From: Phycisphaerae bacterium
Lineage (GTDB): Bacteria; Planctomycetota; Phycisphaerae; Sedimentisphaerales; Anaerobacaceae
Direction of reading: 5' to 3'
DNA: 40,008 bases
NCBI GenBank assembly: GCA_017993835.1
Contig: JAGOLX010000056.1
Coordinates: forward strand, 1 to 40,008
In this document: piece by piece, positions 1-40,008 of the stretch
Layout of the letters: every line of letters starts with the position of its first letter
Position numbering within the stretch: the first letter of the stretch is position 1
Translations under genes and position numbers: made by a program
The notes under the pieces: model-generated
Databases searched by the model: none
Told to the model about the DNA's origin: nothing
The model's input: the letters and a program-made list of their open reading frames with translations, nothing else

Positions 1-72
1 GATTTGTGCTTTGGATTTGTTTCGAGTTTCGTGCTTCGGATTTCGGATTTGCCTTCCATTTGAGGTTGGGCC
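1..72. repeat. short imperfect repeat tract upstream of the first gene
   Basis: The first ~52 bases are made of loosely repeated units of the type GGATTT(C)G and GTGCTTCGGATTT, giving a T/G-rich low-complexity stretch just before the first gene. It ends with a GAGG ribosome-binding site 7 nt before the ATG at 73. I see no clear promoter in what is visible, because the window starts here. Confidence 0.4.
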
Positions 73-1686
73 ATGAAGCAGGCAGTTCGCACAGGACAAA
101 CGGCGATCATCGGGTCTTGGATTCTGCTGGCGGCATCGGGCGCATGGGGCCAGCCCTTGTGGGATCTGGCGAAATCGAACAGGGACACGCTGACCATCTC
201 CACATTGTTCACCGCCCAGGATGTGCGGGATCGCCTGTCCTCGGAGGCAGGGATCGACCAGGCGATTGCCTGGTGCAAGGACACCGGCGTGACGCACGCA
301 TTCGTCGAATCGTTTCGCGATGGCTACGCGGCCGAGCGGGATTCGCTGCTGCACGCGAAGAAACGATTCCTCGAAGTGGGGATCGACGTCTCCGGCTGCG
401 TGACCCCCACGCAGGTCGGTAAGAAGTCTGTCAACGGATGGAATGGCATTTGCTGCTACACCGACGAGCCCACACAAAAGCGTGTGCAGGAGATCTTCGA
501 GTACGCCGCGTCGCTCTTCGATGAGATCATGATCGACGACTTCTGGTTCACCGACTGCGAGTGTCCCGAGTGCCAGAAGGCCCGAGGGGACCAGCCCTGG
601 TCCGAGTACCGCTGCGACCTGATGATAGAGATCAGTCGTAAACGCATCCTGGCGCCCGCCCGCGCGGTCAATCCCAAGGTCAAGATCATCATCAAGTACC
701 CCCAGTGGTACGACCAGTTCCACAATCGAGGATACGAGGTCGTGCGCGAGACCGCCGACTTCGACAGGATCTGGGTGGGCACCGAAACCCGCGACCCGGA
801 CAACGAACAATGGGGCAAGAAGGCCCAATACGAAGCCTACTACATCATGCGCTGGCTCGGCGGGATCGGCGGCGTCAAGTGCGGCGGAGGCTGGTTCGAC
901 CCCTATGGCACACATGAAGACACCTACGTCGAGCAGGCCCGCCAGACGGTGCTGGCCGGCGCGACAGAGATGCTGCTGTTCTGCTACGGTTCGCTCCTGC
1001 ACGACACGGGTCCGGCCAACGTCGAGAGGCTCCGCACCGAAATCCCCAGCCTGTTCCAACTCGCCGCGATGGTGCGGGACAAGCCCATCAGAGGCATCGC
1101 GGCACCCAAGCCCCCCAACAGCGACGCCCACAAGGAGCAGTATATCTACGACTTCGTCGGCATGTTGGGCCTGCCGCTGATCCCGACGGCGGAGATCCGC
1201 ACGGATGCCAAGGCCGCCTTCCTGCCGGTCCACGCGATGAAGGACCCGCAGTTGAACGACAAGCTCGCCGCTATGCTCAAAGCGGGCACACCCGTGCTCA
1301 TCACAGACGGCCTGGCCGCCAAGCTCCCCGCCGACCTCGCAAGCGACAAGAACCTGCTCACGTTGAAGGTTGACGGAAAGCCGAACAGCCTCCTGGATCT
1401 GACCCGCGACGACCTCAAGCCAATTCGCGAGAAGCTCCTAGCCCCCCTCGGTATCCGCTTCGACGCCCCGAACAAGGTGGCTCTGTACTTGTTCGGCGAC
1501 GACTGCATCGCCATCGAGAACTTCAATGATGAGCCGGTCACAGTCGCCCTGGAGTTCGCAAAGCCGACGAGTCCGACGAAGTCGTTACTCCTGCCCACCG
1601 ACGGTAAGGCGGACTTCTCCTGCACAACCGGTAGAATTGATTTCGCAAAGATCACGCCGCGAACCCTTGTGGCGTTCACGTACTGA
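73..1686 (+). CDS. secreted TIM-barrel glycoside hydrolase-like protein
   Basis: A 537-residue protein with an N-terminal signal peptide (hydrophobic IIGSWILLAASGAWG, likely cleaved after AWG). The body reads like a glycosidase-type TIM barrel: strand-like segments such as EIMIDDFWF (about residues 153-161) carry paired acidic residues, followed by a Cys cluster CECPEC, and KVKIIIKYPQW and FDRIWVGTE follow in barrel-like spacing. From about residue 345 the protein changes to a smaller alpha/beta part (DFVGMLGLPLIPT, PVLITDGLAAKL) resembling the glutamine-amidotransferase-like domain that follows the barrel in some glycosidases, and ends with a beta-rich tail. I cannot assign a CAZy family. 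The start is supported by GAGG 7 nt upstream. It probably acts in the periplasm or outside on a carbohydrate, in line with the other secreted hydrolases nearby; the substrate is unknown. Confidence 0.75.
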   Translation: MKQAVRTGQTAIIGSWILLAASGAWGQPLWDLAKSNRDTLTISTLFTAQDVRDRLSSEAGIDQAIAWCKDTGVTHAFVESFRDGYAAERDSLLHAKKRFLEVGIDVSGCVTPTQVGKKSVNGWNGICCYTDEPTQKRVQEIFEYAASLFDEIMIDDFWFTDCECPECQKARGDQPWSEYRCDLMIEISRKRILAPARAVNPKVKIIIKYPQWYDQFHNRGYEVVRETADFDRIWVGTETRDPDNEQWGKKAQYEAYYIMRWLGGIGGVKCGGGWFDPYGTHEDTYVEQARQTVLAGATEMLLFCYGSLLHDTGPANVERLRTEIPSLFQLAAMVRDKPIRGIAAPKPPNSDAHKEQYIYDFVGMLGLPLIPTAEIRTDAKAAFLPVHAMKDPQLNDKLAAMLKAGTPVLITDGLAAKLPADLASDKNLLTLKVDGKPNSLLDLTRDDLKPIREKLLAPLGIRFDAPNKVALYLFGDDCIAIENFNDEPVTVALEFAKPTSPTKSLLLPTDGKADFSCTTGRIDFAKITPRTLVAFTY

Positions 1687-2075
1687 CAGGGGTCGTTTTC
1701 CGACAGATCCCGTTGCCCGTGTTAGAGAATACGTAGTTCTACGTATGGAATCGCCCTGCCGCGATGGGTATAATAGAGGCATTGTCAGCGGTCCGGAATC
1801 GGAGGTTCTCTGCTCCCTTATTGCCGCTGGCTGTTTCCACACCGAGCCGCTGTTCACGCCAGGCTCTCAGATCGGGAGGTGAGTTGTGCATGCCACGCGC
1901 AGATTCCGGGGGATGGTCGGGATCGGGCCGCACTCGCCACGGGACGACTCACAACCGCAGATGAACGCGGATGAACGCAGTCGGGCATCGGGCCGCAGCC
2001 AGGATCGACTCACGCAGAGACGCAGGGGTAGGGTGGGCTGTGCCCACCGTTCACCAAACAAATCGGAGGCAGAAC
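1687..2075. other. 389-bp intergenic region with dyad, possible promoter and hairpin
   Basis: No convincing gene here. It holds a perfect 16-bp dyad (1730-1745), a TATAAT box (1769-1774), a stretch reading like the common GATGAACGCGGATGAACGC intergenic repeat (about 1961-1979), and a perfect 7-bp stem GGTGGGC/GCCCACC at 2032-2048, 27 nt before the next start codon. A 24-codon open frame begins at ATG 1890 behind GGGAGG (1874-1879), but nothing else supports it as a gene. Confidence 0.6.
1730..1774 (+). promoter_or_regulatory. operator-like dyad followed by sigma70-like -10 box
   Basis: TACGTAG-TT-CTACGTA (1730-1745) is a perfect 7-bp inverted repeat with a 2-nt centre, as expected for a dimeric helix-turn-helix regulator site. 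Right after it lies a weak -35 (TGGAAT, 1746-1751), a 17-nt spacer and a perfect TATAAT (1769-1774). This would drive the GLUG-repeat gene with a leader of about 295 nt. The regulator is not identifiable from the window. The weak -35 directly next to the dyad would fit an activator. Confidence 0.45.
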
Positions 2076-4739
2076 ATGGTCACTCCAAGCAGATCCCAGG
2101 CGTATGGTGCAGCAGTGTTCCTCTTCTTGGTTATCGTCTCGACCGCCCACGCCAAATACAGCGGCGGGACGGGTGAGCCGAATGACCCGTACCAGATCGC
2201 CACGGCTGCCGATCTGATCGCCCTCGGCGAGACGCCGGAAGACTACGACAAGCACTTCCTCCTGACCGCCGACATCGACCTGGACCCCAACCTCCCCGGC
2301 CGTAAGGTCTTCGATAAGGCGGTTATTGCGCCGGACATCGATCCTGTGAAGGCTGGCTCCCAGGGGACTCCATTCACTGGCGTCTTCGATGGAAACGGCC
2401 ACGTGATCTCGCACTTGACGATTACGGGTGGAAGTTATCTGGGATTATTTGGGCAATTGCAGCCCCCGAGCCAAATCGAGAACCTAGGGGTAGTGGCAAC
2501 CAACATAGGTGGCTCGGACTATATCGGCGGGCTGGTGGGCTTTTGTGAACCGTCTTGGGGCGGGATCACTTGGTGCGGGATCAGCATCACCCGTTGCCAC
2601 AGCAGCGGCTCGGTCAGCGGCAGTACGTCCGTAGGTGGACTCGCGGGCGAAAGCTATCGCGACATCAGTTCGAGCTACAGCGCCGCCTCGGTCAATGGGA
2701 CCCAGCGGATCGGCGGCCTGGTAGGTCACAACTGCGCTGCGATCACCGCGAGTTACAGCATTGGCCAGGTCAGTGGAGGGGAAGATGTGGGCGGCTTGGT
2801 CGGCCGCAATCTTTCTTTCCATCCCGCGTTTTCGTTTCGCCGCCCCCACGGCAGCATCGCCACAAGCTACAGCAGTAGTACGGTCAGCGGCGATAGGTCT
2901 GTCGGAGGCCTCGTGGGGTACAACAGCTCGTATGCCAGGATCCGCAATTGCCACAGCAGCGGCTCGGTCAGCGGCAGTACGGGCGTAGGTGGACTCGCGG
3001 GCCTCAGCTCTGGCGACATCAGTTCGAGCTACAGCACCGGCTCGGTCAGCGGGACTGGCGACTATGTTGGCGCTCTCGTGGGATACGCCGAGTGGGGTAG
3101 CATCAGCTTGAGCTTCTGGGACATACAGACCTCAGGCCAGATCACCAGTGCTGGCGGCACGGGCAAGACCACAGTCGAGATGCAGAGCGCCCCGACATTC
3201 CTCGATGCCGGGTGGGACTTTGTGAACGAGACGGCTAATGGCACGGAGGATATTTGGAAGATCGCGGAGGGTTTGGGGTATCCGCGTCTGGCGTGGGAGA
3301 AATACAGCGGCGGGACGGGGGAGCCGAACGATCCGTACCAGATCGCCACAGCCGCCGATCTGATCGCCCTCGGCGAGACCCCCGAAGACTACGACAAGCA
3401 CTTCATCCTGACCGCCGACATCGACCTGGACCCCAACCTCCCCGGCCGCAAGGTCTTCGACAAGGCCGTTATCGCGCCGGATACAAATGACACCGAAGCC
3501 GGCTTTCAGGGGACCGCCTTTACCGGCGTCTTCGATGGCAACGGGCACACGATTCCGCATTTGACAATCAAAGGCGGCAGTTGCCTGGGCCTGTTTGGCT
3601 GTTTGCGATCCGGGGCCGAGGTCAAGGATGTAGGTGTTGTGGACGTTAACGTGACGGGTGTGGGTCATTTGGTCGGCGGGCTGGCAGGATATAACGTCTC
3701 GGGTGCCGTAGTAACCCACTGCTACTGTACTGGTACTGTGGGCGGCAATTCCCATGTTGGTGGGCTGGCGAGCTGTAACGGCAAATCCTCACCGCCCGCT
3801 GCGATCACGCGCTGCTACAGTGCGGCTGTGGTTACGGGCATCTCGAATGTTGGTGGTCTGGTGGGCTACAATAGCGTTTATGTGTCTCAATCATGTAGCA
3901 CAGGTGTGGTGTATGGTGTGTCCAACGTCGGCGGTCTCATTGGGGCCAACGGATGGGGCATGCGCTACACTGGGCATGTAAGCGAGTGCTACAGCACGTG
4001 TACAGTCAACGGCAATGAGTGCATCGGCGGGCTCGTGGGTACGAACCGTGGTTCAGTGACTCGCTGCTACGGCACAGGTTCGGTCATTGGGGTTCGGTGG
4101 GTCGGAGGGATAGTGGGGCTGAGCTATGGGCCTGTGAGCGAGTCCTACAGCACCGGTGAGGTCAAGGGCAGTTTGGATGTCGGCGGGCTGGTCGGGGCGA
4201 ACACCAAGACCACGTGGGGTAGCGAAGGGACTGTGGCCGCTTGTTTCTGGGACATCCAGACCTCAGGCCAAGCCACGAACGATGGAGGCACCGGGAAGAC
4301 CACAGCCGAGATGCAAACGGCCAAGACCTTCCTTGATGCCGGGTGGGACTTCGTCGATGAGACGGCCAACGGCACGGATGACATCTGGTGGATCGATGAA
4401 GGGTTGGATTATCCCCGCCTCTGGTGGGAACCGTATGATGGACGGGTCACGGTTGCGCTGGGCCAGGTATTTACCGTCACACTCGAATCGAATCCCAGCA
4501 CGGGGTATCGATGGGAATGGGTGGATCACCAGGACTCCATCGTGGAGCAGATGGGCGAGGCACGGTTCAAGCCACGCGCGACAGGCGATCCGCCCCTTGG
4601 CGGGGCCGGCGGGTGGGAAAGCTTTGATTTCAAGGCGGTCCATCCAGGGCAGATGACTCTCAAGCTCGTCTATCGCAGGCCATGGGAAGAAGGTGTGGAG
4701 CCGCTGAAGACCCTCTCGCTCCAAGTCACAGTACCTTAG
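2076..4739 (+). CDS. secreted GLUG-repeat protein with C-terminal chagasin-type (I42) inhibitor domain
   Basis: The ATG at 2076 is chosen over one 105 nt upstream because CGGAGG lies just before it and it gives a clean signal peptide (AVFLFLVIVSTAHA); 887 residues. The protein is two copies of one module. Each starts with a 'YSGGTGEPNDPYQ...DIDLDPNLPG' header (nt 2154-2335 and 3300-3481), followed by about seven GLUG-type units (IGGLVGF, VGGLVGY and so on) and closed by SFWDIQTSGQ and GWDFV.ETANGT segments. GLUG repeats occur in surface adhesins and peptidase-related proteins. The last ~100 residues differ: NPSTGY (N806), GAGGWESF and RRPWE match the three conserved loops of chagasin, inhibitors of papain-like cysteine proteases. 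The likely role is a surface or exported protein that binds something and may block cysteine proteases; inhibition is inferred from the loops only. Confidence 0.85.
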   Translation: MVTPSRSQAYGAAVFLFLVIVSTAHAKYSGGTGEPNDPYQIATAADLIALGETPEDYDKHFLLTADIDLDPNLPGRKVFDKAVIAPDIDPVKAGSQGTPFTGVFDGNGHVISHLTITGGSYLGLFGQLQPPSQIENLGVVATNIGGSDYIGGLVGFCEPSWGGITWCGISITRCHSSGSVSGSTSVGGLAGESYRDISSSYSAASVNGTQRIGGLVGHNCAAITASYSIGQVSGGEDVGGLVGRNLSFHPAFSFRRPHGSIATSYSSSTVSGDRSVGGLVGYNSSYARIRNCHSSGSVSGSTGVGGLAGLSSGDISSSYSTGSVSGTGDYVGALVGYAEWGSISLSFWDIQTSGQITSAGGTGKTTVEMQSAPTFLDAGWDFVNETANGTEDIWKIAEGLGYPRLAWEKYSGGTGEPNDPYQIATAADLIALGETPEDYDKHFILTADIDLDPNLPGRKVFDKAVIAPDTNDTEAGFQGTAFTGVFDGNGHTIPHLTIKGGSCLGLFGCLRSGAEVKDVGVVDVNVTGVGHLVGGLAGYNVSGAVVTHCYCTGTVGGNSHVGGLASCNGKSSPPAAITRCYSAAVVTGISNVGGLVGYNSVYVSQSCSTGVVYGVSNVGGLIGANGWGMRYTGHVSECYSTCTVNGNECIGGLVGTNRGSVTRCYGTGSVIGVRWVGGIVGLSYGPVSESYSTGEVKGSLDVGGLVGANTKTTWGSEGTVAACFWDIQTSGQATNDGGTGKTTAEMQTAKTFLDAGWDFVDETANGTDDIWWIDEGLDYPRLWWEPYDGRVTVALGQVFTVTLESNPSTGYRWEWVDHQDSIVEQMGEARFKPRATGDPPLGGAGGWESFDFKAVHPGQMTLKLVYRRPWEEGVEPLKTLSLQVTVP
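2154..2335 (+). repeat. module-header direct repeat, copy 1
   Basis: A 182-bp stretch encoding the GLUG module header. It is nearly identical at base level to 3300-3481 in the same gene and in the same frame, so the two halves of the protein arose by duplication or gene conversion. Confidence 0.85.
2594..2648 (+). repeat. 55-bp direct repeat within the first GLUG array (partner 2948-3002)
   Basis: The 55 bases from 2594 recur at 2948-3002 with very few changes, encoding CHSSGSVSGST.VGGLAG. This is a recent local duplication of one GLUG unit inside the first half of the gene. Confidence 0.75.
3300..3481 (+). repeat. module-header direct repeat, copy 2
   Basis: Second copy of the 182-bp header repeat, in frame. 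The differences from copy 1 are mostly silent third-position changes (for example FLLTAD versus FILTAD at protein level), which suggests the header is under constraint while the GLUG units between the copies have diverged. Confidence 0.85.
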
Positions 4740-5069
4740 GCCGACTTGACTCTAATGAGTTCTGACGCGCAAAATCGGCAATCGAACCGTGTGGTAGTGT
4801 GGCACCCCCGCCCTCGGGGGTGATCCCAGCGATCCCAGCCGGGGGCGGCTGGGCTACATTCCTGTCGGCTCAAGGAACTCCGAGCCGGTCGCGCGAAGTT
4901 CGCCAGAGCGGTGGTATACGCTACAGAAATCGTCTGTCGAAACTCATTAGGCGAGCCGGTGGATGGCGCTGACGTGGGTCCGTCTTACATTTCGATTTCC
5001 ACTGTGGTGGCAATTGGAGAAAGCCACGCCATGACAACATGTGACGACGATTGATGGGAGGTACATTCG
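4740..5069. other. 330-bp intergenic region with two adjacent GC-rich hairpins
   Basis: No gene seen. Two perfect stems lie side by side: CACCCCCG-CCCT-CGGGGGTG (4803-4822) and CCCAGCC-GGGGGC-GGCTGGG (4834-4853). Neither has a T-tract, so they are not typical terminators; they could be REP-like elements or stabilise the 3' end of the GLUG transcript. Near the right end GGGAGG precedes the next ATG at optimal spacing. Confidence 0.6.
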
Positions 5070-6851
5070 ATGCGCGCCAGACCGAATGTGTGGTTCTTTG
5101 TCCTGAGCTTGTTCATCGGTCTCACTGCGCCCGCGAGCACTTCGCTCGCACAGGGCGCTGGCGACGAGTCTGTCGAGCCGCAGGCCAGGCCGGAGCGGCG
5201 GGTGATGGCGTTTTATTATCCGTGGTATGGGACGCCCGACGGGCCGGGCGGGTCCGGCCGAACCATCCACTGGGGTCAGATCGACACCGCGGATCACGAC
5301 ATTTCCGAGAGCACGCATTATCCGGCGCTCGGCGCCTACGACTCGCACGATCCGGCGGTGATCGATCAACATTGCCAGTGGGCGAAGGCCGCGCACATCG
5401 ACACGTTCATCGTGAGCTGGTGGGGTCACGGCGACTACACCGACCTCGCGATGGCCAAGATCCTCGACGCCTGCCAGACCCACGGACTGAAGGCATGCAT
5501 CTACTACGAGACCGTCCCGGAGCCTGAGACTGCCCAGACCGCCGCACAGGACATCCTCAGGGTGCTTGCCAAGTACGGCAGCCACGAGGCCTATCTGAAA
5601 GTGGACACTGCACCCGTGGTGTTCATTTACGGCCGGGCCGTGGAGGAACTGGGGTTGCTCGGTTGGCGCGAGGCCATCCAGTTCATCAAAGCCGGCCGCC
5701 GAACGGGGGCCACTATCCTGGGCGACCAGTTCAGCTACGGCGCCGCCCGCGTCTTCGACGGCGTGCACACGTACAACACCGCCGGTTCGCTGAGCAACCT
5801 GTCGCTGGAGGACGCGGAGAAATGGGCCGCCGGCACGTACACGCCGTGGGTTCAATTGGCCGACGAGGCGGATGCGATCAGCACGATCACGGTCATCCCG
5901 GGCTACGACGACACGAAGATCCGCACGCCCGGCCTGGCCGTCGAACGATTCAACGGCAATCTCTATCGCGCCCAATGGAGCCAGGCGATCGCCGCCGACC
6001 CGCACTGGGTTCTCATCACCAGCTTCAACGAACGGCACGAGGGCAGCGAGATCGAGCCGTCGTTCGAGTATGGGGACGAGTACATCAAGTTGACCTCCGA
6101 ATTCGCCGAGCAGTTCAAATCCACCCAGCGCGAGGCCCACACACCTGTCGCATCGGGGACAATCACTCGGGAGCAGAAGGAGCAACTGCGCGACACCCTG
6201 CAGGACATGCGGATCGCTGTTCTCCCCGACGCGGAGTCGATGGCCTTCTGGTGGCTGCTCGATCTCGGCGTCGATCTCGAACTTGTCACCTGGGAGCAGG
6301 TCGTCAGCGGCCTGAGCGCCCGACAGTGCCCGATACTCCTCTACTGCACCGGCGAACGATATAGACGGACCGTGCAGACAACCGGCGACGTGGACGAGGC
6401 GCTAATCCGCTATCAGAGGGGCGGCGGCTGTCTCGTCGCTCTGCCTTCGCTGCCGTGGCCCTTCTACTACGACGAAACCGGCAACGCGGTCAATCAGAGC
6501 TATCGCTTCGGCCTGATGCTTCGAGGGGGATGGGAACGCCCGCCCAGCGGGACCGAGCTGCAGTTCGTCCAGGTCTCGCGCCAATTGGTCCATGTGCCAG
6601 CGGAGTTCGATTTCCCAACCTCGGGCGACCTCCGTTGGCGGCCGTTCTACGCGGGCGATCATGCTGAGTACACCCCCCTGCTGCAACTCCGGGACGGCGC
6701 CGGCCAGTATCTCGGCGACGCGGTAATGTACGCTCGCCCCAAGCACGGCGGCCACGTGGCCTACGCATGGTTTGGCCTGCTCAACGGCCCCTACGCCGAG
6801 CCAATCCTCTACGACCTTCTGACCTTCCTGGCCGACCGCATCCGTCGATGA
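5070..6851 (+). CDS. secreted GH99-like glycoside hydrolase with C-terminal amidotransferase-like domain
   Basis: 593 residues with a signal peptide (WFFVLSLFIGLTAPASTSLA). Residues ~45-350 form a GH99-type barrel: VMAFYYPWYGTPDGP and the HWGQID segment are the characteristic start, and NERHEGSEIEPS (E321, E324) matches the conserved NEW.EG...EP motif holding the two catalytic carboxylates of GH99. That family cleaves internal alpha-mannosidic bonds (endo-alpha-mannosidase/mannanase); some planctomycete relatives are uncharacterised, so the substrate is uncertain. From ~370 onward a second domain begins (RIAVLPDAESMAFWWLLDLG, later GGGCLVALPSLPWPFYY), similar in layout to class-I amidotransferase-like folds, with no visible catalytic Cys. 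GGGAGG 8-9 nt upstream supports the start. It stands alone, with 330 bp upstream and 378 bp downstream. Confidence 0.8.
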   Translation: MRARPNVWFFVLSLFIGLTAPASTSLAQGAGDESVEPQARPERRVMAFYYPWYGTPDGPGGSGRTIHWGQIDTADHDISESTHYPALGAYDSHDPAVIDQHCQWAKAAHIDTFIVSWWGHGDYTDLAMAKILDACQTHGLKACIYYETVPEPETAQTAAQDILRVLAKYGSHEAYLKVDTAPVVFIYGRAVEELGLLGWREAIQFIKAGRRTGATILGDQFSYGAARVFDGVHTYNTAGSLSNLSLEDAEKWAAGTYTPWVQLADEADAISTITVIPGYDDTKIRTPGLAVERFNGNLYRAQWSQAIAADPHWVLITSFNERHEGSEIEPSFEYGDEYIKLTSEFAEQFKSTQREAHTPVASGTITREQKEQLRDTLQDMRIAVLPDAESMAFWWLLDLGVDLELVTWEQVVSGLSARQCPILLYCTGERYRRTVQTTGDVDEALIRYQRGGGCLVALPSLPWPFYYDETGNAVNQSYRFGLMLRGGWERPPSGTELQFVQVSRQLVHVPAEFDFPTSGDLRWRPFYAGDHAEYTPLLQLRDGAGQYLGDAVMYARPKHGGHVAYAWFGLLNGPYAEPILYDLLTFLADRIRR

Positions 6852-7229
6852 CGGCTGCCTGAAAAACAGAACCCTCAATGGGATGGATATGCAAAGCTGT
6901 CAGCAATGCCGGATGGTCGAGGTCGATCCAGCCGTGCGTACCGCAATCGCAGGACGCCCCTCTGCGAGCCAAGTAGTTCGCTTTGAGACGGATGTGCCAC
7001 GCCGCCCGTTCGCCTGCTGACAATTTGGCAGTCTGAGAATCGATGTCAGCGCCGGGAGCCTCTGCCCCGTGGCCTCTTTTCACATGCGAGAAGCCTGAAC
7101 ACGCCCGTTTTGTGCTCCTTCTGCCCATCCAGGACCCTTGGCCCCAGAATTGCTGTCACATTCTCGCTCAGGCGGTTTCTCTAATGGAGAAGAGGTCACA
7201 GCAGTCTCGTTCGTGACAGGGGATTTGCG
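6852..7229. other. 378-bp gap before the sigma factor gene, no supported gene
   Basis: No plus-strand gene fits. A minus-strand open frame of 115 codons (6781-7128) overlaps the end of the GH99-like gene. It encodes segments such as HIRLKANYLARRGASCDCG that I do not recognise, and it has no convincing ribosome-binding site. It may be a chance frame or a decayed remnant. The sigma factor's promoter should lie at the right end (about 7100-7215), but I cannot pick boxes with confidence. Confidence 0.4.
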
Positions 7230-8465
7230 ATGTTCGAAAGAACGAAGAAGGACATCGAGTTGCTTCGGGCCAGCCTTCAGGGCAGCTCGAAGGCGTTCGG
7301 GGTCCTGGTAGGCCGGTATCAATCCCTGGTATGTGCCATTACCTATAGTGCCACCGGCAGTGTGGAACGGAGCGAGGAGCTGGCTCAGGAGGTCTTTCTC
7401 CGGGCGTGGCGGAGCCTGAGCCAGCTCCAGGACTTGAACAAGTTCCGGGCCTGGCTGTGCAGCATTGCCCGGAGCACCGTGCAGAACTGGTTCCGCGACC
7501 GCCATCGCGATGTAATAGGACGGGCGGCTCCCCTCGACGCCGTCGCAGACACGCCGTCGGAGGAATCCGGACCTGAGGAGACAGCCATGATCCAGGAGCA
7601 GAAAGCCATCGTTCAACGAGCGCTGGCGGAGATCCCCGAGTCCCTGCGCGAGCCTTTGATTCTATTCTATCGCGAGCAGAAGTCCATTGAAGAGGTGGCC
7701 CGCCAGTTCGATCTGACGGAGAATGCCGCCCGGCAGCGGATCTGCCGCGGGCGCAGCATGCTGCGTGAGCAGGTGGCCCGCATGGTGGAAACGACGATCG
7801 CTCGCACCCGCCCGGGCAAGGCCTTCACGACGGCGGTGATCGTGTGCATCGCCGGCACAGCGTGCAAGAGTTCCGCGGCGGTCGCGGTCGTGGGAGCGGC
7901 CTCCGCGGCGGGCAAATCGGCCGGCCTCGCTTCGCTGCTGTCGGGCACCACCGCGAAAATCGCGGCCATCGCGGCCGGCCTGGCGCTCGTTACGGCGGGC
8001 TTCCTTGCCTACCGCCAGTTTGTCAAGTCGCCAGAGCCGGAAGGCGCAGACCTCGCGACGGCAACCATCTCAGGGCAGTCTCTCACAGAAGCTCACCCCA
8101 GCGTGCAGTTGGCGGCAATTGGTGCCATGCCGGGCGCGAAGCCGGATCCAATCACTCCGAGTGCACCTGCATCGTTCGAGTTCAGAGCCAGGGGAGTGCT
8201 CAGTGGCCTGGTCACCGATATTCAGACGGGAGCGCCGATCCAGGATGCCATCGTGCGGATTTCACTGTCGCGCGTCTACCGTTGCCGCACAGACGCCAAC
8301 GGTTTCTACGGCATCGAGAGCATCCCCCAAGGTGGCGTTGCCAAGGTGACGGTCGAGTCGAAGGAATACGTCGGAGCGTCGGCCCAGGACCAGACGCGGA
8401 AGGTTCCTTTGAGTCCCGACAGACAAGCAGTGCAACACTTCCAGATGCGGCGGGGCCGCCCATGA
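7230..8465 (+). CDS. ECF sigma factor with membrane segment and C-terminal beta-sandwich (carboxypeptidase regulatory-like) domain
   Basis: 411 residues. Residues ~1-185 are a full ECF sigma: region 2 (AFGVLVGRYQSLVCAI, EELAQEVFLRAWRSL, FRAWLCSIARSTVQNWFRD) and region 4 (ALAEIPESLREPLILFYREQKSIEEVARQF, AARQRICRGRSMLREQ). An Ala/Gly-rich hydrophobic stretch (197-239) and a clear membrane-spanning segment (AKIAAIAAGLALVTAGFLAY, ~240-260) follow. After a Pro/Ala linker comes a domain with GVLSGLVTDIQTGAPIQDAIVRI and TDANGFYGIESIP, the signature of CnaB/carboxypeptidase regulatory-like sandwiches. In planctomycetes such extended ECFs are known as a type; here the tail would face the periplasm and could sense a signal directly, with no separate anti-sigma gene visible nearby. 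The secreted subtilase starts 39 nt downstream, so the two are probably co-transcribed. Confidence 0.88.
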   Translation: MFERTKKDIELLRASLQGSSKAFGVLVGRYQSLVCAITYSATGSVERSEELAQEVFLRAWRSLSQLQDLNKFRAWLCSIARSTVQNWFRDRHRDVIGRAAPLDAVADTPSEESGPEETAMIQEQKAIVQRALAEIPESLREPLILFYREQKSIEEVARQFDLTENAARQRICRGRSMLREQVARMVETTIARTRPGKAFTTAVIVCIAGTACKSSAAVAVVGAASAAGKSAGLASLLSGTTAKIAAIAAGLALVTAGFLAYRQFVKSPEPEGADLATATISGQSLTEAHPSVQLAAIGAMPGAKPDPITPSAPASFEFRARGVLSGLVTDIQTGAPIQDAIVRISLSRVYRCRTDANGFYGIESIPQGGVAKVTVESKEYVGASAQDQTRKVPLSPDRQAVQHFQMRRGRP

Positions 8466-8504
8466 GGGATTTCCAGGTTCATGGACAGTGAAAGGAAGGT
8501 AGTC

Positions 8505-10295
8505 ATGATGCGGCGTAAGCAGAGGATCCTCTCGGCGGTGGTGCTGAGCCTGGGGCTGGCGACGATGGCGTTGGCACTGGAGTTGCCTAAGATCGACCGC
8601 AAGCCGGTTGCGGCCCGTTGGCAGCGGGGCAAGCTGACCGCACTGCCGCACTATGACCCGAATTCGGCGAAGGCGCTTTCAGTGGACCTGCGTAGCTACG
8701 ACCTGACCGGCCTGAATCTGCAGGACCGCCTGGAGGACCTGCTCCACGCCGACTTCGATGACCAAACGAAGTGGCCGGCGCAGATGCCTCAAGACTACGA
8801 CTACGGGCAAATCATGGAGCTAGGCAAGAATCCTGGTCTGGGCATCCGGGACCTGCACCGACAGGGAATCACCGGGCAGGGAGTCGGGATCGCGATCTGT
8901 GACCAGCCGCTCCTTGTAGATCACCAGGAGTATGCGGACCGCATACGTCTCTACGAGGAGATCAACATCCTGCCCGGAACGAAGTCACAGATGCACGGCC
9001 CGGCGGTGGCCTCCATCGCCGTGGGTAAGACCGTGGGCGTGGCCCCGGAGGCGGACCTCTACTACATCGCTCAGTTCAATGGCATGAGCCTGGCCGGCAA
9101 GCCCTCCTGGGACTTCCAGCCCCTTGCGCGTGCCATCGATCGAATCCTTGAGATTAACCAGCAGTTGCCAACGGAGCGGAAGATCCGCGTGATCTCAATT
9201 TCCGTCGGCTGGCATCCCTCGCAGAGAGGTTACGAACAGATCACAGAGGCTGTCAACAAGGCCAAGGCGGCCGGGATGCTGGTGATCTGCTCCTCGGTGG
9301 AGCAGGTGCATGGCTTTCGCTTTCACGGTCTGGGCCGGCACCCTCTGGCCGATCCAAATGATTTCACCGCTTATGGACCAGGCGTGTGGTGGGCCCGCCC
9401 GTTTAACGAAGGCCACCCGAGCCACGCGGAATCGAATCGGTTGCTCGTACCTATGGACGCGCGGACCACAGCCAGTCCCACAGGTGTGGATGAGTACGTG
9501 TTCTACAGTGAGGGCGGGTGGAGTTGGTCGATCCCTTACATCGCCGGCGTCTATGCCCTGGCGGCCCAGGTGGAGCCGCAGATTACCCCTGACCGCTTCT
9601 GGACGTTGGCGATGCGGACGGGGCGAACCATCGATTTGCACCGCGCTGGCGAGGAACGCAGGTTCGGCCCGATCCTGGATGCGGCCGCACTCATCGCGGC
9701 GCTGCAGCGAGGTGAGCTGGGCGATCCGGAAGTCGTGGCCGCCGAATTGGCGAAGTACTATCCTCCGGGAGAACTGCAGTCGCGTCAGGCAGATGCGCCG
9801 CATGTCCCGAAGGACGTCGCGGCCCGCATCGACAAGTTGGCCGTCGGCAGCGCGATGCGGCAGGACGTGATCGCTCTGTTCGGCGAACCTCTCTTATACT
9901 GTCAGGGCAAGGAGCGTTTCGATGTGAGCAATCTGCCGAGCCGGTTCGCCATGCTCTATCCCGGCAATGTTCAGGTCATCGTCTCCGACGATTGCGTACA
10001 GAGTGTAGTGGTTACTGCACCCGGCTATCTTCTCCGCGGCCAGATCCAGGTGGGCGCCTCCAAAGAGGATGTATCCAAGGTGCTGGAGCCGCCACTCAAG
10101 ACGATGGAAGTAGCCAGTGATTTCGACATACGCAAGGTCACAGAGAACCCTGTCTTCTTCCAGAACGCCGGCGGCGACGCGGGCAGCGGCTACTATCGCA
10201 ATGAAGCCGAGGGCGTGGGCCTGTATTTCAGCCAAGGCAAGGTGATGCAGATTTGCCTACTGCCCAGGCGCCCACCAGCCCCGATCACCAGGTAG
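8505..10295 (+). CDS. secreted subtilisin-family (S8) serine protease with C-terminal BamE-like repeats
   Basis: The ATG at 8505 is preferred to an in-frame ATG at 8481 because AAGGAAGG (8492-8499) lies 5-8 nt before it and a signal peptide follows (RILSAVVLSLGLATMALA); 596 residues. The catalytic triad is visible: D133 in IAICDQPL, H164 in MHGPAVASIAVG, and S342 in SWSIPYIAGVYALAAQ, which replaces the usual GTSMATPHVAG motif but keeps the Ser and the following helix. The fold is intact from ~115 to ~400. The last ~160 residues hold two similar segments (LAVGSAMRQDVIALFGEP and IQVGASKEDVSKVLEPP) typical of BamE/SmpA-like small domains. It may cleave exported proteins. The sigma factor immediately upstream is a possible partner or substrate (inference). 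Confidence 0.85.
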   Translation: MMRRKQRILSAVVLSLGLATMALALELPKIDRKPVAARWQRGKLTALPHYDPNSAKALSVDLRSYDLTGLNLQDRLEDLLHADFDDQTKWPAQMPQDYDYGQIMELGKNPGLGIRDLHRQGITGQGVGIAICDQPLLVDHQEYADRIRLYEEINILPGTKSQMHGPAVASIAVGKTVGVAPEADLYYIAQFNGMSLAGKPSWDFQPLARAIDRILEINQQLPTERKIRVISISVGWHPSQRGYEQITEAVNKAKAAGMLVICSSVEQVHGFRFHGLGRHPLADPNDFTAYGPGVWWARPFNEGHPSHAESNRLLVPMDARTTASPTGVDEYVFYSEGGWSWSIPYIAGVYALAAQVEPQITPDRFWTLAMRTGRTIDLHRAGEERRFGPILDAAALIAALQRGELGDPEVVAAELAKYYPPGELQSRQADAPHVPKDVAARIDKLAVGSAMRQDVIALFGEPLLYCQGKERFDVSNLPSRFAMLYPGNVQVIVSDDCVQSVVVTAPGYLLRGQIQVGASKEDVSKVLEPPLKTMEVASDFDIRKVTENPVFFQNAGGDAGSGYYRNEAEGVGLYFSQGKVMQICLLPRRPPAPITR

Positions 10296-10336
10296 CTGTC
10301 TCCCGCATTTCTCCGACGAGGCAATCGGATGCGCAA

Positions 10337-10367
10337 GGAAAAGGCCCCGCCGACTGCACGGGGCCTT
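10337..10367 (-). terminator. rho-independent terminator of the cold-shock gene
   Basis: A perfect 9-bp stem AAGGCCCCG/CGGGGCCTT (10341-10349 with 10359-10367) around a 9-nt loop. Read on the minus strand it is followed by a T run (complement of AAAA at 10339-10342). It lies 25 nt after the cold-shock stop codon. It may also stop transcription arriving from the subtilase gene on the other strand. Confidence 0.8.
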
Positions 10368-10391
10368 CATGATTCCTACGCTCAGGCGTCC

Positions 10392-10595
10392 TCAGCAGGG
10401 GACGACATTCGTCGCGCAGGGGCCTTTTTTGCCCTGCCCGACCTGGAACTCGACCGACTGGTTCTCGTCCAACGACGCGTACCCCTGGGTCTTGATCTCC
10501 GAGTGGTGCACGAACAGATCCTGCCCGCCGTCATCCGGAGTGATGAACCCGAAACCCTTGCTTGCGTTGAACCACTTTACTTTACCTCTTGCCAC
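10392..10595 (-). CDS. cold-shock domain protein (CspA family)
   Basis: A 67-residue single-domain cold-shock protein, an RNA/ssDNA-binding chaperone of the cytoplasm. Both RNA-binding motifs are intact: KGFGFI (RNP1) and LFVHHS (RNP2). The usual VKWFNASKG start and a C-terminal [11 protein letters not shown] strand are present. I place the start at GTG 10595 ([10 protein letters not shown]), not at the ATG two codons upstream: AGGAG lies 7 nt before the GTG but only 1 nt before the ATG, and family members normally begin this way. The gene has its own promoter (10703-10731), a leader of about 100 nt containing a 6-bp hairpin, and a strong terminator, so it is a single-gene unit pointing against its neighbours. 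Confidence 0.95.
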
Positions 10596-10608
10596 AAACA
10601 TACTCCTG

Positions 10609-10625
10609 AGACCGTCAACCGGTCT
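10609..10625 (-). promoter_or_regulatory. hairpin in the cold-shock gene leader
   Basis: A perfect 6-bp stem AGACCG/CGGTCT with a 5-nt loop, ending a few bases upstream of the AGGAG ribosome-binding site. Long structured leaders that control translation with temperature are known for csp genes; this one could act that way, but only the stem is seen. Confidence 0.35.
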
Positions 10626-10702
10626 GCAAACATACTTTCCCTCTGTTGCATAGAAAGGGGTAAACTCCGAGGGAGGAAAGCGTACTCCTTAACAAGACTC
10701 GT

Positions 10703-10731
10703 ATTGTATCGGCTGCCCGCCTGCGCGTCTA
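10703..10731 (-). promoter_or_regulatory. sigma70-like promoter of the cold-shock gene
   Basis: On the minus strand: -35 TAGACG (10731-10726), a 17-nt spacer, and -10 TACAAT (10708-10703). An A/T-rich tract (AATATTTGTTTTATTTTA) lies directly upstream and could serve as an UP element. The start site would be near 10696, giving a leader of about 100 nt. Confidence 0.5.
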
Positions 10732-10879
10732 TAAAATAAAACAAATATTCTGGGTTCGGCGCCCCACTGTGGGTACGTGTCCTGTCATCGGCCATCTTGC
10801 GGATCGACGGCCTGCGGATTATCCTGATATGAATTCAAGCAATCGTTTCGTGAATGACAGGATTGAGAGGGTATGACTC

Positions 10880-11959
10880 ATGATGTGGACAGCACTGATG
10901 TTCGCTGTGGTGTTGAGTATCGCGGGGGTTCCCGGCCAGGACCCCGATGCCGTTCCGGCAGAATCGGACTTCGCCAATTCCCAGTCGGCGGACGATTCGC
11001 GAACCAAGCCGGTTTCGGAGCCGCTGGCGAAGGGGTCGATGGACCTTACGAAGATCCCGTTCCAGATCGTACACGAGACGTACCGCGAGACCGCCGGCCG
11101 GCGCAACTGGGAGATCTTCATCATGAACGCCGACGGCTCGAACGCGGTCAATCTGACGAACACGCCGAACATCGACGAAATGTACCCGCACGTCTCGCCC
11201 GATGGGACGAAGATCTGTTTCGTAACCGACGAGGGCCGCAGCCGCAGAGACAAGGTCCGCCACGTGTACTACATGAATATCGACGGGACCAGCCGCGTTC
11301 ACGTCGCCGCCAATGCCAAGGAGCCCTGCTGGTCGTTTGACAGCAAGAGCATCGCCTACGTGAAAGGCGAGTACGAGCGATTCAGCACACGCGAGTACGC
11401 GACAACCGGCCTGGCGTACTACCACCTCGACGGCAACTGGCACCAGCCGCACCAGAGTAGTGAGGAACTGCATCACCTCTATGCGATCTGCTGGTCGCCC
11501 GACAGCCGGTGGTTCGTCGCAGCCGTCGAAGGCGGCATGGGCTACAGCGATACGATCATCGCCTTCGAGGCCTTCGGCAAGCGGGTCTTCGATCTGGAGA
11601 AATGGGGCGTTCACGGATGCCGGCCCGACCTGAACTTCAACGCCACGCGGATGGTCTGGGGCGAAACCGACTGGAACCTCCAGACGGGCGAGGTCGACCT
11701 GAACGCGCCAGAGCCGACGGTGACGAACGTCCGGGATATTCTGCGGGTCGCCCGGCGGTCCAAGGTCTATCATGTGGACATCTCGCCCGACGGCAAATAC
11801 ATTACCTTCAGCTACGGCCCCTTCTCGGGCGGCCAGCAGGTGGGCGGGATGGCCGAGGGCTGGAACATCTGCGTGGGCGACCTGGACGGCAACTGGGTGC
11901 AGATCACAACGGACGGCCTGCACTACAAAGAGCCCGACTGGGTGCCACTGAAGAATTGA
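10880..11959 (+). CDS. secreted TolB-like beta-propeller protein, copy 1
   Basis: 359 residues with an N-terminal signal-like segment (MFAVVLSIAGVPG). The body consists of propeller blades of the WD40-like/TolB type: IFIMNADGSNAVNLTN, YPHVSPDGTKICFVTD, VYYMNIDGTSRVHVA, ICWSPDSRWFVAAVEGG, VDISPDGKYITFSYGP and a closing WVQITTDGLHYKEPDWVPL. Such propellers bind proteins or carbohydrates, and no catalytic site is visible. GAGAGGG about 9 nt upstream supports the start; a second ATG directly follows it. The next gene is a clear paralogue with the same blade order, so this is a tandem duplication. It is probably periplasmic; it lies near GH172 and GH78 enzymes and may assist polysaccharide use (inference). 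Confidence 0.8.
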   Translation: MMWTALMFAVVLSIAGVPGQDPDAVPAESDFANSQSADDSRTKPVSEPLAKGSMDLTKIPFQIVHETYRETAGRRNWEIFIMNADGSNAVNLTNTPNIDEMYPHVSPDGTKICFVTDEGRSRRDKVRHVYYMNIDGTSRVHVAANAKEPCWSFDSKSIAYVKGEYERFSTREYATTGLAYYHLDGNWHQPHQSSEELHHLYAICWSPDSRWFVAAVEGGMGYSDTIIAFEAFGKRVFDLEKWGVHGCRPDLNFNATRMVWGETDWNLQTGEVDLNAPEPTVTNVRDILRVARRSKVYHVDISPDGKYITFSYGPFSGGQQVGGMAEGWNICVGDLDGNWVQITTDGLHYKEPDWVPLKN

Positions 11960-12020
11960 TGATTTACGATGGATGATCGATGATTCGAGGATCACGGGCA
12001 TCGCCGCGGCAACGACTCTG

Positions 12021-12103
12021 TCATTCCTGCGTCAAGCAGGGATCCAGAGACCATGGGTCGGCCACATTCCAGAGGAGTGGATTCCCGCGTTCGCGGGAAT
12101 GAC
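12021..12103 (+). repeat. 83-bp hairpin-ended dispersed repeat, copy A
   Basis: Both ends are short stems of the type TCATTCCTGC...GCAGGGATCCA and TGGATTCCCGCG-TT-CGCGGGAATGA, and the outer TCATTCC/GGAATGA ends are inverted repeats. It is the same length as the copies at 16892-16973 and 29054-29136, but the left stem has decayed here. The hairpins resemble the dRS3-like ATTCCC-N8-GGGAAT repeats of other bacteria. Confidence 0.7.
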
Positions 12104-12164
12104 GGGCCGGGAGACTGGTGCGATTCGACTATCAGAGTTCTGAGTACTTGTGGAGGAACAGACA

Positions 12165-13220
12165 ATGTCGGGACAGTATGGTATCGCGAGGCATGTGGCG
12201 TTGTTGTGCGTGATCTCCCTGGTGACGCTGGTCGTGCCTCTCGCAGGCCGTGCCGCCTCCGAGGACGAGTCCCTTCGCCCCGGGACGGGAATCGATCTCA
12301 AGAGCATCCCGTTCAAGATCGTCTACGAGAGCCTGCTCCAGACGGACGGCAAGGAGAACTGGGAGCTGGTGATGATCAACGCGGACGGTTCGAACCCCGT
12401 CAATCTCACCAGGACCGCCGACGTCGGCGAGATCTATCCGCACGTCTCGCCCGACGGGACGAAGATCTGCTTCGAGGGCGAGGAGGGCGAAGGCAGGAAC
12501 AAAGTCCGCAGCGTCTACTACATGAACCTCGACGGCACCGGGCGGGTCAAGGTTGCCCACAATGCCCGCCAGGCGTGCTGGAGTCCCGACAGCAAGACCA
12601 TCGCCTATCTCAAGGGCGAGTACGACCGTTACACGATCACCGACTACGCCAGCAAGGGCGTCTACTTCTACGACCTCAAGACCGCCCAGCACAAGGCGCA
12701 TCCGAATGAGACGAAGCTGCATCATCTCTACAACCTGTGCTGGTCCCCCGACGGCAAATGGTTCGTTGCGACCGTTCACGGCGGCATGGGCTTCGACCAC
12801 GCGGTCCTCGCCTTCCCCGCGGACGGCACGAACATCTTCGACCTGACACCGTTCGGAGTCACCGGGTGCCGTCCCGACTTCAGTCCGGATGGCAAGAAGA
12901 TCACCTGGGGCCTGACCGACTGGGACCTGGGCGTCGGCACGTTCGACGTGACCAGCGGGACCCCCAAGGTGACCGACGTGCACAAGATCGTCCAGTGCGA
13001 CAAGGAGCACGAGACCTATCACACCGACTTCTCGCCGGACGGGCGTTATGTGACATTCAGCTACGGGCCCGAGGCCAACGAGATGGGCGCCGGCCTGGCC
13101 CCCGGCTGGAACATCTGCATCACCGATCTGAACGGCCACTGGGTCCAGGTCACCACGGACGGACACCACAACAAGGAGCCCGACTGGGTCCCGCTCGCGA
13201 CCGGCGGCACAGGCAAGTGA
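12165..13220 (+). CDS. secreted TolB-like beta-propeller protein, copy 2
   Basis: The ATG at 12165 is chosen over a GTG at 12150 because GGAGG (12152-12156) sits 8 nt before it; 351 residues. The signal peptide is VALLCVISLVTLVVPLAGRA. The blades match copy 1 one by one: LVMINADGSNPVNLTR, YPHVSPDGTKICFEGE, VYYMNLDGTGRVKVA, CWSPDGKWFVATVHGG, CRPDFSPDGKKITWG, TDFSPDGRYVTFSYGP, and a final HWVQVTTDGHHNKEPDWVPL. As in copy 1 there is no visible active site, and a binding role is likely. An 83-bp repeat element lies between the two copies. The stop codon is 65 nt before the start of the GH172 lipoprotein, so the two could share a transcript. Confidence 0.82.
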   Translation: MSGQYGIARHVALLCVISLVTLVVPLAGRAASEDESLRPGTGIDLKSIPFKIVYESLLQTDGKENWELVMINADGSNPVNLTRTADVGEIYPHVSPDGTKICFEGEEGEGRNKVRSVYYMNLDGTGRVKVAHNARQACWSPDSKTIAYLKGEYDRYTITDYASKGVYFYDLKTAQHKAHPNETKLHHLYNLCWSPDGKWFVATVHGGMGFDHAVLAFPADGTNIFDLTPFGVTGCRPDFSPDGKKITWGLTDWDLGVGTFDVTSGTPKVTDVHKIVQCDKEHETYHTDFSPDGRYVTFSYGPEANEMGAGLAPGWNICITDLNGHWVQVTTDGHHNKEPDWVPLATGGTGK

Positions 13221-13285
13221 TGGAATCGAGCGTCTCGAGCGGACCATTGAGGGCACTAACCCTGTCTTGGAGAAAGGAAGGCATC

Positions 13286-14482
13286 GTGTACAGCCGCAGT
13301 TCCATGAACGTGTCTCTGGGAGTCCTCGCTCTCGTCGTAGTGGCCTCCGGTACGGGATGCGTCAACGTGCACCGAGAGAGTTCCGTGACGCGTGAGACCG
13401 TGGTCGCTGGCGTCGGATCGGAGATGGGTATGGGCACGCTGCCCCTGCTGACCTCCGCGAGGACCCGCTCGATCTCCGCGGAAAACCCGACGGGCGAAAA
13501 AGGCAAAGGGGGCATGGCGATCCCGAATCCCGCCGAGCCGAAACCCGCCGCCTCCGCCCGAGCGGCCGATGACCTGGGCCAGGGCTGGAAGGTGCGTCCC
13601 TTCCTGCGGGTCAACGCCGGACAGACCGTGACGTTGATGGATGTGGATGGGCCGGGGATCATCCAGCACATCTGGATGGTCGAGGGTCTCAGCCGGGCGC
13701 ACGTTCTACGTTTCTATTGGGACCGGGAGATGACACCGTCGATCGAGGTGCCAGCGCCGGACTTCTTCGCCGTGGGACACGAGAGGTTCGCCCGCGTCAA
13801 TTCCCAGACGGTTGTGGTCAATCCTCGCAACGCGATGAACTGCTACTGGCCGATGCCCTTCCGCAAGCACGTGAAGATCACCTTCACCAACGAGGCCGCG
13901 GAGGACCTGACCCTCCTGGCCTTCCAGATCGACTACGCGGAAACCCAGGTTTCCGCCAACGCGGGCTATCTCCACGCCCAGTGGCGACGAGGCAATTCCA
14001 GCGAACAGAATCCCTATATCATCCTGGACGGTGTCCAGGGCAAGGGCCGATACGTGGGGACGTTCCTGGCCTGGACGCAACTCGAAAAGGGATGGTTCGG
14101 CGAGGGCGAGATCAAGTTCTTCATGGACGGAGACACCGAGTTCCCCACCATCTGCGGCACAGGCACGGAGGACTATTTCTGCGGCAGTTACGGCTTCCCT
14201 GAATCGTACAGCACCGCCTACACCGGGACCGTCCTGCCCAGCAGCGATGCCGAGGTACCCGCCTACTGGAGCCTGTACCGCTGGCACATCCTCGATCCGG
14301 TCTGCTACGAGAAGGATCTCCGCGTGACCATTCAAGCCCTGGGCTGGGGCTCGGACGGCAAGTACAAGAGGCTCTCGGACGACATCGCCTCGACCGCCTA
14401 TTGGTACCAGGTGGAACCCCATGCTGCGTTCCCCACCCTGCCCTCGCTGGAGAAACGCCGTCCCTGGACGAACCCGAAATGA
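13286..14482 (+). CDS. GH172 (DUF2961) lipoprotein
   Basis: The GTG at 13286 follows AAGGAAGG and gives a lipoprotein signal with lipobox VVASGTGC; ATGs at 13220 and 13304 are also in frame. 398 residues. The family signature is complete: RTRSISAENPTGEKGKGG near the N-terminus, VTLMDVDGPGIIQHIW, GTGTEDYFCGSYGF (E295, probably a catalytic carboxylate) and LYRWHILDPV. Characterised GH172 enzymes act on fructofuranose- or arabinofuranose-containing sugars, and the active form is an oligomer. Here it would be tethered to a membrane and could trim side-chain furanoses. A stretch of about 30 residues after the lipobox looks like a flexible tether. The PAP2-like gene starts 20 nt downstream. Confidence 0.88.
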   Translation: MYSRSSMNVSLGVLALVVVASGTGCVNVHRESSVTRETVVAGVGSEMGMGTLPLLTSARTRSISAENPTGEKGKGGMAIPNPAEPKPAASARAADDLGQGWKVRPFLRVNAGQTVTLMDVDGPGIIQHIWMVEGLSRAHVLRFYWDREMTPSIEVPAPDFFAVGHERFARVNSQTVVVNPRNAMNCYWPMPFRKHVKITFTNEAAEDLTLLAFQIDYAETQVSANAGYLHAQWRRGNSSEQNPYIILDGVQGKGRYVGTFLAWTQLEKGWFGEGEIKFFMDGDTEFPTICGTGTEDYFCGSYGFPESYSTAYTGTVLPSSDAEVPAYWSLYRWHILDPVCYEKDLRVTIQALGWGSDGKYKRLSDDIASTAYWYQVEPHAAFPTLPSLEKRRPWTNPK

Positions 14483-14502
14483 GCGATGCGGACTGATCCA
14501 CG

Positions 14503-15294
14503 ATGTCTCAATGGGCGAATAGGCTGTTTTGTCTTTGTGTGCTGGCGCTTCCCGCCGGGGCGGCGGAGCCCAATGCCACGACTGTGCCTTCCGATTGGTA
14601 CGACACAGCCAAGGCCGATCTCCGCGTGTTTCCCGACCGGCTCATGGCCGATGCCAAAGCTACGTTCTTCAACGGGGACAACCTGGCCCTCCTGGGGTGG
14701 GCGGGACTCGCCAGCGTCGCGATGAACAACGGCAACGCCGACGACGACGTCGCGGATCACTTCGACAAGCACGACACATTCGGCACGTTCAGCGAAGATG
14801 CCCTTTTCATCATCGGCTCTCCCGTCACGCACTTCGCCGGCACGGCGCTCTGGTACTTCCTGGACGCCGAGGCACAGGACAACCTGGGCCGGCAAAAGGC
14901 GGTGACCATGCTCTCGGCTCTGACGATCACCGCTACCGTCACAGGCGGACTCAAGATGATCCGCGACAACGATCAGCCCGACGGCCAAAGCTGGTCCTGG
15001 CCCAGCGGCCACACCTCCAGTTCGGTCGCGGTCGCGTCGGTCCTGCACGAGTTTTACGGCCTGAAGGTGGGTCTGCCCGCCTACGCGGTCGCAGGGGTCG
15101 TCGCTTGGCGAATGATGGACGACGGCGACCACTGGGCCAGCGATGTGGTCTTCGGCGCGGCGCTCGGCTGGGTCGTCGGACACACGGTGGCCCAGCGTCA
15201 CGGCAATCCCGAGATCGGGGGCTTCGAGATCCAGCCCTACTACGGCAACCCCCAAACCCCAGCGGTCGGCATCAGCCTGGCCAGGCGATTCTGA
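14503..15294 (+). CDS. PAP2-superfamily phosphatase, exported or membrane-bound
   Basis: 263 residues with a short signal or signal anchor (LFCLCVLALPAGAA). The phosphatidic-acid phosphatase (type 2) motifs are recognisable: K-x-R...QP (KMIRDNDQP), PSGHTSS (H170) and R-x6-H-x3-D (R203, H210, D214 in WRMMDDGDHWASD). Hydrophobic helices lie around ALFIIGSPVTHFAGTALWYFL, MLSALTITATVTGG, AYAVAGVVAW and VVFGAALGWVVGHTVAQ. Such enzymes remove phosphate from lipids such as undecaprenyl pyrophosphate or phosphatidic acid in the periplasm; the substrate here is unknown. The first motif is somewhat off consensus. It lies 20 nt after the GH172 gene and may share its transcript. Confidence 0.82.
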   Translation: MSQWANRLFCLCVLALPAGAAEPNATTVPSDWYDTAKADLRVFPDRLMADAKATFFNGDNLALLGWAGLASVAMNNGNADDDVADHFDKHDTFGTFSEDALFIIGSPVTHFAGTALWYFLDAEAQDNLGRQKAVTMLSALTITATVTGGLKMIRDNDQPDGQSWSWPSGHTSSSVAVASVLHEFYGLKVGLPAYAVAGVVAWRMMDDGDHWASDVVFGAALGWVVGHTVAQRHGNPEIGGFEIQPYYGNPQTPAVGISLARRF

Positions 15295-15321
15295 ATGCAT
15301 CACCCCGAGCATCAAACATCA

Positions 15322-15357
15322 GTCCTACGGGTCCCATCAGTCCCATAGGTCCCACAG
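15322..15357. repeat. four tandem 9-bp repeats
   Basis: GTCCTACGG, GTCCCATCA, GTCCCATAG and GTCCCACAG follow one another without a gap between two convergent genes (PAP2-like and GIDE-LemA). The unit is imperfect but the 9-nt period is exact. It lies 12 bp from the GIDE-LemA stop codon. Confidence 0.65.
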
Positions 15358-15368
15358 ACACCAATCGT

Positions 15369-16721
15369 CTACGAAGCCAGATCGACGGGCACGGCGGCTC
15401 GTTCGAAGTCATTGGCCGCCATGAGGGTTCGCGGCTTGAGGCCGGCCAATCCCCGGACGAATCGATCGGGGACTCTCTCCAGTCGCGTGTTGTAGTAGGT
15501 CGCGATGTCGTTGAAGTAGCCGCTGGCCAAGGCGATTCGCTGCTCCGTGTCCGTCAGGTTCTTCTGGAGACTCAGGAACGAGTCCTGGGCCTTGAGCTGC
15601 GGATACTCCTCCTGCACCGCCAGGAGCAGCTTGCCGCAGGCACGATAGTCCGGCCCGGCCACGCCGGGAGGCGTCGCTTCGATTTGCACACGTAGTGCGG
15701 CAATTTCGGTTTGCACTTGCCGTTCGTGGTCGCTCATTCTCTGGACCGCTGCGACGAGGTTGGGGATCAGGTCGTGCCGACGCTTCAACTGCACGTCTAC
15801 CAGGGACCACGCTTGACTGACGCGGTTCCGCAAACCGATGAGACTGTTGAAGACGAGCCAAACCCAGGCGAGAGCCCAGGCCAGCACGTAGACCATCGCG
15901 GCCGCTACATAGGGCATTGCGCCACGCCGCAGAATCTCGTCTTGGGCAGCATCGGCCGCGATAACCCCGCCTACCGCCAGCGCCAATCCCACGATCCCCC
16001 AGATCCAGTAGCCAATTCCCAGGTCGGAACTGATCTGCTTCTCGGTCCTGCACGAAATCAGGAACGGGGGGCACTTTGGATCGGCCGCGATCTCCGCAGC
16101 GACGACGTCCTTGCGTTCTCGAGCCTGGCCCATAACGTACAGCGGCGTGTGAAGCAGAATTGCCGTCTCGCTGAACTGCCTCTCATAGTCTGAATCGGCC
16201 ACCGCGTGCGCGGGTCCCTTTTGGTAGTACAGGGGATCTCCGCGGCCGCAAGTCCGATGGAAGATGGTCGCGGGCTCGATCTTCGCCCCCTCGGGGCGAA
16301 TCTGAACAACTCCCAGATCATCCTGCAAGTAGAATGAAAGGACTTGTTCCCCCCCATTGGCGACCGTGGTCCAGCCGCTCTCATGGCGCGTGCGAGTCTG
16401 GGTTCTGCCCTTCTCATCGGTGTACGTCTCGGTGACCGTACGGGACCAGTGCTCCTCGACAGACCACGAGTACCAGACACACGGCTGTTCCGCCAAATGG
16501 CTCAGCAGAGGCTTGCGGCTCTCGGCAGCGCCCTTGACCTCGACCAAGCCAATGAACACACCGGTGGTCTTGGACGTCGGCGTGTCATCGACCCAGCGTC
16601 GATGCCGATTTGCCCGCAGGGCCGCCCACAGGCACAGCAGCGCCAACGCCCCGCCCGCCCACGGGCAGTAGGGTGCGATGCCTTGAGAGCCCATCCCGAT
16701 CAGCCGAAATCCAGCAATCAT
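15369..16721 (-). CDS. membrane protein with GIDE-like domain fused to a LemA domain
   Basis: The frame is open for another 120 codons upstream, but that part runs through the dispersed repeat at 16892-16973, so I start at ATG 16721, giving 450 residues. A TM helix (GGALALLCLWAAL, ~15-37) is followed by a GIDE-like region (about 45-230: GVFIGLVEVKGAAE...PCVWYSWSVEEHW and ILLHTPLYVMGQA with PPFLISCRTEK). Two further helices (236-257 and 269-294) lead into a LemA domain (about 295-440: GLRNRVSQAWSLVDVQLKRRHDLIPNLVAAVQ, later YFNDIATYYNTRLERVP). Bacterial GIDE domains, named after a eukaryotic mitochondrial E3 ligase, are often next to or fused with LemA; the function is unknown, perhaps envelope stress or membrane remodelling. 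No RING finger is present. Confidence 0.85.
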   Translation of the reverse strand: MIAGFRLIGMGSQGIAPYCPWAGGALALLCLWAALRANRHRRWVDDTPTSKTTGVFIGLVEVKGAAESRKPLLSHLAEQPCVWYSWSVEEHWSRTVTETYTDEKGRTQTRTRHESGWTTVANGGEQVLSFYLQDDLGVVQIRPEGAKIEPATIFHRTCGRGDPLYYQKGPAHAVADSDYERQFSETAILLHTPLYVMGQARERKDVVAAEIAADPKCPPFLISCRTEKQISSDLGIGYWIWGIVGLALAVGGVIAADAAQDEILRRGAMPYVAAAMVYVLAWALAWVWLVFNSLIGLRNRVSQAWSLVDVQLKRRHDLIPNLVAAVQRMSDHERQVQTEIAALRVQIEATPPGVAGPDYRACGKLLLAVQEEYPQLKAQDSFLSLQKNLTDTEQRIALASGYFNDIATYYNTRLERVPDRFVRGLAGLKPRTLMAANDFERAAVPVDLAS

Positions 16722-17126
16722 CTCCAGACACACTCCTGTCGGCACGTCCGGCTTCCCTCCGGCATCAATCAGCCGAGTCACCAACGTATCTGGTGGATAG
16801 ACGCTCGTCAATGCACGAATAATCACCGCGCCCAGGGGGCATGAGCGCTGCTGCGCCCTCCGCTGGGCGACGAGACATGGGCTGGACGCTGTCATTCCTG
16901 CGGAAGCAGGAATCCATGAGCTGTGGTTGACAACGTGTCCCAGGAACTGGATTCCCGCGTTCGCGGGAATGACAATCCAAGCTCTCCTTGAACCCCGATT
17001 CCATGCGTGCGAGTACGGCCGTGCCCCCGGGGCCCATTCCAAGAAACGAGTCCTTGATTTCCGCTGCGTTCTGCGGGACAATTCACCGTCAGATCATTTC
17101 CACTACCCCCGTTGGAGGTGAAAAGG
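16722..17126. other. divergent intergenic region containing repeat copy B
   Basis: About 400 bp between the GIDE-LemA gene (leftward) and the first rhamnosidase (rightward). Besides the repeat at 16892-16973 I see no gene. Promoters for both directions should lie here; I could not choose boxes with confidence. GGAGG at 17114-17118 is the ribosome-binding site of the rhamnosidase. Confidence 0.5.
16892..16973 (+). repeat. 82-bp hairpin-ended dispersed repeat, copy B
   Basis: The left stem is TCATTCCTGCGGAAGCAGGAAT and the right stem ATTCCCGCG-TT-CGCGGGAATGAC, with a 30-odd bp core containing GACAACGTGTCCCAGGA. The core matches, in reverse complement, the core of the copy at 29054-29136, so the element as a whole (not just the hairpins) is repeated and found in both orientations. 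Confidence 0.8.
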
Positions 17127-19907
17127 ATGGTTCAGTTCAAAACAATCGTTCTGGCGCAGATGATCGCGGTTTCGAGCGTTGCCGCGAGCTGGGCGCAGTC
17201 GGGCGGCGCGGTCCGGGTCGTGGACCTGCGATGCGAGTATCAGACAGATCCGTTAGGCATCGATGTGACGCAGCCGAGACTGAGCTGGGAGCTTCAGTCA
17301 CAACAGCGAGGGCAAAGGCAAACCGCCTATCAGGTCCTTGTGGCGACTGACGAGGCCCTGTTGGCCGAAGGCAAAGCCGATCTCTGGGAGACCGGCAAGG
17401 TCGTGTCCGATCAGTCTGTTCACGTTGTCTACGCCGGCAAGCCCTTGGCTTCGCGGACCTGCTGCTACTGGAAGGTCAGGGTCTGGGACAAAGACGACCA
17501 GGCGTGCGACTTCAGCAAAACAGCGCAGTGGGAAATGGCCCTGCTCGACGAGGCCGACTGGAAGGCCCGATGGATCCATGACGGCAAGGCCAATCCGAAG
17601 AACGACGAGGACTTCTACAAGGAAGACCCTGCGCCGCTGTTCCGAAAGGCGTTCGAACTGGCAAAGGCCGTGAAGAAGGCACGACTCTATATTACAGGGT
17701 TGGGCTACTACGAGGCGCATCTCAACGGCCAGCACCTCGGCGACAGTTCCCTGGACCCCGCCTGGACCGCCTATTCCAAACGTGTGTTCTACAGCGTCCA
17801 TGACGTCACCGATCTCCTGCTGGACGGGAACAACAGTCTGGCGGTGACCTTGGGCAACGGCTGGTACAATCCCCTGCCCCTGCGCATGTGGGGCCATTTG
17901 AATCTCCGCGAGCATTTGACCATCGGTCGGCCCCGGTTCATCGCACAACTGGAGATCGAGTTGGACGACGGCTCGCGGACCACTATCATCAGTGACGAGA
18001 CCTGGAAGGTCACACAAGGTCCCGTCCTCCGCAACAACATCTACCTGGGCGAGGTGTACGATGCCCGTCGGGAGGTTTCCGGCTGGGACCAGCCGGACTG
18101 CCAGGATGCAGACTGGGCACACGCCGCAATCGCCACGGAACCCATCGGAAGATTGCAGGCCGAGCCGCTGCCTCCGATCCGACTGACCGCGACTGTCCGC
18201 ACAGTGAAGATCACAGAACCCCAGAAAGGTACGTTCATCTTCGACATGGGACAGAACTTCGCCGGCTGGCCTATGCTCGCCGTGTATGTCCCGGCCGGTA
18301 CGCAGATCACCCTGCGTTACGGCGAACTCCTGAACAAGGACGGCTCACTGAATCCCATGACCAGCGTCTGCGGGCAGATCAAACGGGCCTCCGCGGGCGG
18401 ACCGGGCGCACCGGAGATCGCCTGGCAGAGCGACACGTATATCGCCAAGGGCAAGGGCATCGAGGTCTACATGCCTCGCTTCACGTTCCGCGCGTTCCGC
18501 TACGTGGAGATGACCGGTTATCCGGGGACCCCTACGCTGGCGACGCTGGAGGGACTGCGTCTGAACACGGACGTCGCGGAGGTCGGCAGATTCGAATGCT
18601 CGAACGAACTGTTCAACCGCATTCAGACAATGTGCCAGTGGACGTTCCTGAGCAACATCTTCAGCGTGCAGTCGGATTGCCCTCACCGGGAGCGGTTCGG
18701 CTACGGCGGCGACCTGGTCGCGACCTGCGACTCCTTCATGCTGAACTTCGACATGTCGCGATTCTACGCGAAGGCCGCTCAGGACTGGCAGGACAACGCC
18801 CTCGCGGACGGCATGCTCACGGACACGGCGCCCTTCGTCGGGATTCAATACTGCGGCGTCGCCTGGGCGATGGCCCACCCCCTGCTGCAACAGCAGCTCT
18901 ATCAGTACTACGGCGACCGGCGACTCGTCGAGGAGCAGTATGCCGCCTCGAAACGCTGGTTTGACCTCGTCGCCGGCCGGACCCCGGACCACATCATCAA
19001 GGAGGGACTCAGCGACCACGAGGCGCTGGTCCCCGCCCCGGCGCCGGAGATGGTGACGCCTTTGTACTGTGAAAGCGCGCGTCTGCTCTCGCGATTGGCC
19101 CGCATCCTGGGCCGGGAGCAGGAAGCGAGGGCTTACGCCGACCTCGCAGAAACCATCAAGAAGGCCTATCAGGACAAGTTCTTCACGGAGCAGATCGGTC
19201 GCGTCCCGCCGGGCACGCAGGCCAGCCAGTCGTTCGCGCTGCAACTGGACATGCTCCACGAACCGCAGCAGCCGCTCGCCCTGCAATACCTGGTCGATCA
19301 GATCACGAAACGTGACGGCGGGCGCTTGACCACCGGCATCTTCGGGACGCGATACCTCCTCGAAGTGCTCTCTCGCAACGGCCAGGCGAGTCTGGCCTAT
19401 GACCTCGTCAACCGCAAGGAGTTCCCCGGCTGGGGACACATGCTCGAAAACGGCGCCACGACGCTCTGGGAGCATTGGGAGTTCAGCGACAACACGTATT
19501 CGCACAACCACCCGATGTTCGGCTCGGTCAGCCAGTGGTTCTTCAACTGGCTGGGCGGCATCCAGGCGGACCCGAAGGCGGTGGGCTTCGACCGCATCGT
19601 TATCCGCCCGCAGATCGTCGGCGACCTGACATGGGTCCGCTGCGGGTACGACTCCGTTCGAGGCCTGATCATCAGCAAATGGCGCCGTGATGGCGAGACG
19701 CTGCATCTGGACGTGACGATTCCCGTCGGCACGACCGCTACGGTCTACTTGCCCGCGAAAGACACTGCTGAAGTAACCGAATCCGACAAGCCGGTCGCTC
19801 AGGCAATCGGCGTGCGCCCGCTCGGCCGAGAGAACGGTGCGATGACTCTCGAAATCGAGTCGGGGAGCTACACGTTCACCGTCAAGAACCGCGAAGAACA
19901 GCGATAA
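17127..19907 (+). CDS. secreted GH78 alpha-L-rhamnosidase, copy 1
   Basis: ATG 17127 lies 8 nt after GGAGG and opens a signal peptide (TIVLAQMIAVSSVAASWAQ); 926 residues, normal for the family. Domain order is as in GH78: an N-terminal beta region (RVVDLRCEYQTDPLGIDVTQPRLSWEL), further beta-sandwich parts (LYITGLGYYEAHLNGQHLGD, NSLAVTLGNGWYN, GTFIFDMGQNFAGW), the (alpha/alpha)6 barrel from ~480 with SDCPHRERFGYGGDLV (E522, putative general acid) and GATTLWEHWEF (second catalytic Glu), and a C-terminal beta domain. It removes terminal alpha-L-rhamnose from polysaccharides or glycosides, probably in the periplasm. A paralogue follows after 11 nt, so they form one operon. Confidence 0.95.
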   Translation: MVQFKTIVLAQMIAVSSVAASWAQSGGAVRVVDLRCEYQTDPLGIDVTQPRLSWELQSQQRGQRQTAYQVLVATDEALLAEGKADLWETGKVVSDQSVHVVYAGKPLASRTCCYWKVRVWDKDDQACDFSKTAQWEMALLDEADWKARWIHDGKANPKNDEDFYKEDPAPLFRKAFELAKAVKKARLYITGLGYYEAHLNGQHLGDSSLDPAWTAYSKRVFYSVHDVTDLLLDGNNSLAVTLGNGWYNPLPLRMWGHLNLREHLTIGRPRFIAQLEIELDDGSRTTIISDETWKVTQGPVLRNNIYLGEVYDARREVSGWDQPDCQDADWAHAAIATEPIGRLQAEPLPPIRLTATVRTVKITEPQKGTFIFDMGQNFAGWPMLAVYVPAGTQITLRYGELLNKDGSLNPMTSVCGQIKRASAGGPGAPEIAWQSDTYIAKGKGIEVYMPRFTFRAFRYVEMTGYPGTPTLATLEGLRLNTDVAEVGRFECSNELFNRIQTMCQWTFLSNIFSVQSDCPHRERFGYGGDLVATCDSFMLNFDMSRFYAKAAQDWQDNALADGMLTDTAPFVGIQYCGVAWAMAHPLLQQQLYQYYGDRRLVEEQYAASKRWFDLVAGRTPDHIIKEGLSDHEALVPAPAPEMVTPLYCESARLLSRLARILGREQEARAYADLAETIKKAYQDKFFTEQIGRVPPGTQASQSFALQLDMLHEPQQPLALQYLVDQITKRDGGRLTTGIFGTRYLLEVLSRNGQASLAYDLVNRKEFPGWGHMLENGATTLWEHWEFSDNTYSHNHPMFGSVSQWFFNWLGGIQADPKAVGFDRIVIRPQIVGDLTWVRCGYDSVRGLIISKWRRDGETLHLDVTIPVGTTATVYLPAKDTAEVTESDKPVAQAIGVRPLGRENGAMTLEIESGSYTFTVKNREEQR

Positions 19908-19918
19908 GGAGCACAAAA

Positions 19919-22666
19919 ATGACTCGGCGAACCACGATTCTCCTCTTGCACACCATCGTCGTCTCGGCCGCGGCTGCGGACCTGCCCAAGGTGGCTCTCC
20001 CCCTGGCCCAACTCCGCAGCAACGTGCGCGTGACCGACCTGACCTGCGAGCACATGCGAGACCCGCTGGGCGTCGATGTCGCCGAGCCTCGACTGAGCTG
20101 GAAGCTCCAGTCCCCCTGGCGGGGCCAGAAGCAGACCGCCTATCAGATCCTCGTCGCGACGGACAAGTCGCTGCTGGCCGACAATCGGGCCGATCTGTGG
20201 GACACCGGCAAGGTGACCTCGGATCAGTCGATCCTCATCCGGTACGCAGGCCGGCCGTTGACCTCGCGAGTCGTCTGCTATTGGAAGGTCCGGGCCTGGG
20301 ACAAGGACGACCAGCCCAGCCCGTTCAGCGAGGTTGCGATGTGGGACATGGGCCTGCTGAAGCCCGAGGACTGGAAGGCCCAGTGGATCAGCGCCCCCGG
20401 CAGCGACGAGGACAAAGGTCCTAAGCCCGCGCCGCTGTTCCGCAAGTCGTTCATCCTCACCAAGAGACCGGTCACCGCTCGCGTTTACATCTGCGGCCTG
20501 GGTTATCACGAGCTTCGTCTCAACGGCGACAAGGTGGGCGACCACGTTCTCGACCCCGCGTTCACTCGCTACGACAGGCGGGCACTCTATGTCGTCCACG
20601 ACGTGACGAAGCAGCTCCGCAAAGGGTTCAACGCCCTGGGCGTCATCCTCGGCAACGGCTGGTACAACATGCACACGCGGGCGGTCTGGGATTTCGACAA
20701 GGCCCCCTGGCGGGACCGACCCGTCCTGCGGTGCCAGCTCGAAATGACCTTCGATGATGGCTCGACGAGAGTCATCGCCAGCGACGCGACATGGCGGGTT
20801 TCGACCGGCCCGATCGTCTTCGACAGCATCCGCAACGGCGAGACCTACGACGCCCGGCTGGAGAAGACCGATTGGGATGACGCCGACTGCGACGACAGCA
20901 ACTGGCCGCTCGCGCAAATCGATTCCGGCCCGAAAGGTGAGCTGCGGGCGCAGATCATGCCCCCGATCCGGGTCGCCGACACGTTGAAATCAGCCAAACT
21001 CACGGAGCCCAAGCCCGGCGTGTACGTCTTCGACATCGGCCAGAACCTGGCTGGTTGGGCGAGACTAAAGGTCTCCGGCCCCGCGGGGACGGAAGTCGTC
21101 ATGCGCTATGGCGAGCGGCTCAACAAGGATGGCACGCTCGATCAGAAGGACATCGGCCAGCACATCAAGACCGGCAAGGCTCAGACCGACACCTACATCC
21201 TCAAGGGCCAAGGCACCGAGATCTGGGAGCCGCGATTCGCCTATCATGGGTTCCAGTACGTCGAGGTGACCGGCCTGCCGGGCAAGCCGAGCCTGGACGC
21301 CATCGAGGCCCGCGTCGTGCACACCGCGTTCGACAAGGCCGGCTCGTTCGAGTGCTCCAATGAGCTGTTCAACCGAATTCAACGCAACACGCTGTGGTCC
21401 TACGTGAGCAACTTCGTCGGCTATCCGACCGACTGCCCCCACCGGGAGAAGAACGGCTGGACGGGCGACGCCCACCTGGCCGCCGAGACCGGACTGTACA
21501 ACTTCGACTCCGCTGCCGCCTACGCCAAGTGGATGAACGACTTCAAAGACGAGCAGCGGGACAGCGGCGAGCTGCCGGGCATCGTGCCCACGAGCGGCTG
21601 GGGCTATGCCTGGGGCAACGGTCCCGCCTGGGACAGCGCCTACGTCTTGATCCCGTGGTACCTCTACGAGTACGAGGGTGACGCCCAGGTCCTTGCAGAC
21701 CAGTACGACCGGCTCAAACGCTACGTGGACTATCTGACAAGCAAGGCCCAGAACCACATCGTCTCGATCGGCCTGGGCGACTGGGTGCCTGCGAAATCCA
21801 AGACGCCGGAGAAAGTGACATCGACCGGCTACTACTATCGCGACGCGCTGATCGTGTCGAAGACGGCTGCGATGCTCGGAAAGACCGAAGACGCCAGGAA
21901 GTACGGCGATCTGGCCTTGAGCATCCGCGACGCCTTCAATCGCGAGTTCTTCCAGAAGGACGCCGGCCTTTACGACGGTGGCACGCAAACCGCGATGAGC
22001 TGCGCCCTGTATCACGGCCTGGTCCCGCCGCAGGAACAGCAGCGAGTCCTGAACAACCTCGTCGCAATGATCGAGAAGAACGACGGCTACCTCGACGCAG
22101 GCATCCTGGGCACCAAGTACCTCATCGACTGCCTGACCGCCGGCGGCCGGGCCGACGTGGTCTATCGCATGGCGACTCAGACCGGCTACCCGAGCTGGGG
22201 CCGCTGGCTCGACGAAGGGGCCACCACGCTCTGGGAGCAGTGGGACGGTGAGGCCTCCCGCAATCACATCATGTTCGGGCACATCAGCGCCTGGTTCTAC
22301 CAGGTCTTGGGCGGCATCGTGCCCGATCCGAAAGCGGTCGGCTTCAAGCACTTCGTCATCAAGCCGCAACTGTTGGGCGACCTCACTTGGGTCCGCGCCG
22401 AGCACGAGTCCCCCTATGGCACGATCCGAAGCGACTGGGACATTCGCGGCAGCAAGATCGTGCTGAAGATCGCGGTGCCCGTGAACACCACCGCAACCGT
22501 CTATGTCCCCAGCGACAAGCAGACAGCAATCGCCGAAGGGCCCGACTACCTCCACGTGGGCGGCCACGCGAAGTTCCTCCGCGTCGAGGACAACTACGCG
22601 GTCTTCGAGATCGAATCCGGGAGCTACGAATTCGTCTCGCAATTGCCTGCGGAGAAGACACAATGA
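19919..22666 (+). CDS. secreted GH78 alpha-L-rhamnosidase, copy 2
   Basis: 915 residues. AAGGAG lies a proper distance before the ATG. A signal peptide is present (ILLLHTIVVSAAAA). The domain order is the same as in copy 1: VTDLTCEHMRDPLGVDVAEPRLSWKL at the N-terminus, VYICGLGYHELRLNGDKVGD and NALGVILGNGWYN in the sandwich parts, TDCPHREKNGWTGDAHL (catalytic Glu and Asp region), GATTLWEQWDG with the second Glu, and a C-terminal beta domain. The catalytic-site surroundings differ from copy 1 (EKNGWTGD versus ERFGYGGD), suggesting a different linkage or substrate. The stop overlaps the next start (ATGA at 22663-22666), a sign of coupled translation. Confidence 0.95.
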   Translation: MTRRTTILLLHTIVVSAAAADLPKVALPLAQLRSNVRVTDLTCEHMRDPLGVDVAEPRLSWKLQSPWRGQKQTAYQILVATDKSLLADNRADLWDTGKVTSDQSILIRYAGRPLTSRVVCYWKVRAWDKDDQPSPFSEVAMWDMGLLKPEDWKAQWISAPGSDEDKGPKPAPLFRKSFILTKRPVTARVYICGLGYHELRLNGDKVGDHVLDPAFTRYDRRALYVVHDVTKQLRKGFNALGVILGNGWYNMHTRAVWDFDKAPWRDRPVLRCQLEMTFDDGSTRVIASDATWRVSTGPIVFDSIRNGETYDARLEKTDWDDADCDDSNWPLAQIDSGPKGELRAQIMPPIRVADTLKSAKLTEPKPGVYVFDIGQNLAGWARLKVSGPAGTEVVMRYGERLNKDGTLDQKDIGQHIKTGKAQTDTYILKGQGTEIWEPRFAYHGFQYVEVTGLPGKPSLDAIEARVVHTAFDKAGSFECSNELFNRIQRNTLWSYVSNFVGYPTDCPHREKNGWTGDAHLAAETGLYNFDSAAAYAKWMNDFKDEQRDSGELPGIVPTSGWGYAWGNGPAWDSAYVLIPWYLYEYEGDAQVLADQYDRLKRYVDYLTSKAQNHIVSIGLGDWVPAKSKTPEKVTSTGYYYRDALIVSKTAAMLGKTEDARKYGDLALSIRDAFNREFFQKDAGLYDGGTQTAMSCALYHGLVPPQEQQRVLNNLVAMIEKNDGYLDAGILGTKYLIDCLTAGGRADVVYRMATQTGYPSWGRWLDEGATTLWEQWDGEASRNHIMFGHISAWFYQVLGGIVPDPKAVGFKHFVIKPQLLGDLTWVRAEHESPYGTIRSDWDIRGSKIVLKIAVPVNTTATVYVPSDKQTAIAEGPDYLHVGGHAKFLRVEDNYAVFEIESGSYEFVSQLPAEKTQ

Positions 22667-24210
22667 AGACGCAGAAGACACTCGCATTGTGTGCCATCAT
22701 CGTGTTGGCCGTCGCAACAAGGGGCCTGCACGCAGCTCCGAACGACAACTCCGCGCTCGGCATCAACATCGCCGGCGTGACCTACTGGTCCTCGGAGATC
22801 GTGTTCGTCGATCTGTTCAAGCACTCGCAGACCTTCAAGAGCCAGACGCCGGGCAAAGGCTACGATCAGGGCGGCCCGCTCGATCTGACGCCCGAAGGCT
22901 GGGTCCGGTCACTGCGAGGCGACGGCCATTTCGCCAATTCAATCATCCTGACCCGCCCAAAGCTCGGCTACCCCGCCGGCGTGTACACCTGCCTCTACGA
23001 AGGCAAGGGCAAGATCCAGTTCGCCTATGGCACCAAGGTCGTCGAGGAATCGCCCGGGCGAATCCGAGTCGAGGTCGGCAGCGACCTGGACCTCCTGGCG
23101 TTGAAGATCACGGAAACCGATCCCGCCGATCCGGTTTGCAACATCCGCATCATTCTGCCGGGATTCGAGGACACATACGAATCGCAGCCGTTCCATCCGG
23201 AGTTTCTCAGGCGATGGGAGAGGTTCAAGGTCCTGCGATTCATGGACCTCCAGCGGACCAACAACTCCAAGGTGGCCCAATGGTCCGACCGCTCCACGCC
23301 GCGGATGCAGACCCAGGGCGATGACGCGGGCGTCGCGTTGGAGTACCTGATCCAATTGGCCAACACGCTCGACGCCGATCCATGGTTCTGCATGCCGCAT
23401 ATGGCCGGCGACGACTACGTCCGTAGCTTCGCAGAGATGGTCAAAGCCAATCTGGAGCCCGGCCTGAAGATCCACATCGAGTACTCGAATGAGTGCTGGA
23501 ACGGCATCTTCGATCAGGCCCGCTACTGCCGGGACCAAGGCAAGGCGCTCGGCCTGAGCGACAACGATTACCAGGCACAACTGCGGTACTACTCCAAGCG
23601 AGCCGTCGAGATCTTCAGGATTTGGGAAGACGTCTTTGGAGGCAAAGACCGGCTCGTCCGCGTCCTGGCTGCCCAGAGCGCCAACCCCTGGACCAGCCAG
23701 CAGGTGATGGACTTCGAGGAAGCGTACAAACACGCGGATGTGCTTGCGGTCGCCCCCTACTTCGGCAACGCGCTGGGCGATCCCAAGACGCAGAACGAGG
23801 TTGCGCAAATGACTGTCGATCAGATTCTCGACAAATGCGCCAGGTACATCGCAGAGGGCAACAAGACCATCGCGGAGCAAGCCCGCGCCGCCAAGGAGCG
23901 AGGTCTGCGATTGGTCGCCTATGAAGCGGGCCAGCACCTCGTCGGCTACGGCGGAGCGGAGAACAACAAGCGTCTGGAGGATCTCTTCCACGCCGCCAAC
24001 CGCCATCCAGGAATGAAGTCTCTATACCTGAACTATCTCGCCGGCTGGCGACAGAACGGCGGCACAACGGCTGTCATCTTCTCTTCGCTGGGCGGCTACT
24101 CCAAGTGGGGGTCCTGGGGTCTGATGGAATACCACGGCCAATCGCCGACCGAAGCGCCCAAGTACGAGGCTGTCAGCAAATTCCTCGACCAGAACCCTCG
24201 CTGGTGGTGA
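22663..24210 (+). CDS. secreted clan GH-A-like hydrolase ('cellulose-binding' type protein)
   Basis: Starts at the ATG of the ATGA overlap, giving a signal peptide (TLALCAIIVLAVATRGLHA) and 515 residues. The N-terminal part (ALGINIAGVTYWSSEIVFVDLFK) is typical of planctomycete proteins often labelled cellulose-binding proteins. The central barrel has the two glutamates of clan GH-A: E277 in the acid/base motif EYSNECWNG and E421 in LVAYEAGQH. The C-terminal part contains TTAVIFSSLGGYSKWGSWGLMEY. It probably hydrolyses a polysaccharide backbone that the two upstream rhamnosidases debranch (inference from operon position). I cannot place it in a numbered GH family. Confidence 0.8.
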   Translation: MKTQKTLALCAIIVLAVATRGLHAAPNDNSALGINIAGVTYWSSEIVFVDLFKHSQTFKSQTPGKGYDQGGPLDLTPEGWVRSLRGDGHFANSIILTRPKLGYPAGVYTCLYEGKGKIQFAYGTKVVEESPGRIRVEVGSDLDLLALKITETDPADPVCNIRIILPGFEDTYESQPFHPEFLRRWERFKVLRFMDLQRTNNSKVAQWSDRSTPRMQTQGDDAGVALEYLIQLANTLDADPWFCMPHMAGDDYVRSFAEMVKANLEPGLKIHIEYSNECWNGIFDQARYCRDQGKALGLSDNDYQAQLRYYSKRAVEIFRIWEDVFGGKDRLVRVLAAQSANPWTSQQVMDFEEAYKHADVLAVAPYFGNALGDPKTQNEVAQMTVDQILDKCARYIAEGNKTIAEQARAAKERGLRLVAYEAGQHLVGYGGAENNKRLEDLFHAANRHPGMKSLYLNYLAGWRQNGGTTAVIFSSLGGYSKWGSWGLMEYHGQSPTEAPKYEAVSKFLDQNPRWW

Positions 24211-24219
24211 TTTCCCATC

Positions 24220-25020
24220 ATGCCTGCCCAACGCAAGATCAAGCTGGTGATTGCCTATGACGGCACGGACTACCACGGCTGGCAGATCCAGCCGGGCTAT
24301 TCGACTGTGCAGGGCGCGCTCTGCGAGGCCGCCACAGCGATGCTGCGGAATCCGACCGCGGTGCAGGGGGCCAGCCGAACCGATGCGGGCGTTCATGCGA
24401 TGGGCCAGGTGGGTCTGATCAAGACGATGAACCCCATCGTCGCGGAGCACCTCGCCCTTGGGCTCAACGAGTTCCTGCCGCGAGATATCGCCGTGCTGAG
24501 TGCGAAGGAGGTCGGGCCGGACTTCGATCTTAATGGACATGTCACGCGCAAGGCCTATCGATATACGATCTACACCGGGCGGATTCGCTCCGTCCGTCGG
24601 ATTCGTTTCTGCTGGCATTACCCGAGCCGGCTGGCCGTCGAGGCCATGCAGGCGGCGGCGCGCTTCTTCGCCGGATCGCACGATTTCCGCTCGTTTGCAG
24701 CCGCTCTCGAACCGGGAGAGAATACCGTGCGGACCTTGCACCGCTGCGAGGTCACGGCCGGCTGCAACGGCGATCCCGATACAATCACCATTGACCTCGA
24801 AGGCGACGGTTTTCTGCACCACATGGCCCGCATCCTGGTGGGGACCCTGGTCGATGTCGGACGCGGGCACTGGCGCCCTGTGGACATGACGGAGATGCTG
24901 GCGGCCCGAGACCGCCAGGCGGCGGGACACCTCGCCCCGGCCGCCGGCCTGTGCCTGGAGTGGATCAGATACCGCCAGGACGAGTCCGGCGACGAGTCGG
25001 AACACTCAGGCTGCTCGTAG
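24220..25020 (+). CDS. truA: tRNA pseudouridine synthase A
   Basis: 266 residues. TruA converts uridines at tRNA positions 38-40 to pseudouridine in the cytoplasm. The catalytic motif is intact: ASRTDAGVHA with D55. Other family segments are KLVIAYDGTDYHGWQIQP at the start, LNEFLPRDIAV, KAYRYTIYTG and the C-terminal GDGFLHHMARILVGTLVDVGRG. Its length is usual for the family. It begins 9 nt after the GH-A gene stop, so it is probably transcribed with the hydrolase operon, an odd place for a housekeeping gene. It converges with the PDZ-protein gene, leaving only 15 nt between stop codons. Confidence 0.97.
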   Translation: MPAQRKIKLVIAYDGTDYHGWQIQPGYSTVQGALCEAATAMLRNPTAVQGASRTDAGVHAMGQVGLIKTMNPIVAEHLALGLNEFLPRDIAVLSAKEVGPDFDLNGHVTRKAYRYTIYTGRIRSVRRIRFCWHYPSRLAVEAMQAAARFFAGSHDFRSFAAALEPGENTVRTLHRCEVTAGCNGDPDTITIDLEGDGFLHHMARILVGTLVDVGRGHWRPVDMTEMLAARDRQAAGHLAPAAGLCLEWIRYRQDESGDESEHSGCS

Positions 25021-25035
25021 CGCGCCCGCGGGTCT

Positions 25036-27402
25036 TCATCCGCCCTGGAGCAGGGAGTTCAGAAAACCGCCTGCGGGCCCCTTGGCGTCGAACTTGAGAT
25101 CCGCCAGACGGGTCTTGCCCATCCACTCCACCGTCACGCGGACGGAGTCCTTCCGGGCCTGCTGGGCATCGGCAATCAGCTTCTCCAGAGTCGCGACGCT
25201 ATCGACCGACGTGCCGTCGACGGCCCGGATCAGCTCATAGGCGTTGATCCGAGCCAACGCTGCGGGGGTGCCCTGCTCGACCTTCGTCACCACCACCGCG
25301 GGCTCCTCCGGCTTCAATCGCAGGGCGGCGCGGACCTCGTATGTCAGGTCCTTGACCGTCAGGCCGAGCTTCTCGTTCTTGTACTTGGCGGCGCTGAGCA
25401 TGTCCCGCGGGGCCTGCTGGATCGTGAACTCCTTCTCCAGGGTCTCGACGCCGTGGATATAGCGGAGCGTGACCGCCGTGCCCTGCCCGATATCGGCCAG
25501 CAGACCGGTCAGGTAGTTGTCCCGGCTCGGCCACGGCCGCCTGCGAGGCATCTGGTACCCCATCGCGGCGAATTCCTTCGGGATGTCCGCTTCGTCGATG
25601 TCGGGCCCGCCGGAGTCATCCGAACCGTCGCTTCGCAGCTCGATCGGCCACGGCGTCCCCGGGACCGTGATCGTCAGCAGGATGTCGCCCTCGGTCAGAC
25701 CCAGCGCAGCGGCAGGCGAACCCTCGTATATGCGGTTGACCATCAGGCCGATTTGCCCGTCCTCGGTGGGCTCCCGCAGACCCATCTGCTTGATCATCTC
25801 CTTGTCCGGGGCCGTGTACTCAACGCCCAGCCAGACTCGACGTTTCTGCTCGTCTTTGTCCAGGTGGCGAATGTGCGGATCGCAGGCAGCGGACAGATCG
25901 CCCAGGATGCGGGCCATCTCCGTAGCGTCGATCAAGCGGCTATCGGTCGCGTAGCCATACGGCATGTTCGCACCCAGCACCGCCCTCATGCGAGATCGCA
26001 GGAAAGAGGGCAGGCCGGAGGGCATGAATCGCTCGTGGTCCGCCCCGAGCAGATAGGGTTCGAGCCGGACGTTCTCGTGCCGGGCCTGCGCACAGAACCC
26101 GACGAGGGCGCCATGGCGATCCAGCAGCCAACTGTCGTCCGGGACGGACCGCTCCGCCACACGGTACCACAGGTCCTTGTACCCCTGCTCTTCGTTGATC
26201 CAGCGGCTGGGCTCGGTTCGCACGTCTTTGCCGCCCAGCTCGCGAGCATAGACCGCCCAGAAGGGCTCCATCCGCGCAAGCACCCCATCGGGCGGGAAGG
26301 TCACGGTCCGAGGCAACCGGCCCTCCTGCAGCTCGATCACCGTCGCGGCGTACTCCTTGAGAACGCCCACGAAGCGGGCGGGAACCTCCGCGTCGTCCAC
26401 CAGGACTGTGATCGTGTCGATTCCGGCGACCCGTTCCTTGGGCAGTCCTTCCGGGATGAGCAGCTTGCTCCCCGCAAAACCCAGGGCGAAGACCGTCTTC
26501 TCCTGGCCCTCCTCCGACTGCATGTAACGAGACCGGAATCGGTAAGGAATCGCGTACTCCGATTCGTCGTCCTCCTGCGGATCGGGACGAGGCATGATCC
26601 GGACTTCGTAGATGTTCTTTCCGAAGTCCTCCTGCAGCTTGCGTTCGAGTTCCCGAAGCTGTGCGTCGGGAACGCCGGGATCCGCGAGGATGTCCTTGCC
26701 CCGCCAGGCGGGTTCTCCCGGACCGAGGTCGATCGCGTCGAGGCAGGTGACGCCGACCGGAGAGCCCTCGCCGTTGCACAGCACCGCAAGGTCCGACATG
26801 GTGGAAATTTGCAGGCAGTCGCGGCCGCCGTCGGCGCCTACCCAGTCGCGGCCATACCTGCATGAATCGACATACAAACGGTAGTGCCGGTCCATGCCCA
26901 GGGTCGCACCGAAGAATTTCGTCTGCGGCGTGATCCGCTCGCATTCGGCAAATGCCAGGGGCTTCCAGCTTGTGGGCAGGCCGCCCTCGATCCGCAGGAT
27001 GCGGCCGGACGTCTTGACCAGCAACCGGTCAGGCTTGGCCGGGACGACGGTCCCGCCCGGCCCTTTGACCGTGATGTGGTCGACGACCTCCCAGTGAGCC
27101 GCCTCCCGATCGGACGTGAAGATCTCGCCCTGGTCACTGAGGATCACGCCAATCGTGTCCATCGTGTTGCCGTCCAAAACGTTCCGGAGAACGGATCGTT
27201 GCCCAAGTTCGGATTCGTCGCCGTCGAGGTGCGGCCGACCGCTCTTCTTGAGGTGGTAGCGGACCACGACGAAGCTGCCGCTCGTCTGTTCGTAGATCTT
27301 CTGCGAGGGCTCGTCGCCCTCCTTGGGCGCCGACCACGCCGCGGATCCGCACACTCCGAGGACCATCCAAACGCCAACCACTGCTGCCATCGCTGCTCGC
27401 AT
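25036..27402 (-). CDS. HtrA-like pseudoprotease with two PDZ domains
   Basis: GGAGG 6 nt before ATG 27402 and the signal peptide that follows (AAMAAVVGVWMVLGVCGSAAWS) decide the start; 788 residues. The N-terminal half looks like degenerate trypsin-type barrels: MDTIGVILSDQGEIFTSDREAAHWEVVDHITV aligns with the HtrA strand that normally ends in TNxHVV, but no His is at the catalytic place, and no GNSGGP exists (the region reads LAVLCNGEGSPVGVTCLD). A second barrel-like segment starts near VFALGFAGSKLLIPEG. Two PDZ-type modules close the protein (GLMVNRIYEGSPAAALGLTEGDILLTI and VVTKVEQGTPAALARINAYELIRAVDGT). It lies directly downstream of the active HtrA gene, with 19 nt between stop and start. 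A scaffold or adaptor role is likely (inference). Confidence 0.8.
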   Translation of the reverse strand: MRAAMAAVVGVWMVLGVCGSAAWSAPKEGDEPSQKIYEQTSGSFVVVRYHLKKSGRPHLDGDESELGQRSVLRNVLDGNTMDTIGVILSDQGEIFTSDREAAHWEVVDHITVKGPGGTVVPAKPDRLLVKTSGRILRIEGGLPTSWKPLAFAECERITPQTKFFGATLGMDRHYRLYVDSCRYGRDWVGADGGRDCLQISTMSDLAVLCNGEGSPVGVTCLDAIDLGPGEPAWRGKDILADPGVPDAQLRELERKLQEDFGKNIYEVRIMPRPDPQEDDESEYAIPYRFRSRYMQSEEGQEKTVFALGFAGSKLLIPEGLPKERVAGIDTITVLVDDAEVPARFVGVLKEYAATVIELQEGRLPRTVTFPPDGVLARMEPFWAVYARELGGKDVRTEPSRWINEEQGYKDLWYRVAERSVPDDSWLLDRHGALVGFCAQARHENVRLEPYLLGADHERFMPSGLPSFLRSRMRAVLGANMPYGYATDSRLIDATEMARILGDLSAACDPHIRHLDKDEQKRRVWLGVEYTAPDKEMIKQMGLREPTEDGQIGLMVNRIYEGSPAAALGLTEGDILLTITVPGTPWPIELRSDGSDDSGGPDIDEADIPKEFAAMGYQMPRRRPWPSRDNYLTGLLADIGQGTAVTLRYIHGVETLEKEFTIQQAPRDMLSAAKYKNEKLGLTVKDLTYEVRAALRLKPEEPAVVVTKVEQGTPAALARINAYELIRAVDGTSVDSVATLEKLIADAQQARKDSVRVTVEWMGKTRLADLKFDAKGPAGGFLNSLLQGG

Positions 27403-27421
27403 GTCTTGCCTCCGCATCTGC

Positions 27422-28804
27422 TCATTCCTCTTCATAGTCACGACGGTAGTCCAGCACGATCCACTTCCGCAGTCCGCCGCGGAGCATTTCGACGACCACC
27501 TTCTTTTCACGCTTCTCGTCCTGGAGGATTCGCTCGTATACCCGCTTGACGTCCGCGATGGTCTCGACGGCCTCCTTGTCGATCGTTAGGAGGATGTCCC
27601 CGCGGCTCAGGCCGGAAGTCTCCGCGTTGCCGGGATAGCGGGTGCCCTGGACATAAACGCCCTTCTCCCGCAGATAGTAGAGCTGCGGCGTCAGATACTT
27701 GTTGATCTCCTTGACGGTCATGTTCCACCGACGGCAGTCCAAATCCTCGCCCTCGGAGGCGCCCTTCTGCTCCGGCGTAACTTCGATCCGCAGCCGCTCG
27801 GTTCCCCGCTGGAACTCCATGGCGACCGGCTGGTCGATCGCAAGATCGGCCAGGCGGCGCCAGATCTCCGGCAGCATTTCGGCGTAGGCGCCCTCGACAG
27901 CCTCCTCCCGAACACTCACGAGGATATCGCCTGCCCGCACGGCGGCACGCGCCGCGGGACTATTCTCCTCCACGCCGGCAATCAGGACGCCGTGCTCGGC
28001 CTCGACGAATGTGTTGCTGTGGAAGTCCTTCAGCGCCTGGAGACGCAGGCCGGTGTAGGCCCGGATGACCCGACCGTCGCGTTTGAGCCGCTCGGCGGTG
28101 TCCTGGACTGTGGACGCCGGGATGCTGAAGCCCAGCCCGCTGCCCTCGACGCCCAGCGTGTTGATGCCGACGATCGCGCCGCTCGTGTCGATCAAGGGCC
28201 CGCCGCTGTTGCCCGGATTGATCGCGGCGTCCGTCTGGAGCCACGTGTTGTACTTGTACTCCGTCTCGAACCCGATGTACCGCTGGGCGTTCGAGATGAT
28301 GCCCAGACTGATGGACCGCTGGAAACCGAACGGACTGCCCAGGGCCATGACGAAGTCGCCCTCATGCACCTTGGCCGCATCGGCGAACCGGGCCGACGGG
28401 TAGGATTGCCCCTCGGGCAGGGCCGGCAGCTTGAGCAACGCCAAGTCCGTGTCGCGGTCCGAGCCGATCAGCTCGACCGGGACCTGACGCTTGTCGTGCA
28501 GGACGCAGTTGATGGTCACCGCCTTGTCCACGACGTGCCAGTTGGTCACGGCGTAGCCGTCGGGACTGACGATGACGCCCGAGCCAAAGACCTCCTGGTG
28601 CTTCTTCTCGCCGCTGCCGTAATCGACGACGATGGGCTTGACGAAGATCAGGGCGGGGAACACCTCCGACTTGGCCCGGCTGATGATCTCGCGAAAATCC
28701 CCATGCTCCTGGCCCACCGCCGGACCAGGCAGGAACCATGCGCCTGCGGCCATGAGCAGGATCATCGAAGCGTGTGCTGACATTCGTCTGAGGCAGTAGG
28801 ACAT
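27422..28804 (-). CDS. HtrA/DegP-type serine protease with two PDZ domains
   Basis: ATG 28804, preceded by GAGGGAA, gives 460 residues and a signal peptide (MILLMAAGAWFLPGPAVG). The trypsin-type domain has the full triad: H90 in TNWHVVDK, D120 in SDRDTDLALLKL, S200 in NPGNSGGPLID. The first PDZ domain (~245-345) holds GVLIAGVEENSPAARAAVRAGDILVSV and the second (~365-460) holds YVQGTRYPGNAETSGLSRGDILLTID. Such proteins degrade or refold damaged proteins in the periplasm. Ahead of the catalytic-dead paralogue in the same operon, the pair may form a mixed complex (inference). There is a frame extending 14 codons upstream, but no ribosome-binding site supports it. Confidence 0.93.
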   Translation of the reverse strand: MSYCLRRMSAHASMILLMAAGAWFLPGPAVGQEHGDFREIISRAKSEVFPALIFVKPIVVDYGSGEKKHQEVFGSGVIVSPDGYAVTNWHVVDKAVTINCVLHDKRQVPVELIGSDRDTDLALLKLPALPEGQSYPSARFADAAKVHEGDFVMALGSPFGFQRSISLGIISNAQRYIGFETEYKYNTWLQTDAAINPGNSGGPLIDTSGAIVGINTLGVEGSGLGFSIPASTVQDTAERLKRDGRVIRAYTGLRLQALKDFHSNTFVEAEHGVLIAGVEENSPAARAAVRAGDILVSVREEAVEGAYAEMLPEIWRRLADLAIDQPVAMEFQRGTERLRIEVTPEQKGASEGEDLDCRRWNMTVKEINKYLTPQLYYLREKGVYVQGTRYPGNAETSGLSRGDILLTIDKEAVETIADVKRVYERILQDEKREKKVVVEMLRGGLRKWIVLDYRRDYEEE

Positions 28805-29053
28805 TCGGATTTCCCTCGGGTAACAAGCCTGTTCACACCTTGCCATGACAGCGGCTGGTCGGAAACCACGCGCATCGAGCTACCAAGCCATCTCTGCGGC
28901 CTCGCCTCGACACGAACGTCGGTCGTTCCGCGCCAATCAAGCTACTCGCCCAGCCCCCCTGGGGCAAGCGAATTCTTGCCTGGGGAAGGTCGCGGGGGTA
29001 CATGAGACTGTGTCTGCTCGCGTGCAACGACGATTCGTGGAGACCCTGGATTG

Positions 29054-29136
29054 TCATTCCCGCGGAAGCGGGAATCCACTTCCCAGGACACGTTACATAC
29101 CACGTCTTCTGGATTCCTGCTTGGCGCAGGAATGAC
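29054..29136 (-). repeat. 83-bp hairpin-ended dispersed repeat, copy C
   Basis: Stems TCATTCCCGCGGAAGCGGGAAT on the left and GGATTCCTGCTTGGCGCAGGAATGA on the right. The order of the strong (CCCGCG) and weak (CCTGC) stems, and the core sequence, are reversed relative to copies A and B, so this copy is inverted. Confidence 0.8.
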
Positions 29137-29286
29137 AGGGTCCGGGCAGCGCCCCGCCACGCGACAGGAGGGTCCAACTGCGGTCGTGCACGCAAGGTCC
29201 CCAGGCCCGGCGATCCGGCGACCCTCTGGGTTCCCCAATGCGGACGATCCGCGAGAACAATTATGAAGATTATCTCCATTTCTCTC

Positions 29287-29337
29287 TTGACAACCGATTA
29301 CGGATGTAATACGATGCAGACGGATTACGGATGTGAT
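29287..29337 (+). promoter_or_regulatory. sigma70-like promoter with two BlaI-type operator dyads
   Basis: -35 TTGACA (29287-29292), a 17-nt spacer and -10 TACGAT (29310-29315). Operator 1 ATTACGGATGTAAT (29297-29310) fills the spacer; operator 2 ATTACGGATGTGAT (29324-29337) covers the expected start site. The two are 27 bp apart, centre to centre. Both fit the ATTAC-N4-GTAAT pattern of BlaI/MecI-type operators (TACA-N2-TGTA core with one change). The arrangement predicts that the repressor blocks its own operon. Confidence 0.75.
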
Positions 29338-29352
29338 TGAAGGGAGTGCCTT

Positions 29353-29730
29353 GTGAAGAGATTGCCCAGGATATCGGATGCGGAGTGGCTGGTGATGCAG
29401 GTGTGCTGGTCCACGCCGGGCTTGACCGCCGACGAGATTGTCGCAACCCTCAAGGGCAAGGTCGCCTGGAGCGCCAAGACCGTTCGCACCCTCATCAACC
29501 GGCTGCTCCAGAAGGGAGCCCTGACGTACAAGAAGGAAGGACGCAAATATCGCTACTGGCCCGCCGTCAGCCGGGAGGCCTGTATCCGACAAGAACGTCA
29601 ATCCTTCATCCATCGCGTCTATGGCGGCACCGTCAGGCCCATGCTGGCCGCGTTGATCGAGGACGCCCGGCTGTCGCCGGAGGATATCGAAGAACTCAAG
29701 CGGATGCTTGACCAAAAAGGAAAGGCGTAG
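29353..29730 (+). CDS. BlaI/MecI-family transcriptional repressor
   Basis: 125 residues, starting with GTG after AGGGAG. The winged-helix DNA-binding domain is typical: ISDAEWLVMQVCWSTPGLTADEIVATL, then AKTVRTLINRLLQKGAL and the wing YKKEGRKYRYWPAVSREA. The C-terminal helices (VRPMLAALIEDARLSPEDIEELKRML) form the dimer part. In the known systems the repressor is released when the membrane peptidase BlaR1/MecR1 senses a signal and the repressor is cleaved. The M56 gene starts 2 nt after this stop, so they form one operon. Two matching dyads on the promoter indicate autoregulation. No beta-lactamase gene is nearby, so the regulated function is probably not antibiotic resistance. Confidence 0.95.
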   Translation: MKRLPRISDAEWLVMQVCWSTPGLTADEIVATLKGKVAWSAKTVRTLINRLLQKGALTYKKEGRKYRYWPAVSREACIRQERQSFIHRVYGGTVRPMLAALIEDARLSPEDIEELKRMLDQKGKA

Positions 29731-29732
29731 AG

Positions 29733-31364
29733 ATGGCGGCTGCCGAGACATGGTTGGCCCCCCTGCTCACCTGGCTCGTTCGGGCGAGCATGCAGGCGAG
29801 CGTACTGATTGCCCTGATTCTCCTGACTCAGAAGCTCGCCGGCCGATGGCTCAGCGCTCGCGGCCGCTGTTGCCTCTGGCTTGTGCTCATCCTCCGCATG
29901 GCCATCCCCTGGGCGCCCCAGAGCGGCCTGAGCTTGTACAACTTTCTGCCTTTCTCGCTGCACCACAAGCACCAGTTCCGCGTTGGGCGCGAGGTGGCTA
30001 CCTTCTCTTCGCCGACAGAAAGGCCGCGTTCGAGCAAATCGCCTGTCGACACCGGTTCGGCAGCCGATAGCACGGCGAACACCCACCCCACAGCCGAGAG
30101 CCGGCCGCGGGGTAGACGCCTGGAGGCAGCGACAGTCCCCTTCCTGTTGCTGCTCTGGCTGGCGGGCGTCTGTGCTCTGACGGGCCATGTCGTCGTGAAC
30201 AAGATCCGCCTCCACAGCATTGTCCGTCGAGGGCGGCCCGTCACTGACCGGTGGATCCTTGGCGCACTTCAAGAGTGCAAGGACCTGATTGGGATGCAGG
30301 TCCCGCTTGGGCTGATCGCAACGGACCAGGTCGGCTGCCCTGCCTTGTGCGGGTTGCTGCGACCTCGTCTGTTGCTGCCCAAGGAGACGCTGGCCGTGCG
30401 GGACCGCGATGAATTACGTCACATCTTCCTGCACGAGCTTGCCCACCTGAAACGCCACGATCTGCTCCTTGGACACATCATGAGCCTGCTGCACATCCTG
30501 CACTGGTTCAATCCCCTGATTGCGTTGGGCTTCAGGCAGATGCGGGCGGACCGTGAACTGGCCTGCGACGCCATGGCTCTGTCTGTACTCCATCCGGACG
30601 AAAGGGTCGCCTATGGGCAGACTCTCGTCCGCCAGATCGAACGCCTGCTGGCCTCCCGGTGGTGCCCGGTCCTGCCGGCGCTGTGCGGGGAGAAGGCCCG
30701 GATCAAACAGCGGATCGCCATGATCTCCCGGTTCAGGAGAGAACACTATCGGTGGTCGCTGCCGGCGATCGCACTGGCGATAGGCCTGGCCTGCACGGGA
30801 CTGACCGATGCGCTCCCTGCCCGGACCGTGCCCCCCCCTTTGAACCCCTGGGAAGCCTACGCCCGAGGGAATTTCCGTACGACGCACCAGGACAAGCACG
30901 CCAACATCCGGAGGGGCTGCATCATCAACAGGGAGACGGGCAAGTATCTGGTGGTGGATGGCGAGACAGTCACATGCGCCGACGAACCGGGCGAGGCGGG
31001 TCTGTGGGAATATCGATATGACGAGGATTTCGGCAAAGAGACCGATATCGTCTTCTTCTATTCCGTCGCCGCCCGCAAGTACCTGACCTGCGACAGCGAG
31101 GGGAATCTGGCCGTCAACTGCCCTGACCCGGACGAGGCAGCACGCTGGAGTGGCATAAGCGAACCGCGGGGTGTCTGGATCAGACCCGACATGTTCAAAG
31201 ACAAGCACCTCTTCGTGAACGACAAGGGCCGTGTTGCCGGACACCACTGGAACTCGGACGGTCGATCCTGGTGGGATACTCACCAGGTCTGGAGGGTCAA
31301 GACATCCGACAATCCATTATCCAGCCCCGAGTGGGGGAGAGAGCACGTTCCAGGACTCGATTGA
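29733..31364 (+). CDS. M56-family (BlaR1-like) membrane metallopeptidase with C-terminal beta-trefoil-like domain
   Basis: 543 residues. N-terminal helices (WLVRASMQASVLIALILLTQ, GRCCLWLVLILRMAIPWAP, TVPFLLLLWLAGVCALTGHVVV) lead to the zinc site HELAH (H234, E235, H238), followed by HILHWFNPLIALGFRQMRADRELACDAMAL with the third ligand region, and a last helix near WSLPAIALAIGLACTGLTDA. This is the BlaR1/MecR1 peptidase layout. The outside part is not a penicillin-binding domain: residues ~385-530 read INRETGKYLVVDGE, YSVAARKYLTCDSEGNLAVNC and KHLFVNDKGRVAGHHW, three similar segments like a beta-trefoil (ricin/fascin type), which commonly binds sugars. The protein may thus sense a carbohydrate and cut the BlaI-type repressor (inference). 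Confidence 0.88.
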   Translation: MAAAETWLAPLLTWLVRASMQASVLIALILLTQKLAGRWLSARGRCCLWLVLILRMAIPWAPQSGLSLYNFLPFSLHHKHQFRVGREVATFSSPTERPRSSKSPVDTGSAADSTANTHPTAESRPRGRRLEAATVPFLLLLWLAGVCALTGHVVVNKIRLHSIVRRGRPVTDRWILGALQECKDLIGMQVPLGLIATDQVGCPALCGLLRPRLLLPKETLAVRDRDELRHIFLHELAHLKRHDLLLGHIMSLLHILHWFNPLIALGFRQMRADRELACDAMALSVLHPDERVAYGQTLVRQIERLLASRWCPVLPALCGEKARIKQRIAMISRFRREHYRWSLPAIALAIGLACTGLTDALPARTVPPPLNPWEAYARGNFRTTHQDKHANIRRGCIINRETGKYLVVDGETVTCADEPGEAGLWEYRYDEDFGKETDIVFFYSVAARKYLTCDSEGNLAVNCPDPDEAARWSGISEPRGVWIRPDMFKDKHLFVNDKGRVAGHHWNSDGRSWWDTHQVWRVKTSDNPLSSPEWGREHVPGLD

Positions 31365-31387
31365 GATCAGAGCGGACCCGGATAGGC

Positions 31388-31504
31388 TGCGCCGCCGGCG
31401 GCGCACTCCGGAAGCTGGCCGATAGGACATGAACGCACCCATTGAAATCCCCGCAGCAACGGGGAGCGATGAATGTCTGCGCTGTGATCGAGCACACGTG
31501 CTCG
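31388..31504 (+). other. three stem-loops between the M56 gene and the next gene
   Basis: A perfect 18-bp palindrome TGCGCCGCCGGCGGCGCA (31388-31405), a CCCCG/CGGGG stem (31449-31464) and a CGAGCAC/GTGCTCG stem (31489-31504). The first may act as a transcription stop for the blaI-M56 operon, but there is no T-tract; the others could belong to the leader of the following gene. I do not recognise a riboswitch. Confidence 0.4.
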
Positions 31505-31586
31505 GGCCATTCGGGTATATGACGTGCACACGACCTTGATAAGAGAAGTCGGACCCTAATCAGAATAAGATATTGGAGGTGTACTC

Positions 31587-33818
31587 ATGAAAGTGGAACT
31601 TGCGTTATGTGTTGGCGTTTGTCTGCTCGTACTCAGTGCCCCCAGCTTCGCCGATGTGCTGGGATTCGACGACATAACAACCGATTCAACCGCATGGATC
31701 CCCGACGGGTACGGAGGGCTGAATTGGGATACGTTTGTCGCCGGCAAAGCCAGTGCATGGCAGGGAAGCGGCTACTACAATGGCTTGGTCTCGGACAGTT
31801 ACGTTGCGTACAACGACGGTGGGAATCCCGCGGAAATCAGTGGCGATGCATTCAATCTCACAGGAGCCTATCTCACGGCCGCCTGGAATGACGGCCTGTG
31901 CGTTCACATCGAAGGCTACCGATCTGATTCCCTGGTGTACACGCACACAGCCGTGGTCGACACCAGCGGCCCCCAATGGGCCGATCTTGATTTCATCAAC
32001 GTAGACAGAGTCCTATTCACCTCATACGGGGGAACACACAACTCCAAGTTCAGTCTCTACGGGACACAGTTCGCGATGGACAACATGATCTACTCCATGT
32101 ACAGTCCGACGGGAGACTGGACACCCACGAGCGTCGAGATAACCCCAGAAAACCCGACATCGTGCAACGAACTGACAATCACTGTGTCGGGAACGTCGGG
32201 CAGCTGCCCCACACCCTCCGCACTGGAGGTTACAGTTGTTGAGAACAGCGTCTTCGTTGATGTGCTGAGGACGATCGGCGATGCCGGTGCGACGGTTGTA
32301 GTCTCATGGGAGCTTTCGACGTCCACAGGTCCCTTGTCACCCGGTGTGTATACGGTCTACACGCGGTTGTGCACAACGCAAACAACCACTGGTTCTTCCT
32401 CCTGCACAGACTACCAATCACAGATGACGTTTACCGTGTCGTCGTGTAGCGACAGCCAGGGTGTATGCGGTGGCGAGATCGTCGCGGGCGACCGGGTGGT
32501 CCTGCTGGAACAGGTGGGAGATCTGTTGCCCGGACACTCCGGCACCGTCATGTGCAAGGGAGACCTGGGAATTCTCGTGAGCTGGGACCAATGGTCGGCA
32601 GGTGACGGACTCGCCGACTACTGCACGTACGGACCCATCGCGGATTTTCCCCCATCATCTGCGTGTTGGATCGGGGGTACAGCCCCCCAGGAGAAGTTGG
32701 GTCGCTTCTTCGATGCATGGGGCGTCCTGGTTAAGGGAACAGAGTGCGTCCTGTTCCAGACGGATAACGGGCAGTCATTCGTGTTGGACAATTACTACGG
32801 TCACACTGTGGGTGACTATATCAGGGTGGTGGGTCTGCTCCGATCCCCAGGCATAAGTATGTGCATACAGGGCGAAGGATGCATAAAACATACCATCATG
32901 CCATCTGCAAGTGCGGACGCCCAACCATGCTGCGGTTCTTCCTGCGGGTTCCGCCGCGGCGATCGAGTGGTCCTGTTGCAGGACAAAACGGTGGAACCAT
33001 ATTCTTCGCCTGACCTGAGGGCGGGGGCCTCTGGAACGATTCTCGCGTGCGACGGGAACATCGCTCTCGTGTCCTGGGATCTGGTGACAGACAGTGACGT
33101 GATTCTTCTGGACGAAGGGGCAACTTGGCGCGACTTCAAGTACCCCGAGGGCTCAATGGGAACCATCGAGCTTTTGGATCTCGGCAAGTACGTGGATTTG
33201 GGTTGCGTTACACCCCAGTGGGATGGTATCCTCAAACTTGGAAGTGTAACTTATCACGTCACCGTGGAAGGGAATACGTATACACTCAACCAGGTCGTAT
33301 ATCCTAACCACCATACCAACTGTTTTGGCTTGTCCCTGACAGACGGAGAAAACGTCCACATCCGTGGGATTGTCGATGCGATGCTTACGTTTTGCAACTG
33401 GTTGATCTCTCCTTGTGATCTGTGCACGGCCGACTTCTGCCAGTACGAGCGATCCGGCGCGGGTTTCTCCCCGTCCAGCATCCGGGCAGGACAGACTCTC
33501 ACTCTGGCCTTCGGCGGAGCCAATTGTGGCACGAGCGACATCCCTTCAGGCTGGACGATTCGATATTACGCGTCGCTGGACACGACGATCACTTCGAGTG
33601 ACTACTATCTATATGAGGCGGTGGCGGACTTCGGCATAGGCGCCGGCGTACAGTTGGGTTTGTTGGAGGAATTCGTCTTCCCGAGCAGTGTACCTGCGGG
33701 CCAATACTACATCGGCTGGATCTTCGATCCCGATGACGAAATCTGTGAGTCCAACGAGAACAACAACGCCGGGTACATCAAGACTGGCAGACTGACGGTT
33801 GGCTGGGTGGGTTATTAG
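31587..33818 (+). CDS. secreted multidomain protein with a CARDB domain, copy of the neighbour's N-terminal domain
   Basis: 743 residues behind GGAGG 7 nt upstream; signal peptide LCVGVCLLVLSAPSFA. Residues ~23-175 (VLGFDDITTD...GSGYYNGLVSDSYVAYNDGGNPAEI...VDRVLFTSYGGTHN) form a domain shared with the next gene. It resembles the carbohydrate-binding-like domain often found in PEP-CTERM proteins, but there is no PEP-CTERM tail here. An Ig-like part follows (~185-290), then two repeats of a small SH3-like unit (AGDRVVLLEQVGDLLPGHSGTV and RGDRVVLLQDKTVEPY), each followed by an OB-like stretch. The C-terminal ~130 residues are a CARDB adhesion domain (RAGQTLTLAFGGANCG... AGQYYIGWIFDPDDEICESNENNN). 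Probably an extracellular binding protein; no catalytic motif seen. Confidence 0.75.
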   Translation: MKVELALCVGVCLLVLSAPSFADVLGFDDITTDSTAWIPDGYGGLNWDTFVAGKASAWQGSGYYNGLVSDSYVAYNDGGNPAEISGDAFNLTGAYLTAAWNDGLCVHIEGYRSDSLVYTHTAVVDTSGPQWADLDFINVDRVLFTSYGGTHNSKFSLYGTQFAMDNMIYSMYSPTGDWTPTSVEITPENPTSCNELTITVSGTSGSCPTPSALEVTVVENSVFVDVLRTIGDAGATVVVSWELSTSTGPLSPGVYTVYTRLCTTQTTTGSSSCTDYQSQMTFTVSSCSDSQGVCGGEIVAGDRVVLLEQVGDLLPGHSGTVMCKGDLGILVSWDQWSAGDGLADYCTYGPIADFPPSSACWIGGTAPQEKLGRFFDAWGVLVKGTECVLFQTDNGQSFVLDNYYGHTVGDYIRVVGLLRSPGISMCIQGEGCIKHTIMPSASADAQPCCGSSCGFRRGDRVVLLQDKTVEPYSSPDLRAGASGTILACDGNIALVSWDLVTDSDVILLDEGATWRDFKYPEGSMGTIELLDLGKYVDLGCVTPQWDGILKLGSVTYHVTVEGNTYTLNQVVYPNHHTNCFGLSLTDGENVHIRGIVDAMLTFCNWLISPCDLCTADFCQYERSGAGFSPSSIRAGQTLTLAFGGANCGTSDIPSGWTIRYYASLDTTITSSDYYLYEAVADFGIGAGVQLGLLEEFVFPSSVPAGQYYIGWIFDPDDEICESNENNNAGYIKTGRLTVGWVGY

Positions 33819-33894
33819 TGCTACGCCAGCGAATGCGGCAAAAAGCAGATGCCTGGCACGTATCAGGTTCAATACTAAGATCAGAGGTGAGATC

Positions 33895-36800
33895 ATGACA
33901 AGATGGTGTGCATCCTCCTGCGTCGGCCTTGTACTGCTGTCTCTTGGGAGCATCTGCAGTGCCGAGGTTCTCACATTCGACAATGTCACAAGCGAGGAGA
34001 CAGCCCCGATCGCGGACAATTACGGCGGCTTCCAATTGTGGACCACCTTCTATGCTGGCAAGGCGAGGCTATGGCCCGGATCCGGCTACTACAACGGTCT
34101 GGTTTCCGGTGATTATGTTGCCTACAATAACGGAGGAAACCCGGCTGAGATTCAGGGCACTCCATTTGATTTGTATGGAGCCTACTTCACGGCCGCGTGG
34201 AACGACGGCCTCAATATCGACATCGAGGGCTACCGGTCCGGTTCTCCAGTGCATACTCTCACCGCCGTGGTCAATACGAGCGGACCGCAATGGGTTTCCA
34301 TGAATTTCACAAATGTGGACAGAGTCAGTTTCACCTCGCACGGGGGCACGCACAACCCTGACATGGGTCTCTCTGGAGTCCAGTTTGCGATGGAGGACAT
34401 GGAGTATTCGTTTGCTAGCATCAGCCCGACGGCCTTGACCAACAACGTTCCCGTATCAGGTTTGTCCGGCGATCCGAACAGTGAGACCTACTTCCAGATC
34501 ACTGTCCCAAACGGCCAAACCGAATTGCAGATCAGCATCTCCGACGGCACGGGGGACGCCGATCTCTACGTCAGAAAGGACTCACTACCCACGATAAGCT
34601 TCTGGGATTACCGTGGATACCTTTTCGGCAACGAGGAGACAGTCACAATTGCCGATCCGAGCGCCGGGACCTATTATATCGTGGTCCAAGGCTATGACGC
34701 TTACAGCGGCGTGACCCTGTTGGCATCGTATAGCGCCGGGACAGGCCTGCCTGACCTGTATGATGATGGCGAATCATACCGCAGCTTCTCACCGCAAACC
34801 ATCGTTGCAGATCAGTGGGACGTCATTTCCATCGCCTGCCAGATCCGCAATGGCGGAGACGCGGACGCCGGGGCTTTCCGTATCCGCTTCTATGCCTCGG
34901 TCGACACGGTGCTAACATCGGACGACTACTCCCTTGGTTCCCAGTCCTGCTATGGACTCGCTTCGGGCCAGGTATTGACAATCGATTCCTGGACGAACGA
35001 GGTTGGGCCGGGTCAGCTCCCCGCCGGCACATACTATGTCGGATGGATCATTGACGTTGACGCTGAGGTTGACGAGGCTAATGAGCAGAACAACACCGCC
35101 TGCAAGGAAGGTTACCGCCTCACGGTCCTCTCGGCCTCAGACCTCAAACCCGACCTCTACGACAACGGCGAATCCGATAGAAGCTTTTCGCCAGCACCTC
35201 CCGCCACGATCATCGCCGGAGAGACACTCTCCGTACACTGGTATATCCGTAATGGAGGTAATGCGGGCGTCACCCGCGATGTCACTGTGGATGTGTATTT
35301 GTCCTCCGACCAGGAGATCACACCATTGGACTACCACATCGGCCGCTCGACGATGTCGGCAATCGCGCAAGGCGTTGCATCTAGTGGCGAACTCCACACG
35401 TGTTTTCCCGCATCCATTCCCGCGGGCGTGTACTATGTGGGATGGATCATTGATCGTGATGCAGACATTGATGAATCAAACGAGAGCAACAACACCGCAT
35501 ACAAGGAGGGTTACTGCCTCACGGTCGAACCATCAGGCACGCCGGACCTGTGTTTTGATGAGTCTCAGAGTAGTATTACGCCGCAGACTTTCATCGCCGG
35601 GCAGGCGGGGCAGATGCTGCATGTCACGATGTCCTTTCGGAACCAAGGGGCGATGTTCTACTCACTGAATGCCACAATGGACCTGTTCCTTTCCGAGGAT
35701 GCAACGATCACAACGTCGGACTACCGTCTGCTTCCCACCCCACAGAGTATTGCAACAGGAACGATCAAACAGGGCTCGATTAGTCTCATGGCTTTCAGTC
35801 TTGGCCTTCCTGTCGACGTACCGCCAGGCACATACTATGTTGGATGCGTCGTCGACCCATACAATGCAATTGCTGAATCTGATGAAACTAACAACGTCTT
35901 CGCCAAGGCAATTACCATTTCATCAGGGACAGTCGACCTATATTCGAACCAGGGGCCCCAGTTTTCCCCGCAGACACTGGACAGAGATGATCCGGACGGA
36001 GTGTTACTCGTCACCTGTAGTGTCAACAATAGCGGATCGGGCGACTCGGGGGCATTCACGATCGGGCTGTATGCCTCTCCAGATGCCAGCATCACGATGT
36101 CAGACTATCTGTTGATGACACTCACGGTGGCTGGGGTCCCGAGTCACGGCAGCGTAAGCGTGCAGGGATCGAGTCAAGGCGCACTTCCCCCGGTGATTCT
36201 AGCAGGCAGATATTACGTTGGGTGCATCCTCGATCTGAATGGCGAAGTCACTGAGAGCAATGAGACCAACAACACGGTGGTTAATCAGATCGCACAGTTG
36301 ACGATATCCACTTCACCATCATCGACGCGGCGGGCCCCAGAGGGAATCACCCTTTCGGCAACGGACGTGACCGGAGACTCTGCCGTACTGCGAGGTCGCG
36401 TTCTGGACGACGGGGACGAAGCTTGTCGCTGTCGATTCCGTTATCGCCCATGCTCCTCTTACGATTGGGCACTGACGCCGACCCAGGAGGGTTTGGTATC
36501 AGGTGACGTCTGCGAGCAGACCATCACGGGACTGATTTCGGGCCAGAAGTACTATTTCAGCTTTCACGTGTGGAATTCAGCGGGAGAAAGCAATTGGGGT
36601 CCACAACTTGAACTCGTAGCCGCGATGCCGAGTGAAGGCCAAATCCAAGAGGGCTTCAAAGAGTGGCAACCGGTCAAAACGCCGAGTCTGCTCGCTTGGG
36701 AAAACGGAGGGACAGGGGGGAGATTATGGAATGAAGACTGGTACACATGGGTGTTCCAGTCAGACCAAGTGAATGCCGGTTCTCCGGAACTGTGGACGCA

Positions 36801-39438
36801 AGACCATGTGTGCACGAATTCCTCGGTGCAGATCAGTGCTTCGTCCCATGCAAGCTACTCATACATCCGTTTCCTTGTCTGTGACTATTTGAGTGCCCAA
36901 TGGCTCTGCCCAACCTACGCAAGAGATCTCCTTAAGAAGTGGGGAGTCAATGGCTGGGTTTCTCCAGCAGGTTCGCACATGGGGCTGCACGGCTTTCACG
37001 TCGGCGAACCGGGGTTGGATTTCTCCCCGGGGCACATGTTATATGGTGATTGGGGTGAATGGGGACAGAGCGGCGGATTCCCACTCACTATTTGTGCAAC
37101 ATGGAATGGGGTGGACATTACCCGGATCAACGCGAGAGTGGATTACTATAAATACGTGGCTCCTGTTCCCAATCCACGATTCGTGGGGATGGACGGCGAT
37201 GCACAAGTGTTTGAAGTTGGAGTATCCGCCTCTGACGGCGGTGCACGTGTTCCAGTCCGAAAGGGGCAGCGTGTGACTGTGGCCGAGTGCCATGGCCTAA
37301 TGGCCTGGAAGCCTGGGTACATCAATGGCGCGAGCCTCGGCTACGCCCAGGGCAACTTCCAGACCAATGCCAAGGTATGGTTCACTCCCCTGGCGAATGG
37401 CAGCTATAATGAGTTGATCGATACATCTGAGCTTATGGTGTGGTATGTGGCCCCAAATCACGGCTGGCTTGACTTTCGTAGGGACCACGAGTGGAACCTA
37501 CATGGTGGGTATGTCTGTCGGGTGTGGATCGGACCGGTCGCAGAAGAAGTTTGTGCTCCGTCTGCGAATAATGACGTGCGTGTCGAGCCATGGCAGGGGG
37601 AGCTCCCAACATCTGTGGGAACATCAATGTCTGGTCTCTGTGACGATGACGGTGGTGAACCGTGCTGGGGACGGTTCCGCTACAGGCGAGAACTCGATTC
37701 TGAATGGACGTATACGGATTGGATCGGTGGTGGGAAGATCGTTTCCGCGAACCGTGCGGGGACACTCTGTGACATCGAGGAGGGAAGCACGTACGTCGTT
37801 GGTTTCCAGTTGATGAACTCGGCCGGGCAGAGCGCGTGGACACCAGATTGTACATACCAAGTGCCCTTGCAGATTCCGCCTCAGATGCAGATTCTCCTGG
37901 ATTCGGTATGTGTCAGTGGCAATGGCGCAACGCTCTCAGGCAAGATCGAGGATACCGGCAGCGAGGCCTGCCGGTATCGCTGGCGATATAAGGAACAAGG
38001 GTCTGATGAATGGACGACCACAGTATGGCAGGGACCAACAGCGTCGGGTCAAATGATCGAACAGACAATCACGGACCTCGTCCCTGAGACACTATACATG
38101 GTCAGCTATCAGTCGCAGACAGCAGCAGGACAAAGCCAGTGGAGTACACCACTGACAGTTGCCACTGCGTGCTACGGCGACCTCGGGGCGCCCGAGCACA
38201 CACTCTATGTGAATAGGAATGCTCCGGATGGCAGCACGACACATGCATACAGCCGCATTCAAGAAGCTATCGACGCCGCCAGTGACGGATGTGCAATCGT
38301 GGTTGCAGCAGGGACGTACCGGGAGAGTATCGACTTCCGCGGCAAGGCTGTCGTCGTAAGAAGTTCGGATGCAGACGGCAATCTCGCAATCTCACAGACG
38401 ATCATCGATGGCGGGTTTGCTGGTCCTGTGGTGACCTTTGGCAGCGGCGAGGGCGCAGAATCCGTGTTGGTTGGTTTCACGATCACACGGGGAGATACTC
38501 AGACTGGCGCCGGCATCCGATGTTATGCCAGCAGCCCCACGATAGCACACTGCATCATAGCCGGTAACCGAACCAGTCTCGATGGCGGCGGAATAGACTG
38601 CCGATTCAGCGACGCCCGCTTTGCCAATTGTACGATTGCAGGGAATTACGCCGGCAGGTCCGGTGGCAGTGTAGTCTGTGAGGATAGCAGCATCACATTC
38701 ACGAACTGCATTCTATGGGGCAATGCGCCGGCTGCAATCCACGTTGTTTCAGGACACGCACCCACCGCCGTCTTCTGCAACATCGAAGGGGGCTGGTGGG
38801 ACGAGAACAACATCAATGTGGATCCATGCTTCGTATCACCGGCGTACTGGGCAGATTCGCAGGACATCAATGTTCCCGCTGATCCATACGCAGCAGGGGC
38901 AGTATGGGTCCCTGGAGATTGCCATTTGAAATCCGAGGCGGGCCACTACGATCCATTGAGCGGGTCGTGGGAGTATGATTCCACGAGTAGCCCATGCATC
39001 GATGGGGGCATCCCAAGCAGCAGCTATCTGCAAGAACCTGATCCCCATGGCTCGCGAATCAACATGGGTGCCTTTGGAGGAATGGCCGAGGCCAGCAAGT
39101 CGCCGGCAGGTCCAGGTATCACCATCGTGCCGCTTGAAGACGGGGTGGCGGCTACGCCGCTCGCCGGCGGCATTGGCAGCGAACAGTATTACGAACTCGA
39201 AGTCCCACCCGGTGTCATGCTTCTGGAGATCCGCCTATCCGGCGGCGTGGGGGATGCCGATCTCTATGTAAGGCATGGTGCCTTGCCAACGGCACTAGAG
39301 TATGACTACCGCCCCTATCTGGTGGGTAACGATGAGACAATCACGATTCCCGCGCCGGCCGCTGGCGCATGGTTTGTCAGGGTCTATGGGGTCCGCGAGT
39401 TCTCCGGCGTGACTCTCGTCGCCACTTGTGGGCTGTAG
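33895..39438 (+). CDS. giant secreted protein: shared N-domain, PPC, four CARDB, FN3, novel domain, beta-helix, PPC
   Basis: ATG 33895 with AGAGGTGA upstream and signal peptide VGLVLLSLGSICSA; 1847 residues. Order, with approximate residues: N-terminal domain as in the previous gene (20-165); PPC domain with GDADLYVR (173-282); four CARDB domains (284-412, 418-545, 548-677, 680-804), each ending in GTYYVGWIID...E.NNT; FN3 (813-910); a ~300-residue region I do not recognise (915-1220; LWNEDWYTWVFQSDQV, GLHGFHVGEPGLDFSPGHMLYGDWGEW); two FN3-like (1225-1425); a right-handed beta-helix (1435-1695; YSRIQEAIDAASDGCAIVVAAGTY, SPTIAHCIIAGNRTS); and a second PPC (1738-1847). It is probably surface-bound or secreted, binding polymers; the beta-helix could be a polysaccharide lyase-like binder, but no catalytic site is visible. 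Confidence 0.8.
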   Translation: MTRWCASSCVGLVLLSLGSICSAEVLTFDNVTSEETAPIADNYGGFQLWTTFYAGKARLWPGSGYYNGLVSGDYVAYNNGGNPAEIQGTPFDLYGAYFTAAWNDGLNIDIEGYRSGSPVHTLTAVVNTSGPQWVSMNFTNVDRVSFTSHGGTHNPDMGLSGVQFAMEDMEYSFASISPTALTNNVPVSGLSGDPNSETYFQITVPNGQTELQISISDGTGDADLYVRKDSLPTISFWDYRGYLFGNEETVTIADPSAGTYYIVVQGYDAYSGVTLLASYSAGTGLPDLYDDGESYRSFSPQTIVADQWDVISIACQIRNGGDADAGAFRIRFYASVDTVLTSDDYSLGSQSCYGLASGQVLTIDSWTNEVGPGQLPAGTYYVGWIIDVDAEVDEANEQNNTACKEGYRLTVLSASDLKPDLYDNGESDRSFSPAPPATIIAGETLSVHWYIRNGGNAGVTRDVTVDVYLSSDQEITPLDYHIGRSTMSAIAQGVASSGELHTCFPASIPAGVYYVGWIIDRDADIDESNESNNTAYKEGYCLTVEPSGTPDLCFDESQSSITPQTFIAGQAGQMLHVTMSFRNQGAMFYSLNATMDLFLSEDATITTSDYRLLPTPQSIATGTIKQGSISLMAFSLGLPVDVPPGTYYVGCVVDPYNAIAESDETNNVFAKAITISSGTVDLYSNQGPQFSPQTLDRDDPDGVLLVTCSVNNSGSGDSGAFTIGLYASPDASITMSDYLLMTLTVAGVPSHGSVSVQGSSQGALPPVILAGRYYVGCILDLNGEVTESNETNNTVVNQIAQLTISTSPSSTRRAPEGITLSATDVTGDSAVLRGRVLDDGDEACRCRFRYRPCSSYDWALTPTQEGLVSGDVCEQTITGLISGQKYYFSFHVWNSAGESNWGPQLELVAAMPSEGQIQEGFKEWQPVKTPSLLAWENGGTGGRLWNEDWYTWVFQSDQVNAGSPELWTQDHVCTNSSVQISASSHASYSYIRFLVCDYLSAQWLCPTYARDLLKKWGVNGWVSPAGSHMGLHGFHVGEPGLDFSPGHMLYGDWGEWGQSGGFPLTICATWNGVDITRINARVDYYKYVAPVPNPRFVGMDGDAQVFEVGVSASDGGARVPVRKGQRVTVAECHGLMAWKPGYINGASLGYAQGNFQTNAKVWFTPLANGSYNELIDTSELMVWYVAPNHGWLDFRRDHEWNLHGGYVCRVWIGPVAEEVCAPSANNDVRVEPWQGELPTSVGTSMSGLCDDDGGEPCWGRFRYRRELDSEWTYTDWIGGGKIVSANRAGTLCDIEEGSTYVVGFQLMNSAGQSAWTPDCTYQVPLQIPPQMQILLDSVCVSGNGATLSGKIEDTGSEACRYRWRYKEQGSDEWTTTVWQGPTASGQMIEQTITDLVPETLYMVSYQSQTAAGQSQWSTPLTVATACYGDLGAPEHTLYVNRNAPDGSTTHAYSRIQEAIDAASDGCAIVVAAGTYRESIDFRGKAVVVRSSDADGNLAISQTIIDGGFAGPVVTFGSGEGAESVLVGFTITRGDTQTGAGIRCYASSPTIAHCIIAGNRTSLDGGGIDCRFSDARFANCTIAGNYAGRSGGSVVCEDSSITFTNCILWGNAPAAIHVVSGHAPTAVFCNIEGGWWDENNINVDPCFVSPAYWADSQDINVPADPYAAGAVWVPGDCHLKSEAGHYDPLSGSWEYDSTSSPCIDGGIPSSSYLQEPDPHGSRINMGAFGGMAEASKSPAGPGITIVPLEDGVAATPLAGGIGSEQYYELEVPPGVMLLEIRLSGGVGDADLYVRHGALPTALEYDYRPYLVGNDETITIPAPAAGAWFVRVYGVREFSGVTLVATCGL

Positions 39439-39474
39439 GGGTCATTCTGGATCAGAGTATCTTGAGGCTCACGT

Positions 39475-39792
39475 TTGCACCTTCGTGCTGGCCAGGCTTC
39501 CACATGGGGTGCCGTAGCCTTCATCTGGGACGAAGGGAATGGGATGCGCTCGCTTCAGGACTTCCTTTTCACTGAGTATGGCCTGGAACTGACGGGCTGG
39601 ACACTGTTCGGGGCATCCGGTATAAGCTCCGATGGGCTGACCATCGTCGGCACTGGCTTCCATGACGGCTGCGCGGAAGGATGGATTGCGACGTTGCCCG
39701 ATCCATCGGTAGTTCCGCTGCCCGGTGCGGTGCTACTGGGGTTTCTGGGCTTGGCCTATTCCGGCCTGCGACTGAGGCGCGCAGTCACGTGA
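39475..39792 (+). pseudogene. remnant of a HAF-repeat protein with PEP-CTERM sorting signal
   Basis: About 105 codons with no signal peptide and no credible start, in a frame opened by a TGA at 39463. The text AFIWDEGNGMRSLQDFL, WTLFGASGISSDGLTIVGTG and EGWIATLP is the usual last repeat of HAF-type proteins. It is followed by VPLPGAVLLGFLGLAYSGLRLRR, a full PEP-CTERM signal (VPLP motif, hydrophobic helix, Arg-rich end) recognised by an exosortase. Only the C-terminal end of a longer gene survives. It shows that an exosortase system exists or existed in this lineage. Confidence 0.75.
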
Positions 39793-39882
39793 AGCTATGA
39801 GTCCAAACGCGCAGTCTCGCAGGTACTTGCTGTTCGCGCCCTATGACGGCGATAGTGCTGGGACACTAGCCTCGACGTCTTG

Positions 39883-40008
39883 TGTCAAGGATCGGGTAAA
39901 ACCGGCCAGTCAGATCGGGTTCAAAACCAGCCACTTTGAGGAGCAGACGGTTTGCTGTAGAGACTTTTCGGAATCGATCTTGTCACGGTTTCGGGAGGCT
40001 CGGCATGG
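39883..40008 (+). mobile_element. probable left end of an IS21-family insertion sequence
   Basis: From TGTCAAGG (39883) two similar units follow in tandem: GATCGGGTAAAACCGGCCAG (from 39890) and GATCGGGTTCAAAACCAGCC (from 39913). Multiple terminal repeats with a TGT end and AAAACCGGCCA-like cores are typical of IS21-family ends. At the window edge an ATG (40005) sits 6 nt after GGGAGG (39993-39998), as expected for the first transposase gene (istA) about 120 bp inside the end. The gene itself lies outside the window, so this stays a proposal. Confidence 0.5.

Follow-up and report, generated by a model that had tools for sequence, protein, structure and literature searches.

A chagasin-family (I42) inhibitor domain at the C-terminus of a planctomycete GLUG-repeat protein and its recurrence on unrelated carriers

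The GLUG-I42 gene and its predicted protein

The DNA analysed here (the window, 40,008 nucleotides) is contig C50 of G000, a 6.37-Mb planctomycete assembly whose closest named relatives are Phycisphaerae/Sedimentisphaerales MAGs. Pfam profile searches of the ORF at 1971–4739 on the forward strand detected GLUG repeats followed by a C-terminal I42 domain. The likely start codon is the ATG at 2076, rather than the first ATG at 1971 where the ORF opens, because a Shine-Dalgarno-like GGAGG (2065–2069) lies ahead of it and a signal-peptide-like stretch follows, giving a fusion gene of 2076–4739. This N-terminus, MVTPSRSQAYGAAVFLFLVIVSTAHA (2076–2153), as read from the sequence, suggests that the protein is exported. 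It is followed by two GLUG modules (2154–4430) of predicted beta-solenoid-like structure, recognized from the GLUG profile PF07581 (E=3e-25 in eight stretches, above the family cut-off), an internal repeat (3170–3298 vs 4301–4429) and a structural model. Both modules open with KYSGGTGEPNDPYQIATAADL and close with YPRLxWE. The I42 (chagasin-family) domain and the stop codon occupy 4437–4739, as judged from the PF09394 profile, PDB sequence matches, the predicted fold and DNA sharing. An NCBIfam scan of the protein gave no match. Elsewhere in the window, positions 7230–8465 encode a sigma factor of the ECF type (Sigma70_r2, r4_2), in which a putative membrane segment precedes a C-terminal carboxypeptidase-regulatory-like domain (PF13620, E=3e-9).

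When the whole protein was searched, PF09394 (Inhibitor_I42) matched residues 828–919 (E=2e-21), and the segment 4437–4736 searched alone gave a match over profile positions 2–91 of 91 (E=4e-23; 82 bits, cut-off 27.2). This was the HMM check that the earlier note had proposed for its assignment of the domain to I42. Searches of the PDB with phmmer retrieved the Pseudomonas aeruginosa ICP (2wgn, 2e-15), amoebiasin-2 (4e-10), and other ICPs together with chagasin (5e-9 to 1e-6), so that by sequence the I42 match is far above chance. The AlphaFold (AF2) model of the domain alone, built with 35 related domains aligned, had a mean pLDDT of 91.5, and the best 13 Foldseek matches of this model in the PDB were all I42 members (TM-score 0.67–0.83 on the query), indicating a predicted Ig-like beta fold of the chagasin type. 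Profile, PDB matches and predicted fold thus all uphold the I42 assignment. The fusion to GLUG repeats described in the same note was likewise recovered, with both profiles matching in one ORF; since GLUG-I42 proteins are also encoded in independent genomes (L148, L149), the fusion is not an assembly accident and is unlikely to be an artefact.

The three inhibitory loops lie where motifs had been reported in the earlier note: L2 (NPSTGY) at 4491–4508, L4 (GAGG) at 4602–4613 and L6 (RPW) at 4677–4685, all on the forward strand and located by sequence and alignment. All three are intact when compared with the family pattern NP[ST]TG(Y/F), GxGG and RPW. Among the 12 aligned fusion-clade sequences, N-P-x-T-G-Y, G-x-x-G and R-x-W were kept in every one, and the loop positions were more conserved than the rest of the domain (mean 0.92 vs 0.81, one-sided p=0.003, indicative because the rows are related). 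Several carriers of the PD40, GDSL, SGL and unassigned types have R-S-W or R-A-W in L6 instead of R-P-W. In chagasin, the T31S change, which corresponds to the serine of NPSTGY in the window, barely altered the Ki on cruzipain (11 vs 7.6 pM), while deletion of T31-T32 abolished tight binding and W93A caused a ~100-fold loss on cathepsin L (PMC2607524).

In the model of the last 282 residues, short strands of the beta-solenoid type are followed by a low-confidence joint (pLDDT 39–55 around residues 155–181) and then by the I42 fold. The joint is probably a flexible tether. The earlier picture of an inhibitor at the tip of a repeat stalk is compatible with this model, although a model is no proof of it.

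Copies, remnants and carriers of the domain

Six I42 matches were detected in G000. One is that of the window, and the other five lie in tandem within one ORF of about 513 aa that has a signal-like start (C12:57484-59022, equivalent to L007:9485-11023). The five tandem domains fall in a clade separate from that of the window domain. Related two- or multi-copy forms were seen in G005 and in G008, where they are joined to an FGE-sulfatase domain (L152).

The ends of 21 GLUG ORFs were read in G000, and in nearly all of them the stop is only a few codons away from YPRLxWE; the other ends are two dockerin-like, one thioredoxin-like and one I42, that of the window. The thioredoxin-reading C-terminus, with a WCSHC motif, was seen on a 923-aa GLUG-type ORF (L173, minus strand of G000:C104:75500-82500). 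At two further loci (C62 and C17) I42 sequence is present only as a remnant after the GLUG stop, behind a palindromic repeat, and both remnants have one common internal deletion of 126 bp. Similar fragments occur in G003, G006 and G008. The cassette thus also decays in the genus of the window, and because two of the three GLUG-I42 loci in G000 are cut-off remnants, it is not essential there.

The ends of GLUG genes appear to be a hot spot for insertions. Palindromic repeats of the form CACGAATGACACGAATCAC...GTGATTCGTGTCATTCGTGG are found either on both sides of a GxxExxY (TIGR04256-like) gene or by themselves (L139:1100-2600 on G003 C113, L136, L137, and G000:C4:15692-16033). They have cut into I42 remnants, and one GxxExxY gene of G000 lies directly 3' of a GLUG gene. 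Because many copies break at window positions 4489 and 4754, a mobile element bounded sharply by these two points was suspected, an idea that was dropped once the copies had been read: the break at 4489 is where the palindromic repeat (CACGAATGACACGAATCAC...) or the GxxExxY element cuts into sister I42 copies. Positions 4752–4950, outside the protein, are taken up by a dispersed repeat of 199 bp whose termini are 15-bp inverted repeats (CTAATGAGTTCTGAC / GTCGAAACTCATTAG). It starts 12 bp after the I42 stop and is separate from the I42 tract; it has another copy at G000:C34:72662-72860, and pieces of it occur in G005 and G006. The G003 loci read ...GACTCTATAGGCGAGCC... without this repeat, as an unoccupied site would.

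For the wider distribution, 148 relatives were sampled, and their I42 ORFs were read and then scanned with Pfam. I42 was present in 23 of the 148; as many of these genomes are fragmented MAGs, the numbers are lower bounds and some contigs may have been misbinned. Within the planctomycete family the same I42 subfamily is found at the C-terminal end of six or more unrelated types of carrier, spread over at least nine genera codes. These comprise GLUG proteins (G074, G065 and, in truncated form, G005), PD40 propellers (G025, G034, G064, G074, G077), several of which include a dockerin-like segment, a GDSL esterase with a dockerin-like segment (G035), an SMP-30/SGL protein (G035), LamG/beta-helix proteins (beta-helix plus LamG in G074, a beta-helix fragment in G072) and one unassigned protein (G064). 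The dockerin-like segments are weak matches (E about 0.001–0.004, below cut-offs). Similar fusions, for which the earlier note had advised a search in other planctomycetes, were thus found repeatedly. Its statement that these inhibitors are normally small, stand-alone proteins holds for most bacteria, as I42 ORFs outside the planctomycetes are mostly ~125–180 aa and many are lipoprotein-like at the start (scan of named genomes), but in the Phycisphaerae fusions are recurrent. The family also holds stand-alone I42 lipoproteins.

In the wider class, I42 was found in 69 of 397 genomes, many of the domains lying in long ORFs with other architectures. One such ORF (L203:1654-4158, G398 contig C261) joins I42 to a full serpin (E=7e-111), with a sub-threshold Kazal-like stretch (E=0.002) between them, and its product is possibly a multi-class protease inhibitor. 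In L208 an I42 domain is fused to an esterase. Two others (L212:1807-2820 in G273 and L213:675-1682 in G320) carry a divergent I42 at the C-terminus (E about 1e-8), behind an IrrE/ImmA-like M78 peptidase domain, and seem to lack a signal peptide.

Exchange of the I42 tract between gene ends

In the maximum-likelihood tree, all C-terminal-fusion I42 domains of the planctomycete family form one clade (96/94), nested in a weaker group (86/79) whose other members are mostly Chloroflexota I42s. At the DNA level, unrelated carriers within each of G074, G064 and G035 share sequence only over the I42 domain plus stop codon. The shared DNA runs from about -20 nt (+14 in one pair) to between +4 and +22 nt past the last sense codon: -20 to 13 nt for L155 vs L150 (83%), +14 to +22 for L149 vs L155 (89%), -21 to +4 for L156 vs L157, and -20 to +16 for L158 vs L044.

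Synonymous divergence between the window gene and L148 was 0.26 over the I42 tract and 1.05 over the preceding 60 GLUG codons, as expected if the I42 tract had been exchanged later than the GLUG part, although codon selection could contribute to this difference. A second GLUG tail was found after the I42 stop at two G003 loci and also in L155, the LamG carrier of G074, where AGRDIWWILEGQDYPRLWWE lies immediately 3' of the stop. The presence of a GLUG tail behind a LamG carrier suggests that a GLUG gene was the source from which this cassette was copied. The best topology of the DNA tree had seven carrier changes, which are not taken as a count of events because most of its forks are weak. Judged from these sequence comparisons, I42 behaves as an exchangeable 3'-end cassette, consisting of the domain and its stop codon, in this planctomycete family. 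Over the domain dN/dS was 0.08–0.39 (fusion-clade pairs with at least 72% nucleotide identity), indicating purifying selection on the fusion-clade domains.

Proposed function and comparison with known systems

The explanation that we consider probable is that the window encodes an exported GLUG protein bearing a working-type I42 inhibitor of foreign papain-like peptidases, reused as a 3'-terminal cassette. The C-terminal domain would inhibit cysteine peptidases of the papain type (clan CA, family C1A) in the manner of chagasin, with loops L2, L4 and L6 entering the active-site cleft and plugging it. The peptidases would most likely be foreign, from eukaryotic grazers or other microbes, and we infer that they are met outside the cell, so that inhibition would protect the secreted or surface protein or the surrounding matrix. 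The I42 tract would be copied, as domain plus stop, from the end of one secreted-protein gene to that of another, unrelated one. A more specific form of this idea, which we put forward tentatively, is that a portable C-terminal shield of ~300 bp (I42 plus stop) is copied by recombination between 3' ends, tagging whichever exposed protein is attacked by the papain-like proteases of grazers or competitors.

The foreign target is made more likely by the lack of any papain-family (PF00112) match above threshold in G000, an assembly that is about 99% complete, in a search that gave matches in three control genomes; the classical pairing of I42 with a C1A peptidase in the same genome is therefore not seen in G000. 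It is also inferred from the precedent of Cip1, a secreted chagasin-like protein of P. syringae, which inhibits papain (Ki 3.98 nM) and the plant proteases C14 and Pip1, C1A peptidases being absent from most Pseudomonas (PMC5014320). The earlier note's suggestion of surface defence against papain-like proteases would gain indirect support from the lack of C1 matches in G000, from the conserved inhibitory loops and from the I42-serpin fusion in G398. Among the 148 relatives, I42 and C1 presence was uncorrelated (4/23 vs 20/125, p=1), which neither supports nor excludes a foreign target. The alternative of a role like that of chagasin in trypanosomes, in which I42 would control a papain-family peptidase of the bacterium itself, is disfavoured by both of these searches, and we regard it as very improbable. 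A case in its favour comes from G086, where the gene for a C1A peptidase is followed by a small ORF and then by the gene for a divergent stand-alone I42 (L164:3566-5462, contig C158), a candidate endogenous peptidase-inhibitor operon; with the C1A gene two genes upstream of I42, the classical pairing does exist in the lineage.

The domain could instead have been recruited as an Ig-like module of general use in binding, anchoring or sorting, with inhibition no longer selected. Such a role would fit the invariably C-terminal position of the fusion-clade domain on carriers otherwise without common features, in the manner of known sorting and anchoring domains, its place after a dockerin-like segment (those weak, sub-threshold matches) in several carriers, and the loss of the L6 proline in some. 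We nevertheless hold it to be unlikely, as the best-conserved part of the domain is formed by the inhibitory loop residues, the stand-alone lipoproteins of the same family have no cargo to sort, tandem or N-terminal I42 fusions are known (L007, L152, L203, L208), and one to three I42 proteins per genome are too few for a general sorting tag. A search for the T9SS translocon SprA (SprA_N) gave no match, but none in any control genome either, and so has no weight for or against such a role. Less probable still is that the cassette is mainly hitch-hiking repeat DNA, spread by recombination of GLUG tails and dispersed repeats at gene ends and without present function in G000. The remnants at C62 and C17, split off by the palindromic repeat, and the like fragments in three other genomes are what this would predict, and the second GLUG tails in G003 and on the LamG carrier fit it as well. 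It is countered by dN/dS values well below 1 across genera and carriers, by the presence of the domain on different carriers in so many genera, and by the window copy itself, whose reading frame, loops and predicted fold are all intact.

If the shield reading is true, bacteria tag attacked, exposed proteins with a reusable anti-protease module. The planctomycete lineage offers a natural test of whether I42 domains shield secreted proteins from foreign proteases, since it repeatedly adds them to the ends of different exported proteins, and no papain-family peptidase is detectable in G000 itself. It also provides a clear bacterial case of domain shuffling that can be traced in DNA, with homology that stops at the domain and stop codon. 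Few roles have been demonstrated for bacterial chagasin-family inhibitors, according to the authors of the Cip1 study (PMC5014320). No description of GLUG-I42 proteins, or of a recurrent exchangeable C-terminal I42 cassette, was found in the literature searched, a weak negative given its incomplete coverage. A bacterial I42 fusion as such is already known, and what is apparently unreported is the recurrent C-terminal cassette on unrelated secreted proteins.

Chagasin and the ICPs (MEROPS I42, PF09394; T. cruzi chagasin, 2wgn and amoebiasin-2, 3m86) resemble the window domain in having a complete domain, an Ig-like fold (predicted for the window) and the three loops, at 26–35% identity to the solved members, but are stand-alone proteins of ~110–130 aa, while the window I42, a putative inhibitor, is the C-terminal domain of a large repeat protein. 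Cip1 is likewise bacterial, is exported, as predicted for the window protein, has the same three motifs and comes from a lineage mostly without C1A peptidases; it differs in being a small stand-alone protein, for which inhibition of papain and of plant immune proteases has been demonstrated. The stefin-chagasin protein of Bacteroides fragilis (CAH07101) is also a bacterial I42 fusion, reported as a single case (PMC2784779). Its I42 partner is another cysteine-protease inhibitor, whereas the partners in the window family are GLUG and other unrelated carriers, with I42 recurrently at the C-terminus. The closest non-planctomycete relatives are three Chloroflexota lipoproteins (L045, L048, L049; 54–57% identity, same tree group), which consist of a lipoprotein-type signal and I42 only and, unlike the window gene, have no carrier. 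Promiscuous C-terminal modules that sort or anchor secreted bacterial proteins include dockerin, the T9SS CTD and PEP-CTERM. The I42 cassette is like these in being one type of C-terminal domain on unrelated secreted proteins, and differs from them in retaining the loops of a protease inhibitor and in being rare within each genome.
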